Source: Sulfurivermis fontis
Lineage (GTDB): Bacteria > Pseudomonadota > Gammaproteobacteria > Thiohalomonadales > Thiohalomonadaceae
Reading direction: 5' to 3'
Length of the DNA: 64,000 nt
Assembly: GCF_004001245.1 (NCBI RefSeq)
Contig: NZ_AP018724.1
Span: forward strand, 922,501 to 986,500
The notes under the pieces were generated by a model. It saw only the letters and a program-made list of their open reading frames with translations. It searched no databases and was not told the origin of the DNA. Positions 1 to 64,000 of this stretch are shown in pieces (within the stretch, counting starts at the first letter, position 1; the number at the start of each line of letters is the position of its first letter). The translations under genes were made by a program, and so were the position numbers.

Positions 1-259
1 TGTCGCCTATATCCATATGGCAAAAATTATGCCACTGAAGAGAATCTGTTATTTGTTTTTAACATGTTGATATGTATGCATTTTATGGTGTGTCCTTGAG
101 GGTTGCAAAACTGCCTGGCATGTCAGTTTTTCTTGTGTCATGACGGTATGTGACATCCGGACGTGTCACATTCTCCCTACCCATGTGACAACATAGGTAA
201 TCGAGGGCACATGTGCTATATTTCGCGCCGTCTGTGGCCCTAGGGGTCATGCGCATATC
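1..259. other. Leader upstream of tRNA pair, no gene seen
   Basis: No convincing coding frame is visible here. The stretch is AT-richer than the rest of the window. It carries a short inverted repeat, GTGACA at 150-155 with TGTCAC at 164-169, and a possible -10 element (TATATT, about 219-224) followed by a GC-rich discriminator before the tRNA. A tRNA promoter here is an inference. Confidence 0.4.
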
Positions 260-335
<76 letters not shown>

Positions 336-372
336 GCTCATTCCGCCACCCCAGTTGGCACTTCCCTTCCTT

Positions 373-449
373 GCCCCGGTAGCTCAGCTGGATAGAGCGG
401 TCCCCTCCTAAGGGACAGGTCGTACGTTCAAATCGTATCCGGGGCGCCA
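373..449 (+). tRNA. tRNA-Arg (anticodon CCT)
   Basis: The acceptor stem GCCCCGG pairs perfectly with CCGGGGC. The anticodon stem is GTCCC/GGGAC around loop CTCCTAA, giving anticodon CCT, which reads the rare arginine codon AGG. The T-loop is TTCAAAT and the CCA end is encoded. It follows tRNA-Ala closely. The 175 bp between it and the flgB promoter hold no gene. Confidence 0.95.
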
Positions 450-623
450 AACCCCCGGCGTTGCCATTTCTCCATCTCTTTGCGTCGGATATTTGACGCA
501 TCACTCCCATCTTCCTAAGTTTTCGATACAGCTTTCTGTATGGGACGGCAATTTTTTGCCGCTTTGCCGCTCCAGTATGGCAGTGATAATCATATCTTGT
601 TGAATATATTTGTGTAATTATCA

Positions 624-639
624 TGGCACGGGTGTTGCT
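624..639 (+). promoter_or_regulatory. Sigma-54 promoter of the flgB operon
   Basis: The sequence TGGCACGGGTGTTGCT matches the sigma-54 consensus TGGCACG-N4-TTGCW, with GG at 625-626 and GC at 637-638 separated by exactly 10 bp. Transcription would begin near 650, and a GGAGG-like ribosome site precedes the flgB ATG at 676. This fits FleQ/FlrA-type control of hook-basal-body genes. Confidence 0.9.
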
Positions 640-675
640 TGGGATGGGCAGGAGTGGAATCGCGGAGGTTTGCCC

Positions 676-1074
676 ATGCCAGCCCATATCGACAGCTTTT
701 TAGGTGTTCATGAAGCCGCACTGCGTCTGCGTGCGGCGCGCTCGGAGGTGATTGCCTCCAATCTGGCCAATGCCGACACCCCCAACTACCTGGCGCGCGA
801 CATCGATTTCAAGGCGGTATTGAGCGAATACCAGGGGACGGCAGGGGGGGCGGCCATGCAGATCACACACAGCCGCCATCTCAGCGCCAGCGGCGGTGTC
901 GCTGCGCCGGAATTGCTGTACCGCGAGCCGACCCAGCCGGCGGTGGACGGCAACACCGTCGACTCACAGGTGGAGAAGGCCGCCTTCATGGAAAACGCCC
1001 TGCAGTATCAGGCCACGCTGCGCTTCATTGACGGCAGCATCAAGACGCTGCGCACGGCCATCCGAGGAGACTGA
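676..1074 (+). CDS. flgB: Flagellar proximal rod protein FlgB
   Basis: FlgB is a subunit of the periplasmic rod that carries torque from the MS ring to the hook. The 132-residue length is normal for the family. The N-terminus holds the rod signature ASNLANADTPNY, and the C-terminal helix (KAAFMENALQYQATLRF) is the usual coiled-coil partner. The frame is open from 610, but the ATG at 676 is chosen because GGAGGT lies just upstream and because 610 falls before the sigma-54 core promoter. It is the first gene of the flgBCDEFGHIJKL cluster and is followed 2 bp later by flgC. Confidence 0.95.
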   Translation: MPAHIDSFLGVHEAALRLRAARSEVIASNLANADTPNYLARDIDFKAVLSEYQGTAGGAAMQITHSRHLSASGGVAAPELLYREPTQPAVDGNTVDSQVEKAAFMENALQYQATLRFIDGSIKTLRTAIRGD

Positions 1075-1076
1075 TC

Positions 1077-1496
1077 ATGTCCATGTTCAAGGTATTCGAT
1101 ATCGCCGGCTCGGCCATGAGTGCACAAAGCCTGCGCCTCAATGTCACCGCGAGCAACCTGGCCAATGCCAACAGCGTCAGCAGCAGCATCGATGAGACCT
1201 ATCGCGCGCGGCAGCCGGTCTTCGCGGCCATGCTGAGTGAGGCGGGGCAGGGCGGAGAGCCGGATGCCGTCGGTGTACAGGTGCGCGGAATCGTCGAGAG
1301 CCAGGCACCGTTGCAGCGGCAGTATCGGCCGGATCATCCGCTGGCCGATGAAAACGGCTATGTGTACATGCCCAATGTGAACGTGGTGGAGGAGATGGCC
1401 AACATGATCTCCGCCTCGCGCTCGTACCAGACCAATGTGGAAGTGGTCAACACGGCCAAGCAGTTGATGATGCGCACGTTGACCATGGGGCAGTAA
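1077..1496 (+). CDS. flgC: Flagellar proximal rod protein FlgC
   Basis: FlgC is a second proximal rod subunit. The 139-residue protein has the N-terminal ASNLANANS motif and a C-terminal helix beginning VNVVEEMANMISASRSYQTN, both typical of rod and hook axial proteins. A GAGGAG-like ribosome site overlaps the flgB stop region, so translation is probably coupled to flgB. Nothing is missing compared with family members. Confidence 0.95.
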   Translation: MSMFKVFDIAGSAMSAQSLRLNVTASNLANANSVSSSIDETYRARQPVFAAMLSEAGQGGEPDAVGVQVRGIVESQAPLQRQYRPDHPLADENGYVYMPNVNVVEEMANMISASRSYQTNVEVVNTAKQLMMRTLTMGQ

Positions 1497-1514
1497 GCCT
1501 GAGGAATAGGGAAA

Positions 1515-2189
1515 ATGTCCAGCGTAAACAACAATGTTGAACTGCTCGATAGCCTCGGCCTGTGGCGCCAGGAGACGAAGGATAAGGTCGGTAATGAACT
1601 GGGTGCCGACGACTTCATGAAGCTGATGATCGCGCAAATGCAGAACCAGAATCCCATGGACCCCATGGATAATGGTGACTTCATCGCGCAGTTGGCGCAG
1701 TTCAGCTCGACATCCGGCATACAGGATCTGAACGCATCGTTTACCGGACTGGCGGAATCTTTGCAGTCCTATCAAGCCTTGCAGGCTTCGGGGCTGGTAG
1801 GGCGTAGCGTGCTGATTATGTCGGATAGTGCCCAGCTCAACTCCGGCGGCAACATCAGTGGGATGATCAGTCTCGAAGCCACCACGCCGCAGCTCACCGT
1901 GGGTATCTATGACCAGAGTGGCGCGTTGGTTCGGCGCATGCCGATGGGTATGCAGTCGGAGGGGATGGTCTCCTTTCACTGGGACGGCATCGCCGACGAC
2001 GGTAGTGCCGTGCCGGAAGGTGTGTATGAGGTGCGTGCCGAGGCGTTGATCGAGGGCAAAATGACGGCAATGGGCACATTGATTTACAACGATGTCGAAA
2101 GCGTGAGCATCTCTTCACGCGGTGGCGTTCTGCTCAACCTCGCAGGGGTGGGGACGGTGGATCTTTCCAAGGTTTATCAGATCAAGTAA
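1515..2189 (+). CDS. flgD: Hook assembly scaffold FlgD
   Basis: FlgD caps the growing hook and directs FlgE polymerisation, then leaves. The 224 residues show the conserved N-terminal block DDFMKLMIAQMQNQNPMDP followed by DNGDFIAQLAQFS (about residues 34-75). The C-terminal half has the FlgD immunoglobulin-like domain (DGIADDGSAVPEGVYEV). It sits between flgC and flgE, as in most gammaproteobacteria. Confidence 0.95.
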   Translation: MSSVNNNVELLDSLGLWRQETKDKVGNELGADDFMKLMIAQMQNQNPMDPMDNGDFIAQLAQFSSTSGIQDLNASFTGLAESLQSYQALQASGLVGRSVLIMSDSAQLNSGGNISGMISLEATTPQLTVGIYDQSGALVRRMPMGMQSEGMVSFHWDGIADDGSAVPEGVYEVRAEALIEGKMTAMGTLIYNDVESVSISSRGGVLLNLAGVGTVDLSKVYQIK

Positions 2190-2210
2190 GCGGCGACAGG
2201 AGAACATATC

Positions 2211-3476
2211 ATGGCATTCCAGACAGCACTGAGTGGTTTGAACGCGGCATCCGGCAACCTGAACGTGACTGGGCACAATATCGCCAACGCCAGTACCACC
2301 GGCTTCAAGAAGTCGCGCGCCGACTTTGCCGACGTGTACGCGGTGAGCTTCGGCGGCGTCAGCAAGACAGCTACCGGCAGCGGTGTGCGTCTGGCCAGCG
2401 TGACCCAGCAGTTTACCCAGGGCAATATCGACTTCACCGACAACAACCTGGACCTGGCCATCAGCGGCGAGGGGTTCTTCGTCCTCAACGACAATGGCAC
2501 CTTTCTGTATAGCCGCGCCGGCAACTTCTCGGTGGACCGTGATGGCTATGTGGTGAATGCGCATGGTCAGCGCGTGCAGCAATACGCTGTCGACCCCAAT
2601 ACCGGTATCGTCAGCAATTTCACACCCACGGACCTGCAGCTCAACCTTGGTGCCAACCCTGCCTCGCCGACGACGCGCATCGATATCAACGTCAATCTGG
2701 ACGCAGGTGTAACGCCCATCGATTCCACTGCCTATCCGGCCCTGGTTGCCGCGCCGGTCCCGGATCCGAATACCTACAACTTTTCCACCACCACCACCAT
2801 CTATGACTCACTCGGTGTGACCCATGAGGCCACATTGTACTTCCGTAAGGATGACACCATGCCGGCAAACGAGTGGGAGGCAACCTTGGCGATCACCGAT
2901 ATCGACGGCACGATCAATGTGATGGATACCGTCACTGTGCAATTCAGCAGTAACGGCACCCTGTTGACCACCGGTGATCAGGACTTTCTGGCGACATCCG
3001 GTCCTTGGACACCCTCCACCGGTGCCGCGCCTTTTACCACATTTGATATCAACTTCGCCGGTAGTACCCAGTTCGGGGCCAATTCGGCGGTCAACGCCCT
3101 GAGCCAGGATGGTTATACCACCGGCCGCCTGAGCGGCATTTCGGTGGATTCCAACGGCGTATTGTTCGCGCGTTACACCAATGGTCAGTCGTCCACGGTA
3201 GGCGCTATCGCCATGGCGCGTTTCAGCAACCCGAACGGGCTGCAGCAGGTGGGGGATACCAATTGGGCGGCGACGTTCGAGTCCGGTGATGTGCTGCCGG
3301 GTCAGGCAGGAACGGGCACCTTCGGCCAGATTCAGTCCGGGGCATTGGAAGCATCCAACGTGGATATCTCCAAGCAGTTGGTGAACATGATCATCGCGCA
3401 GCGCGACTTCCAGGCTAACGCCAAGATGATTACCACCGAGGATCAGGTGACGCAGACCATCATCAATATTCGATAA
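2211..3476 (+). CDS. flgE: Flagellar hook protein FlgE
   Basis: FlgE polymerises into the flexible hook. The 421 residues start with the axial N-terminal helix (SGLNAASGNLNVTGHNIANA) and end with the axial C-terminal helix (VNMIIAQRDFQANAKMIT). The middle contains the variable surface domains. A ribosome site, GGAGAAC, precedes the ATG. After the stop, an 8-bp hairpin (GGGCGGGC/GCCCGCCC, about 3490-3508) without a T-run could partly attenuate or stabilise the message before flgF. Confidence 0.95.
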   Translation: MAFQTALSGLNAASGNLNVTGHNIANASTTGFKKSRADFADVYAVSFGGVSKTATGSGVRLASVTQQFTQGNIDFTDNNLDLAISGEGFFVLNDNGTFLYSRAGNFSVDRDGYVVNAHGQRVQQYAVDPNTGIVSNFTPTDLQLNLGANPASPTTRIDINVNLDAGVTPIDSTAYPALVAAPVPDPNTYNFSTTTTIYDSLGVTHEATLYFRKDDTMPANEWEATLAITDIDGTINVMDTVTVQFSSNGTLLTTGDQDFLATSGPWTPSTGAAPFTTFDINFAGSTQFGANSAVNALSQDGYTTGRLSGISVDSNGVLFARYTNGQSSTVGAIAMARFSNPNGLQQVGDTNWAATFESGDVLPGQAGTGTFGQIQSGALEASNVDISKQLVNMIIAQRDFQANAKMITTEDQVTQTIINIR

Positions 3477-3528
3477 GTAAAACGACATAGGGCGGGCATG
3501 GCCCGCCCCATGGAGTGAGGTATAGACC

Positions 3529-4272
3529 ATGGACCGTATGCTCTATCTGTCGATGAACGGCGCGAGCCAGATCATGCAGGCGCAGGCGATCACCACCAAT
3601 AATCTGGCAAACGTCTCGACCACGGGATTCAAGGCCGATCTGGCCCAGTTCCGCAGCATGCCGGTGTTCGGGCCGGGCATGCCGTCCCGGGTCTACGCCA
3701 TGACCGAGCGTCCGGGGACCGATCTGTCCAGCGGTGCGCACAACCATACCGGCCGCGAACTGGACATGGCGGTGCGCGGCGACGGTTGGATTGCGGTGCA
3801 AGCGCCGGACGGCAGCGAGGCCTATACGCGGGCGGGTGATTTGCATATTTCCAGTGCCGGTTTGCTGGTGAACGGGGCCGGCCATCCCATCCTGGGCGAC
3901 AATGGCGGCCCCATCGCCATACCGCCCTACGAGAAGATCGATATCGCCACCGACGGCACTATCACTATCCGCCCGCTGGGACAGCAGGCCAATGTGCTGG
4001 CGCAGGTGGAGCGCATCAAGCTGGTGTTGCCAGAGGATGGTCAGCTCACCAAGGGCGAGGATGGACTGATGCGCCTGAAGGGAGGCGGGGTGCTGCCGCC
4101 CGACGCTTCGGTGCAGTTGGTGTCCGGTGTACTGGAAACCAGCAATGTCAGCGTGGTGGACTCCATGGTGCGTCTCATCGAGTTGTCCCGCCAGTATGAA
4201 ACCCAGGTCAAGATGATGAACACGGCCAAGGAAAACGACGCCAGCTCGGATCGTCTGATGCAGCTGGCATAG
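3529..4272 (+). CDS. flgF: Proximal rod protein FlgF
   Basis: FlgF is a rod subunit of 247 residues. It carries the axial signature [20 protein letters not shown] near the N-terminus, the FlgF/FlgG core with a GDGWIAVQ segment, and a C-terminal axial helix (VDSMVRLIELSRQYETQVKM). It is shorter than the neighbouring FlgG, which separates the two paralogues. The ATG follows a GAGTGAGG ribosome site downstream of the hairpin after flgE. Confidence 0.94.
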   Translation: MDRMLYLSMNGASQIMQAQAITTNNLANVSTTGFKADLAQFRSMPVFGPGMPSRVYAMTERPGTDLSSGAHNHTGRELDMAVRGDGWIAVQAPDGSEAYTRAGDLHISSAGLLVNGAGHPILGDNGGPIAIPPYEKIDIATDGTITIRPLGQQANVLAQVERIKLVLPEDGQLTKGEDGLMRLKGGGVLPPDASVQLVSGVLETSNVSVVDSMVRLIELSRQYETQVKMMNTAKENDASSDRLMQLA

Positions 4273-4334
4273 CTCTTGCTGTAAGTGTGGTAGGCGTCAA
4301 AGTTCAGGCGCACACGACTTGAGAGGTAAGCATC

Positions 4335-5120
4335 ATGAATCCGGCACTGTGGATCGCAAAAACCGGCCTGGAGGCGCAGCAGACCCGCTTGGGTGTGGTC
4401 TCCAACAATCTGGCCAACGTCAGTACCACGGGCTTCAAGCGCGACCGCGCTGTTTTCGAGGATCTGTTGTACCAGACCGTGCGCCAGCCCGGCGCCCAGT
4501 CCAGCCAGGATACGACTCTGCCGTCCGGCCTGATGCGCGGTACCGGTGTGCGTACCGTCGCCACTGAGAAGTTGCACACGCAGGGCAATATCGTGCAGAC
4601 CAACAATTCGCTGGACGTGGCCATCCAGGGGCGCGGTATGTTCCAGGTCTTGCGTCCGGACGGCACGCTGGCCTACACCCGTGACGGTACCTTCCAGATG
4701 GATGCCCAGGGACAGTTGGTGAATTCCGGCGGCTATCTGATCCAGCCCGGTATCACCATTCCCACGGATGCCCAGTCGATCTCCATCGGCAGTGATGGCG
4801 TGGTGAGCGTGCAGATTGCCGGCCAGGCCGCGCCCACTCAGGTGGGCAGCATCCAGCTGGCCGATTTCATCAATCCTTCCGGTCTGCAGCCTATCGGCGA
4901 AAACCTGTTCGTGGAAACCGCTTCCAGCGGTGCTCCCCAGTTGGGTACCCCTGGCCTGAACGGTCTCGGCACGGTGATCCAGGGCTCGCTGGAAACCTCC
5001 AACGTCAATGTGGTGGAGGAAATGGTGAACATGATCGAAACGCAGCGCGCCTACGAGATCAACTCCAAGGCGATCTCCACGGCGGACCAGATGCTGCAGT
5101 ACCTGAACAACAACACCTAA
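4335..5120 (+). CDS. flgG: Distal rod protein FlgG
   Basis: FlgG forms the distal rod that crosses the peptidoglycan and outer membrane. The 261-residue length is characteristic. Motifs are [20 protein letters not shown] near the N-terminus, [14 protein letters not shown] in the middle, and a C-terminal [20 protein letters not shown] block that is a near-signature of FlgG. It directly precedes the L- and P-ring genes, as expected. Confidence 0.96.
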
Positions 5121-5146
5121 GCGCGCGGAGCCTACGGGAGTACATC

Positions 5147-5821
5147 ATGAAAACTCTGCTTGCCATCATCGCCAGCGTCACCGCGCTGTCCGGCTGTGCC
5201 ACCATCGATCCGCCAGCACGCGACCCAGCCTATGCGCCCACCATGCCGGTGGCTCCGGTGTCGGCGCAGGACAACAACGGCGCCATTTACCAGCCGGTGA
5301 ACGGCCTGGCACTGTTCGAGGACGTGCGTGCACACCGCGTTGGCGACATACTTACCGTGCAACTGGTGGAAAAAACCAATGCCAGCAAGAAGGCGGCCAC
5401 CAGTACCTCCAAGGATCAGGACATCAGCCTGGGGGTGACCGATGTGTTCGGTGGTCCGGTGAGCGTCAATGGCCGCAATCCGTTGACTGCGTCGGTCAGC
5501 GGCAGTCGTGACTTCAGCGGTGACGGTGCCAGCAGCCAGAGCAACACCTTGACCGGCAATATTTCCGTAACCATCGCCGAGGTGTTGCCCAACGGCAACA
5601 TGATCGTGCGCGGCGAGAAGGTACTCACTATCAATCAGGGCGATGAATTCATCCGTATCGCCGGTATCGTGCGCCCGGTGGATGTCAGCCCGGACAACAC
5701 CGTGCTGTCCACCAAGATAGCCAATGCCGAGATTACCTATGGCGGCCGCGGCACTCTGGCCGACTCCAACCGCAAGGGTTGGTTGGCACGCTTCTTTGAC
5801 AGCCCGCTGTGGCCGTTCTGA
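5147..5821 (+). CDS. flgH: Flagellar L-ring lipoprotein FlgH
   Basis: FlgH forms the outer-membrane L-ring bushing around the rod. The 224-residue protein has a lipoprotein signal peptide with lipobox LSGC (Cys about residue 18). The conserved FlgH body includes [18 protein letters not shown] and a C-terminal block around [19 protein letters not shown]. It is followed by flgI after 11 bp. Confidence 0.95.
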
Positions 5822-5832
5822 GGAAGACCATC

Positions 5833-6936
5833 ATGAAACTCAGACACCTTGCCATTCTTGCCCTGACCCTGCTCCTCCCCGTGGCGGCACAGGCCGAGCG
5901 CATCAAGGATCTCGCCGCCGTGGCCGGTGTGCGCAGCAACCAGCTGATCGGTTATGGCCTGGTGGTCGGCCTCGACGGGACCGGTGACCAAACCAGTCAG
6001 ACCCCTTTCACTGTGCAGAGCTTGAAGAGCATGCTCGCGCAGCTGGGCATCACGGTTCCGGCCAACGTCAATCCGCAGCTGAAGAATGTGGCGGCCGTGA
6101 TGGTCAGTGCCGAGTTGCCGCCCTTTGCCAAGCCGGGCCAGACCATCGACATCACCGTCTCCTCTATCGGCAATGCCAAGAGCCTGCGCGGCGGCACGCT
6201 GCTGATGACGCCGCTCAAGGGCGCCGACGGACAGGTCTATGCCATCGCCCAGGGCAATCTTGTCGTCGGTGGGTTCGGCGCCTCGGCCAAGGACGGTTCC
6301 AAGATCACCGTCAATGTCCCCAGCGTGGGGCGCGTTCCCAACGGCGCCTCCGTCGAGCGTGCGGTGAACAATCCGTTTGCGGTGGGCACCAGCCTGTACC
6401 TCAATCTGCACACGGCCGATTTCACCACGGCCACCCGTCTGGCCCAGGCGATTAACGATGTCATCGGCCCCGGTACCGCCGAGCCGGCCGACGCCACTTC
6501 GGTGCGCGTCAATGCGCCGCGCGATGCCGCCCAGCGGGTGTCTTTCGTGTCCCTGCTGGAGAATATCGAGCTGCAGCCGGGCGAGGCGGCCGCGAAGGTG
6601 GTGGTCAACTCGCGTACCGGTACCGTGGTCATCGGTCAGAACGTGCGTGTCAGTTCCGCCGCCGTGGCCCACGGCAGCCTGACCGTGACCATTACCGAAG
6701 GGGCGACCGTCAGTCAGCCGGCGCCCATGGCCGGGGGGCAGACAGCAGTAGTTCCCGCATCGGACATTGCGATCAAGGAAGAATCGGATCGCATGTTCCT
6801 GTTCAATCCCGGCGTCACCCTGGATGAAATCGTCCGTGCCGTGAATCAGGTGGGTGCCGCGCCGGGCGATCTGGTCGCAATTCTGGAGGCGCTCAAGCAG
6901 GCCGGCGCGCTGCGCGCAGAGCTGCTGGTGATCTAG
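5833..6936 (+). CDS. flgI: Flagellar P-ring protein FlgI
   Basis: FlgI forms the periplasmic P-ring. The frame is open from 5809, but the ATG at 5833 is preferred because it gives a clean signal peptide ([20 protein letters not shown]) and follows GAGGAAG in the overlap with flgH. The mature part starts with the family block [20 protein letters not shown], followed by GLDGTGDQT. The predicted 367 residues are full length. Confidence 0.95.
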
Positions 6937-6945
6937 GTGCGCATC

Positions 6946-7884
6946 ATGGCCGCCGCGCTGAATTCCGCCGCCGTCTACACCGACTTTCAGGGGCTGACCG
7001 CCCTGAAGGCGGAGGCGCGCGAGCAGTCGCCGGAGGTACTCAAGGCGGTCGCCAAGCAGTTCGAGGCCCTGTTCCTACAGATGATGCTGAAGAGCATGCG
7101 CGAGGCCAGCGAGGGCGATCCGCTGTTCGACGGCGAGCAGGCCGAGCTCTACCGCGACATGTATGACAAGCAGTTGTCGCTGGACATGGCCGAGAAGGGC
7201 ATCGGTCTGGCGGATGTGCTGGTAAGGCAGTTGCAGATGAGGGCACCGGACACGGCCGCGGCGGGCGCAATGGCCATGCCGCAGCGCCAGGGCAGCACCT
7301 TCACACGCATCGAAACACAAAGTCCGCAGGTGGCACCGTCTGTGGGCAAGGCCGCGCCGGTGAGCATGGACGAGGTCTCCGCATCGCCGGAGGCCTTCAT
7401 CCGCCGGCTGTGGCCCCTGGCCGAGAAGGCCGCCGCCAAGATCGGCGCCTCGCCCGAGGCACTGCTGGCCCAGGCAGCGCTGGAGACCGGCTGGGGCAAG
7501 GCCATCATTCGTCATCCCGATGGCAGCAGCAGCCACAACCTGTTCAACATCAAGGCGGACCGGCGCTGGGATGGCGAGAGCGTGGCCAAGTCCACGTTGG
7601 AGTACCGCGACGGTGTCGCCGCCAAGGAGGTGGCCCGTTTCCGTGCCTACGACTCCTTCGAGGCCAGTTTTGACGACTATGTGAACTTCCTGCAATCCAA
7701 CCCGCGCTACGCCGAGGCGCTACGCCGTACCGACGATCCGAAGCAGTTCGTGCGCGCCTTGCAGGATGCCGGCTATGCCACCGACCCGGCCTACGCCCGC
7801 AAGATCGGCAATATCCTGGACCGTGGCGTGGTGGCCGATGCGGCGGCTGCCCTAAAGAGTCCGGGCGAGGGGACGCTATCATGA
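6946..7884 (+). CDS. flgJ: Peptidoglycan hydrolase / rod cap FlgJ
   Basis: FlgJ is a dual-domain protein. The N-terminal rod-binding domain (EVAKQFEALFLQMML-like block and the EKGIGLADVLVRQL helix) caps the rod. The C-terminal domain is a glucosaminidase-type muramidase (ALLAQAALETGWGKAI) that opens the cell wall for the rod. Translation could start at the GTG at 6937, which directly abuts the flgI stop, or at the ATG at 6946; the ATG is chosen here. The two-domain form (about 312 residues) is the gamma/betaproteobacterial type. Confidence 0.93.
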   Translation: MAAALNSAAVYTDFQGLTALKAEAREQSPEVLKAVAKQFEALFLQMMLKSMREASEGDPLFDGEQAELYRDMYDKQLSLDMAEKGIGLADVLVRQLQMRAPDTAAAGAMAMPQRQGSTFTRIETQSPQVAPSVGKAAPVSMDEVSASPEAFIRRLWPLAEKAAAKIGASPEALLAQAALETGWGKAIIRHPDGSSSHNLFNIKADRRWDGESVAKSTLEYRDGVAAKEVARFRAYDSFEASFDDYVNFLQSNPRYAEALRRTDDPKQFVRALQDAGYATDPAYARKIGNILDRGVVADAAAALKSPGEGTLS

Positions 7885-7956
7885 CCGGAGCATGGACCAT
7901 GGCATACATCGACGCGCATCCATATGACAGTCTGACCGCGGGCCGGGAGGTGTGCC

Positions 7957-9933
7957 ATGGCTGATATCATGAGTACGGCGGTATCCGGCCTGCTGGCCTT
8001 CCAGCGTTCGTTGGCTACCACCAGTCACAATATTTCCAACGTAAATACCGAGGGTTACAGTCGCCAGCGTACCAACCTGTCGACCCGCATCCCGGAACCC
8101 ACTGGAGCCGGTTTCATCGGCACCGGCGTGAAGGTTTCCAGTGTCGAGCGGCTGTACGATCAGTTCCTGTCGGATCAGTTGCGTACCTACACCTCCAACC
8201 TGACCAGGCTGGACGCCTTCCACAAGATGTCTTCCCAGGTGGACAACCTGCTGGCCGATGCCAACGCCGGTCTGGCGCCCTCCTTGCAGCAGTTCTTCAA
8301 CGCGCTGCAGGGCGTGGCAGACAATCCGTCCTCCATTCCGGCGCGCGAGGTGTTGCTCAGCCAGGCCGAGTCGCTCGCGCATCGTTTCCAGACCATCGAC
8401 CAGCGCCTGGCCTCCCTGCGCGACGCAGTGAACACCTCCGTCAGCAATACCGTCAACGACATCAATACCCTGAGCAAGTCCATCGCCGGCATCAACCAGA
8501 GCATCGTGCTCGCCATGGCGCAGAGCGGCGGCCAGCAGCCCAATGACCTGCTCGATCAGCGCGACCTGCTCATCCGCCAGTTGGCCGAGCGTGTGCCGGT
8601 GACCACGGTGATGCAGGACAACGGCGCCATGAACGTGTTCATCGGCAACGGCCAGGTGATGGTGCTGGGCATGGATTACAACCAGCTCGATGTCGTTCCC
8701 AGCGACTATGACTCCTTCACCCTGCGCGTGGCCCTGACCACCAGCGCCGGCCCGGGCCCGGATGTGACCGATTTTCTCAATGGCGGCACCATCGGCGGCC
8801 TGCTGTCCTTCCGCCAGGAGGTGCTGGAGCCGGCACAGAACGCCCTCGGCCGCATCGCCATCGGCCTGGCGGAATCCATCAATGCCCAGCATCGCCAGGG
8901 CCTGGACCTGAACAACGAGCTGGGCCTGGATTTCTTCGGCTTCGGCGGTGTCACCGCGCTGGCCACCGCGGCCGCCAGCAGCCGCAATACCGGCACGGCG
9001 GAAATTACCTACACCATCACCGATGTCAGCGCGCTGACTGCCAGCGACTATCGCATCACTACTGCCGATGGCGTCAATTACACCCTGACACGTCTCAGCG
9101 ACAACCAGGTCATCGGCACCTATGCCCCCGGCGCCTATCCCGCCACCATCGACGTGCCGAGCGAGGGCTTTTCCTTCACGCTGGACAGTGCCGCCAATGC
9201 CGGCGATAGCTTCGAACTGCGCCCGACCCGTTCCGCGGCGCGCGACATCTCCCTGCTCATCGACGACACCAAACGCATCGCCGCCGGCGCGCCGCTGCGC
9301 GCCACCGAGTCCATCACCAACCTGGGCAGCGCCCAGCTGAACAAGCTGGACACCACGGCGGGTAGCACGACCGATCTGGCGGCGGTGCTTGCCGGCGGTG
9401 CGGTGACCATGACTTACGACGACACCATCCCCGGCTACACCCTGGGCGGCGCGCTGGCCGGCACGCTGGCCTATGATCCGGCCACCGAGAGCGCGGGCAA
9501 GAGCTTCGACCTTGGCGCCATCGATCCGGCCTACGCCGGCATCACCTTCCGCCTGTCCGGCGTACCGCTGGCGGGCGACAGCTTCACCATCGGCCCGAAC
9601 TACGACGGCGTTGGCGACAACGGCAATGCCCTCAAGCTCGCGGCACTGGACGGCACACCGATCATCGCCGGCGGCACCACCACCTTTCAGACCGCCTACG
9701 GTCAGATGGTATCCCAGGTCGGCGCCAGAACCCATCAGGCCAGCATCGACCTGGGGGCGCAGCAGACCATGGTGACCCAGGCCGAGATGGCGCTGGAATC
9801 GGTCTCGGGTGTGAATCTGGATGAGGAGGCCGCCAACATGCTGCGCTTCCAGCAGGCCTATCAGGCCAATGCCCAGATCATCAATATCGCCCAGTCCCTG
9901 TTCGACACCCTGCTCAATGCGGTGAGGAGATAG
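7957..9933 (+). CDS. flgK: Hook-filament junction protein FlgK (HAP1)
   Basis: FlgK is the first junction protein between hook and filament. It has 658 residues, somewhat longer than enterobacterial FlgK because of an expanded central surface domain. The N-terminal axial block (SLATTSHNISNVNTEGYSRQ) and C-terminal block (ANMLRFQQAYQANAQIINIA) are clear. A GGGAGGTG ribosome site precedes the ATG. It is followed 2 bp later by flgL. Confidence 0.95.
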   Translation: MADIMSTAVSGLLAFQRSLATTSHNISNVNTEGYSRQRTNLSTRIPEPTGAGFIGTGVKVSSVERLYDQFLSDQLRTYTSNLTRLDAFHKMSSQVDNLLADANAGLAPSLQQFFNALQGVADNPSSIPAREVLLSQAESLAHRFQTIDQRLASLRDAVNTSVSNTVNDINTLSKSIAGINQSIVLAMAQSGGQQPNDLLDQRDLLIRQLAERVPVTTVMQDNGAMNVFIGNGQVMVLGMDYNQLDVVPSDYDSFTLRVALTTSAGPGPDVTDFLNGGTIGGLLSFRQEVLEPAQNALGRIAIGLAESINAQHRQGLDLNNELGLDFFGFGGVTALATAAASSRNTGTAEITYTITDVSALTASDYRITTADGVNYTLTRLSDNQVIGTYAPGAYPATIDVPSEGFSFTLDSAANAGDSFELRPTRSAARDISLLIDDTKRIAAGAPLRATESITNLGSAQLNKLDTTAGSTTDLAAVLAGGAVTMTYDDTIPGYTLGGALAGTLAYDPATESAGKSFDLGAIDPAYAGITFRLSGVPLAGDSFTIGPNYDGVGDNGNALKLAALDGTPIIAGGTTTFQTAYGQMVSQVGARTHQASIDLGAQQTMVTQAEMALESVSGVNLDEEAANMLRFQQAYQANAQIINIAQSLFDTLLNAVRR

Positions 9934-9935
9934 TC

Positions 9936-11201
9936 ATGCGCATTTCCAGCCGTTTCTTCCAAACCATGGGGGTCAATTCGATCCTCGATCAGCAGGTCAA
10001 GCTGAGCAAGACGCAGAACCAACTGGCCAGCGGCAAGCGCATCCTGACACCGTCGGACGATCCTGTCGCCACCAGTCAACTGATGCAGTTGCGGCAGACG
10101 GAAAACACCGTGAAGCAGTATCAGGCCAATGCCGACGCGGCAGTCAACCGCCTGTCCACGGAAGAGGGCGTGCTCGACAGCGTGACCACCCTGCTGCAGC
10201 GCGTACGCGAGCTGTCGATTCAGGCGGCCAATGCCACCCAGACCAACGACACTCGCAGGTTCATCGCCTCTGAAGTGCGCCAGCGGCTGGAGGAACTGGT
10301 GGGATTGGCCAATACCAAGGACGGCAACGGTGAATATCTCTTTGCCGGAAGCAAGGGTTTCACCGAACCCTTCGTGCCCAATGCCGCCGGCGGTTACGAC
10401 TATTTCGGCGACGACAACCAGCGCTTCCTGCAAATCGGCGACGGGCGCCAAGTGGCCGACGGCAATCCGGGCTCCGAGGTGTTTCAGCTGATCCGCAACG
10501 GTAATGGCACCTTTGTGACCGAGGTGAACCAGGACCCGCTCAATCCTAATCAGGGCACCGGTGTTATCGATGGGGGCAGTGTGCAGGGGAGCTTCATCCC
10601 CGCCCTGACCAATGGCGTCAATGGCTATACCCTGCGTTTCATTCAGGCGGCCCCCACGGATCCGATAACCTATGAGGTGTTTGAAACGGGTGATCCTACA
10701 GAGACGCCTATCACACTGGCCGATGGCACGACGGTGGGGACTTATGTTGATGGCGAGCCTATCGCCTTTCGTGGTGCCCTGATCACCGTGACCGGCACGC
10801 CAGTTGATGGTGATACCTTCACCATCCGCTCCAGCGAGTATCAAGATATTTTCCAGACCCTGAGTGATTTTGTGCGCACCCTGGAGACATCCGTCAATAC
10901 GCCTAGTGCTCTGGCACAGCTCAACAACAACATCGGCAGTTTTCTGTCGAATATCGAGCAGGGAATGAACAATATCCTCACCGTGCGCGCCAGCGTCGGC
11001 GCCCGCCTCAATGCCATCGATGGCCAGCGCTATATCAATGAGGATCAGTTGCTGCAAACCACGCAGATCATTTCCTCCGTCGAAGATCTGGATTACGCCG
11101 AAGCCGTCAGCCGCCTGAATCTGCAAATGGCCGGATTGGAGGCTGCACAGCAGACCTATCTCAAGGTGCAGGGGCTTTCACTGTTCAATTATCTCCGTTA
11201 A
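9936..11201 (+). CDS. flgL: Hook-filament junction protein FlgL (HAP3)
   Basis: FlgL is the second junction protein and belongs to the flagellin superfamily. The 421 residues start with the flagellin-like helix (KTQNQLASGKRILTPSDDP) and end with AVSRLNLQMAGLEAAQQTY plus a terminal helix. It ends the flgB-flgL run. No terminator is seen after it, so the next large gene may be read through. Confidence 0.95.
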   Translation: MRISSRFFQTMGVNSILDQQVKLSKTQNQLASGKRILTPSDDPVATSQLMQLRQTENTVKQYQANADAAVNRLSTEEGVLDSVTTLLQRVRELSIQAANATQTNDTRRFIASEVRQRLEELVGLANTKDGNGEYLFAGSKGFTEPFVPNAAGGYDYFGDDNQRFLQIGDGRQVADGNPGSEVFQLIRNGNGTFVTEVNQDPLNPNQGTGVIDGGSVQGSFIPALTNGVNGYTLRFIQAAPTDPITYEVFETGDPTETPITLADGTTVGTYVDGEPIAFRGALITVTGTPVDGDTFTIRSSEYQDIFQTLSDFVRTLETSVNTPSALAQLNNNIGSFLSNIEQGMNNILTVRASVGARLNAIDGQRYINEDQLLQTTQIISSVEDLDYAEAVSRLNLQMAGLEAAQQTYLKVQGLSLFNYLR

Positions 11202-11237
11202 CCTTCTTTCACTGGGGTGGCGTGCCGTAAAGCGACA

Positions 11238-13949
11238 ATGTTATCGTCACGATACACAAAAAAAGGGGGGGGAGTGGGGGAGCAACGAACGGACGCAGTA
11301 GATGCCATTACAAAAGCGCTGAATCTGGCAGTGCAGTGTCAGACGGCGGGTGATCTGCGTGCGGCCGAGGTATTGTACCGCAAGATACTCGAATCCAGTC
11401 CGGCCCATCCCTCTGCATTGCACAATCTGGGTATACTTCTGGCACATTCGGGCCGCCTTGAGCAAGGTCTGGCTCTGCTCGAACAGACAATCAAGCTACG
11501 TCCCACCGAACCCTCCTATCACTTCAACCGTGCCGTCGTCCTGCAGAATGCAGAGCAGCTTGCCGCAGCAGCAGACAGTTACCGCGCCGCCATCGGCCTG
11601 CGTGCGGATTATCGCGAAGCCTGGGAAAATCTCGGTGTCGTACTGCTCGACAGCGGGGACTTTGCCGGCGCCATTGCTGCCTGCACCAGGGCGCTGGATA
11701 TCGACCCCAGTTCTCTCATCGCACACCGCAATCTGGCCAGCGCCTATGTGGCCGTTGGCCAGCGTGCAGCAGCGTTGACGCAGATCGAGCAGGGTTTGTC
11801 TTTTTATCCTGCCAATGGCGATTTGCATATGCAGCGCGGCGTCGAATTGCTGGCTGCGGGGCGGTTTGCTGAGGGTTGGCATGAATATGAATGGCGCTAT
11901 AACGCCATGCTTTCCCTCAATGCCACACCGCCGCGGCGTGTGCCATTTCCGAAGTGGGGCGGTGAACCGCTGGCGGGCAAGGCGGTATTGGTGTATGGCG
12001 AACAGGGCATCGGCGATGAAATCATGTTTGCCTCCTGCATACCGCAGCTGGTAGCAGGCGTGGGGCGTTGCGTAATCGAATGTGAACCGCGCTTGTTGCC
12101 ACTGTTTGCCCGCAGCTTTCTCGCATGCGAGGTGATGGCGCGCGAGCGTATGGATTCCTTCGTCTGGCGGCCGTCTCTCGGAGCCATCGACTACCGCATC
12201 TCCAGTGCCAGTCTGCCAATGTATTTCCGGCGTGACGCCGCCGCTTTCGGGGATGGCGCCGCATATCTGATCGCCGAACCCCAACAGGTGGCGCAGTGGC
12301 GTGACCGTTTTGCCGCCCTGGGGCCTGGGCTCAAAATCGGCATTTCCTGGCGCGGAGGGGCGAGCGCACGCATGAAGGCTGCCCGCTCCCTGGAACTGAC
12401 TGCATTGTCGCCTTTGTTCAAACTGCCGGGCGCTACATTCATCAGCCTGCAATATGGCGATATTGCCGCCGAGGTGGCGGTCAGCGGATTGCCGCTGCAG
12501 GTATTCGAGCAGATCGACCCGCTGCATGATATGGATGGCTTTGCAGCAGCGTTGAAGGCGCTGGATTTGGTGATTTCGGTGGATAATTCCACTGTCCATC
12601 TGGCGGGAGCGCTGGGCGTCGAGACCTGGGTGTTGCTGCCGCTCGCGGCGGACTGGCGCTGGTTTGCACGCGAGACGGACAGCCTGTGGTACCGTTCCCT
12701 GCGGCTGTTCCGCCCGAAGGTGCCGGGAATGACGGGATGGCAGGCCGTGATCGCTGAGGTGGCTGCCGCGCTGGCGGCACGCGGTACTGGCATGTTGCAC
12801 GAAGAGACAGCCTTGCACACCGCTGCTTTGCGGCAACCCTATCATGAGGTAGCGCAGTCTGACGGTCCGCGTGTCTTGCTCCTCAATGACACCAGCTACT
12901 GGTATCACTGGGGCTGCACGGGGACCTCCCTCGCCCTGCACGAGGGGTTACGCACGGCGGCGGGCGCGCTGCTTTCCGTTCCCATCAGGACCATGCAGCA
13001 TCTTGCGGCGCTACCGGGACGCCCGGAGCAGTTCGACGATGAGGCGATCTATGCACGTTTCCGCGCCGCCAACCCGGCGTTGCTGCGGATGCTGGAGGAG
13101 ACGGAGCGGGTAGTGGTCAACGGTGAGGGGTCACTACACGGCAGGAGCGCACTGGTGCTGGGCCTGCTGTATACCGCATATATCGCCAAGACCCGCCTGG
13201 CGCGCGAGGTGCACATTGTCAATCACTCCTGTTTCCCCACCGATGACAGGCCGCTGCAGGGTGATCCGCTGACAGGACTGTATGCACAGGTGTATCGCTG
13301 CATGGATCGGGTGGTGGTGCGTGAACGCCTGAGTGCGCGCACTGTCACTGCCCTGGGGGCTCAGGCGGTACAGGGATTCGACTGTTTGCCGCTATTTATC
13401 GAGCGCCACTGGCCGGGGCGGCACACGGATGGGGGCGGGCGGGTGGTCATCGCCGGCTCGGTGTCCTGGACGCCTGCTATGCTGGATGCGGTAGCCGGAC
13501 TGGTCGACAGCCTGACCAGACAGGGGTTGGGTATCGACGTGCTGATCGGCGCCAATGCCTGGATGGCGGTGGACGATGTGGAGTTTGCGGCTGCCTTTCG
13601 GCGCCGCTGTCGTGCGGAATACCGTTTGCTGACGGCGTATACCGAGCAAGAGTGGCTGCACGCCATTGCCAGTGCCCGCCTGCTGGTCTCCGGACGTTTT
13701 CACCACACTATTGCCGCTGCCTTTCTGGCAACCCCCTTTCTCGTGATGACCAGCAATACCGGCAAGATTGATGGTCTGGTCGACATGCTTGGACTGGAGG
13801 CGAGTGTGGTTCACTGTACGGCGCCGACCGCTGCCGTGCTGGTGCAGCGGGCGCAGCACCTGCTGGATGACCCTGCCCCCGCCTTACTCGGCGCGGCGCG
13901 GCGGGCGGAGTTGCTGGCAATGGCACGCCTTAATTTCGATGCCGCGTGA
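11238..13949 (+). CDS. TPR - glycosyltransferase-like - polysaccharide pyruvyltransferase fusion
   Basis: This predicted protein of about 900 residues has three parts. The N-terminal 220 or so residues are tetratricopeptide repeats (for example HPSALHNLGILLAHSGRLEQG). The middle part (about 240-540) resembles the GT9/GT-B-like domain often attached to TPRs (VYGEQGIGDEIMFA, then VISVDNSTVHLAGALGV). The C-terminal part (about 545-890) looks like a polysaccharide pyruvyltransferase domain, with VVVNGEGSLHG and LLVSGRFHHTIAAAFLATPF. Sitting between flgL and fliC, it is likely to modify flagellin or a flagellum-associated glycan, which is inference. Starts at GTG 11217, ATG 11238 and GTG 11274 are all in frame; ATG 11238 is chosen, but the A7G8 tract makes the start uncertain. 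No promoter is seen, so it may be co-transcribed with flgL. Confidence 0.8.
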   Translation: MLSSRYTKKGGGVGEQRTDAVDAITKALNLAVQCQTAGDLRAAEVLYRKILESSPAHPSALHNLGILLAHSGRLEQGLALLEQTIKLRPTEPSYHFNRAVVLQNAEQLAAAADSYRAAIGLRADYREAWENLGVVLLDSGDFAGAIAACTRALDIDPSSLIAHRNLASAYVAVGQRAAALTQIEQGLSFYPANGDLHMQRGVELLAAGRFAEGWHEYEWRYNAMLSLNATPPRRVPFPKWGGEPLAGKAVLVYGEQGIGDEIMFASCIPQLVAGVGRCVIECEPRLLPLFARSFLACEVMARERMDSFVWRPSLGAIDYRISSASLPMYFRRDAAAFGDGAAYLIAEPQQVAQWRDRFAALGPGLKIGISWRGGASARMKAARSLELTALSPLFKLPGATFISLQYGDIAAEVAVSGLPLQVFEQIDPLHDMDGFAAALKALDLVISVDNSTVHLAGALGVETWVLLPLAADWRWFARETDSLWYRSLRLFRPKVPGMTGWQAVIAEVAAALAARGTGMLHEETALHTAALRQPYHEVAQSDGPRVLLLNDTSYWYHWGCTGTSLALHEGLRTAAGALLSVPIRTMQHLAALPGRPEQFDDEAIYARFRAANPALLRMLEETERVVVNGEGSLHGRSALVLGLLYTAYIAKTRLAREVHIVNHSCFPTDDRPLQGDPLTGLYAQVYRCMDRVVVRERLSARTVTALGAQAVQGFDCLPLFIERHWPGRHTDGGGRVVIAGSVSWTPAMLDAVAGLVDSLTRQGLGIDVLIGANAWMAVDDVEFAAAFRRRCRAEYRLLTAYTEQEWLHAIASARLLVSGRFHHTIAAAFLATPFLVMTSNTGKIDGLVDMLGLEASVVHCTAPTAAVLVQRAQHLLDDPAPALLGAARRAELLAMARLNFDAA
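11258..11272 (+). repeat. A7-G8 homopolymer tract at 5' end of the TPR/pyruvyltransferase gene
   Basis: Seven A residues (11258-11264) are followed by eight G residues (11265-11272), then AGTGGGGG. The tract lies inside the reading frame if the ATG at 11238 is used. Tracts of this kind are prone to slippage and act as phase-variation switches in surface-glycan genes of other bacteria. Switching here is an inference. Confidence 0.6.
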
Positions 13950-13984
13950 ATGATGGCGTGTAACGTCCAACTAATTGATTATAA

Positions 13985-14189
13985 GGAAGCTCTGAATAAG
14001 TTCAGAGCTTCCGCGGCACAGGGATGTGCCGCCAATTTTCAACGACGATAAGTCGTTGAAAATCGAAGCCAAGCGAAAATCACACTTTTCGATTGGCGTG
14101 GTTTTGTCCACGGATGGACTTATGTCGCGGAGCCCAGGGACGGGCGGGAGCGACCTGAGAAGTCCAGGATGGACTTATTCAGACCTTCC
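13985..14189 (+). mobile_element. MITE copy 1 (205 bp, IS5-type ends)
   Basis: A non-autonomous element with ends GGAAGCTCTGAATAAGT and, inverted, GGAAGGTCTGAATAAGTCC. It is flanked by the 4-bp direct repeat ATAA (13981-13984 and 14190-14193). The element is a string of perfect or near-perfect hairpins: 13985-14012, 14013-14032, 14034-14057 (approximate), 14106-14119, 14132-14145 and 14160-14176. It has no gene. Related copies lie at 18479, 45722 and 47849, in the opposite orientation. It sits between the pyruvyltransferase gene and the fliC promoter. Confidence 0.9.
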
Positions 14190-14242
14190 ATAAAATAAAT
14201 CTATACCCAGATTTCGCGCTGAATTTTTTTCGCCCCGCCCCC

Positions 14243-14269
14243 TAAAGCTTTCCTCCCCCAGGTCGATAA
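14243..14269 (+). promoter_or_regulatory. Sigma-28 (FliA) promoter of fliC
   Basis: TAAAGCTT at 14243-14250, an 11-bp spacer, then GTCGATAA at 14262-14269. This matches the sigma-28 consensus TAAA-N15-GCCGATAA with one difference in the -10. Transcription would start about 14277, leaving a leader of about 105 nt before the fliC ATG. The fliA gene is in the same window. Confidence 0.92.
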
Positions 14270-14381
14270 ATTGACCGGAAGCGGTGAATGCCCAAGCAAC
14301 AGCAGGCGGCATATCCGCTAATGACAACCCCGCCCGCCCCTGCCAAGCAGGGTGGACCGGGCGACCAGAGGAGACGCAATC

Positions 14382-15806
14382 ATGCCTCAGATTATCAATA
14401 CCAACATGATGTCGCTGAATTCCCAGCGCAACCTGAACACCTCGCAGAATGCCCTGCAGATATCCCTGCAGCGCCTGTCCTCCGGCCTGCGCATCAACAG
14501 CGCCAAGGATGATGCTGCCGGTCTGGCCATTTCCGAGCGCTTCACCACCCAGATCCGCGGCCTGAACCAGGCCGTGCGCAACGCCAACGATGGCATCTCC
14601 TTCGCGCAGACCGCTGAAGGCGCCCTGTCCACCGTCGGTAATGCCCTGCAGCGTATCCGCGAACTGGCGGTGCAGTCTGCCAATGACACCAACTCCGCCT
14701 CCGACCGTCAGGCGCTGCAGAACGAAGTTAGCCAGCTGATCGCCGAGGTGAACCGTGTTTCCGCGGCCACCGAATTCAACGGCCAGAAGATCCTCGACGG
14801 CTCCCTCAGCAACCTGGTGTTCCAGGTAGGCGCCAACCGCAACCAGACCATTACCGTCGATGGCGTGGATGCCCGTGGCTCCCAGCTCGGTGCCGCCGTG
14901 TTGGAAGGCAACAGCGTCACCCTGAGCGACATCACTGGCGTCAATGACGGCACGGCCATTGCTGCCGGTGATTTCAGCGATGTGACCATCAACGGCGTCA
15001 GCGTCGACCTGAGCACTGCCACCAGCCTGGATGAGGTAGTCGCCGCTATCAATGGCGAGTACGGCGCTACCGGCGTGCAGGCCGTTCGCTCGCAGACCGT
15101 GACCACCGACGAGCTGGCGTTCGTCACCCCCAGCGCGGGTGAGAGTATGACCGTGAGCATCAACGGCGTGGCCATTTCAGTCGCTGCGGGTGATGCTGTG
15201 ACCGACTTCATCGATGCGATCAACGCCCGTACCAACCAAACCGGCGTGACGGCGGAAGCGGGTGCTGGTGGCACCTTCGTGCTGAGCTCCAACGCGGATA
15301 TCACCATCGAAGTAGCGACTGCTGATGACACCGCTTCTGTGGCCGGCTTGGCTGACGGCGAGCAGGAAACCTACCTGCGCGGCATCGAGCTTAACGCCGA
15401 GGTGGGTACGACCATCACGGTGGCCGGCACCGATGTCAGCACCCTGCAGCTGGATAATGACTTCGGCGGTAACCCACTGGCAACGGTGGACTACACCCTG
15501 AACGCGGTGGACATCACCACCCGAGACGGTGCCACCGAGGCCCTGCGCACCCTGGATCTGGCCCTGCAGCAGGTGAGCGGCCTGCGCTCCGAGCTGGGTG
15601 CGGTGCAGGTTCGTTTCGAGTCCACCATCTCCAATCTGAGTGTGTCTGCGGAGAACATGACGGCTGCCCGCAGCCGCATCCAGGACGCCGACTTCGCGGT
15701 GGAGACGGCGAACCTGACCCGTGCCCAGATCCTGCAGCAGGCAGGTGTGGCGATGCTGGCTCAGGCGAACCAGCTGCCGCAGAACGTCCTGTCGCTGCTG
15801 CGTTAA
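14382..15806 (+). CDS. fliC: Flagellin FliC
   Basis: The filament subunit, 474 residues. The N-terminal D0/D1 block (INTNMMSLNSQRNLNTSQ, then SSGLRINSAKDDAAGLAISE) and C-terminal block (ADFAVETANLTRAQILQQAG, ending QNVLSLLR) are canonical. The central variable region contains flagellin hook-IN-like repeats (around TINGVSVDL and SINGVAISV). The upstream ATG at 14288 is rejected: the ATG at 14382 follows AGAGGAG and gives the standard flagellin N-terminus. It is the only flagellin gene in this window. It is under a sigma-28 promoter. Confidence 0.97.
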   Translation: MPQIINTNMMSLNSQRNLNTSQNALQISLQRLSSGLRINSAKDDAAGLAISERFTTQIRGLNQAVRNANDGISFAQTAEGALSTVGNALQRIRELAVQSANDTNSASDRQALQNEVSQLIAEVNRVSAATEFNGQKILDGSLSNLVFQVGANRNQTITVDGVDARGSQLGAAVLEGNSVTLSDITGVNDGTAIAAGDFSDVTINGVSVDLSTATSLDEVVAAINGEYGATGVQAVRSQTVTTDELAFVTPSAGESMTVSINGVAISVAAGDAVTDFIDAINARTNQTGVTAEAGAGGTFVLSSNADITIEVATADDTASVAGLADGEQETYLRGIELNAEVGTTITVAGTDVSTLQLDNDFGGNPLATVDYTLNAVDITTRDGATEALRTLDLALQQVSGLRSELGAVQVRFESTISNLSVSAENMTAARSRIQDADFAVETANLTRAQILQQAGVAMLAQANQLPQNVLSLLR

Positions 15807-15828
15807 GGGTGGAGCGGTAAGTGAGTAG

Positions 15829-15866
15829 AAGGGGCGGGGACAGTCGGATGATTGTTCCCGCGCCTT
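15829..15866 (+). terminator. Hairpin between fliC and flaG
   Basis: AAGGGGCGGGGACA (15829-15842) pairs with TGTTCCCGCGCCTT (15853-15866) at 12 of 14 positions. There is no long T-run after it, so it more likely attenuates transcription or protects the 3' end of the abundant fliC message than fully terminates it. The flaG ribosome site begins directly after it. Confidence 0.55.
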
Positions 15867-15886
15867 CATAAGGAGAGGTGAATATC

Positions 15887-16279
15887 ATGCCTACGGACAT
15901 CACATTCCAGGCCAATATTTCGCCGAGCAGCCCTGCCCGGTCGGCCCCGGTCGTCGTCAAGACAGCCGGGGTTGCCGGCGTTGATGCCGCGCAGCAACAG
16001 GCAGCAGCGGTTGCAAATACTCCCCCCACCGAGTCCGCCAGCAGGGAGCACCTCAGGGAGGCCATGAACAAGGTCTCCAGCTACATGCAAAATGTGCAGC
16101 GCAACCTCAATTTCTCCATCGACGAGAGCACCGGTCAGATGGTGGTCAAGGTCATCGATGCGGAGAGTGAGGAGGTCATCCGGCAGATACCTTCCGAGGA
16201 GATGCTGGCCCTGGCGCGACACCTGAACGAGTTGAACGGCGAGTCGGTGAGCGGGCTGTTGATGCAGTCCAAGGCTTGA
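15887..16279 (+). CDS. flaG: FlaG family protein
   Basis: A FlaG-type protein of 130 residues. FlaG proteins are small flagellum-associated factors linked to filament length in polar flagellates. The family core is visible (NLNFSIDESTGQMVVKVID, then EEVIRQIPSEEMLALARHL). The low-complexity Ala/Gln-rich N-terminus is usual. A GTG at 15878 is in frame, but AAGGAGAGG sits at the right distance from the ATG at 15887. It lies between fliC and fliD, as in Pseudomonas and Vibrio. Confidence 0.92.
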   Translation: MPTDITFQANISPSSPARSAPVVVKTAGVAGVDAAQQQAAAVANTPPTESASREHLREAMNKVSSYMQNVQRNLNFSIDESTGQMVVKVIDAESEEVIRQIPSEEMLALARHLNELNGESVSGLLMQSKA

Positions 16280-16280
16280 T

Positions 16281-16296
16281 TGGCATAAATGTTGCC
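16281..16296 (+). promoter_or_regulatory. Sigma-54 promoter of fliD
   Basis: TGGCATAAATGTTGCC has GG at 16282-16283 and GC at 16294-16295 with 10 bp between them, matching the sigma-54 -24/-12 pattern. It starts directly after the flaG stop. Transcription would begin about 16307, just before a strong leader hairpin. Confidence 0.8.
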
Positions 16297-16313
16297 TGAC
16301 TCAAGTGCATAAA

Positions 16314-16366
16314 CACGGAAAGTCTGATTCTTGACGGCGGCCGCTCGCGGCCGCCACCTTTCCGTG
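16314..16366 (+). promoter_or_regulatory. Two-tier stem-loop in the fliD 5' leader
   Basis: CACGGAAAG (16314-16322) pairs perfectly with CTTTCCGTG (16358-16366). Inside it GGCGGCCGC (16336-16344) pairs with GCGGCCGCC (16347-16355) around a 2-nt gap. The structure lies between the predicted sigma-54 start and the fliD ATG at 16399, so it would be the leader of the fliD message. It could instead be a terminator for flaG read-through, but there is no T-run. Confidence 0.65.
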
Positions 16367-16398
16367 CCAGAGTTGTTTGACACCGAGAGGTAGGGTTC

Positions 16399-18387
16399 AT
16401 GGCTTCCATCACTTCCCCCGGCATCGGCTCCGGCTTGGACGTGGCGGGCTTGGTCAACAAGCTCGTCACTGCGGAAGGGCAGCCGGTGGCCAATCGGCTG
16501 GATCGGCGCGAGGCCAAGCTGCAAGCGCAACTGTCGGCCCTCGGCAATGTCAAATCTGCTTTATCTACCTTCAAGGGCGCGTTGGCCAATCTGACCACTA
16601 TCGCGTCGTTCCAAAAGCGCACCGCGACGTCCAGCAATACCGAACTGTTCACCGTGGCCGTGGCCGGCAGGCCGGTGGCGGGTTCCTATGATGTCGAGGT
16701 TCGGTCGCTGGCACAGGCCCACAAACTGGCGTCGGTGGCCTTCGACGAGGCGAGTTCTGCCGTGGGGACGGGGACGCTCACCTTCCAGTTCGGCGACCCC
16801 ACCAAGCCGGCGCAGACGGTCGCCATCACCGATGAAAACAATTCCCTCACCGGTGTGCGCGATGCGGTGAATGCTGCCAACATCGGTGTGCGCGCCACCA
16901 TTGTCAATGGCGATGATGGCTTTCAATTGGTGTTCAGTGCGGAAAGCAGCGGCATCGACAACAGCCTGCGCATCTCCGTGGAGGAAAGTCCTGCCGACGG
17001 CAGCAATACCGACATGAACGGCCTGTCGCGTCTGGCGTACAACGAGGACGCCTACAACATGACGCAGACGGCCGCGGCCAAGAATGCCGAGGTGTACATC
17101 GACGGTATCAAGGTGAGCAGCGCCACCAATACGGTGAGCGACGCCATCGCCGGCCTGACCCTGACGCTGAAGAAGGAGGAGGCGGGGACCAAGGCGACGC
17201 TGAACGTCGCTCTCGACAAAAACTCGGCGACCACGGCGGTGGAGGGGTTCGTCAATGCCTTCAACAGTTTGGTGGGTACCTTCAATCAGTTGAGCGGCTA
17301 TAACGCCGAAACCAAGCAGGCGGGCGTCCTGATCGGCGATTCCAGCCTGCGCGGCGTGCTCAGCCAGCTCCGCAGTGTACTGAGCAGTCCGGTGAGCGGC
17401 CTGGATGGCACGTACCGCGCCCTGGCCGACCTCGGCATCAAGACCAAGACGGACGGCACGCTGGAACTGGACAAGGCCAAGCTCACCGCGGCGTTGGACA
17501 GCAATTTCGACGACATCGGCCGCCTGTTCGCGGCGACAGCCACCGCCACCGACTCGCTGGTGAGTTACACCAGTTCCACTTCGGCGACGACCGTGGGCAG
17601 CTATGCGCTGTACATCACCCAGGCGGCCACGCGCGGCAGCTATGTGGATGCCGCATCGTCGGTATCGAGCCTGGTGGTCGACGGTAGCAACAATACCTTC
17701 AAGGTTTCGGTGGATGGCGTCAGTTCCGGCACCATCTCCCTGACGCAGAAGACCTACGGTTCCGGGGCGGAACTGGCGGCCGAATTGCAGAGCCGCATCA
17801 ACGGCGACAGCGCGCTGCGCGATGCCGGTGTGTCGGTGCTGGTCAGCTTTGACGGCACTCGTTTTACCTTCACCTCCGAACGCTACGGCAGCGCGTCCAA
17901 GGTGGCGATCACCGAGGTGGGCATCAATGGGGCCGACATCGGTTTGACCACGGCGGGCACCAGCACGGACGGCGAGGATGTGGCCGGCACCATCGGCGGT
18001 ATCGCAGCCACCGGCTCCGGCCAGTACCTCACGGGTACCGGTGCGGCGGAGGGATTGAAGATGCTGGTGCAGGGGGACACCACCGGCGACCGCGGCAGTG
18101 TGACCTTCACCCGCGGTGTGGCGGACCGTCTCAGCAGTCTGCTGGATGGTTGGCTCGCCACCGACAGTTTTCTGAATGCACGCACCAGCGGTGTGCAGTC
18201 ACAGATCGACGACATCGGCAAACAGCGCGAGGCGCTGGCGGCGCGGCTGGAGGCTTTGGAGGCGCGCTATATGAAGCAATTTACGGCCCTCGATACCTTG
18301 ATGGCGCGCATGCAGTCCACCAGCAATTGGCTGAGTAATCAACTGGCGGCCCTCCCGGGGGCGTATTCCGGCTCTAACAGGGGCTAA
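16399..18387 (+). CDS. fliD: Filament cap protein FliD (HAP2)
   Basis: FliD forms the cap under which flagellin assembles. The 662 residues begin with the FliD_N signature (SITSPGIGSGLDVAGLVNKL) and contain the FliD_C region (ALDKNSATTAVEGFVNAFNS, then LADLGIKTKTDGTLELDKAK). The C-terminal coiled coil (QIDDIGKQREALAARLEALE) ends with YMKQFTALDTLMARMQSTSN. It is longer than the 450-residue Salmonella protein because of a large middle domain. Its ribosome site is GAGAGGTAGGG. Mobile DNA now separates it from fliS. Confidence 0.95.
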   Translation: MASITSPGIGSGLDVAGLVNKLVTAEGQPVANRLDRREAKLQAQLSALGNVKSALSTFKGALANLTTIASFQKRTATSSNTELFTVAVAGRPVAGSYDVEVRSLAQAHKLASVAFDEASSAVGTGTLTFQFGDPTKPAQTVAITDENNSLTGVRDAVNAANIGVRATIVNGDDGFQLVFSAESSGIDNSLRISVEESPADGSNTDMNGLSRLAYNEDAYNMTQTAAAKNAEVYIDGIKVSSATNTVSDAIAGLTLTLKKEEAGTKATLNVALDKNSATTAVEGFVNAFNSLVGTFNQLSGYNAETKQAGVLIGDSSLRGVLSQLRSVLSSPVSGLDGTYRALADLGIKTKTDGTLELDKAKLTAALDSNFDDIGRLFAATATATDSLVSYTSSTSATTVGSYALYITQAATRGSYVDAASSVSSLVVDGSNNTFKVSVDGVSSGTISLTQKTYGSGAELAAELQSRINGDSALRDAGVSVLVSFDGTRFTFTSERYGSASKVAITEVGINGADIGLTTAGTSTDGEDVAGTIGGIAATGSGQYLTGTGAAEGLKMLVQGDTTGDRGSVTFTRGVADRLSSLLDGWLATDSFLNARTSGVQSQIDDIGKQREALAARLEALEARYMKQFTALDTLMARMQSTSNWLSNQLAALPGAYSGSNRG

Positions 18388-18401
18388 GGACGTTCGCGGT
18401 A

Positions 18402-18427
18402 TCGTTCCCACGCTCTGCGTGGGAATG
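18402..18427. repeat. REP-like palindrome
   Basis: GTTCCCACGC-TCT-GCGTGGGAA forms a near-perfect hairpin directly after fliD. Related palindromes occur at 20698-20735 and 22350-22403 in this window, all in intergenic flagellar DNA. Confidence 0.8.
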
Positions 18428-18478
18428 GCAGGAACGGCTCGACGATAAAACGGGGGATGAATTTCCGCGACCTGCTAA

Positions 18479-18682
18479 GGAAGGTCTGAATAAGTCCATC
18501 CTGGACTTTTCAGGTCGCTCCCGCCCTCCCTGGGCTGCGCGACATAAGTCCAACCGTGGACAAAACCACGCCAAGCGAAAAGTGTGATTTTCGCTCGGCT
18601 TCATTTTTCGACGAGTTATCGTCATTGAAAATTGGCGCCACATCCCTGTGCCGCGGAAGCTCCGAACTTATTCAGAGCTTCC
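18479..18682 (-). mobile_element. MITE copy 2 (204 bp)
   Basis: It has the same family ends as copy 1, in reverse orientation (left end GGAAGGTCTGAATAAGTCC, right end complement of GGAAGCTC). It is flanked by CTAA at 18475-18478 and 18683-18686. The right CTAA is shared with the IS5-family element that begins at 18687, so the two elements lie in tandem at one target site. There is no gene. It keeps the long internal segment seen in copy 1. Confidence 0.9.
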
Positions 18683-18686
18683 CTAA

Positions 18687-19844
18687 GGAACTTCTGCAAA
18701 AGTCCCCGATCTGATCTTGCAACCGCATGACCGGAGCCGAGGACGGGGAAAATGAAACAACTGAGCATGACCACGGGGTTCGAGAAATACACCAAGGCGA
18801 CCAAGCGCCAGGCGTTTCTGTCCGACATGGACCGCCTGCTGCCGTGGGCGGAGCTGTGCGCGCTGATAGCGCCGCACTACCCGCAGGCCGGTAACGGCCG
18901 GCCGCCGAAGGAGCTGGAGATGATGCTGCGCATCCACTTCCTCCAGCAGTGGTTCAATCTCTCGGACCCGATGGCCGAGGAAGCCCTGTACGACTCGCTC
19001 AGCATGCGCGCCTTCGCCGGCATCGACCTGGGCGAGCATCCGGTGCCGGACGAAACCACGATCTGCCGCTTCCGCCACCTGCTGGAGCAGCATGGCCTGG
19101 GTCGCAAGCTGTTCCAGCAGATGCACCAGTACCTGCAACGCCATGGCTTCAAGCTGGGCACCGGCACCATCGTCGATGCCACCCTCATCAGCGCCCCGTC
19201 CTCGACCAAGAACAAGGACCAGCAGCGCGACCCGGACATGCACCAGACCAAGAAGGGCAACCAGTGGTATTTCGGCATGAAGGCCCATGTCGGTGTCGAC
19301 CACCGCACCAAGCTCATCCACTCGGTGGTGGCCACCGCCGCCAACGTCCACGACTCCCACTGCCTGCCCGACCTGCTGCACGGCGATGAAACCCGCGTCT
19401 GGGGGGATTCGGCCTATCAGGGCCAGACCGAGGTCATCAAACAGCATGCGCCCAGGGCCCGCGACCTCACCCACCGACGCTACCGCTACAAGGGCTGGGT
19501 CGACGAAGCCGAACGGGCGAAGAACCGCCTCAAGTCCACCATCCGGGCACGGGTCGAACACAGCATCGGTGTCATCAAACGGATATTCGGTTTTGCCAAG
19601 ACCCGCTACCGGGGATTGGAGAAGAATGCCAACCGCCTGTTTGTCACCTGTGCCCTGGCCAACATCTACCTGGTGCGCAGGCAGCTGCTGCGTACTTTGC
19701 AGGCGTAGTGCCGATGCACTACGCCAAATGCGGCTCACGGGCCGCCGGGATGAGCAAATACCGGCGCTGCCGGTGCGATTCGGCGCGTGATGACTCGCTG
19801 ATATCGACGATTTGCTCATATTGGATTACTTGTTCAGAGCATCC
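18687..19844 (+). mobile_element. IS5-family insertion sequence (1158 bp)
   Basis: The left end GGAACTTCTGCAAAAGT and the inverted right end GGATGCTCTGAACAAGT form imperfect terminal repeats. The 4-bp target repeat CTAA lies on both sides (18683-18686 and 19845-19848). It encodes one full transposase. The right-hand CTAA overlaps the -35 element of the fliS sigma-28 promoter. Confidence 0.92.
18752..19708 (+). CDS. IS5-family transposase
   Basis: A complete DDE transposase of 318 residues. The catalytic pattern is visible: D in GTIVDATLI (about residue 143), D in WGDSAYQGQ (about 219) and E in ARVEHSIGVIK (about 269). The N-terminus has the DUF772 block (LPWAELCALIAPHYP, then GRPPKELEMMLRIHFLQQWF). 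It appears intact and could act on its own ends, and perhaps on the related MITE ends, which share the TCTGAA-AAGT core. The latter is inference. Confidence 0.95.
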   Translation: MKQLSMTTGFEKYTKATKRQAFLSDMDRLLPWAELCALIAPHYPQAGNGRPPKELEMMLRIHFLQQWFNLSDPMAEEALYDSLSMRAFAGIDLGEHPVPDETTICRFRHLLEQHGLGRKLFQQMHQYLQRHGFKLGTGTIVDATLISAPSSTKNKDQQRDPDMHQTKKGNQWYFGMKAHVGVDHRTKLIHSVVATAANVHDSHCLPDLLHGDETRVWGDSAYQGQTEVIKQHAPRARDLTHRRYRYKGWVDEAERAKNRLKSTIRARVEHSIGVIKRIFGFAKTRYRGLEKNANRLFVTCALANIYLVRRQLLRTLQA

Positions 19845-19845
19845 C

Positions 19846-19872
19846 TAAATTTTCCCACGCCATGGCCGATAA
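19846..19872 (+). promoter_or_regulatory. Sigma-28 promoter of fliS, rebuilt at an insertion junction
   Basis: TAAA (19846-19849), a 15-bp spacer, then GCCGATAA (19865-19872) is an exact match to the FliA consensus TAAA-N15-GCCGATAA. The first three bases of the -35 TAAA are part of the CTAA target duplication made by the IS. Without the insertions the sequence before it would be CTGCTAAATTTT, so the duplication preserved the promoter. Transcription would start about 19880. Confidence 0.9.
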
Positions 19873-19921
19873 ACCGGACAGTGCAGCAGGTAACGCAACC
19901 ATCAATACCGAGGTGAATGAA

Positions 19922-20326
19922 ATGACGTATGCAGAAGGTCGCCGCGCAGCCCAAGCCTACGGTTCCATGGCCGTGCAGACCGGTGTTGAAGCCGCCACGC
20001 CGCACCGTCTGGTACAGATGTTGATGGAAGGTGCGCTGGAGAAGATGGCCGCCGCCCGTGGTCACATGCAGCGCGGCAATATCGCCGATAAGGGCGCCAA
20101 TATCAGTTGGGCCATTTCCATCATCGAGGGCATGCGCGCCAGCCTGGATCTGGAGGCCGGCGGCGAGATCGCCCGCAACCTGAATGACCTCTACGACTAC
20201 ATGGGCCGCCGCCTGCTGGAGGCCAACCTGCGCAACGATATCAATGCGCTGGAAGAGGTCATGGCCCTGTTGCGCGAAATCAAGGCCGGTTGGGACGCCA
20301 TCCCGGGCCTGCTCGGCCAGCAGTGA
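19922..20326 (+). CDS. fliS: Flagellin export chaperone FliS
   Basis: FliS binds the C-terminus of newly made flagellin and prevents early polymerisation. The 134 residues show the family core (AAQAYGSMAVQTGVEAATPH, then RLVQMLMEGALEKMAAARGH). The frame is open from an ATG at 19862, but that ATG lies inside the sigma-28 promoter. The ATG at 19922 follows GAGGTG and matches the usual length. Its stop codon overlaps the start of the FliT-like gene. Confidence 0.93.
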   Translation: MTYAEGRRAAQAYGSMAVQTGVEAATPHRLVQMLMEGALEKMAAARGHMQRGNIADKGANISWAISIIEGMRASLDLEAGGEIARNLNDLYDYMGRRLLEANLRNDINALEEVMALLREIKAGWDAIPGLLGQQ

Positions 20327-20643
20327 TGTCCAATCACAGCCGCCAGCAGCAGTGGGAGGCCATTGTGGCGCAGAGCCGCCGCATGCAGGCGCTGGCGCGG
20401 GAAGGGCAGTGGGACGAGGTGGCGGTGCTGGAGGTGCAGCGACGTAGCGAAATGGAGGCGTTTTTCCAACGCCAGGTTTCCGCCGATGAGGCCGTCTTTG
20501 TCGCCGAGGGGATCCGCGAGGTGATGGAACTGGATCGCGAGACCATGGTGCGCTGTGCTGCGGCCCGCGACGAGGCCGGTAAGCAGGCGGGTGTCATGCA
20601 GCAGGGACGGCGCGCCGAGGCGGCCTACAACAGCAACCGCTGA
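20326..20643 (+). CDS. fliT: FliT-like flagellar chaperone
   Basis: A small helical protein of 105 residues, starting within the fliS stop (TGATG overlap). Position after fliS and the charged helical composition (MQALAREGQWDEVAVLEVQR) match FliT, which chaperones FliD and in enterobacteria also acts on FlhDC. Sequence similarity in this family is low, so the name rests partly on synteny. A strong terminator follows. Confidence 0.75.
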   Translation: MSNHSRQQQWEAIVAQSRRMQALAREGQWDEVAVLEVQRRSEMEAFFQRQVSADEAVFVAEGIREVMELDRETMVRCAAARDEAGKQAGVMQQGRRAEAAYNSNR

Positions 20644-20667
20644 CTGCATCTTGCTTCCTGGCAATAG

Positions 20668-20694
20668 AGGCCCGCGTCGCGGGCCTTTTGTTTT
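20668..20694 (+). terminator. Rho-independent terminator after fliT
   Basis: AGGCCCGC-GTC-GCGGGCCT followed by TTTTGTTTT. This is a classic terminator that closes the fliS-fliT unit. Confidence 0.9.
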
Positions 20695-20697
20695 ATG

Positions 20698-20770
20698 GTT
20701 TTATCGTTCCCACGCAGAGCATGGGAACGATAAAACCCCGTTGCCACTATCGTTTCCATGCTCTGCCCGT
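20698..20770. repeat. REP-like palindrome and degenerate partner
   Basis: TTTTATCGTTCCCA and TGGGAACGATAAAA form a long hairpin around CGCAGAGCA (20698-20735). A second decayed half-copy, ATCGTTTCCATGCTCTGC, follows at 20749-20766. It is the same family as at 18402 and 22350. Confidence 0.8.
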
Positions 20771-20858
20771 AGGCGCGATCTGGCGCAGCGGTAGCGGGCA
20801 TTGTGTTTGTCGGGTACGGCTGCGCCATCCCTGGCCGACTTCTTTTCTCGCCAAAAAA

Positions 20859-20887
20859 TTGACATGTAATACGACAGTATTTATCGT
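20859..20887 (+). promoter_or_regulatory. Possible sigma-70 promoter of fleQ
   Basis: TTGACA at 20859-20864 is a consensus -35. With a 17-bp spacer, TATCGT at 20882-20887 would be the -10, which is a weak match. Upstream, TGGCGCAGC and GCTGCGCCA (about 20779 and 20819) form an inverted repeat that could be a regulator site. A vegetative promoter fits FleQ being at the top of the cascade. Confidence 0.45.
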
Positions 20888-20922
20888 GTCGAAACAAAGC
20901 CTTCGATAACAAGGGGAGCAGG

Positions 20923-22320
20923 ATGGCAGGCGAGTCGGTGTGGCTGGTGGAACCGGATGCGACGCGGCGCGGGCAGTTGCGGTTGTTGCTGGAGTTTCTC
21001 GGGCTGGGGCCGGTGGTGGAGGCGGAGGTCGGCCAATGGCGCAAGGCCGATCCCGCCCAGGTGCGCATGGTCCTGCTGGGATACACGCCGGATAGCGGTT
21101 CCGAGATTGCGGACCTGCGCGAGTGGTCGCTCACTCTGCCCATCGTTCTCATCGCCGCGCCGGCTGATTTTGCTGCCGACGTGCAGGGGCGCATCGACTT
21201 TCCCCTGACCTATGAGCAACTGTCCACCGAGTTGTACCGCGCCGATGCCTGGCGCCGGGCCGCGCTGAGCGGCGCTGCGCCGCGCGTGCCCGAGCTTTCC
21301 CGTGCCCTGGTCGGCAACACCCCGGCCATCCAGCAGGTGCGCCGCCTCATCGAGCAGGTGGCGGAAACCGATGCCAATGTGTTGATCCTCGGCGAGTCCG
21401 GCACCGGCAAGGAGGTGGTGGCGCGCAGCCTGCACATGCTGTCGCCGCGGCGCGAGCGGGCCTTCGTGCCGGTGAATTGCGGCGCCATCCCTGGTGATCT
21501 GCTGGAGAGCGAGCTGTTCGGCCACGAGAAGGGCGCTTTTACCGGCGCCATCAACACCCGTCAGGGCCGTTTCGAGCTGGCCGAGGGCGGTACGCTGTTT
21601 CTCGATGAAATCGGCGACATGCCGCTGCCCATGCAGGTGAAGCTGCTGCGCGTGATCCAGGAACGCACCTTCGAGCGGGTAGGCAGTAATCGCAGCATCA
21701 GTGCCGACGTGCGCCTGGTGGCGGCGACCCATCGCAACTTGGATTCCAATATCCAGGATGGCCGCTTCCGCGAGGACCTATACTACCGCCTCAACGTGTT
21801 TCCCATCGAGTTGCCGCCGCTGCGCGAGCGGCGCGACGACATCCCTCTGCTCATCAACGAATTCATCATCCGCCTGGAAAAAATGGGCCGTGGCGCGGTG
21901 CGCCTTACCCCCGGTGCCATGGGCTCGCTGCGCGACTACCCCTGGCCGGGCAATGTGCGCGAGCTGGCCAACCTGATGGAGCGGCTGGTGATCATGTTCC
22001 CTAATGGCCTGGTCGATGTGCGCGACCTGCCACCCAAGTACCAGATAGAGGGGGCGCAGCCCATCGAGGTGCTCCTGCCCGAACCGGTCGCGGCACCGGC
22101 GGCCGGCGCTACAATGCCGCCACCCGCCGCCACACCGGCCCGCCTGCCAGCGGAGGGTATCGATCTCAAGGAGTATCTGGCCGAGTTGGAGCTGTCCTTC
22201 ATCAACCAAGCCCTGGACGATGCCGATGGTGTGGTGGCGCGCGCCGCCGAGCGCCTCGGTATGCGCCGCACCACCCTGGTAGAGAAGATGAAGAAATATG
22301 GCATGCAGCGCGGGGAATAG
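20923..22320 (+). CDS. fleQ: Flagellar master regulator FleQ (sigma-54 activator)
   Basis: FleQ/FlrA activates sigma-54 flagellar promoters and binds c-di-GMP in Pseudomonas. The 465 residues comprise a receiver-like N-terminal domain (1-125) that lacks a clear phosphoacceptor Asp, an AAA+ domain with Walker A GESGTGKE (about 158-165), the sigma-54 contact motif GAFTGA, and Walker [16 protein letters not shown]-terminal Fis-type helix-turn-helix ([20 protein letters not shown]) follows. The AAA+ region is close to Pseudomonas FleQ ([30 protein letters not shown]). It probably drives the five sigma-54 promoters found here. Confidence 0.93.
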
Positions 22321-22349
22321 AGGAACGTTGAACCTGAATTGCAGTTTCT

Positions 22350-22403
22350 CATCGTTCCCACGCAGAGCGTGGGAACGATAAAAGCAGAGTGTGGGAACGA
22401 TAC
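22350..22403. repeat. REP-like palindrome plus half-copy
   Basis: ATCGTTCCCACGC-AGA-GCGTGGGAACGAT is a perfect 13-bp hairpin. It is followed at once by a partial direct copy, GCAGAGTGTGGGAACGAT. It lies between fleQ and the Uma2 gene. Confidence 0.85.
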
Positions 22404-22428
22404 TAGAATAGCGGTACAAGGAGGTCTT

Positions 22429-22989
22429 ATGTCTCATCCCGCAGAACGTATGGCGACCTATGAAGACCTGCTCCAGGTACCGGAAAACCTGGTGGCGGAG
22501 ATCATCAACGGCCGTCTGGTGACCAGCCCGCGCCCGGCACCGAGGCATGCCAGGGCCAGCTCCTTGGTGGGGGTCGAATTGGGTGGTCCGTTTGATAAGG
22601 GCAGCGGTGGCCCCGGCGGCTGGTGGATACTGGATGAGCCGGAACTGCACCTGAGCAGTCATGTCTTGGTACCCGATCTCGCCGGTTGGCGCCGGGAGCG
22701 CATGCCCAGCCTGCCCACCACCGCCTGGTTCGAGCAGGCGCCGGACTGGATTTGTGAAGTCCTTTCCCCTTCTACCGCCCGTGCCGACCGGGTGGAAAAA
22801 CTGCCCCTCTATGCCGCCGCCGGCGTGGCTCATGCATGGCTCATCGACCCGGACCTGCGCACCCTGGAGGTGTTCGAGAACCGTGACGGTCTTTGGCTAC
22901 TGCTGGCCGCCCACGAGAACGATAACCGCGTGCGTGCCGTACCGTTCGATGCGGTGGAGATCGCCCTCGGCGGCCTGTGGGTGGATTGA
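22429..22989 (+). CDS. Uma2-family (DUF820) putative restriction-fold nuclease
   Basis: A 186-residue protein of the Uma2 family, which has a PD-(D/E)XK fold and is mostly found in cyanobacteria and scattered mobile contexts. Visible family features are MATYEDLLQVPENLVAEIIN at the start, the VLVPDLAGWRRERMP block, WICEVLSPST, and a terminal YAAAGVAHAWLIDPDLRTLE block. The ATG at 22429 follows AAGGAGG. It interrupts the usual fleQ-fleS neighbourhood and follows a REP cluster, which suggests insertion. Its function here is unknown. Confidence 0.85.
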   Translation: MSHPAERMATYEDLLQVPENLVAEIINGRLVTSPRPAPRHARASSLVGVELGGPFDKGSGGPGGWWILDEPELHLSSHVLVPDLAGWRRERMPSLPTTAWFEQAPDWICEVLSPSTARADRVEKLPLYAAAGVAHAWLIDPDLRTLEVFENRDGLWLLLAAHENDNRVRAVPFDAVEIALGGLWVD

Positions 22990-23051
22990 TGTTTTTTTGA
23001 CGCCCGCTTATTTGTTGTTTCAACTCTTTGAAATAAATAGACAAATAATTA

Positions 23052-23067
23052 AGGCACAATGTTTGCT
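23052..23067 (+). promoter_or_regulatory. Sigma-54 promoter of fleSR
   Basis: AGGCACAATGTTTGCT has GG at 23053-23054 and GC at 23065-23066, 10 bp apart, and TTGCT at the -12. This is a strong sigma-54 site. Start would be about 23078, 26 bp before the fleS ATG. FleQ activation of fleSR/flrBC from a sigma-54 promoter is established in Pseudomonas and Vibrio. Confidence 0.88.
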
Positions 23068-23103
23068 TCGGCGTTGGTGTATTCACCGGTAACGGAGCGG
23101 CAC

Positions 23104-24264
23104 ATGGCCTTTTCCCTTCCTTCCAGCACAGCAGCGGCACTGCAGGACCAGTGGGCGGATACCTATCGCCTGCTGGAGCAGCGCGTGGCCGCACTCACGG
23201 CGGAGCTGCACGAGTTACGCAGCGAGCGCCTGGCGCAGCTGGCGGAGAAAGAGGTCCTGGCACGGCGTCTGCAGACTGTGTTGAACGCCTTGCCCGGGGC
23301 AGTGGTGGTGCTCGACGGCAACGGCCGGATCGGCAGCCACAATCAGGCCGCCGTGCAGTTGTTTGGCGAGCCGCTGACCGGTATCGCCTGGCGCGCGGTC
23401 ATTGCCCGTTGCTTTGTGCCGCAGACGCCCCCGGCCGCGGATCTGGTCCTGCATGATGGCCGTATCGTCACCCTGTCGACTTGTCCGCTCGGCAGCGAGC
23501 CGGGCCAGATCTTGCTGTTCCAGGACGTTACCGAAAGCCGCCGTCTGCAGGAACATTTACAGCGCCAGCAGCGGCTGCTTGACATGGGACGCATGGCGGC
23601 CAGCCTGGCCCACCAGATCCGCACGCCGCTGGCGGCGGCACTGCTGTATGCCTCGCAACTCAAGCATCCTGCGCTCAGTGACGACAAGCGCGAACGCTTT
23701 GCCGAGCGCACCGTCGCCAGCCTGCAACAGTTGGAGGGACTCATCGCCAACATGCTGCACTTTGCTCGCGGTGGTGTGAGCGGCAGCGAGCTCCTGGCAG
23801 CAGATGAATTGCTGCACGAGTTGCACACGACGCTGGAAACCCAGGTGGCGGGCCGCAATGTAGAGTGGCGCAGCGAGGCCACTGACCTCCATGTGCGCGG
23901 CAACCGCTCGCTGCTGCTCAGCGCCTGGCTGAACCTGGTCAACAATGCCTTGCAGGCGGCGGGCGAGAGCGGACATCTCGAGATCTTTTGCCGCGCCGCG
24001 GCAGGCGGTGGCGTCGAATTCGGTGTGCACGACGATGGCCCCGGTGTGGCGCCGGAGATGCAGGCACACCTGTTCGAGCCGTTCAGCACCACGCGGCCGC
24101 GCGGCACCGGTCTGGGGCTCGCCATCGTGCGTGCCGTGGCCCAGGCCCATCACGGCGAGGCCTGGTACCGCTCGGTGCCGGGCGATACCACCTTTGCCAT
24201 GCGTCTGCCTTTGGTGCCGGTGGAACGCGTGGTTGAAGAGGGGGCGCGCCGTGCCTGTGTTTGA
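23104..24264 (+). CDS. fleS: Flagellar sensor kinase FleS (FlrB)
   Basis: A cytoplasmic histidine kinase of 386 residues that phosphorylates FleR. It has no membrane segment. An N-terminal coiled region (RLLEQRVAALTAELHELRSE) is followed by a PAS domain (about 60-150), a HisKA domain with the phosphorylated His in ASLAHQIRTPLAAA (about residue 170), and a HATPase with FGVHDDGPGV and GTGLGLAIVRAVAQAH. The ATG at 23104 follows GGAGCGG; the in-frame ATG at 23059 lies within the sigma-54 promoter and is rejected. Confidence 0.93.
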   Translation: MAFSLPSSTAAALQDQWADTYRLLEQRVAALTAELHELRSERLAQLAEKEVLARRLQTVLNALPGAVVVLDGNGRIGSHNQAAVQLFGEPLTGIAWRAVIARCFVPQTPPAADLVLHDGRIVTLSTCPLGSEPGQILLFQDVTESRRLQEHLQRQQRLLDMGRMAASLAHQIRTPLAAALLYASQLKHPALSDDKRERFAERTVASLQQLEGLIANMLHFARGGVSGSELLAADELLHELHTTLETQVAGRNVEWRSEATDLHVRGNRSLLLSAWLNLVNNALQAAGESGHLEIFCRAAAGGGVEFGVHDDGPGVAPEMQAHLFEPFSTTRPRGTGLGLAIVRAVAQAHHGEAWYRSVPGDTTFAMRLPLVPVERVVEEGARRACV

Positions 24265-24276
24265 GAAAAAGGCACG

Positions 24277-24342
24277 AGGTACGAGGTGCGAGGTGCGAAG
24301 GATGGGTGATCATTCGAACCTTGTCCCTCGCATCTCGTACCT
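24277..24342. repeat. Long inverted repeat between fleS and fleR
   Basis: AGGTACGAGGTGCGAGG (24277-24293) pairs with CCTCGCATCTCGTACCT (24326-24342) with one mismatch, around a 32-nt loop. A tandem GAGGTGCGA repeat adjoins the left arm. It lies between two genes expected to be co-transcribed, and could set the ratio of kinase to regulator message. It resembles a dispersed intergenic repeat. Confidence 0.7.
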
Positions 24343-24362
24343 GTGTTCTTGAGGTGAGGACG

Positions 24363-25682
<1,320 letters not shown>

Positions 25683-25717
25683 TGGCCTGATCGGAGAGCT
25701 TTCTTTCCCTGTACTTG

Positions 25718-25750
25718 CCGCGCCCCTCTCGAGGGGCGCGGCGGCGTTTT
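25718..25750 (+). terminator. Terminator after fleR
   Basis: CCGCGCCCCTC-TC-GAGGGGCGCGG is a perfect 11-bp stem, followed by CGGCGTTTTG. The short T-run lies 6 bp after the stem. Confidence 0.75.
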
Positions 25751-25797
25751 GTCATCCGCTTGGAGTATCCCCCGTTTTTCCGTTTTGCCGGTGAAGT

Positions 25798-25813
25798 TGG
25801 CCCGCTATATGCA
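25798..25813 (+). promoter_or_regulatory. Sigma-54 promoter of the fliE operon
   Basis: TGGCCCGCTATATGCA has GG at 25799-25800 and GC at 25811-25812 with the required 10-bp gap. The match is good at the -24 and -12 dinucleotides and weaker at flanking positions. Start would be about 25825, ahead of fliE at 25864. Confidence 0.75.
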
Positions 25814-25863
25814 TTAAGTGCTCATGTGACGATATCGCGGCACTGGCCCGAGGTAGAAAAATC

Positions 25864-26184
25864 ATGAACACTATCGATACCAGTCAATTACTTACGCAAT
25901 TGCGCGCGGCGGCCGCCGCGGCCCGCGGCAGCACTGCCGAGAACCCGGCGGCGGCCTCCGGTGTCAATTTCTCGTCATTCCTGCGCGAGTCCATCGGCCA
26001 GGTGAACGCCCTGCAGCAGCAGTCGGCGCAGATGAAGACGGCGGTGAGCATGGGCGACACCTCGGTGTCGCTGGTGGACACCATGATCGCCTCCAGCAAG
26101 GCCGAGCTCGGTTTCCAGGCCATGGTCCAGACCCGTAACAAGTTGGTCGAGGCCTACCAGGAAATCATGCGCATGCAGGTCTGA
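25864..26184 (+). CDS. fliE: Hook-basal body protein FliE
   Basis: FliE joins the MS ring to the proximal rod. The 106 residues end with the family block SLVDTMIASSKAELGFQAMV and QTRNKLVEAYQEIMRMQV. The N-terminus is the usual Ala-rich segment followed by FSSFLRESIGQVNALQQQS. It is the first gene of the fliEFGHIJ operon. Confidence 0.95.
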   Translation: MNTIDTSQLLTQLRAAAAAARGSTAENPAAASGVNFSSFLRESIGQVNALQQQSAQMKTAVSMGDTSVSLVDTMIASSKAELGFQAMVQTRNKLVEAYQEIMRMQV

Positions 26185-26200
26185 CCCTGACCCCTGATTG

Positions 26201-27835
26201 ATGGCGGATACGAAAATGGAACTGGTGAAAGCTGACAATGTGACCGCGCCGTTCGAGGGCTTCGTCAATCTGCCGGCGGTACGGCAGGTGGGACTGATGT
26301 TCGGTCTGGCGGCGAGCGTGGCGCTGGGTGTGGCGGTAGTGCTGTGGTCACAGGAGCCCAATTACAGCGTGCTGTATGCCAACCTCGGCAGCAAGGATGC
26401 TTCCCAGGTGATGGATGCCCTGCAGAAGCAGGGGGTGCAGTACAAACTGGATGACAAGACCGGCGCCCTGCTGGTGCCCACCAGCGTGGTGCACGAACTA
26501 CGTCTGCGGCTGGCCGACGAAGGGCTGCCGCGCAGCAGCGGCGCCGGCCTCGACATCCTGCAGCAGAAGCAGGAGTTCGGTGCCAGCCAGTTTCTGGAAA
26601 CCGCCCGCTATCAGCACGCCCTGGAAGGTGAACTGGCGCGTTCGATAACCACCATCAATAGCGTGGAAAACGCCCGTGTACATCTGGCCCTGCCGAAGCA
26701 GACGGCCTTCATTCGCGAGCGCCAACAGCCCAGCGCCTCGGTGCTGGTGTCCCTTTATCCCGGCCGTACCCTGGAAGAGGCCCAGGTGGCGGCGATTACC
26801 CATATGGTGGCCTCCAGCATCCCCAATCTGGAGCCCGGTCGCGTCACCGTGGTGGATCAGAGTGGCCGTCTGCTGAGCAGCAAGCCGCCCACCAACGCGG
26901 CGGTGAACCAGGAACAGTTCGAGTACACGCGCAAGCTGGAAGACAGCTATATCGCCCGCATCGAGAATATCATCGCCCCCATCGTCGGCACGCAGGGCGT
27001 GCGCGCCCAGGTATCGGCGGAGGTGGATTTCACCGTCACCGAGCAGACCCAGGAGAGCTACAACCCCGATCTGCCGGCGCTGCGCAGCGAGCAGGTGTAT
27101 GAGGAGCGTTCGGCCACCGAGGGGGCGCAGGGCATACCCGGGGCGCTGACCAATACGCCACCGGCGACGCCGGCCGTGCCGGAGCGCGCTGCCGGTCAGG
27201 CGGGGGCCGCCGCGGGCGTGCAGACGGGCCGCAGCCTGAACCGCGCCACCAAGAATTACGAGTTGGATCGCACCATCAGCCACAGCAAACTGGCCACCGG
27301 CCAGGTGCGCCGCCTGTCGGTGGCGGTGGTGGTGGATGATCGTCAGTCCATCAACCAGAATGGTGAAGTGGTGCGCGAGCCGCGCAGCGCCGAGGAAATG
27401 GAGCGCATCGCGGCCCTGGTACGCGAGGCTGTGGGCTACAACGCTCAGCGCGGTGATACAGTCAATGTCATCAATGCCTCGTTCCAGACCGCCCAGGCTG
27501 TGGAGCCGCTGCCGGAGCCGCCGCTGTGGAAGCAGCCCTGGGTGATGGATGCCGGCAAGCAACTGCTGGGTGCGCTGGTGGTGATCCTGCTGCTGTTCGG
27601 TGTGTTGCGTCCGCTGTTGCGCGCCCTGGCCACCGTCAAGCCGCCCCCGGCGCCGGTGGCGGAGCACGGCATGAGCGAGGATCGCCTGACCCTGGGTGGC
27701 CCCGGTGGGGTGATGCAGTTGCCGCAGCAGAATACCTACGAAGGCAATATCGCCATGATTCGTGACATGGCGCGCCAGGATCCCAAGCATGTGGCGCAGG
27801 TGGTGAAGACCTGGGTCTCCGGCGATGAGAAGTAA
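26201..27835 (+). CDS. fliF: MS-ring protein FliF
   Basis: FliF forms the membrane MS ring on which the export gate and motor build. The 544 residues have an N-terminal membrane segment (LMFGLAASVALGVAVVLW), the YscJ/FliF ring-building motifs (SVLYANLGSKDASQVMDAL), a central proline-rich stretch, and a C-terminal membrane segment (LLGALVVILLLFGVLRPLL). The FliG-binding tail reaches VKTWVSGDEK. The ATG at 26201 is chosen over an upstream TTG at 26198. Confidence 0.95.
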   Translation: MADTKMELVKADNVTAPFEGFVNLPAVRQVGLMFGLAASVALGVAVVLWSQEPNYSVLYANLGSKDASQVMDALQKQGVQYKLDDKTGALLVPTSVVHELRLRLADEGLPRSSGAGLDILQQKQEFGASQFLETARYQHALEGELARSITTINSVENARVHLALPKQTAFIRERQQPSASVLVSLYPGRTLEEAQVAAITHMVASSIPNLEPGRVTVVDQSGRLLSSKPPTNAAVNQEQFEYTRKLEDSYIARIENIIAPIVGTQGVRAQVSAEVDFTVTEQTQESYNPDLPALRSEQVYEERSATEGAQGIPGALTNTPPATPAVPERAAGQAGAAAGVQTGRSLNRATKNYELDRTISHSKLATGQVRRLSVAVVVDDRQSINQNGEVVREPRSAEEMERIAALVREAVGYNAQRGDTVNVINASFQTAQAVEPLPEPPLWKQPWVMDAGKQLLGALVVILLLFGVLRPLLRALATVKPPPAPVAEHGMSEDRLTLGGPGGVMQLPQQNTYEGNIAMIRDMARQDPKHVAQVVKTWVSGDEK

Positions 27836-27849
27836 CTGGGTGCTGAATC

Positions 27850-28860
27850 ATGGCTGAAAAAAAGACCAAGCTGAGCGGTCCCGAGCGCGCCGCCATCCTG
27901 ATGATGGCGGTGGGCGAAGATGTGGCGACGGCCATCATGAAACACATGGGGCCGAAGGAGGTGCAGCGTATCGGTGAGGCGATGGCATCGACCTCCAACG
28001 TCTCGCGCGAGCAGGTGGAGGATGTGGTGGCCACTTTCGCCGAGACCTTCGGTAACCAGACCGCCATCGGCGTCGGCTCCGAGGAGTATTTGCGTAAGAT
28101 CCTGGTCAACTCTTTGGGTGAGGACAAGGCATCCGGACTCATCGACCGTATTCTCCTCGGCCGTTCGTCCAAGGGGCTGGAGGCGCTGAAGTGGATGGAG
28201 CCGCGTTCCATCGCCGAGGTGGTGCGTCTGGAGCATCCGCAGATCATCGCCATCGTGTTGTCCTATCTGGACGCGGATCAGGCGGCGGAGGTGTTGAGCC
28301 TGCTGCCGGAAAACATGCGTGCCGACATTCTGATGCGTATCGCCAGCCTGGACGGCATTCAGCCCAGCGCCTTGCAGGAGCTGGATGATATCCTCGACAA
28401 GCAGTTCTCCGGCGCCACCGGCAACCTCAAGTCGTCCAGCGTGGGCGGCACCAAGACCGCGGCCAATATCCTCAACTTCATGGATACCGCCATCGAGGGG
28501 GCTATTCTTGATCGGGTCAAGGAAGTCGACAGCGAGCTGGGGCAGAAGATTCAGGATCTCATGTTTGTGTTCGACAACCTGGCCGAGGTGGACGACCGCA
28601 GCATCCAGGCGCTGTTGCGCGAGGTATCGTCCGATACCCTGATCATTGCCCTCAAGGGGGCCGATGCGGCGGTGACCGAGAAGGTTCTGAAGAACATGTC
28701 CAAGCGTGCCGCCGAAATGTTGCGTGACGACCTCGAGGCGCGTGGTCCGGTGCGTCTGTCCGAAGTGGAGGCAGCGCAGAAGGAAATTCTCGCCATCGCG
28801 CGTCGCATGGCCGAGGCGGGCGATATCTCCTTGGGAGGCGGTGGTGATGAGTTCGTCTAA
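27850..28860 (+). CDS. fliG: Flagellar motor switch protein FliG
   Basis: FliG forms the rotor face of the C-ring that meets the stator. The 336 residues contain the N-terminal FliF-binding domain (KLSGPERAAILMMAVGEDVA), the middle-domain EHPQ motif (VVRLEHPQIIAIVLSYL), and the C-terminal torque helix (KVLKNMSKRAAEMLRDDLEA). The full length and charged C-terminal residues indicate a working switch protein. Its 3' end overlaps fliH by 14 bp. Confidence 0.97.
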   Translation: MAEKKTKLSGPERAAILMMAVGEDVATAIMKHMGPKEVQRIGEAMASTSNVSREQVEDVVATFAETFGNQTAIGVGSEEYLRKILVNSLGEDKASGLIDRILLGRSSKGLEALKWMEPRSIAEVVRLEHPQIIAIVLSYLDADQAAEVLSLLPENMRADILMRIASLDGIQPSALQELDDILDKQFSGATGNLKSSSVGGTKTAANILNFMDTAIEGAILDRVKEVDSELGQKIQDLMFVFDNLAEVDDRSIQALLREVSSDTLIIALKGADAAVTEKVLKNMSKRAAEMLRDDLEARGPVRLSEVEAAQKEILAIARRMAEAGDISLGGGGDEFV

Positions 28861-29530
28861 GGTCATCAGCGCCGACAGTCTGACCGCCTACGAGCGCTGG
28901 GAGTTGCCCGAAGTCGATGGGCCCGGTGTGCGTCGTGCCCGTGTGGAGGACATGGATGCCTCCGCCGTGAAGCCACTGACCGCCGAGCAGCTGGAACAGA
29001 TCCGGCACGAGGCGCAGCGCGAAGGCTTCGAGACCGGTCGCAGGGAGGGGCTGGCCGCGGCGCAGAAGGAGGTGCGTGCCATGGTGCAGCGCCTCACCCA
29101 GATCATCAATGCCTTCAGCAACCCGCTGGAGGATGTCGATGCCAAGGTGGAGCAGGAACTGGTGAGTCTGGCCATCGCCGTGGCACGCCAGATCATCCGC
29201 CGCGAACTGAAGACCGACCCGGGCCAGGTGGTGGCCGTGGTGCGCGAGGCGCTGGCGGCCCTGCCGGCGGCGGCACGCCGTGTCACCATTCATCTGCATC
29301 CGGAAGACGCTGCGCTGGTGCGCGAGACGCTGCCGTCCGCTGGCGAGGAGAGCAACTGGCGCATCGTCGAGGATGCGCGCCTGAGCCGGGGTGGCTGCCG
29401 CATTCATGCCGAGCATTCCCAGATCGACGCCACGGTGGAGAAGCGTATCGCGGCCATCGTGACCCAGTTGCTGGGGGGCGAGCGTGCCACCGACAAGACG
29501 ACCGAGGATGAGCATGATGCTGCGCAGTGA
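28847..29530 (+). CDS. fliH: Flagellar export ATPase regulator FliH
   Basis: FliH binds and holds back the FliI ATPase at the export gate. The 227-residue product starts at the ATG at 28847, inside the end of fliG, giving [20 protein letters not shown] as an N-terminus like that of Pseudomonas FliH. The Gly-rich coiled region ([20 protein letters not shown]) is a FliH hallmark. The C-terminal domain has [18 protein letters not shown]. The longer frame from 28706 lies within fliG and is rejected. Confidence 0.9.
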
Positions 29531-30884
29531 GCGCTGGTCAGCTGCCCTGCAACGCGCCGGGCGTCAGCTTGGCGAGGTGCAGACCCTGATGGTGGAGGGG
29601 CGCCTGACGCGCATGATCGGCCTGACCCTGGAGGCCGTGGGACTGCGCGCGAATATTGGCGCGCGCTGCCTGGTGGAGTCTGCCGACGGCGATGCCATCG
29701 AGGCCGAGGTCGTGGGCTTCGCCGGTGAAAAGCTGTATCTGATGCCCACCGGTCCGATCCGCGGCATTGGCCCCAATGCGCGGGTGATCCCCACCGGGCG
29801 CAGCTACGACGCGGCGGTGGGGGACGCTCTGCTGGGGCGCGTCATCGATGGCGCCGGCATGCCGCTGGACGGCAAGGGGCCTATCGAGACCACGGCGCGC
29901 ATACCGCTGTCCGGTCGTCCCATCAATCCCATGGCGCGCCGTCCGATCCGCGAACCGCTGGATGTGGGCGTGCGCGCCATCAACACCCTGCTCACCGTGG
30001 GCCGCGGTCAGCGCATGGGGTTGTTCGCCGGCAGCGGCGTGGGCAAGAGTGTGTTGCTCGGCATGATGACGCGCTTCACCACCGCCGAAGTGGTCGTCGT
30101 CGGTCTCATCGGCGAACGCGGCCGCGAGGTGAAGGAGTTCATCGAGAACATCCTCGGCGAGGAGGGTATGGCCCGCGCCGTGGTGGTGGCGGCGCCGGCC
30201 GACGCCACGCCGGTGATGCGTTTGCACGGCGCTTCCCTGGCCACCAGCGTGGCCGAATATTTCCGCGATCAGGGCCGTGACGTGCTGCTGCTGATGGACT
30301 CCCTCACCCGCTATGCCCAGGCGCAACGCGAGCTGGCTCTGGCCATCGGCGAGCCGCCGGCCACCAAGGGTTATCCGGCCTCGGTATTCGCCAAGCTGCC
30401 ACAACTGGTGGAGCGTGCCGGCAACGGCGATGTGGGCGGAGGTTCGATCACGGCGTTCTACACGGTGCTGACCGAGGGCGACGATCAACAGGATCCCATC
30501 GCCGATTCGGCGCGCGCCATACTCGACGGCCACGTGGTGCTGTCGCGCCGCCTCGCCGAAGCGGGGCACTACCCGGCCATCGATATCGAGGCGTCCATCA
30601 GCCGCGCCATGACCGAGATCACCCAGCCGGATCACCAACAGGCGGCACGCAGCTTCAAGCGCATCTATTCCACCTACCAACAGAACCGTGACCTGATCAG
30701 CGTCGGGGCCTACGTGAAGGGCTCCAATCCGCAGATCGACGAGGCGATCCGGTTGTATCCGAGCCTGACGCAGTTTCTGCAGCAGGGCATCAACGAACCG
30801 GTGGATTTTGCACAGAGCATGCAGGATTTGACCACAGTGATGGAGAGTAGCGTGCCGCAGGGCGGGACGCTGGCGCGGCGCTAA
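29514..30884 (+). CDS. fliI: Flagellum-specific ATPase FliI
   Basis: FliI is the ATPase of the flagellar type III exporter, related to F1-beta. The 456 residues contain Walker A ([12 protein letters not shown], about 169-180), the switch region [15 protein letters not shown], Walker B in [18 protein letters not shown], and the family block [20 protein letters not shown]. ATGs at 29508, 29514 and 29517 are possible. 29514 places GAGG 6 bp upstream. It overlaps the end of fliH, so translation is probably coupled. Confidence 0.95.
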
Positions 30885-30935
30885 ACAGAAATCTCTGCGC
30901 GCGGCGCGGAAAGTTGAGCAAGGGCGGTAGACACG

Positions 30936-31391
30936 ATGACCCGTTCGAAACGCATGCAGCCGGTGCTGCGCATCGCCGAGATGCGCGAGCAGGATGCGGC
31001 CAAGGAACTGGGCGATGCGCAGCGCATGTTACAGGAGCAGGAGGACCGTCTGGCCGAGTTGCGCGCCTATCAGGCGGAATACGCGCGCAATTTTCAGGAA
31101 CAGGGGAGTGCCGGGATCAGTGCGGCACGGTTCCAGGAGTTCCATCGCTTCATGGCCAGCCTGAACCAGGCCATCGAGCAGCAGCAACAGGTGATACAGA
31201 ACGCGGCCCGTGTCTGTGCCCAGAAAAAGCAGCTTTGGCAGCAGGCCTACGGCAAGAGCAAGAGCCTGGGCAAGGTGGTGGAGCGTTATTGCGAGCAGGA
31301 GCAGTACGAGCAGGGGCGGCGCGAGCAGAAGGCTGCCGACGAAATGGCCCAGCACGGCGCCCGCGGCAGGTTGGGGCGCGACGAGGAATAA
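30936..31391 (+). CDS. fliJ: Flagellar export protein FliJ
   Basis: FliJ is a helical export component that links the ATPase to the FlhA gate. The 151 residues are almost all predicted helix, rich in Glu/Gln/Arg (RMLQEQEDRLAELRAYQAEY), with FliJ-like heptads. Size and position after fliI fit. A second-frame overlap from 30914 is a shadow. Confidence 0.88.
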   Translation: MTRSKRMQPVLRIAEMREQDAAKELGDAQRMLQEQEDRLAELRAYQAEYARNFQEQGSAGISAARFQEFHRFMASLNQAIEQQQQVIQNAARVCAQKKQLWQQAYGKSKSLGKVVERYCEQEQYEQGRREQKAADEMAQHGARGRLGRDEE

Positions 31392-31399
31392 ACGCACGG

Positions 31400-31415
31400 T
31401 GGCACACGATTTGCT
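31400..31415 (+). promoter_or_regulatory. Sigma-54 promoter of fliK
   Basis: TGGCACACGATTTGCT is a full match to TGGCACR-N4-TTGCT, with GG at 31401-31402 and GC at 31413-31414. It lies directly after the fliJ stop. Start would be about 31427, 28 bp before the fliK ATG. It implies fliK is expressed separately from fliE-fliJ. Confidence 0.88.
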
Positions 31416-31454
31416 GTGTATACCGGGCACAGGCGAGCGAGTTGGAGAGACATC

Positions 31455-32756
31455 ATGCTGAATGCCAAAAGCGGAATCTCGGAAATGTTGCTGCCCGTCG
31501 GGGGCGGGGGCTCGGCACGGCGCCAGGAAACCGGCTCCGCGGACGATTCCGGCCTGTTCGGTGACACCCTGAAGGGGCAGATGCAGCAGGCGGCCGAGGC
31601 ACAGAAGCCGGCGTCACGGGAAACAGAGCGGCCGGCGCAAAGCGCGCAAAAAGCCGCCGCTGACGCGGGGCAGCAACCGGTCAAGGCCGAATCCGATATC
31701 CCTGTCGAGGTTGCCCAGGAAGACGCTGAGGCCGTCGCTGCCAGCGACGGTGCGACGGAGGAACTCGTCGTCGAACTGGCCGAGGACGGTTTGCCGGTAC
31801 AAACGCTGTCAGCCGAATCGTTCCCCGCCACAGAGCCCGAGGTGGCCGCCGGCGGCAACGATTTACCGGCCGAGACGGATGCAGGCGGCAAGATTTTGCC
31901 GTTGCCCCTGACGCAGTTCCCCTCGCCGCAGGCGGATGCCAGGGCCGATGTACCACCCGAAGAGGGGGCTTTGGAAGAATTGCCGCGTTGGCTGCATTCG
32001 CTGGCAGCGGCGGGCCGTGGCCGTGAGCAGGCGGTGGCGGGGCGTACCGAGGAGCCTGGCCTCCTGGCTGCCGAGGATGGCGTGCAGGATGGCGCCTTCC
32101 TCAAGGGGCTGCAGGCCGTGACCGCACAAATGGACGGTCAGCGCAGTGATATGGGGGGGCGGCAACCGGGGCAGGGCGCCGAGACTTTCTTCAAGCTGGC
32201 CGGATTGACCGTCGTCAAGGAGGCGCCGCCGCCGCTGAGCCTGGCGGCCTCCACGGTGAGCGCCGCCGCGGCAGCGACCACGGCGCCGACAAGCGCCGCC
32301 CCGGCGGCCGCGGTGCCGACCCTGGCGCTGGATGTGCCGCTGCGTCAGGCCGGCTGGGATCAGGCGATGGCCGAGCGGGTGGTCTGGATGGCCAAGCAGG
32401 GGGTGCAGGAGGCGCAGATCCACCTCAATCCGCGCAACATGGGGCCCATCGAGGTCCATGTCTCGGTACAGAAAGATCAGGCCTCGGTGGCCTTCGTGGC
32501 ACAGCATGCGATGACGCGCGAGGCCCTGGATGCCGCCATGCCGCGCCTGCGCGACATGTTGCAGGACAGCGGCCTCAATCTGGCGCAAGCGGAGGTGTCG
32601 CAGCATGATCGGCAGCGCGAGCAGGCGGCCGGCTTTGCCGGCGGGCAGGGACGTGGCCAGCACGCTCACGGCGGTCATGCCGCCGGTGACGATGTCGTGG
32701 TGGCGCAGACGCCGCTGCGTAGCGGCGGCCTGGGGGCGGTCGATTATTACGCCTGA
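31455..32756 (+). CDS. fliK: Hook-length control protein FliK
   Basis: FliK measures the hook and switches export from hook to filament subunits. The 433 residues have a low-complexity Ala/Pro/Glu-rich N-terminal ruler and a conserved C-terminal switch domain (VQEAQIHLNPRNMGPIEVHV, then ALDAAMPRLRDMLQDSGLNL). The ATG at 31455 follows GGAGAGA. The upstream in-frame ATG at 31416 lies at the promoter. A terminator follows. Confidence 0.9.
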   Translation: MLNAKSGISEMLLPVGGGGSARRQETGSADDSGLFGDTLKGQMQQAAEAQKPASRETERPAQSAQKAAADAGQQPVKAESDIPVEVAQEDAEAVAASDGATEELVVELAEDGLPVQTLSAESFPATEPEVAAGGNDLPAETDAGGKILPLPLTQFPSPQADARADVPPEEGALEELPRWLHSLAAAGRGREQAVAGRTEEPGLLAAEDGVQDGAFLKGLQAVTAQMDGQRSDMGGRQPGQGAETFFKLAGLTVVKEAPPPLSLAASTVSAAAAATTAPTSAAPAAAVPTLALDVPLRQAGWDQAMAERVVWMAKQGVQEAQIHLNPRNMGPIEVHVSVQKDQASVAFVAQHAMTREALDAAMPRLRDMLQDSGLNLAQAEVSQHDRQREQAAGFAGGQGRGQHAHGGHAAGDDVVVAQTPLRSGGLGAVDYYA

Positions 32757-32777
32757 GCCGGTATGACACCGTGCATG

Positions 32778-32815
32778 GGGCCCGGGACAGGCAACTGTCA
32801 CGGGCCCTTTTGTTT
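32778..32815 (+). terminator. Terminator after fliK
   Basis: GGGCCCGGGACAG pairs with CTGTCACGGGCCC around GCAA, followed by TTTTGTTT. There is one mismatch in the 13-bp stem. It separates fliK from fliA. Confidence 0.88.
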
Positions 32816-32874
32816 CGGGTGGCTTTGCTCCTATGCCATAATCGCAGGCACCTTCCAGTGGTCAAGACACCTGC

Positions 32875-33588
32875 ATGTACACAGCCCCGGGAATACGCCG
32901 CGACGATGAGTTGGTGACGCGTTTTGCGCCGCTGGTGAAGCGCATTGCCTATCACCTCATCGGTCGTCTGCCGGCCAGCGTGATGGTGGACGATCTGATC
33001 CAGGCCGGGATGATCGGTCTTTTGGATGCGGCGCGCCATTATGACGAGAGCCAGGGCGCCAGTTTCGAAACCTATGCATCGATTCGAATCCGCGGTGCCA
33101 TGCTCGACGAGTTGCGCCGTAACGACTGGGCACCCAAGTCGGTGCACCGTCGTGCGCGCGATGTGGCCGAGGCGATGCGGCGGGTGGAGGTGGAAAGCGG
33201 ACGTGAAGCCAGCGACAAGGAAGTGGCGCGGGAGATGGGCATCTCCCTCGACGAATACCACCAAATCCTGCTCGATGCCAGCACCAGCAAGGTGGCCAAC
33301 TTCGAGGAACTGGGTCTGGATGAGGCCAGCATCGGCGATGGCCTGGTGGAGCAGGAGCCGGCGCCGTTGCGCGCTGTGCAGGATGCGCGTTTTGCCGACA
33401 GCCTGGCCGAGGCCATCGAAAGCCTGCCGGAACGTGAACGGCTGGTACTCAGCCTGTATTACGACCAGGAGCTCAATCTGAAAGAGATAGGCGCCGTGCT
33501 CAATGTCACCGAGTCGCGCGTCAGTCAGCTGCTCAGCCAGGCCTATCTGCGCTTGCGAGGGCGGCTGGGTGACTGGCTGCAAAAATAA
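32875..33588 (+). CDS. fliA: Flagellar sigma factor FliA (sigma-28)
   Basis: FliA directs RNA polymerase to flagellin and late flagellar promoters. The 237 residues contain region 2 (DLIQAGMIGLLDAARHYDES, then YASIRIRGAMLDELRRNDW), region 3 (EVAREMGISLDEYHQIL) and region 4 (LPERERLVLSLYYDQELNL, then VTESRVSQLLSQAYLRLR). It matches the two sigma-28 promoters found before fliC and fliS. In most polar flagellates fliA follows flhG. Here it follows fliK, which is unusual. No anti-sigma factor flgM is in view. Confidence 0.96.
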   Translation: MYTAPGIRRDDELVTRFAPLVKRIAYHLIGRLPASVMVDDLIQAGMIGLLDAARHYDESQGASFETYASIRIRGAMLDELRRNDWAPKSVHRRARDVAEAMRRVEVESGREASDKEVAREMGISLDEYHQILLDASTSKVANFEELGLDEASIGDGLVEQEPAPLRAVQDARFADSLAEAIESLPERERLVLSLYYDQELNLKEIGAVLNVTESRVSQLLSQAYLRLRGRLGDWLQK

Positions 33589-33606
33589 TTGTTACGCTGC
33601 TCCCCC

Positions 33607-34044
33607 ATGAAGCGCCATCTTGTTTCCCGCCGCGAAGTGCAGCCGCACCCCTTGTGGCTGTTCGAGGAAAACTACCTGCTGTTGCGCCGTCTGCTGCCGC
33701 GCCTGCGGCCCGGGGCCCGTTTCGTTCTCGGCGGCGGTCACGGCGCCCTGCGTGTGGAGGTGGCAGAGGACGCCGGGCCGTATACCACCCATCTGACCCT
33801 GTCCACGACGTTTGCCGGCGACGGACAGCTGCCACCGCCGTTGCGGTTCAAGGTGCGCATCTATCACGATGCACGTCTTGCCGAGGTAACCGGGTATCAG
33901 GACTGTGCCCATATTCCGCCGCGCTATGCCGCGCGCCAGGCCGAGGGGTTTCAGCGTGACGAGCGCCGCCAGGTCAACCGCCTGCTCCATGAGGTGCTGC
34001 AGCAGTGTCGCCGCCACGGCCACGTGGCCGTGGAACAGCCCTGA
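33607..34044 (+). CDS. DUF1249 family protein (YqiB-like)
   Basis: A 145-residue protein that matches the DUF1249/YqiB family of unknown function. The family core is visible: LFEENYLLLRRLLPRL at the start, LRFKVRIYHDARLAEVTGYQ in the middle, and DERRQVNRLLHEVLQQCRRH at the end. The ATG at 33607 gives the usual N-terminus. It follows fliA by 18 bp and may be co-transcribed with it, but the family is not flagellar. Confidence 0.85.
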   Translation: MKRHLVSRREVQPHPLWLFEENYLLLRRLLPRLRPGARFVLGGGHGALRVEVAEDAGPYTTHLTLSTTFAGDGQLPPPLRFKVRIYHDARLAEVTGYQDCAHIPPRYAARQAEGFQRDERRQVNRLLHEVLQQCRRHGHVAVEQP

Positions 34045-34047
34045 TCC

Positions 34048-35259
34048 TCAATTCCTTTTTGTCATCCTGATTTGTGACAGCCGGTATACCGCACCGGCGC
34101 CGGCACAAATCATTCCAGCCAGCATTACCGTGGCGACCACCCCGATGTGGGTGGCCGTATAGCCGGCCAGCAGATTGCCCAGCGAAGTGATGCCGATGAA
34201 CAGTACGGCGAACAGCGCCATGATGCGTCCGCGCAGCTGGTTGGGTACCTGCATCTGAATCAGCGTGTTGATGGAGGTGGCCATGGTGGTGACGGAAAAA
34301 CCCAGCACGACGAGCAGGGGCAGGGCATAGGCCAGGGTGGTGGTGTTGGCGAACAGCAGCATGCCGATGCCGGCGGCCAGGGTGGCGAGGGCGATGTTGT
34401 GGCTCAGATGTTGCCGTCCTCCCAGCCAGGCCAGACGCATGGCGGCGAGCAGGGCGCCGATGCCGGCGGTACCGAGCAGCAAACCCAGCTGGCCGGCGCC
34501 GCCACCGAAGATCTGATGGGTAAACACCGGCATCAGCACCGTATAGGCCGGCGCGGTGAGACTGCCGACGGTGAGCAGGAACAGCGCAGACCGGATCGGC
34601 CGGTTGTCCCAGGCATAGTCCAGCCCCTCGCGCAGGCGACGCCACTGGCTTTGCGCCGCCTCGCTGGCGGCGCTGCGCCCTGCCGTCAGATGCAGCAATC
34701 CCCACAGCACGGCCAGAAAGCTGAGTGCATTGAGCAGAAACACCGGCCCCTCGCCCCAGCTTGCCACCAGGGCACCGGCGATGGCGGGTCCGGCGAAGCG
34801 GGCCAGGTTGAAGATGCTGGAGTTGAGGGCGATGGCGTTGGGCAGGTCCGTCGCCGGCACCAACTCGGCGAGGAAGGAGTGACGGCTGGGCATTTCCACC
34901 GCGTGTACCAGACCGAGCATGAAGGCGAGGATGACCACATGCCAGGTTTCCACCCAACCGCCGAATACCAGTAGTGCCAGTAGGAGTGCCTGGACCATGG
35001 CGACGAGCTGTGCCGTGATGAGCAGGGAGCGGCGCGGCAGGCGGTCGGCCAGCATGCCGCCGGCCAGGCCGAACAGCAGCACCGGCAGCATGGCGGCAAA
35101 GGCGACCGCGCCGAGCATCAGAGAGGAATGGCTCAGCCGGTAGACCAGCCAGGCCTGCGCCATGTTCTGCATCCAGGTGCCGGTGATGGAAATCAGCTGG
35201 CCGAAATAGAACAGGCGAAACTGCCGATGGCGGAGGGAACGGAACAGATGCGACAACAT
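34048..35259 (-). CDS. MFS transporter
   Basis: A major facilitator superfamily protein of 403 residues with about 12 membrane segments. It resembles the EntS/TetA(P)-type exporters that carry the FGQLISITGTWMQNMAQAWL block and the MLADRLPRRSLL loop. The frame is open much further upstream, but the ATG at 35259 (minus strand) gives the normal N-terminus MLSHLFRSLRHRQF. Its substrate cannot be read from the sequence. It is convergent with the DUF1249 gene and divergent from iscU. Confidence 0.88.
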   Translation of the reverse strand: MLSHLFRSLRHRQFRLFYFGQLISITGTWMQNMAQAWLVYRLSHSSLMLGAVAFAAMLPVLLFGLAGGMLADRLPRRSLLITAQLVAMVQALLLALLVFGGWVETWHVVILAFMLGLVHAVEMPSRHSFLAELVPATDLPNAIALNSSIFNLARFAGPAIAGALVASWGEGPVFLLNALSFLAVLWGLLHLTAGRSAASEAAQSQWRRLREGLDYAWDNRPIRSALFLLTVGSLTAPAYTVLMPVFTHQIFGGGAGQLGLLLGTAGIGALLAAMRLAWLGGRQHLSHNIALATLAAGIGMLLFANTTTLAYALPLLVVLGFSVTTMATSINTLIQMQVPNQLRGRIMALFAVLFIGITSLGNLLAGYTATHIGVVATVMLAGMICAGAGAVYRLSQIRMTKRN

Positions 35260-35400
35260 GGGGTAGCGACGGGCCGGAAGTGAGGACCGATTATAACGCT
35301 GCTTGACGGGCAAGGCCGGGATGACTATTCTTGAGAAAAATAGTATGGAAATGACCTTGCCACTGGCAGGAATGCTGCAGGATGAAGATGAGGTGCAGTC

Positions 35401-35778
35401 ATGGCATACAGCGACAAAGTCATCGATCACTACGAAAATCCGCGCAACGTCGGTTCCCTGGACAAAGACGCGCCGGATGTCGGTACCGGCATGGTCGGCG
35501 CGCCCGCCTGCGGTGACGTGATGCGCCTGCAGATCAAGGTGGGTGCCGACGGTGTCATCGAGGATGCCAAGTTCAAGACCTACGGTTGCGGCTCCGCCAT
35601 CGCCTCCAGTTCCCTGGTGACCGAATGGATGAAGGGCAAGACCCTGGATCAGGCGCTGGAGATCAAGAACAGCCAGATCGCCGAAGAGCTGGCCCTGCCG
35701 CCGGTGAAGATTCACTGCTCGGTGTTGGCCGAGGATGCCATCAAGGCCGCCATCGCCGACTACCGCAGCAAGCACTAG
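35401..35778 (+). CDS. iscU: Iron-sulfur cluster scaffold IscU
   Basis: IscU holds a nascent [2Fe-2S] cluster. The 125 residues contain the three ligand cysteines: PACGDV (C37), TYGCGSA (C63) and KIHCSVLAEDAI (C106). The LPPVK motif recognised by the HscA chaperone is at about 99-103. The protein is full length and looks functional. It stands alone: no iscR, iscS, iscA, hscBA or fdx lies next to it, which is unusual. The rest of the pathway may lie elsewhere. Confidence 0.95.
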   Translation: MAYSDKVIDHYENPRNVGSLDKDAPDVGTGMVGAPACGDVMRLQIKVGADGVIEDAKFKTYGCGSAIASSSLVTEWMKGKTLDQALEIKNSQIAEELALPPVKIHCSVLAEDAIKAAIADYRSKH

Positions 35779-35872
35779 TACCTCTCCAAGTTGGACGACA
35801 GCGCGGCTCCACCGCGCTTTTCTGTCGGGTACCGTTTTGTCTTATCATTGGCAGTTCTTACGGAGCCTGCCG

Positions 35873-36538
35873 ATGAATCTCTCCTACACACTTTTCCCCG
35901 CCTGGCTGCACTGGCTTGCCACGGCCGGGTTTACCCTGCTGTTCATTTATGCCGTGCGCCATGGCGCGTGGCGGCGCTTTGGCGACAAGGAGTTGCTGCA
36001 TGTCTTGCTGGGCAGCTGCGTATTGCTGTTGCTTATCTGGAATCTCAAGGCCGGCATCAAGCCGGGACTGACCTTTCATCTCCTCGGCGGCACCCTGTTC
36101 ATGCTGATGTATGGCTGGGAGGTCGCCTTTGTCGCCATCAGTCTGGTGCTTGCCGGCAATATCATCAACGGCCTCATCTCCTGGCAGTCCTTTGCCATCA
36201 ATGCACTGGTGATGGGTGCCTTGCCGGTGCTCGTCACCCATGCGGTTTATCGTCTGGCCGTGTGGTACCTGCCGCATCACTTTTTCGTGTATATCCTGTT
36301 CAATGCCTTTTTCTGCGCCGGACTGGGGATGGCGCTGACGGTTTCTACCGCTTCTCTGCTGCTGGTAGGATTCGGGCCGTATAGTGTCGGTACCGTGATG
36401 CGGGATTATCTGCCTTATGTACCGTTGATGATGTTCGGTGAGGGGTTCATGACGGGCATGCTGGTGACCGGCATGGCGCTGATGAAGCCGCACTGGCTGG
36501 TAACCTACGATGACCGGCGCTACATCGCCGGAAAATAG
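35873..36538 (+). CDS. Energy-coupling factor (CbiM-like) membrane protein
   Basis: An integral membrane protein of 221 residues with about six hydrophobic segments (for example LLGSCVLLLLIWNL and FMLMYGWEVAFVAISLVLAG). It resembles the CbiM/energy-coupling-factor permease family (HLLGGTLFMLMYGWEVA, then TVMRDYLPYVPLMMFGEGFM). Such proteins are usually cobalt or nickel uptake subunits, but no ATPase or T-component is nearby. It starts at the ATG at 35873 after CGGAG. Confidence 0.75.
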   Translation: MNLSYTLFPAWLHWLATAGFTLLFIYAVRHGAWRRFGDKELLHVLLGSCVLLLLIWNLKAGIKPGLTFHLLGGTLFMLMYGWEVAFVAISLVLAGNIINGLISWQSFAINALVMGALPVLVTHAVYRLAVWYLPHHFFVYILFNAFFCAGLGMALTVSTASLLLVGFGPYSVGTVMRDYLPYVPLMMFGEGFMTGMLVTGMALMKPHWLVTYDDRRYIAGK

Positions 36539-36577
36539 AGCGACCCCAGCGGCCGAGAGGAGAGGGAAGACGCAGGC

Positions 36578-37783
36578 ATGGATGTTTTTGTCGCCCGACA
36601 GCCCATCTTCGATCGCCGCCAGCAGGTGGTTGCCTACGAGCTTCTCTATCGTGCACGCGACAGCCGGGTAGCGGAGATCAGCGATCCTGACCTTGCCACC
36701 ACCGAGGTGTTCATCAACACCTTCATGGACATCGGACTCGATCGCGTCACCGGCCAGCGCCGCGCCTACATCAATCTGACGCGACCCTTTCTGTTGGGGC
36801 AGTACCCCCTGCCGTTTCACCAGGACAGCGTCACGCTGGAGGTGCTGGAGGATATCGTCCCCGATACCGAGTTGATCGAGGCGCTGCGCGGATTGTCGCA
36901 ACAGGGGTTTGAGATCGCTCTGGACGATTTCACCTTTCGCCCGGAATTGGTCCCTCTGCTGCGGATTGCCGATGTGGTGAAGCTGGATATCCGCCAGCTG
37001 GATGCCGAAGCCCTGCAGCAACATGTGGCACTGCTGCGTCGCTTCGGGGTACGCCTTCTGGCGGAGAAGGTGGAGACCCGCGCGGAGTTCGCCCGTTGCC
37101 TGGAGCTAGGTTTCGATCTGTTTCAGGGTTATTTCTTTTGCGCACCGGCCGTGCTGCGCGGCAAGCAGGCCGTGCCTTCACGCCTTGCCACCCTGCGGCT
37201 GCTGCACAAGCTCAATGTCCCGGAATTCCGCTTCGACGAGCTGGCGCAGACCATATCCACCGATGCGACACTGGCCTACAAGCTGCTGCGCTACATCAAT
37301 TCGGCCTATTTCGGCCTGCGCCGCAAGGTGGAGTCCATCCGCCATGCCCTGGTCCTGCTGGGGCAGAAAAACATTCGCATCTGGCTCAACCTCATTGCCC
37401 TGTCACATTTACAAGACAAGAGTCACGAGCTGATGGTCACCACCTTGGCGCGTGCCCGGATGTGTGAACTCATCGCCATTTCTCGCGGCCAGGAGCAGGA
37501 CAAGGACAAGTATTTTCTCGTCGGCCTGTTTTCTGCCCTTGATGCCTTTGTGGATATGCCAATGGCGGAGATTATCGAGTCGATTTCTCTTGCCGACGAC
37601 ATTGTGGAGGGAATCACCCGTCGCAGCGGCCCTTTGGGCACCGTGCTGGAGATGGTGCTGCACACCGAACGCGGCGAGTGGGCCAGCATGAACCCGCTCG
37701 GCCTCAGCGCTGCCCAGATCAACAGCGCCTATCTGCAGTCCATTGCCTGGGCGGGGGAGATGATGCAGTTGCTGGGGGACTGA
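36578..37783 (+). CDS. Degenerate EAL - HDOD signalling protein
   Basis: A 401-residue protein of the YuxH/CdgJ type. The N-terminal EAL-like domain (1-205) keeps RQPIFDRRQQVVAYELLYRA but has lost catalytic residues (DDFTFR in place of DDFGTG), so it should not hydrolyse c-di-GMP. The C-terminal HDOD domain (about 200-390) is clear, with the helix YKLLRYINSAYFGLRRKVES. Proteins of this type affect motility in Vibrio. Placement next to the flagellar regulon suggests a similar role. Confidence 0.9.
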   Translation: MDVFVARQPIFDRRQQVVAYELLYRARDSRVAEISDPDLATTEVFINTFMDIGLDRVTGQRRAYINLTRPFLLGQYPLPFHQDSVTLEVLEDIVPDTELIEALRGLSQQGFEIALDDFTFRPELVPLLRIADVVKLDIRQLDAEALQQHVALLRRFGVRLLAEKVETRAEFARCLELGFDLFQGYFFCAPAVLRGKQAVPSRLATLRLLHKLNVPEFRFDELAQTISTDATLAYKLLRYINSAYFGLRRKVESIRHALVLLGQKNIRIWLNLIALSHLQDKSHELMVTTLARARMCELIAISRGQEQDKDKYFLVGLFSALDAFVDMPMAEIIESISLADDIVEGITRRSGPLGTVLEMVLHTERGEWASMNPLGLSAAQINSAYLQSIAWAGEMMQLLGD

Positions 37784-38146
37784 AACAGAAAAGTTTGCGC
37801 AGTCACTCTCGGGGAACACCGCTGATGAATACGATAAGGTCACGGGAGCGTCGGGTGGTGGGCTGTCGCCGGTCTGTTGCTGGTGATATTCCGGTCCGGC
37901 TGGCAAGCGGCGTAGACTGTCGAACCGTGCCATGCGGCGAATGCGAGAAGGCGCTGGCCGAGGGCGGTAGCGCCGATGTGTTGGTGGCGGACCGTGCCGT
38001 GAGCGGGGGCTGGATTCGCGGACGTCCGCAGTAAGACCGCCATCGTCCCGTATGGCGCGGGCGGAGTTCCAGTTACCGCTGCCAATGGCGCTCTGTTGGC
38101 AATGCGTTAGACCACTGCTGTGTGAATTCCAAGGAAGCAATGTTTT
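37784..38146. other. Gap without a supported gene
   Basis: About 360 bp. One frame from the ATG at 37824 runs to 38034, with Cys-rich VDCRTVPCGECEKALAEG, but lacks a good ribosome site and matches no family I recognise. It could be a gene remnant at the edge of the stress-tolerance segment that follows. Confidence 0.35.
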
Positions 38147-38625
38147 ATGAAACCAGAACGTCTCAACCCATTCCGACTTTTTCGTGACCAGTGGGCCGTC
38201 ATGAGCTTCTATGAACGCTTCGAGCAGGTCGTGGCGCTGGTACTGTCGGCGGTAATCGCGGTGATCATCATCGTTTCGCTGATACAGCTGATTTCCATTG
38301 TCTTTAACCTGCTCATCATCGATGCATTCAATCCGCTCGATCACAAGGTATTCCAGAATGTGTTCGGCATGGTCATGACGCTGTTGATTGCGATGGAGTT
38401 CAAGCACTCGATCGTGCGCGTGGCATTAGCATCATCCAGGTCAAAACGGTGATCTTGATCGCACTGATCGCGTTGGCACGCAAGTTCGTGATCCTCGACC
38501 CCGATGTCAGTCCGGGCAAAGTCGCCGCCCTGGCCGGTGCGACCCTGGCTTTGGGAACAACCTACTGGCTGCTGCGCGAGCGCGATGACAGAGTAGCCGA
38601 GGAAGCCCAGCGTGAACGGTCGTGA
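38147..38625 (+). pseudogene. psiE: PsiE-like membrane protein with frameshift
   Basis: The first frame (38147-38452) encodes a PsiE-family N-terminus with membrane segments (VVALVLSAVIAVIIIVSLIQ, then VFGMVMTLLIAMEFKHSIV). It ends early in junk after RVAL. A different frame, entered about 38425, continues with SIIQVKTVILIALIALARKF, the usual C-terminal half of the family, and stops at 38625. A single lost base near 38420-38430 explains this. It may be a pseudogene or a sequencing error. It overlaps the M48 gene start by 14 bp, as expected for an intact operon. Confidence 0.85.
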
Positions 38626-39574
38626 CGCGGGGATTTTGCCCGCGGCCTGGTCGCGGCATCGCTGGCTCAACCGCCTGCAAACAGCGCTGCTCGTGGTGAC
38701 CCTGCTCGGTATCGCCGCCCTGGCCGGCAGCCTGCTTTTTGGCGACATGGGCCTGTGGTTGGCATTGGGGGCAGGTGGTCTCGCTCTCCTCGTCGAGCCT
38801 GCCGCGGCGTCGAGTCTGACCCTGCGGTTGTATGGCGCGCGCGCCTTGCATCCGAGCGAAGCGCCCGATCTCTGGACCCTGGTACGCGAGCTGGCGGCAC
38901 GGGCCGGTTTGCCCGCCGTACCGGTGCCGCACTACGCGCCCAGCGCCATCGTCAATGCCTTCGCGACCGGTTCGGAACATCGCTCCGCCATTGTGCTCAC
39001 CGATGGATTGCTGCGCAGCCTCACGCCGCGCGAACTCACCGGTGTCGTCGCCCATGAGGTGGCCCACATCGCCAACAAAGATCTGCGCGTGATGGGGCTG
39101 GCGGACTCCATCAGCCGACTCACGCATCTCATGGCGCTGCTCGCGCAAATAGCGATCCTGTTCAGTTTTCCGGCATTGCTGGCGGGCGTCGTCGATGTCA
39201 ATTGGCCCGCTTTGCTGTTGCTGGCGGTCGCGCCGCATTTGGCGCTGCTGGCTCAGCTCGGTTTGTCGCGGGTGCGCGAGTTCGACGCCGACCGGCTGGC
39301 GGCCGAGCTGACCGGCGATCCGTATGGGTTGGCTCTTGCGTTGGCGAAAATCGAGCGGGTCAGCCGCTCCTGGCGCGCCTGGCTGCTGCCGGGATGGGGC
39401 AATCCCGAACCCTCTTGGTTGCGTACACACCCTGCAACGGCTGCGCGTATCGAACGGCTGCGGGATCTAGCGGCGCAGCTTGTTCCGATGTCACTTCATT
39501 CACCTCACTTCCTGCCAGATCCCACTATCGCGCCACGCCCGCCGCGTTGGCGCCCCGGCGGACTCTGGCGCTGA
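38612..39574 (+). CDS. M48-family (HtpX-like) membrane protease
   Basis: A 320-residue zinc metalloprotease. The HExxH motif is in VVAHEVAHIANKDL (about residue 147). The third zinc ligand is probably the Glu in RVREFDADRLAAELTGDPYG. Two hydrophobic segments near the N-terminus and two around 185-225 fit HtpX topology. It starts at a GTG at 38612 overlapping the end of psiE. It sits between psiE and a DegP-like gene, as in transmissible stress-tolerance islands. Confidence 0.88.
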   Translation: MNGRDAGILPAAWSRHRWLNRLQTALLVVTLLGIAALAGSLLFGDMGLWLALGAGGLALLVEPAAASSLTLRLYGARALHPSEAPDLWTLVRELAARAGLPAVPVPHYAPSAIVNAFATGSEHRSAIVLTDGLLRSLTPRELTGVVAHEVAHIANKDLRVMGLADSISRLTHLMALLAQIAILFSFPALLAGVVDVNWPALLLLAVAPHLALLAQLGLSRVREFDADRLAAELTGDPYGLALALAKIERVSRSWRAWLLPGWGNPEPSWLRTHPATAARIERLRDLAAQLVPMSLHSPHFLPDPTIAPRPPRWRPGGLWR

Positions 39575-39593
39575 TTCCCAACAGGAGACCTTC

Positions 39594-40745
39594 ATGTCCT
39601 ACATCGATCCTTACGGCCAACCGGCGCCAGACTATTTCATTCGCCGTTGGTTGGTCATCACTGCCTGTGTCGCGGTGCTTATGCTGTTGTGGCAGTTTCT
39701 GCCCGCCATCGAGGCGTGGTTTGCGCCTGACACGGCGGCCGAGCGCACCATCACGCCGCGAGGCGATTTGGCACAGGATGAAAAAGCCACCATCGAATTG
39801 TTTGAAAAATCGCGCGATTCGGTGGTGTACATCAGTACGGCGCAACTGGTGCGTGATGTCTGGTCACGCAATGTTTTTTCCGTGCCGCGCGGAACGGGGT
39901 CCGGCTTCATTTGGGACGAAGCGGGTCATGTCGTGACCAATTTCCATGTCATCCAGGACGCGTCGGCTGCCACGGTGAAACTGGCCGACGGACGCGACTA
40001 TCAGGCCGCGCTCGTCGGTGCCAGTCCGGCGCATGACATTGCGGTGCTCAAGATCGGCGTCGGCTTCAAACGCCCGCCGGCGGTGCCGGTGGGCACCAGT
40101 GCCGATCTCAAGGTGGGGCAGAAGGTATTCGCTATCGGCAATCCCTTCGGGCTCGACTGGACGCTGACCACCGGTATCGTGTCGGCATTGGACCGCAGCC
40201 TGGCGGGCGAAGCGGGTGGTCCGGCCATCGATCATCTGATCCAGACCGATGCCGCCATCAATCCGGGCAACTCCGGCGGACCTCTGCTCGATTCCGCCGG
40301 CAGGCTGATCGGTATCAACACCGCCATTTACAGTCCGTCCGGTGCATCGGCAGGCATAGGCTTCGCAGTACCGGTCGACACCGTCATGCGCGTGGTGCCA
40401 GAGCTCATCAAGAACGGTAAGTACATTCGCCCGGCGCTGGGCATCGAAGTGGACGAACAGCTCAACGCACGCCTGCAGGCCATGACCGGCAGACGCGGCG
40501 TGTTCGTGCTGCGGGTCGCTCCAGGTTCGGCGGCAGAAAAGGCGGGGCTTGTGGGGGTCGAGGTGGGGCGTCAGGGCATAGTGCCCGGCGATTGCATCGT
40601 CGACATCGATGGCGCGCCCGTAGACGACGTGGCAACGTTATTGGCCCGGCTCGATGACAAGCAGGTGGGTGATGTGGTGGTGCTGTTGGTGGCGCGGGAC
40701 GGTGAATCGCGTGAAGTGCGTGTGGAATTGCAGCCGGGCGTTTGA
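39594..40745 (+). CDS. S1C serine protease (DegP/HtrA-like) with PDZ domain
   Basis: A membrane-anchored trypsin-like protease of 383 residues. One N-terminal membrane segment (WLVITACVAVLMLLWQF) is followed by the catalytic triad: His in VTNFHVIQD (about 117), Asp in AHDIAVLKIG (about 146) and Ser in NPGNSGGPLLD (about 225). A PDZ domain follows (RRGVFVLRVAPGSAAEKAGL). The form differs from classical periplasmic DegP and resembles the version carried by the heat-resistance locus. The ATG at 39594 follows AGGAGACC. Confidence 0.92.
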   Translation: MSYIDPYGQPAPDYFIRRWLVITACVAVLMLLWQFLPAIEAWFAPDTAAERTITPRGDLAQDEKATIELFEKSRDSVVYISTAQLVRDVWSRNVFSVPRGTGSGFIWDEAGHVVTNFHVIQDASAATVKLADGRDYQAALVGASPAHDIAVLKIGVGFKRPPAVPVGTSADLKVGQKVFAIGNPFGLDWTLTTGIVSALDRSLAGEAGGPAIDHLIQTDAAINPGNSGGPLLDSAGRLIGINTAIYSPSGASAGIGFAVPVDTVMRVVPELIKNGKYIRPALGIEVDEQLNARLQAMTGRRGVFVLRVAPGSAAEKAGLVGVEVGRQGIVPGDCIVDIDGAPVDDVATLLARLDDKQVGDVVVLLVARDGESREVRVELQPGV

Positions 40746-40892
40746 GCAGAAACATCCCGAGGCCATTGAACCAGAAGCAACTGACCTCTGCTGGTGCCTC
40801 GGCGAGGCCCCCCGGCGACGGCGAGGGCAGCGGGCGCGAAGCTTGTCCGCTTCGACGCCCGCTGCCGCTTCATGGCGGGATGGCTCAGGCGC
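40746..40892. other. Convergent intergenic segment
   Basis: The region lies between the DegP-like gene and the DUF4340 gene. It contains a hairpin built from GGCAGCGGGCG-type sequence (about 40827-40874; AGCGGGCG and CGCCCGCT) that could serve as a bidirectional terminator. No gene is seen. Confidence 0.4.
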
Positions 40893-41891
40893 TCAGGGCT
40901 TGGCCGGCGCGGCGGCTGCCGCGTCAGTCTTGGCGGGGGCGTCCTGCACAAGGGCGTCGCGCTTGGCGGCATCGAGCAGTGCCTTGGCGTTCCAGCTGTC
41001 CAGCCGGAAATATTCCGGGCGCGTGGACGCCTTGAGCGTGTATTCCTCCTTGTCCGGGGCCTTGCTCAGGCGGTATTCCAACACCTCGCCGGTCTTGCGC
41101 GAGAGTTTCAACGACAGCGCCGGCGCCGCCAGACCGAAGTCGGGCTGCGCCTCACGGCCGAGGACGTGGGCGAAGCGCAGTCCGGCGAGCTGATCGAGCA
41201 GTTTGTCCACCGCTTCAGCGTTCAGCCGCTTGCCGGCGTCCATCGGCTCGGCGCTCCAGCCCGGCGTTGCAGCGCCCTCGCCACCGTCGCTGTGGGCGGC
41301 GGACTGTCGGCGCAGCGTCAGTCCGGCCAGCTCGATGGTGGTGACGTCGTCTTGCGAGACGGCCAGGAGTTTCTTGTCTTCCCAGTCGGCCGCCTTGACC
41401 GGCAGGTCGTAGGTGGCCAGCGCCACCGTGTGGATGGCGTCCTGCCCATCGACGCGCGCATGCACCAGGCGCATGGATGGCGAGGTGCCGATATAGAGCG
41501 TGGCGAGGGCCTTGTCGCCTTGCGCCAGGGTGACGCGCCGCTCGAAGGCGTCGCCGCTCACCTTGAAGCGCGCCTGCGCCGAGGCCGAGGTGGCGACCGG
41601 GGTCGTGGTTCTCAGCCCGGCCAGGCGCTCGATGAGCTGCTCGACGCGATCGCCGTCGGCCGGGAAATCGCCCGCCTCGGTCAGACGCCAGGCGCCGTCC
41701 TTCTTTGCCAGCACTACCCTGGCCTGGTCCGGACCCTCGAGGGTGATGCGATCGATTTTTTCCTTGGCTATCGCGAGCAACGGCCCCGATTCGGCCGGCG
41801 CCGATACGCCCCGGTCCGCCAGGTTCAGGCCGAGGGCGAGCAGCAGTTGCGCACCCAGCAGCACGGCAAGCAGTTTGAGTGTCTTCTGCAT
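40893..41891 (-). CDS. DUF4340 domain protein
   Basis: A 332-residue protein with a single N-terminal membrane anchor (LLAVLLGAQLLLALGLNLAD) and a periplasmic DUF4340 domain (about 30-300). DUF4340 genes usually accompany GldG-type ABC transporters, as here: the permease-GldG gene ends 3 bp away on the same strand. The tail is Ala/Lys/Pro-rich. Its biochemical role is unknown. Confidence 0.85.
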   Translation of the reverse strand: MQKTLKLLAVLLGAQLLLALGLNLADRGVSAPAESGPLLAIAKEKIDRITLEGPDQARVVLAKKDGAWRLTEAGDFPADGDRVEQLIERLAGLRTTTPVATSASAQARFKVSGDAFERRVTLAQGDKALATLYIGTSPSMRLVHARVDGQDAIHTVALATYDLPVKAADWEDKKLLAVSQDDVTTIELAGLTLRRQSAAHSDGGEGAATPGWSAEPMDAGKRLNAEAVDKLLDQLAGLRFAHVLGREAQPDFGLAAPALSLKLSRKTGEVLEYRLSKAPDKEEYTLKASTRPEYFRLDSWNAKALLDAAKRDALVQDAPAKTDAAAAAPAKP

Positions 41892-41894
41892 GGA

Positions 41895-44771
41895 TCACAC
41901 CTCCGCGAGAATATGCTCGTAGCGACGACGGTCCGCCGCCATCGCCCGGCGGCGCCAGCCCCAAACGGCGACGAGCCCGAGCAGCGCCAGACCGTAGTTG
42001 ACGTATTCCCACAGCCGTTGCTCGCCTTCACGCAGCGGATTGAGCGTGCGGGCGAGCTGCGTGCGCCCACGGAGCGCCAGCAGGCTGCGGTCCTCCAGCG
42101 ACCAGTCGATGGCGTTCTGCAGGAAGGCCAGCGGTTTGGTGTAGAGGGTGTTGAGGCCCTGGGAGGCCAGGTCCAGCGCGGCGTCCGAGGCGAAGCTGTT
42201 GCTTGCCACCAGAATCAGGCGCGCCGACTCGGGTGAGCGTTCGATGATGCCGGTGATGCGCGGCTCCGGCTTGTCGGTCTGCTCCGTTTCCGTGCCGGAA
42301 TCCCCGGCCTTGTCCCTGACGGCTTCTGCGGCCTTGGCCAGCGGCGACTCCTTGCCCTGATAGAAGGAGTCGAAGCGCCCCTCGACGGCCACCGCGAGCA
42401 GGCGCGGTTTGCGCTCGCCGCCGGCGGCGAAGCCGGTGTCCGGGTGGGCCCGGTAGTCGGGGATCAGGTCGAGGCTGCTTGACACCCAGCTCTGCGGCGA
42501 ACTCCTGAGCAGCTCGGACACCGTGCGGCCTTTGTTCTTTTCCGCCTCCACGGTGATCGGCGAGGCCCAGTTGAGTGTGAGCTGGCCGAGGGAGGCGGTG
42601 ATCGGGTTGTCGCGGTTGAGTCCGTCGCCGCGCAAATCCGGGAAGTGGGGATAGGGCAGCATGCGGTATTCGCGGAACGTCAGCCCGCCCACGAAACGTT
42701 CCACCGGCACCGGCAGCGCCGTGTTGCGCGGATCGAGCACCAGCGTCTCCTCGATGGCGAGGCCGTGATGGGCCAGCCACTCCTCGAGCCCGGAGGACTG
42801 CTTGCCGGCGGTGAGGGTGTTGCTCACCTGCACATCGAAGGGCGAGGTGGCGAGCACCACGCTGCCGCCCTGCATCAGGAACTGGTCGATGGCAAAGCGC
42901 TGCGTGTCGGACAGCTCGCGCGGCGCGAGCACCAGCAGCAGGTCGGCCTCTGCCGGTACCTGGCCGCCCTTGAGGTCTGTCTCCTTGATCCGCACGTTTT
43001 CGCCCAGCACTTTTTCAAGTTGACTGAAGCGCTGGCCTCCGGGGCCGAAGGGCTGCGGCTTGACCAGGGCGACGGTGTGTAGCGCCCCCGGCGTGAAGCG
43101 CTGCAGGGCAGCGTCGAGGCTGCGCTTGAGGCCCGCCTTGTCCAGGGTCTCGGGCAGCGGCACCTGCAGCGTTTCGCCGTCGCCCTCCAGCACCATGTAG
43201 AACCAGAAGGGGGTGGGGTCGAGGAGGCTGGCGATCTGCGGCCCGAAGCCGTACTTGCGTTTGAGCTCGTGCGCGAGATTTCCGCCGTCGGCGTCCGGGT
43301 CGGCAAAGCTGACCTGCAGTTTGTCGCCGGCCTGCTTGCCGAGCTCGTCGAGCACGGCCGCAAGCTCCTTGCGCAGTGTGCGCAGTGCCGCGGGCAGCTT
43401 GGTGTCCGGCGAGATGTAACCCTTGAAGGCCAGCGGCCGGGTGAGCCGCTCGAAGGGGTTGCCGCCGGACTGGTAGGCACCAACCGCCTTGCGGATGGCA
43501 CGGGTGATGGCGTACTCGGGGTTCTTCAACACCACGTCCAGATCGCGCTCCCCGCGCGCCTTGACCTCGATGAGATCGCGGAAGCCGAGTTTTTCGAATT
43601 GGTCGCCGTAGGCGACAACCACATCGAAATAGGAACTCACCACGGCCGCCTGGTAGCGGTCGGCGGTCTGGAAGGGCACGGGCTGGATACCATAACGGGA
43701 GGCCGCTTCTTCCTCGGCTTCGCGGTCGCGCGTGGGGTCGATGAACTCCACCCGGGCGTGACTGCCGGCTGCCACGGCATACTCCTCCAGCAGGTCCTTG
43801 ACCTTGGGCACCAGCGGTGCCAGCAGCGGGTGGGTTTTGGCGGAGAAGTAGCCGCGGATCAACAGCGGCTCGCGCAGCCCCGCCAGTTGCTGCCTGGTCG
43901 CCTCCGACAAGGAGTACTGCCCCTCGGCGGTGATATCGGCCCGTGCCCAGCCGATGGGGGCCAGCCAGAGATTGGCGGCGACGAAGTTGGCGGCGGCCAG
44001 CCCCGCCACCCAGCCCCACTGGCGGTGGCGGGCGCTTGCCGGATTGCCGGCCCAGCGCTGGCGCTCCAGGGAGAAGAGGTTGAACGTCAGGAATACGCCG
44101 ACGATGGAGACGTAGTAATAGAGGTCGCGCAGGTCCAGCACGCCGCGGGTGATTGACTCGAAGCGCGTGCCCGTGCCCAGCAAGGTCAGCAGGGTGCCGG
44201 TCTGGTGGCCGAACAGGGTGGTCAGGGTGTCGGAACCGACGAGGTAGAACAGGCCGCACACGACTGCGGTGAGGATCAGGGCGACGATGGGGTTGTCGGT
44301 GCGACCGCTCATGGTGAGGCCGATGGCGATATAGGCGGCGGCTAGAAAGAGAGTGGCCACATAGCCGCCGATGACCGGCCCCCAGTCGAGCGGCCCCAGC
44401 ATTGCCACGGTGATCGGCAAGGGCAGGGTGAGCACCAGGGCCAGGGCCACCAGGCCCAGCACCCCCAGGAATTTGCCCAGCACCAGGGCGAGCGGCTCGA
44501 CCGGCGCGGTGAGCAAGCTCTCCAGGGTACCGGCGCGCCGCTCCTCGGACCAGGCGCGCATGGTCAGCGCCGCCACCAGGAAGATCATCAGCAGCGGCAG
44601 CCACTGGAACAGCGGCCGCACGTCGGCGATGTTGCGGGCGAAGAAGGTCTCCACCCAGAAGAAGACGAACAGTGTTGCCGCCAGGAAGGCGCCCAGGAAC
44701 AGATAGGCGGCCGGCGAGGCGAAAAAGGCGCGAAACTCCTTGCGCGCCACCGTCCACAGCATCTCACCCAT
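41895..44771 (-). CDS. ABC permease (GldF-like) fused to GldG-like domain
   Basis: A 958-residue fusion. Residues 1-245 are an ABC-2 type permease with about six membrane segments (AAYLFLGAFLAATLFVFFWV, then the LESLLTAPVEPLALVLGKF loop). Residues 280-930 are the GldG/ABC_transp_aux periplasmic region (ITAEGQYSLSEATRQQLAG, DLLLVLAPRELSDTQRFAI). A final membrane segment (YGLALLGLVAVWGWRRRA) closes it. In Flavobacterium, GldF and GldG are separate. The fused form is common in Proteobacteria that do not glide. It overlaps the ATPase gene by 8 bp. Confidence 0.9.
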   Translation of the reverse strand: MGEMLWTVARKEFRAFFASPAAYLFLGAFLAATLFVFFWVETFFARNIADVRPLFQWLPLLMIFLVAALTMRAWSEERRAGTLESLLTAPVEPLALVLGKFLGVLGLVALALVLTLPLPITVAMLGPLDWGPVIGGYVATLFLAAAYIAIGLTMSGRTDNPIVALILTAVVCGLFYLVGSDTLTTLFGHQTGTLLTLLGTGTRFESITRGVLDLRDLYYYVSIVGVFLTFNLFSLERQRWAGNPASARHRQWGWVAGLAAANFVAANLWLAPIGWARADITAEGQYSLSEATRQQLAGLREPLLIRGYFSAKTHPLLAPLVPKVKDLLEEYAVAAGSHARVEFIDPTRDREAEEEAASRYGIQPVPFQTADRYQAAVVSSYFDVVVAYGDQFEKLGFRDLIEVKARGERDLDVVLKNPEYAITRAIRKAVGAYQSGGNPFERLTRPLAFKGYISPDTKLPAALRTLRKELAAVLDELGKQAGDKLQVSFADPDADGGNLAHELKRKYGFGPQIASLLDPTPFWFYMVLEGDGETLQVPLPETLDKAGLKRSLDAALQRFTPGALHTVALVKPQPFGPGGQRFSQLEKVLGENVRIKETDLKGGQVPAEADLLLVLAPRELSDTQRFAIDQFLMQGGSVVLATSPFDVQVSNTLTAGKQSSGLEEWLAHHGLAIEETLVLDPRNTALPVPVERFVGGLTFREYRMLPYPHFPDLRGDGLNRDNPITASLGQLTLNWASPITVEAEKNKGRTVSELLRSSPQSWVSSSLDLIPDYRAHPDTGFAAGGERKPRLLAVAVEGRFDSFYQGKESPLAKAAEAVRDKAGDSGTETEQTDKPEPRITGIIERSPESARLILVASNSFASDAALDLASQGLNTLYTKPLAFLQNAIDWSLEDRSLLALRGRTQLARTLNPLREGEQRLWEYVNYGLALLGLVAVWGWRRRAMAADRRRYEHILAEV

Positions 44772-45690
44772 GGGCCACCTCCTGGACGGCTGCCTCGTTG
44801 ACTCGTGCGAACACGGTTTCCAGGTCGTGGCGTTCCGGTTGCAGCTCGAACAGATCGAGCCCCGCTGCCTGCACGGCGGCGGCCAGCCGCGGCGCGGCAT
44901 CGGGCGAGATCTCGATGCGATAGTGGCGACGGCCATCGCGGTTCGCCAGGGCACGCACGTCGGTGACGCCATCGACGCGTTTCAGCACGGCCTCGGCCTC
45001 GCCGCCGACCACCACCAGCAGGGCGGGACTCTGCCGCAGCTCCTCGATGCGCGCATCGACCACCAGGCGCCCGGCGCGCAGGATCAGCACCCGCTCGCAG
45101 GTGGCCTGCACCTCCTGCAGAATGTGGGTGGAGACGATCACCGTGGCCGTCTGGGCCAGTTCGCCGATCAGCTCGCGCATGTGGCGGATCTGGGTGGGGT
45201 CCAGACCATTGGTGGGTTCGTCCAGGATCACGATGTCCGGCTCATGCAGGATGGCTTGCGCCACCCCGACGCGCTGGCGGTAGCCGCGCGAAAGGGTCTG
45301 GATGGGCGCCGCGGCCTTCTCTTTGAGCGCCGTGCGGCGGATCGCCTGCACCACCGCCGCCTTGCGCTTGCCTTGCGGCACGCCGTGCAGCGCGGCCTGG
45401 TAGTCCAGATAGTCGATGACCGTCATCTCCGGCCACACCGGGCAGTTCTCCGGCAGATAGCCGATGCGTGCCTGGATGGCGGCGGTGTCGCGGCCGATCT
45501 GGAAGTCGTCGATGTGGATGGTGCCGGCCGTGGGCTCCAGGAAGCCGGTCATCATTTTCATGATGGTGGTCTTGCCGGCGCCGTTGTGACCCAGCAGTCC
45601 CACCACCTCGCCGCGGTCGATCGTGAAACTCACGTCGTCCACCGCGGTGAAATCGCCATAGCGGCGTGTCAGGTTCGCTACTCGAATCAT
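44764..45690 (-). CDS. ABC transporter ATP-binding protein (GldA-like)
   Basis: A 308-residue ATPase. Walker A is GHNGAGKTT, the signature is LSRGYRQRV, and Walker B is IVILDEPTNGLDP. The C-terminal 80 residues are an extra domain seen in GldA/CcmA-type ATPases. It is the first gene of the operon with the permease-GldG and DUF4340 genes. MITE copy 3 lies 31 bp upstream of its ATG, so the message leader would include the repeat. Confidence 0.92.
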   Translation of the reverse strand: MIRVANLTRRYGDFTAVDDVSFTIDRGEVVGLLGHNGAGKTTIMKMMTGFLEPTAGTIHIDDFQIGRDTAAIQARIGYLPENCPVWPEMTVIDYLDYQAALHGVPQGKRKAAVVQAIRRTALKEKAAAPIQTLSRGYRQRVGVAQAILHEPDIVILDEPTNGLDPTQIRHMRELIGELAQTATVIVSTHILQEVQATCERVLILRAGRLVVDARIEELRQSPALLVVVGGEAEAVLKRVDGVTDVRALANRDGRRHYRIEISPDAAPRLAAAVQAAGLDLFELQPERHDLETVFARVNEAAVQEVAHG

Positions 45691-45721
45691 CTCCTTGTCC
45701 CTCGTGGTGACACCCGGTTAA

Positions 45722-45874
45722 GGAAGGTCTGAATAAGTCCATCCTGGACTTCTCAGACCACGCCAAGCGAAAAGTGTGATTTTCGCTCGGCTTCATTTTT
45801 CAACGACTTATCGTCGTTGAAAAATGGCGGCACATCCCTGTGCCGCGGAAGCTCTGAACTTATTCAGAGCTTCC
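45722..45874 (-). mobile_element. MITE copy 3 (153 bp)
   Basis: Same ends as copies 1 and 2, flanked by TTAA at 45718-45721 and 45875-45878. The flanking sequence joins to CCGGTTAACCGG, a clean empty site. It lacks the approximately 50-bp internal segment with two of the hairpins present in copies 1 and 2. It lies in the leader region of the ABC operon on the minus strand. Confidence 0.92.
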
Positions 45875-45878
45875 TTAA

Positions 45879-46598
45879 CCGGCGCGCGCACCGCACCGGC
45901 AGCATCTACATCGGACAGGCAAGGCTGTGCGCCTTGCCCTGGGGCAATCGGGATGATAGGGAGGCGAGCGGATAAGGATAGAATTGAAGGCTGCGCGGTT
46001 GTTCGATGTTCTTGCCGGGCGCATCTGTCAATCTCTGGTTTTCCCTGAGAAAAACGCCAAATGCGACAGCGCCCCGGCGCGAAAAGTTCCGCGATGGAAA
46101 CCAAACACCGGTCCACCGGCTGGGCAATGCCGTCATCCAACGGCTTGCACAGTCAGAACGTAACTTATTGATATTAAATGTTTCTTGAGCCCGGGCCAGT
46201 ACACGGAAAGCGACGCGATCCGGTGAGAAAACGGCCAACAGCGGACAGTTGGCCTTTGGGTGTTGGTGTCAATTTGGAATATGAAGGTCAACACGGAGAT
46301 TCCATAGACAGGCATGGCGGTTTATATGGACGCCTCCCGTTTGCCAAGGGCGATTTTGGTGTGTTGGGACAGATAGGCTGCAGTTCTATATCCGGCCTGT
46401 TGTGCAGGAATAGACCTGCTGGCCCTGATGGAATCCGCTGACCCGCGCCTCATTCTCCTGAAGGACTCGAAGTCCTTACCGCCATACAGGTTTGGCGGGT
46501 CACGGTCTGACCTGTTTGCCATCACACTTTATCGACCTTGCGCAACCTTTACGGCGGCCACTCCTTTCTTCAAAGTGGTTGATACACTCGTCAGGCAC
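45879..46598. other. Intergenic region, presumed to contain one end of the IS110 element
   Basis: About 720 bp with only short, unrelated frames that I cannot support. An AT-richer patch lies at 46150-46300. The part next to the transposase stop must contain one end of the IS110-family element and possibly its bridge RNA gene, but no boundary can be fixed because IS110 elements make no clear inverted repeats. Confidence 0.4.
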
Positions 46599-47624
46599 CT
46601 ATGCCGGCTGACTGACGAATCCCTTTTGGTACGTCCGTTCATGGGCGAGCATCGCCCAGATCGTTCGCGCCATCTTGTTGGCCAGGGCCACGACCGCGAC
46701 ATTCAGCGGCCGGCGCTGGCGTAATTTCGTGACCCACGGGCCGGGGTCTTTGGCGTGGGTCAGCACGGATCGCGCACCGTGAATCAGCAAGGTGCGCAGG
46801 TAGGTGTCACCGCGCTTGCTGATGCCGAGCAGTTTGATGCGCCCACCAGTGCCCACCTGTCGCGGCACCAGGCCGGCGAAGGCGGCGAACTCTCGCCCCG
46901 ACTTGAAGGCTTTGGCGTCGCCCATGATGGCGACCGCCGCCGTGGCGGTCAGCGGCCCGACACCAGGAATTTCAGCGATTCGCTTGCAAGCTTCGTCTTG
47001 CTTGAGCCACAGCTGGATGCGCTGCTCGATGGCGGCGATTTCCCCATCCAGCTTCTCGATGCGCGCCCATTGCTCGCGCAACGTATCGATCACCATTGCC
47101 GGCAGCCGGTCTTCCAGTCTGGCCAAAGCCGCAGCAATTCCCTTCCTGACCCCCGCTTTGCCCTGCGGCATCACTTCACCGTATTCGGCGAGCAACCCCC
47201 GCAGGCCGTTAATCTGCGCGGTGCGGAACTTGACCAACTGGCTCCTCATGCGGTGCAGCGCCAGGATGGCCTGCTGTTCTTCCGTCTTGATCGCCACCGC
47301 CTTGACGTGCGGCTGCTGCACCGCTGTCCAGATCGCCCGCGCGTCCTGCCGGTCGTTCTTGTTGCCGGTGACGAACGGCTTCACCGCCTTGCCTGGCAGG
47401 AGCTTGACCTGGTGGCCCAGCGCCGTGAGTTTCCTCGCCCAGTGCTGCGCACCGCCGCAGGCTTCCATCCCAATGAGGCATGGTTGCCGGTTAGCGAAGT
47501 GTTCGAGGAACTTCTCGCGCTTGAGCTGCAGGCTCACGATCTCTCCGGTCTCCATGTCGATCCAGTGCAACTGAAATACCCGCTTGGCGATATCCACGCC
47601 AACGACCGTTTTGCTACCATTCAT
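46599..47624 (-). CDS. IS110-family transposase (DEDD recombinase)
   Basis: A 341-residue IS110-family recombinase. The RuvC-like DEDD residues are seen: D11 in VVGVDIAKR, E54 in CLIGMEACGG, and D91 and D94 in GNKNDRQDARAI. The C-terminal Tnp_20 domain is clear (EIPGVGPLTATAAVAIMGD, then LLGISKRGDTYLRTLLIHGA). Start at the minus-strand ATG at 47624; the frame extends further but not with a usual N-terminus. IS110 recombinases use a bridge RNA made from one non-coding end. It appears intact. Confidence 0.93.
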   Translation of the reverse strand: MNGSKTVVGVDIAKRVFQLHWIDMETGEIVSLQLKREKFLEHFANRQPCLIGMEACGGAQHWARKLTALGHQVKLLPGKAVKPFVTGNKNDRQDARAIWTAVQQPHVKAVAIKTEEQQAILALHRMRSQLVKFRTAQINGLRGLLAEYGEVMPQGKAGVRKGIAAALARLEDRLPAMVIDTLREQWARIEKLDGEIAAIEQRIQLWLKQDEACKRIAEIPGVGPLTATAAVAIMGDAKAFKSGREFAAFAGLVPRQVGTGGRIKLLGISKRGDTYLRTLLIHGARSVLTHAKDPGPWVTKLRQRRPLNVAVVALANKMARTIWAMLAHERTYQKGFVSQPA

Positions 47625-47709
47625 TTCGGACCCTCCGGTTTGCCTGTGAAGACCTTCAGTATCTTCCACCTTGGGCACTTCGATGCCGTCGGCCCGTGAG
47701 GGTCCACCT

Positions 47710-47829
47710 TCATCCCACCCACACCGCAAAGCTATCCACGGCGCCGGGCGCCGCAGGTCCCTCCATACCGAAGACGGCCAGCGCGCCGGATAACTCGTGT
47801 TCAGCGCTCACGGGGTGGGAGGCGTCCAT
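47710..47829 (-). pseudogene. Possible gene 5' remnant upstream of IS110
   Basis: A 39-codon frame begins at a minus-strand ATG (47829) with a strong AAGGAG ribosome site 6-10 bp upstream. It encodes MDASHPVSAEHELSGALAVF and then runs to a stop near the likely IS110 boundary. It looks like the start of a gene cut by the insertion. I do not recognise the product, and no matching remainder is visible on the far side. Confidence 0.35.
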
Positions 47830-47848
47830 TCAATTCTCCTTGCCTTAG

Positions 47849-48001
47849 GGAAGGTCTGAATAAGTCCATCCTGGACTTCTCAGACCACGCCAAGCGAAAC
47901 GTGTGATTTTCGCTCGGCTTCATTTTTCAACGACTTATCGTCGTTGAAAAATGGCGGCACATCCCTGTGCCGCGGAAGCTCTGAACTTATTCAGAGCTTC
48001 C
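47849..48001 (-). mobile_element. MITE copy 4 (153 bp)
   Basis: Near-identical to copy 3, with the same internal deletion, and flanked by TTAG at 47845-47848 and 48002-48005. It contains no gene. It lies between the IS110 region and a small membrane protein gene. Confidence 0.92.
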
Positions 48002-48050
48002 TTAGGTTTTCATGGTTGGCAAACTGCCAGTGCATTTCGGAGGGAAAAAT

Positions 48051-48335
48051 ATGAAGATGACACCGAACGTTTCCGCAACGCCGCCCGGGTTCTCGCCAAT
48101 GATCCGGGTGCTGGCCGGCAGCGCCTTCGTGCTGCTCGCGGCGGGCCTGCTGGCCCTGTTCGCGCCGGACCTTCTGCCTTTTTCCGTTCAGAAGCCCGTT
48201 GCCATTGCGCTGATCGTCATCGGCGCTGTCCTCGAAACGGCAAGCGTGGTCCTGGTCATCAAGGGCCAGCGTCAACATGGAAGCGAACGCCTGCACAGCG
48301 TCTTGCAGGAAGCGAAAAAGCGCGACCGGCCGTAG
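48051..48335 (+). CDS. Small two-TM membrane protein, unknown
   Basis: A 94-residue protein with two hydrophobic segments (VLAGSAFVLLAAGLLALFA and AIALIVIGAVLETASVVLVI) and a basic tail. I do not recognise the family. The ATG at 48051 follows CGGAGGG at an ideal distance, so it is probably expressed. It heads a group of four small membrane protein genes (48051-50117), in two divergent or convergent pairs. Confidence 0.7.
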   Translation: MKMTPNVSATPPGFSPMIRVLAGSAFVLLAAGLLALFAPDLLPFSVQKPVAIALIVIGAVLETASVVLVIKGQRQHGSERLHSVLQEAKKRDRP

Positions 48336-48347
48336 GGCGTGCGCGCC

Positions 48348-48959
48348 ATGGCCAATCCGCCCCAATTCTCATCGAAACTGAACGGCGCACCCAGAGTGGA
48401 GGTGCGCCAGGATAGTATCCGGCTCGTCCAGCGCCGCCACTTCGGTTGGATATTTGTCGGCTTTCCGGTCTTTCTCGTGTCCGTTTTTTTGATCTCGGAA
48501 TATTCCAAAAATTCGGCCTTCCGGCATGATCCATGGGCTTACCTGGCGCAATGCTTCAAAAACTTCGAGTGGCCTGAATGGATCGCCTTCGGTGTTGCAA
48601 CGCTCCTGTTTTGTGTCTTCGTCATCAGCGGGTTGCTGTATGCGCTATGGGAGCGTGAGTTGGAAATCGATCTGAGGCGACGGCAATTCCGCTTCCGCAC
48701 CGGGCTCGCGGGCCGCATCACGACCATCACGGGCTCGACGGACGAGCTTCGTACCCTGCAATTGACCCGCCTGACCGCGACCGGCACGTCGACCGAAAGC
48801 CCCGCCAGGACTTACGAGTACTGGAGCCTCGATCTCGTGCTTCCCGGAGACGTGGAGCCCCTGAACCTCGGCCAGTGGGGACGTCACGAAGAAGCGATTG
48901 CGGAAGCCGGGCGTTGGCAGCAGTGGCTTCCAACGCTGGAACTGCAAGCCGGCAATTGA
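48348..48959 (+). CDS. Membrane protein, unknown (PH-like tail)
   Basis: A 203-residue product from the ATG at 48348, with GTG 48339 as an alternative. It has two membrane segments (IFVGFPVFLVSVFLIS and IAFGVATLLFCVFVISGLLY) and a soluble C-terminal half (LEIDLRRRQFRFRTGLAGRI onward). The layout resembles the convergent gene at 48985-49584, suggesting two diverged paralogues. Function unknown. It is 12 bp after the previous gene and is likely co-transcribed with it. Confidence 0.7.
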   Translation: MANPPQFSSKLNGAPRVEVRQDSIRLVQRRHFGWIFVGFPVFLVSVFLISEYSKNSAFRHDPWAYLAQCFKNFEWPEWIAFGVATLLFCVFVISGLLYALWERELEIDLRRRQFRFRTGLAGRITTITGSTDELRTLQLTRLTATGTSTESPARTYEYWSLDLVLPGDVEPLNLGQWGRHEEAIAEAGRWQQWLPTLELQAGN

Positions 48960-48984
48960 ACCTCGTCCGGCCAGACGTAGAGGT

Positions 48985-49584
48985 TCAGGACCGCCGCCCG
49001 TCGAACACGGGAATACCCAGCAATCCTGCGAGCAGATTCGCCTCCGACAGGATCGCGGTGGCGTCGGTATGGGAAACCAGATTGATGCGTCCGCCATCGT
49101 TGAGCACCAGGTTCAATTCAACGTTGACGATACTGCGGGAGTCTCCCGCCCATATGTCTTTTTCGAGCATTTCGATCTCGGCCACCTCGTCGAACTTCAG
49201 CATCGTCGCCTGTCGGCCCGATCCCAACCAGGGCAACAACGCCGGACGGGCGGGAATCTCGATGCGCCGGTTTAGCGGGTCGAAGCGCGCACCTGCGCTG
49301 AAGAGCTGTCGCAGGTGGCGGCCGATGCCAACGAACAGCCCGCCTGCGCATAAAAATGCCAGGGCGCCCGGCAAGAAGCCATGCCCTAGCTGGAGCGGCA
49401 CACCGGCCAGCGCCGCATAGCCCAGATAAAGGAAAACGCCGGCAAATGCCCGCGAGATACCGGTGGAACGATACTCCCAGACCCGGCCATCGCGCATGAG
49501 TTTTTGGGTGACAAAACTTGCGCCCCGGCCGGACTCCAACGGCTGACGGGGCCTGCGGCGCGAGATATCGCGATCGACCGGCAC
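48985..49584 (-). CDS. Membrane protein, unknown
   Basis: A 199-residue protein with two central membrane segments (FAGVFLYLGYAALAGVPL and ALAFLCAGGLFVGIG) followed by a soluble tail (RFDPLNRRIEIPARPALLP, then EVAEIEMLEKDIWAGDSRS). The tail has the same order of features as the 48348 product. It starts 2 bp after the DUF3592 gene on the same strand. No function can be given. Confidence 0.7.
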   Translation of the reverse strand: MPVDRDISRRRPRQPLESGRGASFVTQKLMRDGRVWEYRSTGISRAFAGVFLYLGYAALAGVPLQLGHGFLPGALAFLCAGGLFVGIGRHLRQLFSAGARFDPLNRRIEIPARPALLPWLGSGRQATMLKFDEVAEIEMLEKDIWAGDSRSIVNVELNLVLNDGGRINLVSHTDATAILSEANLLAGLLGIPVFDGRRS

Positions 49585-49586
49585 GC

Positions 49587-50117
49587 TTACTCACCTCCTG
49601 GATGACTGGCCCCAATCCTTCCCGATGCCAGTCCAAGGCCAATGGCAATGAAGATGAGAGGGATGCCCCGCCCCAATAATCCGCCCATGTATTCGGCAAC
49701 GAGATAGGACTCTGCGGGCGACCGCGGGTTGTAGCGCACCCGCACCCGACTGCCGGGCGGAAAGCGTTGGGCCCAGCGTGCAGCACTGGCCTCTGTGCTG
49801 GTATTCACCAATCCTCCGGGAGCGATCTCATCACCTGTGTATTCGCGTCCTTTGACCGTGTAGCGATAGCGGATGGTCGGTGAAAAGACCCCAGGCGAGA
49901 AATTCCTGGGTTCGCCGCCGAACCAATTGTCCCTGTCAATTTCGATGGTGCTGTCGAGAATCATCCCCTCGGCAGTAGGCCAACGCTGGCAGGCGGCCGC
50001 CAACTGGCGAATCTTCCAGTCCTTGTAGAGGGCGACGAGACCCGCGACGATCAGCACACAACCGATCGGCTGTCTGGGATCTTCGGCCCAACTGGCCAGC
50101 AAACTCAGCAAGTCCAT
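49587..50117 (-). CDS. DUF3592 domain membrane protein
   Basis: A 176-residue protein with an N-terminal membrane segment (IGCVLIVAGLVALYKDW), a soluble DUF3592 domain (about 35-140; PTIRYRYTVKGREYTGDEI, then GSRVRVRYNPRSPAESYL), and a second segment (LLGRGIPLIFIAIGLGLA). The DUF3592 family is widespread and of unknown role. Its start lies inside the end of the AbiEii remnant frame. Confidence 0.8.
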   Translation of the reverse strand: MDLLSLLASWAEDPRQPIGCVLIVAGLVALYKDWKIRQLAAACQRWPTAEGMILDSTIEIDRDNWFGGEPRNFSPGVFSPTIRYRYTVKGREYTGDEIAPGGLVNTSTEASAARWAQRFPPGSRVRVRYNPRSPAESYLVAEYMGGLLGRGIPLIFIAIGLGLASGRIGASHPGGE

Positions 50118-50323
50118 GGCGTCATAAGTTTCGATTCAATTCTTTCATGCCTATCCACCCTCGCGATCGCTCCGATGGTGGCGAATCCCTCGCACTCAGG
50201 CCGGAGGCGGCACTGCCGAAATGCCTCGAGCAGGTTGAGGACGAGGCTGAAGTCCTGCATGTCGGTGCGGGCCTTGGCGAGCAGTCGTGCACGGACCGAG
50301 GCGGCGGTGTTCCGGCTGCTCAC
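50105..50323 (-). pseudogene. AbiEii toxin remnant
   Basis: The frame starts at a GTG overlapping the abiEi stop (GTGA), as in intact abiE operons. Its first 30 residues (SSRNTAASVRARLLAKARTD, then MQDFSLVLN) look like the N-terminus of an AbiEii/AbiGii nucleotidyltransferase. It then jumps to unrelated sequence (LLEAFRQCRLRPECEGF) and stops after 72 codons, where family members have 250-300. All catalytic residues are lost. Confidence 0.75.
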
Positions 50324-50919
50324 GTCAGGCTCTCCAAGTAGGGGCGCATGACGTTGGCCACCCGGCACGGCTTGGCAAACTGCCACAGTTCGTCCATGCC
50401 GACGCGCTTCCCATTCCAGGCCTCACGCAGCGCCTCCAGCGCGACATCCAGGCCGATCTTGTTGCGGAACTTGAAGCAGTCGGCCACCGTCCGGGCGACG
50501 TTGGTCACGCGCACCGGCACACCATCGATGAGGCGCTCCTCGATCCCCTCCGTCAGCGCGGCGCCAGAGAAGCGCACGATGCGCAGCGGGGGATAGTCCA
50601 TCTTTGGCGCGCGTGCCTTGTTGGGGATTGCCAGCCAGACCTCGAACGGCGACTGTGTGGTGAGTTCATGTAGGCGCAGTGCCGACAGCAGGCAGATGAT
50701 GGCTTGCGGGTGCTTGCGTGCCACCTCGGCGAGTGCACCGTGTTCCGAGACGGGCCGGTCCGGAATCGCGTACAGGCCCCGTCCCACGCGCTGGAGCAGC
50801 CCTTGGCGCACCAGCCGCGTGAGGGCGACCGTGGGCAGCCCGCGCTCATTGAGATCGCGTGGGCGAATAAGGCCGCGCTGGGCGGCAAGAACCAGAATGT
50901 TCTGGTGCGAACTGTCCAT
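50320..50919 (-). CDS. abiEi: AbiEi-family antitoxin / transcriptional regulator
   Basis: A 199-residue AbiEi protein of type IV toxin-antitoxin systems. It has an N-terminal winged helix (QRGLIRPRDLNERGLPTVAL, then GLLQRVGRGLYAIPD) and the C-terminal AbiEi antitoxin domain (GVPVRVTNVARTVADCFKFR). In intact systems it represses its own operon and counters AbiEii. Here the toxin is broken, so only the antitoxin remains. The start has no other nearby candidate. Confidence 0.88.
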   Translation of the reverse strand: MDSSHQNILVLAAQRGLIRPRDLNERGLPTVALTRLVRQGLLQRVGRGLYAIPDRPVSEHGALAEVARKHPQAIICLLSALRLHELTTQSPFEVWLAIPNKARAPKMDYPPLRIVRFSGAALTEGIEERLIDGVPVRVTNVARTVADCFKFRNKIGLDVALEALREAWNGKRVGMDELWQFAKPCRVANVMRPYLESLT

Positions 50920-51042
50920 GCCGTCATGATGTTGCGAAACGTCGGTAGCTGTAAAGAACTACCGACAAAACACAACTGGCATGGGTTCCTTTGCATGATG
51001 CCGCAATTCCAACTGGCGGTAGGCTACAGGCACCCCTTGACC

Positions 51043-51085
51043 ATACCGAGTAGTCGGTTAGGATAAAAAACCAACTAATCGGTAT
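51043..51085. promoter_or_regulatory. Inverted-repeat operator before tetR
   Basis: ATACCGAGTAGTCGGTT (51043-51059) and AACCAACTAATCGGTAT (51069-51085) form an inverted repeat with two mismatches around a 9-bp spacer. Each arm contains a TACCGA-TAGT-GGT element. It ends 3 bp before the TetR start, so self-repression is expected. Confidence 0.8.
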
Positions 51086-51088
51086 GAA

Positions 51089-51730
51089 ATGAGGATGATC
51101 AAAGCCGCCGTCACCGCCCGCGGGCAGGATTCGCGCCAGCGCCTCTTGGACGCCGCGCTCGGTGTGTTCCGTACGAAGGGCTACACCGCGACGACGGTGG
51201 ACGATCTGTGCGCCGCAGCCGGCGTCACCAAGGGCAGCTTCTTTCACCACTTCGACAGCAAGGAGGCGGCCGCGCTGGCCGCGATCACGCACTGGAACGA
51301 CACCACCGGCGCGCTGTTTGCCGCCGCGCCGTACTGGCAGGTCGAGGATCCGCGCCAGCGGCTGCTTGCCTACCTCGACTTCCGCGCCGGGCTGGTGCGC
51401 GGGGCGATCCCGGAGTTCACCTGCCTGCTCGGCACCCTGGTGCAGGAAACCTTCGCAAGTCATTCAGCGCTGCAAACGGCCTGCGGCGCCGGCATCGAGG
51501 CGCACGCACAGACCCTCGTGCCGACGATCGAAGCGGCCAAGGCGAAGTACGCACCGGGCGCCGAATGGAGCGCCGAAAGCCTCGCGCGCCACACCCAGGC
51601 CGTGTTGCAAGGCGGCTTCGTGCTCGCCAAAGCCATGAACGACCCGCAGGCCGCGCTCGATGCCCTCGCGCATTTGAAGCGCTACGTGGCGCAGCTGTTG
51701 CCCATCCCCACGGCAAGGAGATCGCGATGA
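51089..51730 (+). CDS. TetR/AcrR-family regulator
   Basis: A 213-residue repressor. The N-terminal helix-turn-helix is clear (SRQRLLDAALGVFRTKGYTA, then DLCAAAGVTKGSFFHHFDSK). The C-terminal ligand domain resembles the TetR_C group of AcrR-like regulators. The start is ATG 51089; others at 51084 and 51095 are close. It overlaps the next gene by 4 bp. It probably controls the two downstream small enzymes. Confidence 0.92.
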   Translation: MRMIKAAVTARGQDSRQRLLDAALGVFRTKGYTATTVDDLCAAAGVTKGSFFHHFDSKEAAALAAITHWNDTTGALFAAAPYWQVEDPRQRLLAYLDFRAGLVRGAIPEFTCLLGTLVQETFASHSALQTACGAGIEAHAQTLVPTIEAAKAKYAPGAEWSAESLARHTQAVLQGGFVLAKAMNDPQAALDALAHLKRYVAQLLPIPTARRSR

Positions 51731-52169
51731 ACAACGATCCGCGCCTGGCAGGTGCCCCCGACCGGGTGACGACCGTAGACGCGACCGCCGAAGTCACGGC
51801 GCTGATCCGTCGTTGGGAGGGCGCGATCCAGGCCGACGACAGGGCAGGGATACTGGTGCATCACACCGAGGACATCGTGATGTTCGATGTGCCCGAGCCC
51901 TTGCAGTCGCTTGGGCTTGCGGCCTACCACAAGACCTGGGACCTGTTCTTCCGCTATGGCACGCCGCACCCAGAACTCTTCGTCATCGAGGAGCTGCGCG
52001 TCACCGCCGGATCGGACGTGGCCTTCGCCACGGGACTCTTGCGCATCGGCGGCTCGCCCTCACCCGTGTGCCGATTGACCCTGGGGCTCGTCAAGCGCGA
52101 TGGCCAGTGGCTCATCGCCCACGAGCACCACTCCGCGCCCCACGCCCTCGAAGCTGAGGAGCCTCGCTC

Positions 52170-52173
<4 letters not shown>
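51727..52173 (+). CDS. SnoaL-like / ketosteroid isomerase-fold protein
   Basis: A 148-residue protein of the SgcJ/EcaC-like NTF2 superfamily. The block VTALIRRWEGAIQADDRAGI, then HHTEDIVMFDVPEPLQSLG and ending GLVKRDGQWLIAHEHHSAPH, fits the YybH-type group. Members are of varied or unknown activity. An AAGGAG ribosome site lies within the tetR end. It overlaps the VOC-family gene by 4 bp. Confidence 0.85.
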
Positions 52174-52703
<530 letters not shown>

Positions 52704-52769
52704 GCGCGCATCGTATTTTCGGCATGCCCTTCGCCAAAAGAGCCGTAGGCTCGACAAGGAACTGAGACC

Positions 52770-52952
52770 ATGTTCCGTTTCCTCGGGGTCTGCCTTCTTG
52801 TCTACGTTGCTTGGTCGCTTTACTGTGGCGAGGTCACCGGCAAGGACCGCTGGACCCGCAAGACCGTGTCGCGCGATGGGGCGCCGGGCGAGTACTGGAG
52901 GGTGATCGGCGTGTACAGTCTGTTGGGCGCGATGTGCCTCTTCTGGTTCTGA
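52770..52952 (+). CDS. Small membrane protein, 60 aa
   Basis: A 60-residue protein with an N-terminal hydrophobic segment (FRFLGVCLLVYVAWSLYCG) and a C-terminal one (YWRVIGVYSLLGAMCLFWF). It is 7 bp upstream of the next membrane protein gene, with which it probably forms an operon. Family unknown. The ribosome site is weak. Confidence 0.55.
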   Translation: MFRFLGVCLLVYVAWSLYCGEVTGKDRWTRKTVSRDGAPGEYWRVIGVYSLLGAMCLFWF

Positions 52953-52959
52953 GTTCACC

Positions 52960-53706
52960 ATGAGCGACCGGTTCGAAACTCCGCCTGGCGTCAAATGGGT
53001 GTTGGTCCTCGGCCTCGCGGGCTTCCTCGCGGGCTTTGTCGGCCCCCTGCTGCTGGCACCGGATGCGAACCTGGGCCCGGCCATCGGCATCTTCATTTCC
53101 GGGCCGGTGGGCGCGGCGCTGGGCGTGCTGCTCTGGGCCTTGTGCGCACTCGTCAAGCCAGTGGCGCGCACCCAATGGCGTCTGCTGTATGCGGTCACGA
53201 CGCTCGGCGTGCTCGCGACATTGCTGTCGATCCGGCCGGAGCCGACCTGGTTGGGCTACGTTTTCGAAGGGCGGGTGCAGTCGTGCGCGCCGCCCGCCGC
53301 GCTCGAGGCCGACGTGCTCGGCTACTGGCGCAAGCGTATCGCGGAAGTGAATTGGGCGGCACCGCGCCCGGGCTGGGAAGACCAGATGCGCGGAATGCTG
53401 CGCGACGCGCCCGGCGTGGTGGTGTCGGTGCGCCTCGAGCGCCGCAACGCGATCCGGCAAAACCGCCTGCTGTGGAATCGCGAGGCGTTCGCCGCGGGCT
53501 GGCAGCCGCAAGACGAGGACGTGTCCTTCTATCTCGAAAATGGCAACTGCGCCGCGTTTCCGGCGGGCCGCGACCTTCGCGCCTATCAGCCGCTCACGTA
53601 CGACGGCCGACCGGTCGATGTCACCGCGTGGCCACCGTCGGAACTCCTGCGCGTGCTGCGCGCGGCGGTGCTCGACGACATTCCCGAGCGTTGGCGCGGC
53701 CTCTGA
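52960..53706 (+). CDS. Membrane protein, unknown
   Basis: A 248-residue protein with three membrane segments in its first 85 residues (WVLVLGLAGFLAGFVGPLLL, GIFISGPVGAALGVLLWAL and LLYAVTTLGVLATLLSI). A soluble domain of about 160 residues follows, with DAPGVVVSVRLERRNAIRQN. I do not recognise the family. It is paired with the 60-residue gene before it. Confidence 0.65.
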   Translation: MSDRFETPPGVKWVLVLGLAGFLAGFVGPLLLAPDANLGPAIGIFISGPVGAALGVLLWALCALVKPVARTQWRLLYAVTTLGVLATLLSIRPEPTWLGYVFEGRVQSCAPPAALEADVLGYWRKRIAEVNWAAPRPGWEDQMRGMLRDAPGVVVSVRLERRNAIRQNRLLWNREAFAAGWQPQDEDVSFYLENGNCAAFPAGRDLRAYQPLTYDGRPVDVTAWPPSELLRVLRAAVLDDIPERWRGL

Positions 53707-53758
53707 GTCCCGTCGTGCTAGCGGGAGCGTACCACTGCCATGAACGCGAGCGAGCGGG

Positions 53759-54046
53759 CTACGAGGGGCGCACCGTGGCGGAGTCCGCTCTCGTCGCCAG
53801 ATGCGCGGCAAGCTTGTCGAGCGTCTGGACCCCATAGCCGACCGCGCCAAAGCCGATCGTCGCCTCGCGCTGTGCCCGTGTGGGATGCAACTGCCGCAGG
53901 GTCAGCACGGTGCGTCCATCGGACTGTTCGTCGAAAGTGACGAGCATGCGGAACATGCCGGGATCGTCATCGCGGTCCGCACCATGATCGACCTCGATGC
54001 GTCGCGGCGATGGGTTTTGGGTGTAGTGCAGTGTTCGCGAGCTGCC
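53759..54046 (-). pseudogene. SRPBCC (AHSA1-like) gene, C-terminal remnant
   Basis: The minus-strand frame gives RRIEVDHGADRDDDPGMFRM, TVLTLRQLHPTRAQREATIG and FGAVGYGVQTLDKLAAHLAT, the typical C-terminal half of an AHSA1/SRPBCC protein. A stop lies about 30 codons before the internal Met, and the N-terminal half is absent. It marks the edge where the mercury segment was joined. Confidence 0.7.
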
Positions 54047-54213
54047 TCAGTCATCCTCGCGCGATGGATAACCGATGGCAGTGATGCACGAGTAAGTCAT
54101 GGTCACGAATGACCGTTTGCGTGTGCTCCGGCGAAGACGTTGGCCTTGTGTCGAGAGAACTTCAGAGCAAAAGAGCGTGGAACCGGGCAACATTGGGGCA
54201 CAGGGCCGCCACC

Positions 54214-54540
54214 GACACGCCGACGCCGATCCAGCTCGCGCTCGCCCGCGGCCACCGCTGGCTGGCGATGGTGGACAAATTCGCCGGGAGCGAATTTGGA
54301 CGGCGTAGCCGGCCCCGAAGGGGGGAGCCCCAGGGACGGGGCGAACAATCCGGCGTGGCACGCACGCTATCCGAGGTGGCCGAACGCGAGGGGATGGATC
54401 GGGCCTACGTGAGCCGGATGGTGAACCTCACCACCCTGGCGCCGGACATCGTCGCCGCCATACTCGACGAGACTCTGCCGCCGGAGGTGACGCTGTTCGA
54501 CCTGGCGTCGGGGACGCCGCTGTTGTGGGAGGAGCAGCGG
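54214..54540 (+). repeat. 327-bp direct repeat, left copy
   Basis: Matches 57757-58083 with only about three base differences (for example at 54323 and 54337 regions within the hairpin element). It carries a ParB-like helix-turn-helix coding segment. The two copies bracket the mer genes and a serine-recombinase remnant. Confidence 0.95.
54277..54342 (+). repeat. In-frame hairpin-array element (a)
   Basis: Four short stems follow each other: AAATTCGC/GCGAATTT with loop CGGGA; GGC-GTA-GCC; CCCC-GAA-GGGG; GCCCC-AGGGAC-GGGGC. The element lies in the coding frame of the helix-turn-helix gene between LAMVD and ARTLSEV, where related proteins have only a few residues. It is part of the 327-bp duplication, so it is the same insertion as element (d). 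Confidence 0.85.
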
Positions 54541-54569
54541 GCGCGTTTGTGGAACACCCGCAAGGCAGA

Positions 54570-56292
<1,723 letters not shown>

Positions 56293-56305
56293 GATGAACT
56301 CCTGA

Positions 56306-56668
56306 TCAGTAGAAAAAAGGCAAGACGTAGGGAAAACCGAGCGCGACCAGAACGAGGGCGACCACGATCCAGAAAATCAGCTTATACGTGGTGCTCACCT
56401 GAGGAATCGCACACACCTCGCCCGGCTTGCAGGCTTGCACCGGGCGGAAAATGCGCCGCCAAGCGAAGAACATCGCGACGAGCGCCGCACCGATGAAAAT
56501 CGGACGATACGGTTCCAGCGCCGTCAAATTGCCGATCCATGCGCCACTGAATCCAAGGGCAACGAGGACCAAGGGGCCGAGACAACACGTCGAAGCGAGG
56601 ATCGCGGCCAGTCCGCCAGCGAGCAGTGCGCCGCGTCCTGTTTGCGTTTCTGGTGGTGATTCGGACAT
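56306..56668 (-). CDS. merT: Mercury transporter MerT
   Basis: MerT moves Hg(II) across the inner membrane. The 120 residues have three membrane segments, the first Cys pair in LASTCCLGP (C28, C29) and a second pair in [12 protein letters not shown] (C80, C86). The frame is open to 56734, but the ATG at 56668 follows AAGGAGAA and gives the normal start. Confidence 0.95.
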
Positions 56669-56703
56669 CGGGTTCTCCTTTTGAATGCGGAAGGAATAGC
56701 GTA

Positions 56704-56734
56704 ACCTTACTGCCGTACTTAAGTACGGAGTCAA
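56704..56734 (-). promoter_or_regulatory. mer operator-promoter with 19-bp spacer
   Basis: On the minus strand TTGACT (-35) and TAAGGT (-10) are separated by 19 bp, the overlong spacer typical of MerR-activated promoters. The spacer contains the perfect palindrome CCGTACTTAAGTACGG (56713-56728), the MerR site. MerR would bind here, repress without Hg and untwist the DNA with Hg. Confidence 0.95.
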
Positions 56735-56739
56735 GCGCC

Positions 56740-57147
56740 ATGAACAAACACCCCGAAACCCTGACCATCGGCGTGCTGGCCGAGACCGCCGGGGTCAACG
56801 TCGAAACGATCCGCTTCTACCAGCGCAAGGGCCTGATGCAGGAACCTGACCGGCCCTACGGCAGCATCCGCCGCTATGGCGAGGCAGATCTAATGCGGGT
56901 GCGCTTCATCAAGTCCGCGCAGCGGCTAGGGTTCAGCCTCGACGAGGTTGGGGATTTGCTCAAGCTCGAAGATGGGTCGCACTGCACCGATGCCCGCGAG
57001 CAGGCGGAACGGAAGCTGGCCGACGTGCGCGCCAAGCTCGCTGACTTGCACCGCATCGAGGCCACCCTGGCCGCCTTGGTCGAGCAGTGTTGTACCGCCA
57101 AGGGCGAGGTGCGCTGCCCCTTGATTGCGTCGTTGCAGCAGACTTGA
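56740..57147 (+). CDS. merR: Mercury-responsive regulator MerR
   Basis: A 135-residue MerR protein. The helix-turn-helix is [20 protein letters not shown]. The three Hg-binding cysteines fall at exactly the classical positions C82 (SHCTD), C117 (EQCCT) and C126 (VRCPL). It is divergent from merTPA across the shared operator. The ATG at 56740 is 6 bp from the -35, so autorepression is expected. Confidence 0.96.
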
Positions 57148-57185
57148 ATCAGTCGGCTACGAGTGGCGATGTGAACAGATGGCGT

Positions 57186-57526
57186 GGCAGCCACCACAGG
57201 TAGAACACCATCCCGAACAGCTCGACCCGACGCTGGACGAGGCGAAGAACACCGTGGCCATGACCCGGGTGGATGCGATCTGGGAGCAGCTCTTTCCAGC
57301 CGAGCAGCAGCGCATCGTGCGGCTCCTCATCGACAAGGTGATCGTCTCACCGAACGACATCGAGGTGCGGTTCCGGCCCAACGGCATCGAGGTGCTCGCC
57401 ATGGATCTGCGCCCCGACAAATCGGCAGGATTGCCGATTTGCACAGCCGCAGGCTGCCCGCAGGGCGGCGCACAGGATGTGCGCCGTGAACCCGCCCGGG
57501 AAACCCTTGAGGAGGTCGCAGCATGA
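57186..57526 (+). pseudogene. Serine recombinase C-terminal remnant
   Basis: The frame gives QVEHHPEQLDPTLDEAKNTV, RVDAIWEQLFPAEQQRIVRL and LIDKVIVSPNDIEVRFRPNG, the typical C-terminal tail of a large serine recombinase. The catalytic domain is missing. Downstream it reads through hairpin element (b) in frame and ends at the ATG of the next gene (ATGA overlap). merR is joined just upstream, so the mer genes replaced the 5' end of this gene. Confidence 0.8.
57419..57485 (+). repeat. In-frame hairpin-array element (b)
   Basis: Stems: AAATCGGC/GCCGATTT with loop AGGATT; AGCC-GCA-GGCT; CCC-GCA-GGG; GGCGCAC-AGGAT-GTGCGCC. Stem sequences differ from (a) and (c), but order, loop sizes and loop bases are kept. 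It is read through in frame at the end of the recombinase remnant. Confidence 0.85.
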
Positions 57527-57708
57527 CAAATTCGTCGGGAACGAATTTGGACAGCCGCAAGGCTGGTCCCGCAGGGACGGGCTCCAGGGAAGGAGCCCGC
57601 AGTGAAATCCTGATCGACAAGACCGGCCAGCCAGAGGTGATCACCGCGAGCGACGGCAGCCTTACCGTCACCGTGCCGATCCGGATCAAGCGCCGCGGCA
57701 GCCGCTAG
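57523..57708 (+). CDS. Small element protein with in-frame hairpin insertion
   Basis: A 61-codon frame: a start, then about 24 codons made of element (c) (read as NSSGTNLDSRKAGPAGTGSR), then EILIDKTGQPEVITASDGSL and TVTVPIRIKRRGSR, a conserved small protein or domain next to this recombinase family. It stops at TAG 57706-57708. The frame goes on directly into the 57712 gene, so the TAG may split what was one protein. Function unknown. Confidence 0.55.
   Translation: MTNSSGTNLDSRKAGPAGTGSREGARSEILIDKTGQPEVITASDGSLTVTVPIRIKRRGSR
57528..57598 (+). repeat. In-frame hairpin-array element (c)
   Basis: Stems: AAATTCGT/ACGAATTT with loop CGGGA; AGCC-GCAA-GGCT; TCCC-GCA-GGGA; GGGCTCC-AGGGAA-GGAGCCC. 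It starts two codons into the small gene at 57523 and leaves the frame open. Confidence 0.85.
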
Positions 57709-57711
57709 GCC

Positions 57712-58125
57712 GTGACCCTGCCGGACGGCAGCGCCGCCCAGCCCCGTCCCTGGGACGACACGCCGACGCCGATCCAGCTCGCGCTCGCCCGCGGCCACCG
57801 CTGGCTGGCGATGGTGGACAAATTCGCCGGGAGCGAATTTGGACGGCGTAGCCGGCCCCGAAGGGGTGAGCCCCAGGGATGGGGCGAACAATCCGGCGTG
57901 GCACGCACGCTATCCGAGGTGGCCGAACGCGAGGGGATGGATCGGGCCTACGTGAGCCGGATGGTGAACCTCACCACCCTGGCGCCGGACATCGTCGCCG
58001 CCATACTCGACGAGACTCTGCCGCCGGAGGTGACGCTGTTCGACCTGGCGTCGGGGACGCCGTTGTTGTGGGAGGAGCAGCGGGTGCGGATTGGGGTCAG
58101 CGCAGCAAATTCTCGAGATCCTTGA
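57712..58125 (+). CDS. ParB/KorB-like HTH protein, right copy
   Basis: A 137-codon frame from a GTG at 57712. It begins TLPDGSAAQPRPWDDTPTPI, which is the native 5' end lost from the left copy, and continues with LALARGHRWLAMVD, hairpin element (d), ARTLSEVAEREGMDRAYVSR and LAPDIVAAILDETLPPEVTL. After WEEQR the frame runs into non-family sequence (VGVSAANSRDP-like tail), so the 3' end is truncated. It probably binds DNA in the life of the parent element. Confidence 0.7.
   Translation: MTLPDGSAAQPRPWDDTPTPIQLALARGHRWLAMVDKFAGSEFGRRSRPRRGEPQGWGEQSGVARTLSEVAEREGMDRAYVSRMVNLTTLAPDIVAAILDETLPPEVTLFDLASGTPLLWEEQRVRIGVSAANSRDP
57757..58083 (+). repeat. 327-bp direct repeat, right copy
   Basis: The right-hand partner of 54214-54540, in the same orientation, about 99 percent identical by eye. 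Homologous recombination between the two would remove about 3.5 kb containing merR, merT, merP and merA. Confidence 0.95.
57820..57885 (+). repeat. In-frame hairpin-array element (d)
   Basis: The same element as (a) with two base changes, both in or next to the third and fourth hairpins (GGGGTGAGC for GGGGGGAGC, and AGGGAT for AGGGAC in the loop). The stem pairing is kept. Confidence 0.85.
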
Positions 58126-58600
58126 GCATCAAAAACAGATGATACGGATCGGTCGGACTGGGCTCGAATTCCCAGGATTCATACCACTGCCGCGCCGCAT
58201 TGTCCTTGGCATGGACCAGCAGGCAGCGAATGCCGGCGATGTCGGCGGCCTGTGCGGTGCGCAGCAGCGCATCCTTGAGCAAGGCCTGGCCCAGTCCTTT
58301 GCGCTGATGCGCCTTGTCCACCGCGAGCCGGGCCAGGATCATGACCGGTACCGGGTGACGCGCCAGCCCCTTCATCACGCTTGACGGCGCGGCCTCCGGA
58401 TCGACACTGCCGACGGCGAGGCTGTAGAAGCCGACCACCACGTCGCCCTGGCAGCAGACGTAGGTCTGCGCGCTGTTGGCCTTTTGGTTGACGAGCGCGT
58501 AGCGCTGCAGGAACTGGTTCAGCGCATTCTCACCGCAGTCGAAAGCATCGACCTGATCCGTCGCAAGCAGCTTGCGAACGGGTGTGTAGCCATCGTTCAA
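58097..58600 (-). CDS. GNAT-family toxin (TacT-like)
   Basis: A 167-residue acetyltransferase. The acetyl-CoA motif A is RLAVDKAHQRKGLGQALLKD, and the family N-terminus is FDCGENALNQFLQRYALVNQ. In TacT/AtaT-type systems such proteins acetylate aminoacyl-tRNA and stop translation. The gene overlaps the upstream DUF1778 antitoxin by 4 bp, the standard arrangement. It is intact. Confidence 0.92.
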   Translation of the reverse strand: MNDGYTPVRKLLATDQVDAFDCGENALNQFLQRYALVNQKANSAQTYVCCQGDVVVGFYSLAVGSVDPEAAPSSVMKGLARHPVPVMILARLAVDKAHQRKGLGQALLKDALLRTAQAADIAGIRCLLVHAKDNAARQWYESWEFEPSPTDPYHLFLMLKDLENLLR

Positions 58601-58875
58601 CCCAGCACCCCGGGTTCACGCAGCAACTTCTTCAGACGCGGCTTGGCTTGTACCGGACGATCCAGCGCTTCCTGGAACGCCTGCCACTGCGCCTCGTCGA
58701 GCACGAACCGGCGACGATCCGCCAGTGTCTGCGCGGCCGCCGTCACGCCCGCGTCGAGCAGAAACTCGCTGACGTTCTTGTGGCAGGCGCGCGCGGCCTC
58801 CTGCAGCAGCTGCTTGACTGGCGCACTGGCGCGAACGTCAATGCGTTCGGTCTTGGAAAGATTCAGGGTGCTCAT
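58597..58875 (-). CDS. DUF1778 antitoxin (TacA-like)
   Basis: A 92-residue antitoxin. The N-terminal ribbon-helix-helix part is TERIDVRASAPVKQLLQEAA, followed by KNVSEFLLDAGVTAAAQTLA. The C-terminal part (FVLDEAQWQAFQEALDRP) would neutralise the toxin. Upstream, two CGTCCGGA-type repeats (about 58888 and 58915) could be its operator. Confidence 0.92.
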   Translation of the reverse strand: MSTLNLSKTERIDVRASAPVKQLLQEAARACHKNVSEFLLDAGVTAAAQTLADRRRFVLDEAQWQAFQEALDRPVQAKPRLKKLLREPGVLG

Positions 58876-59734
58876 AGTGCCCCTCCGGACGGATATTGGA
58901 TGCCCTTATTGTAGTCGTCCGGACATTGTCCTGACAAGGCGTTTCTTGTCTTGGCCATCATCCAAGCACCTACATCCGTGTTGCAATGTGTCGGTAGCGA
59001 TCGACAACGACCGACAAAACGCAACCGCAGCGTTTCCTCCGCCACCCGGTGCTGCAATCCAACCGCTTGATTCGTCCGCGCGTAACGCGTTGATTTGTAA
59101 TGGCCGTGTTCGCGACCTTTGCGGACTTCGGGCATGCCCAAGGGAGCGAGGCCGGAGAGAAAAACGGCACGGAGAGAGCGAAATGTCGCCCGAAGCGGCC
59201 AAGACGGCCGGGGAAGGAAGTCCGCAGGAATCCGCAGGAGCCCCCGCGAACACGCGCGAGCGCGCAAGAAAAAAGGCCAACCGAGAGCGGTTGACCTTTA
59301 TGTATTGGTGGTGGGGTGGAACCCTGCGCCAAACCTATGTAACTCAGCGCCTTAGAACCGCTGCGAACTCCTGCGGAAAGGTGCGTAATCCAGCCCTTGT
59401 TGCTCGCAATCCTACCAGTTCAGCCTGACCGAGGTCACCCGCCCAGGGCATCACCCAGGGCGCCAGTTCGATTCCGGTGATGGGAACAGCACCCGGTCGC
59501 TAACTCGTTTATTACGAACGTTTTTTCCGATCCAAGCGTCACGGAATGGACTCGATTGTGGACTCAAGTCTTCGGCCTGGTCAACGCAGGCCGTTGCGGG
59601 TGATCCAAAGCGAGCCAAGCACATCCATCAACAGCCAGAGCATCGGATTTCATACCGAAGTCTATCTGTCCACTGGCACATCACGCCACAGGCCGCTACG
59701 GACAGGTGAGCTGCGTCCTCAAAGGATTGACTCA
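58876..59734. other. Accessory gap without a supported gene
   Basis: About 860 bp. Short frames in several registers have no family match. A hairpin, AAAGGCCAACCG-AGAG-CGGTTGACCTTT (about 59272-59300), looks like a terminator or an element end. The rest appears to be decayed junction DNA between the toxin-antitoxin pair and the LysR gene. Confidence 0.5.
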
Positions 59735-60631
59735 TCATCGACAGGCCCGGTCCCGCCCGCCTTTCGCCCGCTCGATGAACCGCTTCATGGGCTCCGAGGG
59801 TTCGCCCCGGCGGCGCAGCAGGTAGGTAGAGAGCACCGGTGGGCTGCCGGCCAAGGGACGAATGGAGATGTCCGGGCGCTGTAGCGTCTGCACCTGCGAG
59901 GCGATGGCGAAGCCGATGCCGTAGCCGGCACCGACCAGGGTCAGCATCACGCCCAGGCTGGTCACTTCATCGACCAGCTTGAGCGGCGTGCCTGCGTCCT
60001 GCAGCAGCGCTTGAATCTGATGGCGGCAGCCCGATCCCGATTCGGGATGGCACAGAACCAGCGGGAACTTCAGGGCTTCGGCCAGCGGCACCTGCACGTG
60101 TGCCAGCAAGGGGTGGCGTGCGGGCACGATCACCGACAGCGGATCGGTCCACACCGGCTCGGCGACGAGGCCATCATGTACCGCGTTTGACAACGCAAAG
60201 CCGATGTCCAGCAGATCGTCGTGCAGCGTCTTGAGCTGCTGCGCGAACGGCAGCTCGAAGACGCGAATCTCCATCTCGGGCTCCTCCTCGCGGCTGCGTG
60301 CCAGCAAGGTGGCGATGCGGGGCTGCGCCAGGCCGTCGCAGATCGCGATGCGCAGATGGCCCTGGTAGCCCTGTGCCGCCGCCTTGGCACTCTTGACTGC
60401 CTGCTCCACGGTGGCCATCACGCGTCGGCATTCGCCTAGGAACACCTGGCCGGCCCAGGTCAGCCGCGTCAGGCGGGTGCTGCGGTCGAACAACTGCACG
60501 CCAAGCTGGCTTTCCAGGTCGCGCATTGCTCGCGATACGGGAGATTGCTCGATCCCGAGACGCTCGGCCGCGCGGGCGAGATGCAGCTCTTCCGCGACTG
60601 CAACGAAATAGCGTAGCAATCTGAAATCCAA
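59735..60631 (-). CDS. LysR-family transcriptional regulator
   Basis: A 298-residue LysR protein. The helix-turn-helix is [20 protein letters not shown], and the ligand-binding domain starts about residue 90 (HLRIAICDGLAQPRIATLLA). The frame is open to 60691, but the family starts at DFRLLRYFVAVAEE. A TTG at 60631 gives exactly that start with AGGAGG 5 bp upstream, so TTG is chosen. The target is unknown; no divergent partner is next to it. Confidence 0.88.
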   Translation of the reverse strand: MDFRLLRYFVAVAEELHLARAAERLGIEQSPVSRAMRDLESQLGVQLFDRSTRLTRLTWAGQVFLGECRRVMATVEQAVKSAKAAAQGYQGHLRIAICDGLAQPRIATLLARSREEEPEMEIRVFELPFAQQLKTLHDDLLDIGFALSNAVHDGLVAEPVWTDPLSVIVPARHPLLAHVQVPLAEALKFPLVLCHPESGSGCRHQIQALLQDAGTPLKLVDEVTSLGVMLTLVGAGYGIGFAIASQVQTLQRPDISIRPLAGSPPVLSTYLLRRRGEPSEPMKRFIERAKGGRDRACR

Positions 60632-60880
60632 GGCCACCTCCTGTTCGTCTTCTTCTGGTTCGGCCTCTCGGGCGCCAGCATCTCCATCCACATCCCGCCC
60701 ACTTACGCCCCGCCAGGCTTGCGATGTGCCGGCGCCCTTCCGCCAATGAGGTGCGGAGGGCGACGTTTGCGCCCGCCAGAAATCGACCGTTGGCAGCCGT
60801 CTGAGATAGCAGTTCTGCTGTTCATCGAGACCTCTTTTTCGTGCTTCCCCTCTTGCGGTCTGGCTGCACAGTGGTAAGAT

Positions 60881-60894
60881 AGTAATAGATTACT
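60881..60894. promoter_or_regulatory. Palindromic operator before tetR
   Basis: AGTAAT-AG-ATTACT is a perfect palindrome 11 bp before the first ATG of the TetR gene. It overlaps a likely promoter, so autorepression is expected. Confidence 0.7.
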
Positions 60895-60905
60895 CACTTT
60901 TTGGG

Positions 60906-61523
60906 ATGCAAGCAATGAGCGGACACTCCAGGCATCTACCGGCTGATGAGAGGCGCGCGGCCACCGTCGAGGCAGTGGTCGACTTGGCTGCCGAACAGAA
61001 CCCCAGCGACATCACGACCACGGCCATCGCGCAGCGCATGGGGTTGACCCAGGGAGCACTGTTCCGTCACTTCCCGACTAAGGACGCAATCCTGCAGGCG
61101 GTGATGTCCTGGGTTGCGGAACGCCTGCTGGCTCGAGTAGACAAGGCCGCAGAAGGTGCTACGTCCCCCCTCGCAGCTCTTGAAGCGATCTTCAAGACGC
61201 ACATCGACTTCGTGGCCGAGCACCCGGGGGTGCCGAGGATGCTCTTCGGCGAATTACAGCGGCCGGGGGAGACCCTGCCCAAGCAAATGGTGCAGACCTT
61301 GACCCGTCAATATGGTGAGCGGTTGCGTCGACTGCTCGAAGCCGGTAAGGCGCGAAGCGAGCTGCATTCAGAACTGGATGTGGACGCGGCCGTCGTCTTG
61401 TTCATCGGCACAATTCAAGGGCTGGTGATGCAGTCGTTGCTGGCGGGCGATGTAGCACGCATCCGCCGCGACGCGCCAGCCGTGTTTGCCATCTATCTCC
61501 GTGGCATCACGCACACCCGATGA
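60906..61523 (+). CDS. TetR/AcrR-family regulator of an efflux operon
   Basis: A 205-residue repressor (202 if the ATG at 60915 is used). The helix-turn-helix is ITTTAIAQRMGLTQGALFRH with FPTKDAIL following. The C-terminal domain resembles the YbiH/CerR group that controls ybhGFSR-type exporters. It lies directly upstream of a HlyD-ABC efflux set and is likely to regulate it. Confidence 0.9.
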   Translation: MQAMSGHSRHLPADERRAATVEAVVDLAAEQNPSDITTTAIAQRMGLTQGALFRHFPTKDAILQAVMSWVAERLLARVDKAAEGATSPLAALEAIFKTHIDFVAEHPGVPRMLFGELQRPGETLPKQMVQTLTRQYGERLRRLLEAGKARSELHSELDVDAAVVLFIGTIQGLVMQSLLAGDVARIRRDAPAVFAIYLRGITHTR

Positions 61524-61713
61524 AACGCCTTCCATCCTGCCGCCACGCAGTTCCTCGGTCAGCCGAGAGGCACACCACGGTCATGCGATCGCGTTGCGCC
61601 TCCAGCGCGAATCCGCGTCATTCAACACTCAGCCCGACCGCCCGGCGGAATGCACACGCACGCCGCGACGACGACGACGAAGGCCTGGGAGTTTCCCCGA
61701 TCAAGTAAAGGCC

Positions 61714-62139
61714 ATGAAGATGACCACTCATCCACAACGCAGCATCTGGCACTGGCTGATCTCCCTGCTTGCGATCGGCTTCGGTCTGCTCACTCTTCGG
61801 GAGGGCGGCGCCGTTCTGTTTGTCGACGGCGCGGCGCGCCAAGCCGCCGGCCACTATGTGCCCTTCGTGCTCTGGTTCAACTTTCTGGCCGGGTTCGCCT
61901 ACATCGTCGCCGGCGTCGGCTTGTGGATGCGCCGGCGCTGGGCCGCGTGGTTAGCGATTGTCATCACGGTGGCGACCGCACTCGTGTTCCTCGCTTTCGG
62001 AGTGCATGTGGCTCTGGGTGGCGCCTGGGAGCGACGCACGGTGGTCGCCATGACGCTGCGCACGTTGGTGTGGGCTGGCATAGCGGCCATCGCCTGGCGC
62101 CGGTCAGCGGCGAATGCGCCGGTCGCACGCGAGCACTGA
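61714..62139 (+). CDS. Four-TM membrane protein, unknown
   Basis: A 141-residue protein with four membrane segments (WLISLLAIGFGLLTL, FVLWFNFLAGFAYIVAGVGL, LAIVITVATALVFLAFGVHV and LRTLVWAGIAAIAW). The ATG at 61714 follows AAAGG. It is 27 bp upstream of the HlyD gene and probably belongs to the same operon. No family name can be given. Confidence 0.75.
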   Translation: MKMTTHPQRSIWHWLISLLAIGFGLLTLREGGAVLFVDGAARQAAGHYVPFVLWFNFLAGFAYIVAGVGLWMRRRWAAWLAIVITVATALVFLAFGVHVALGGAWERRTVVAMTLRTLVWAGIAAIAWRRSAANAPVAREH

Positions 62140-62166
62140 GCACCTTTATCCAGCGGAAACCCATCG

Positions 62167-63207
62167 ATGAAAACTCCAAACCTCCTCTTCAAGAAAACCC
62201 GTTGGGTCGTGATCGCCGTCGTCGTGCTCGCTCTTGGCGGCGCACTGGCGTTCTGGTTGTCGCGCGACCATGGACAACAAGATGCATTGCGCCTCTACGG
62301 CAACGTCGAAATCCGCGAGGTGCAACTGGCCTTCCGTCAGCCCGGGCGCGTGATGCAAATGTTTTTCGATGAGGGCGATGCCGTCAGTGCCGGTGCGCGG
62401 CTGGCGACGCTCGACGCGCAGCCGTATCGGGAAGCCCTTGCGGCAGCGCAGGCCCAGGTGCAGGTGGCGCAGGCGGAACTGGCCAAGCTGCGCCGCGGCC
62501 TGCGACCGCAGGAAATCACCCAGGCGCGCGAAGCCCTCAGGCAGGCCCAGGCGCTCGCCACCGAGACCGAGCGCAATTTCCAGCGCCAGAGTCGCCTGCT
62601 GGCATCGGGCGCCAGCAGCCAGCGCACGGTCGATGCAGCCCGCACGGCGCGCGACCAGGCAGCCGCTGGCGTCGAAGCGGCCAAGGCGGCCCTGTCGCAA
62701 GCATCCGAAGGTTTTCGCAAGGAAGACATCGCCGCGGCAGAAGCTCGCCTTGCGGCCGCACAGGCTGCCGCAGCGCAAGCCGCGACAGCCTTGGCGGACA
62801 CCGAGTTGATGGCGCCCAGTAGCGGCACCGTCATCGCACGAGTGCGGGAGCCCGGCAGCATGGTCGCAAGCCAGAGCACGGTCTACAGCCTGAGCCTGGA
62901 CAAGCCGGTTTACGTGCGCGCCTACGTGGGCGAGTCGGACTTGGGGCGCATCGCGCCCGGTACTGTGGTGCGCGTCAAAAGCGATTCATCAGAGAAGGTC
63001 TATCGCGGCCAGATCGGCTTCATCTCGCCGCGCGCCGAGTTCACCCCCAAGACGGTGGAGACGACGGATTTGCGCACGGATCTGGTCTACCGCCTGCGCA
63101 TCGTCATCGACGAAGCCGACAGCGACAGTGCCTTGCGCCAGGGCATGCCGGTGACGATCGAGGTCGATGCGAAAGCCGGCACCCGTATCCCGGCGGGGGA
63201 GCGTTGA
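62167..63207 (+). CDS. HlyD-family membrane fusion protein (YbhG-like)
   Basis: A 346-residue periplasmic adaptor. It has an N-terminal anchor (WVVIAVVVLALGGALAFWL), a barrel-lipoyl first half (LYGNVEIREVQLAFRQPGRV), a long Ala/Gln/Arg coiled coil (about 90-215), and the second lipoyl half (LMAPSSGTVIARVREPGSMV). It links an inner-membrane ABC exporter to an outer-membrane channel. The next gene starts 2 bp later. Confidence 0.92.
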   Translation: MKTPNLLFKKTRWVVIAVVVLALGGALAFWLSRDHGQQDALRLYGNVEIREVQLAFRQPGRVMQMFFDEGDAVSAGARLATLDAQPYREALAAAQAQVQVAQAELAKLRRGLRPQEITQAREALRQAQALATETERNFQRQSRLLASGASSQRTVDAARTARDQAAAGVEAAKAALSQASEGFRKEDIAAAEARLAAAQAAAAQAATALADTELMAPSSGTVIARVREPGSMVASQSTVYSLSLDKPVYVRAYVGESDLGRIAPGTVVRVKSDSSEKVYRGQIGFISPRAEFTPKTVETTDLRTDLVYRLRIVIDEADSDSALRQGMPVTIEVDAKAGTRIPAGER

Positions 63208-63208
63208 A

Positions 63209-64000
63209 ATGCAGGCAAGCCCTGCTATCGCCGCCGTGCCTGCGGGTGCGGGCGAAGACGCTGCCGTCGTCATCGAGGGCGTGGACAAGCATTTCGGCGA
63301 CATAAAGGCGCTGCGGGGCTTGAGCGCGCGCATCCACTATGGGCGGTTGACCGGTCTGGTCGGCCCCGACGGCGCTGGCAAGACGACGCTGATGCGGATT
63401 CTGGCCGGCCTCCTGGTGCCGAACGCCGGCCACGTCACCTTGGCAGGCTATGACGTGGTCAAGGACAACGACGCCATTCACGTCGTCAGCGGCTACATGC
63501 CGCAACGCTTTGGACTGTACGAAGACCTGACGGTGATCGAGAACATGCGCCTGTATGCGCAGTTGCGCGGCATGGATGCGGACCGCAACGCCGATCTGTT
63601 TGCCGAGCTGCTGGACTTCACGCGGCTCGGACCCTTCACCAAACGCCTGGCCGGCAAGCTCTCCGGCGGCATGAAGCAGAAGCTGGGCCTTGCCTGTGCG
63701 CTCATGGCGCGGCCGAAGGTGCTGCTGCTGGACGAGCCGGGCGTGGGTGTCGACCCGGTCAGCCGCCAGGACTTGTGGCGCATGGTGCAGGCGCTGACCG
63801 ATGAAGGCATGGCCGTGGTCTGGTCCACCGCCTATCTCGACGAAGCCGAGCGCTGCGAGAGCGTGCTGCTGCTGAACCAAGGGCAGCTCCTGTTCGATGG
63901 CCCGCCGCAGGAGCTGACCGCACAGCTCGAAGGCCGCAGTTTCCGTCTGGAAGACGTCGGTGCCGAGCGCCGAGCGGTCCTGACCCAGGCACTCGACCTG
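63209..64000 (+). CDS. ABC transporter ATP-binding protein (YbhF-like), partial
   Basis: The gene runs off the end of the window; 264 codons are seen. Walker A is GPDGAGKTT, the signature is LSGGMKQKLG, and Walker B is VLLLDEPGVGVDP. YbhF proteins have two fused ATPase domains, and the second would be beyond this window. With the HlyD gene it forms a YbhGFSR-type efflux system; the permeases should follow. Confidence 0.92.
   Translation, partial: MQASPAIAAVPAGAGEDAAVVIEGVDKHFGDIKALRGLSARIHYGRLTGLVGPDGAGKTTLMRILAGLLVPNAGHVTLAGYDVVKDNDAIHVVSGYMPQRFGLYEDLTVIENMRLYAQLRGMDADRNADLFAELLDFTRLGPFTKRLAGKLSGGMKQKLGLACALMARPKVLLLDEPGVGVDPVSRQDLWRMVQALTDEGMAVVWSTAYLDEAERCESVLLLNQGQLLFDGPPQELTAQLEGRSFRLEDVGAERRAVLTQALDL

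Follow-up and report, generated by a model that had tools for sequence, protein, structure and literature searches.

Mobile element and its copies in the host genome

The window (the whole stretch of 64,000 nucleotides of the Sulfurivermis fontis genome that was analysed) contains four copies of a repeated element, the second of which is adjoined by an IS5-type transposase gene (Table 1). Across the host genome, a single contig of 3.25 Mb, 40 long-form copies were found at ≥95% identity, together with at least 11 short-form copies (at least 50 in total). The element is 155–205 bp long and contains no transposase gene; the short form (∼155 bp) is the long form without a 52-bp insert that bears two of the four GGA loops. 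Near-inverse terminal repeats (GGAAGCTCTGAATAAGT and GGAAGGTCTGAATAAGT) are present at the two ends, and most of 30 aligned long copies are flanked by matching 4-bp duplications, mostly YTAR (CTAG/CTAG, TTAA/TTAA, and TTAG/TTAG at other copies). By its size, gene content, copy number, ends and duplications, the element qualifies as a MITE whose ends are of IS5 type, and it was active recently, most of the 30 copies differing from the consensus at no or one position. Terminal inverted repeats, YTAR duplications of 4 bp, the lack of a gene and a related transposase nearby are all common to IS5-family MITEs, from which the element differs by a conserved RNA fold that is also found with at least two other types of ends (see below). 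A DNA similarity search for relatives on phages and plasmids returned none. An IS110-type transposase gene (46599–47729) is flanked by copies 3 and 4, which share their orientation and are ∼2.1 kb apart.

Table 1. Features of the element and its copies in the window.
Feature	Position	Strand	Remark
Target site duplication ATAA, left	13981–13984	.	ATAA again at 14190–14193
MITE copy 1, long form	13985–14189	+	205 bp
Left terminal repeat GGAAGCTCTGAATAAGTTCAGAGCTTCC	13985–14012	+	Hairpin in its own right
H1 hairpin GCGGCAC-AGGGAT-GTGCCGC	14013–14032	+	Loop AGGGAT 14020–14025; with ACAGGGATGT
H2 hairpin	14036–14062	+	Loop GATAA, without GGA
H3 hairpin	14068–14097	+	Loop TCACAC (conserved YCRCRY), without GGA
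52-bp long-form insert	14103–14154	+	A single unit (TTTGTCCACGGATGGACTTATGTCGCGGAGCCCAGGGACGGGCGGGAGCGAC) of the host's GGA-hairpin array; missing from short copies; unit also in the stand-alone array L306
Insert hairpin GTCC-ACGGAT-GGAC	14106–14119	+	Loop ACGGAT
Insert hairpin GCCC-AGGGAC-GGGC	14132–14145	+	Loop AGGGAC (genome consensus AGGGAG)
H4 hairpin within right terminal repeat	14160–14176	+	Loop AGGAT 14166–14170
Target site duplication ATAA, right	14190–14193	.
Copy 2, long form	18477–18684	−	Second loop decayed to ACGGTT; TSD CTAA
IS5-type transposase (DUF772 + DDE_Tnp_1) adjoining copy 2	18752–19708	+	Similar terminal repeats GGAACTTCTGCAAAAGT / GGATGCTCTGAACAAGT; CTAA duplication
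Copy 3, short form	45719–45877	−	TSD TTAA
Copy 4, short form	47846–48003	−	TSD TTAG

The preliminary description had reported three exact CANGGANG loops on one strand of copy 1 and a fourth loop, AGGAT. Both were verified: exact CANGGANG starts at 14019, 14109 and 14135 on the + strand and is absent from the − strand of this copy, and the fourth loop lies where it had been placed. When copy 1 was shuffled 20,000 times with its dinucleotides preserved, three CANGGANG sites turned up in a single shuffle (mean ∼0.10). Hairpins with an ANGGAN hexaloop, of which copy 1 has three on the + strand and none on the − strand, averaged 0.0065 per shuffle and never exceeded one (one hairpin in 130 of the 20,000). 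Chance is thus a poor explanation for the three sites and their hairpins. The number of exact matches given for the other copies (two in copy 2, one each in copies 3 and 4) also held; copies 3 and 4 are, however, not decayed, but represent the short form.

Folded alone, the short form yields a row of hairpins (z −13.6). The long form, at minimum energy, pairs its two ends with each other and thereby encloses the inner hairpins (z −9.6). Because inverted repeats yield low energy anyway, comparative evidence was needed. The copies within the host genome are nearly identical and too recent to count as independent evidence; support from them alone was rejected, and a covariance model was therefore built across genomes.

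A conserved core between unrelated ends

Homologues from the same genus (G001 and G004) and from distant families of the class (G028, G034 and G038) were aligned. In this alignment of the short-form core, a structure of four hairpins was paired in 94.8% of cells and gave a covariation score of 0.345, compared with 0.133 for shuffles and 0.04–0.10 (at most 0.101) when the structure was slid along the sequence. Covariation, the check that had been proposed at the outset, was strong. Compensatory changes were found mainly in the H4 stem, at three pairs; the variation of the H1 stem was mostly one-sided (G.U) in the training set, and compensatory stems were present in the wider one. When 321 genomes of the class were scanned with the covariance model built from the short-form core (R1), the core was found in 64 of them (about one fifth), often in at least ten copies per genome and in one genome in 45. 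Within the host's own family it was limited to the host's genus, as expected because the element is mobile. No Rfam family was reached by the core.

Loops were tabulated for 70 copies, and then for a single copy from each of 49 genomes. GGA was present in the H1 loop of 47/49 genomes, the loop beginning with ANGGA in 42/49, and in the H4 loop of 46/49. Its presence in the loops of H2 (2/70 copies) and H3 (1/70) was rare. Among 44 H1 hexaloops, position 1 was A in all, position 3 G in all, position 4 G in 42 and position 5 A in 43, while all four letters occurred at positions 2 and 6. The stems had diverged in the same 49 genomes (18 distinct 5′ arms for H1 and 20 for H4), so that the GGA was kept relative to the stems, a point on which the preliminary description had staked its reading. 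Neutral hitchhiking, in which an ancestral element chanced to hold GGA hairpins that all copies then inherited without selection, would fit the near-identical copies of a recent burst in the host genome, and also the random orientation of insertions with respect to flanking genes there (19 versus 17, p = 0.87, using crude gene calls), which gave no indication of orientation selection. Neutral drift would, however, have altered the loops as fast as the stems, which makes this explanation very improbable.

The high-affinity site of CsrA/RsmE is an ANGGAX hexaloop that immediately caps a stem and in which N and X may vary; a loop lacking N binds more weakly (Duss et al, 2014; PMC4005645). Compared with these sites, H1 belongs to the ANGGAX hexaloop-on-stem class and most H4 loops to the weaker AGGAX class. 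One-sided stem changes on the GGA strand were G.U in 65 and A.C in 24 cases (p = 1.6 × 10−5; 28 versus 8 in the best-scoring set), an excess that was not significant when counted as distinct column events (30 versus 19; 15 versus 8 in the best-scoring set) and that the covariance model may itself favor. The excess of G.U is suggestive of an RNA made from the GGA strand.

The core was found between IS5-like ends (GGAAGCTCTGA), between GAGGNTGTCGCAAAA ends (loci L036, L217, L218 and L232) and between CAGGCTGTTGAAAAA ends (L227, L230 and L259). Given at least three unrelated types of terminal repeats around one core, the core behaves as cargo. This bears on the alternative that hairpins and loops are retained because they serve transposition, the transposase or a host DNA factor recognising them in single-stranded DNA or in cruciforms, with the GGA incidental. 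The element is clearly mobile, its left end is itself a hairpin and its right terminal repeat encloses H4, all of which would suit such a role. However, H1 is internal, the loop pattern is of the CsrA type with N and X free, the wobble bias of the stems favors RNA from the GGA strand, and no single transposase could impose shared loops on three types of ends. A pure role in transposition is thus unlikely. In two loci of genome G038 (L050 and L056), the core is present in tandem arrays of at least three units, some without terminal repeats, which would form a row of GGA hairpins like that of CsrB.

Host arrays and the long-form insert

In the same genus, stand-alone arrays of GGA hairpins are located immediately 3′ of terminators. 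That of the host (G000:C1:368070; L306) shares its unit with the 52-bp insert of the long form. Between the insert and the host array, stems have changed in a paired manner (GCCGC/GCGGC to GTCGC/GCGAC, and GGCC/GGCC to GCCC/GGGC), with the GGA kept. From this we infer that a unit passed from a Csr-type array of the host into the MITE, or in the opposite direction. The orthologous locus in two further genomes (G001 and G002) shares a promoter-like TTGACT...TAGACT (identified by eye), a short conserved leader and the terminator. With promoter-like sequence and leader conserved in three species, the stand-alone array is a candidate Csr-type sRNA locus outside Rfam. At L306, as at L048 (∼2136) and L052 (∼1498), as many as six GGA-loop hairpins are arrayed after a terminator beside a PilZ-domain-like gene. 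A class-wide preference of GGA arrays for terminator T-runs was rejected (in 28 genomes a T-run preceded SCAGGGATGS, versus 29 genomes for the reverse-strand motif), although individual clear cases of an array after a terminator T-run do exist.

CsrA, known systems and the proposed role

The Csr/Rsm system is a global post-transcriptional switch whose state depends on how CsrA is balanced against its decoy RNAs. The host genome contains one csrA. Within the class, csrA was present in 56/64 genomes with the core and in 216/257 without it (p = 0.56, not significant), and in 51/54 versus 193/222 when only good assemblies were considered (p = 0.16), a test that is weak because csrA is so common in the class. 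Dependence of the element on csrA was rejected on these grounds. One assembly without detected csrA (G533, 95% complete) carries about ten copies of the core, and both of the two that were read have GGA loops. The reading of the preliminary description is partly supported: the loops are kept and, in H1, agree with the published consensus, whereas the presence of csrA does not significantly follow that of the element. From the sequence, the spread of predicted CsrA-type sites by a transposable element is well supported, and a decoy RNA for CsrA made by the element is a plausible hypothesis.

CsrA does not account for everything, since H3 has a conserved loop of its own: YCRCRY (14080–14085 in the window), with A4/T4 at the top of its stem, is conserved across the 49 genomes, and no known motif accounts for it. 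This loop, which is not a CsrA motif, and the assemblies that carry the core without csrA would also be compatible with a structured RNA whose GGA loops bind a partner other than CsrA, or which acts as a stable 3′ end or RNase barrier, any CsrA sites being coincidental. Two separate loops have nevertheless converged on the CsrA loop, the positions read by CsrA are exactly those that are fixed, and the long form has four such loops; another partner or role is hence improbable.

The decoy RNAs CsrB/CsrC and RsmX/Y/Z/V (Rfam clan CL00106) have several GGA-loop hairpins on one strand, as does the MITE. In contrast to these, the MITE is mobile and multi-copy, with two loops in the core and four in the long form, and its own promoter and terminator were not found (consensus scan of 13850–14420 around copy 1). 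The element reached no match to the Rfam models of the CsrB/RsmZ clan; one hairpin of RsmV aligns with H1 below threshold (13.4 bits, E 0.18). TwoAYGGAY RNA (RF01731), for which CsrA binding has been predicted (Gardner and Eldai; PMC4333381), also has two hairpins with NGGAY hexaloops, but its architecture differs; the MITE core stays below its gathering score, and true TwoAYGGAY elements are present in other members of the class, which, from such related RNA families, is probably Gammaproteobacteria. Bacterial MITEs that yield small RNAs, QMITE1 and QMITE2, have been described in Coxiella burnetii (PMC5896051); QMITE2 contains a GTAG REP and has duplications of 7–11 nt, unlike the 4 bp found here, and the consulted sections of that account mention no CsrA loop. 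A 2024 review of prokaryotic MITEs (PMC10969869) does not mention CsrA. A literature search that covered few subscription papers yielded no account of this core, nor of a MITE with CsrA sites, and the idea of MITE-borne CsrA-type sites is apparently undescribed so far.

We consider it rather probable that the element is an IS5-type-ended MITE with a conserved RNA payload whose GGA loops bind the CsrA of the host. The payload would be a conserved RNA of ∼115 nt that folds into four hairpins, with a GGA loop read by CsrA/RsmA on H1 and on H4; the long form would have gained one unit of the host's GGA-hairpin array, which would bring the number of sites to four. The element would be transcribed, most likely via read-through from neighbouring genes, and its GGA strand would then bind CsrA. 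Any effect on the cell might then arise from many copies jointly, as a diffuse CsrA decoy, or from a single copy that places a CsrA site on the transcript of its neighbour. For copy 1, an action on the flagellin transcript was rejected: a sigma-28-like promoter (TAAAG...GTCGATAA, ∼14244–14270, identified by eye) lies between copy 1 and fliC, so that copy 1 should be outside the leader of the fliC mRNA. It is also possible, though we lean against it, that this is a class-wide family of mobile elements whose conserved CsrA-binding RNA cargo is swapped between unrelated ends and can recruit additional CsrA-binding units of the host, transposition spreading decoys and rewiring or titrating CsrA. 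If the proposed role is correct, CsrA targets and decoys would arise by transposition instead of slow mutation, with tens of copies per genome, which would be a direct route by which Csr RNAs and TwoAYGGAY-like arrays originate; bacterial MITEs would gain a conserved RNA cargo, a role that has been proposed yet is little documented.

Other GGA hairpins were encountered in the window and beyond. The host genome has a further run at G000:C1:316715 (L059; CGGCAC-AGGGAC-GTGCCG and GGCAC-AAGGAT-GTGCC). In the window, a 300-bp duplication (54213–54512 and 57756–58055; 99% identical, with an ORF reading through) holds GCCCC-AGGGAC/T-GGGGC hairpins and the repeat ACAAATTCGCCGGGAGCGAATTTGG, and another GGA hairpin is located at 57578–57599. 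Another kind of MITE-like repeat, in which CAGGGATG hairpins are clustered and which fails to match the core model, is present at L077 (∼5100–5350; with GGAAGGTCTGAA ends, as seen at this locus), L102 and L132. Widespread in the class, too, are large stem-loops in which a pair of CAGGGATG hairpins is set at a fixed distance (L186–L207); some of them correspond to TwoAYGGAY or Ysr224 and several to no Rfam family. The double CAGGGATG motif was found in 46 of 399 genomes of the phylum, whereas the reversed pattern gave few matches.
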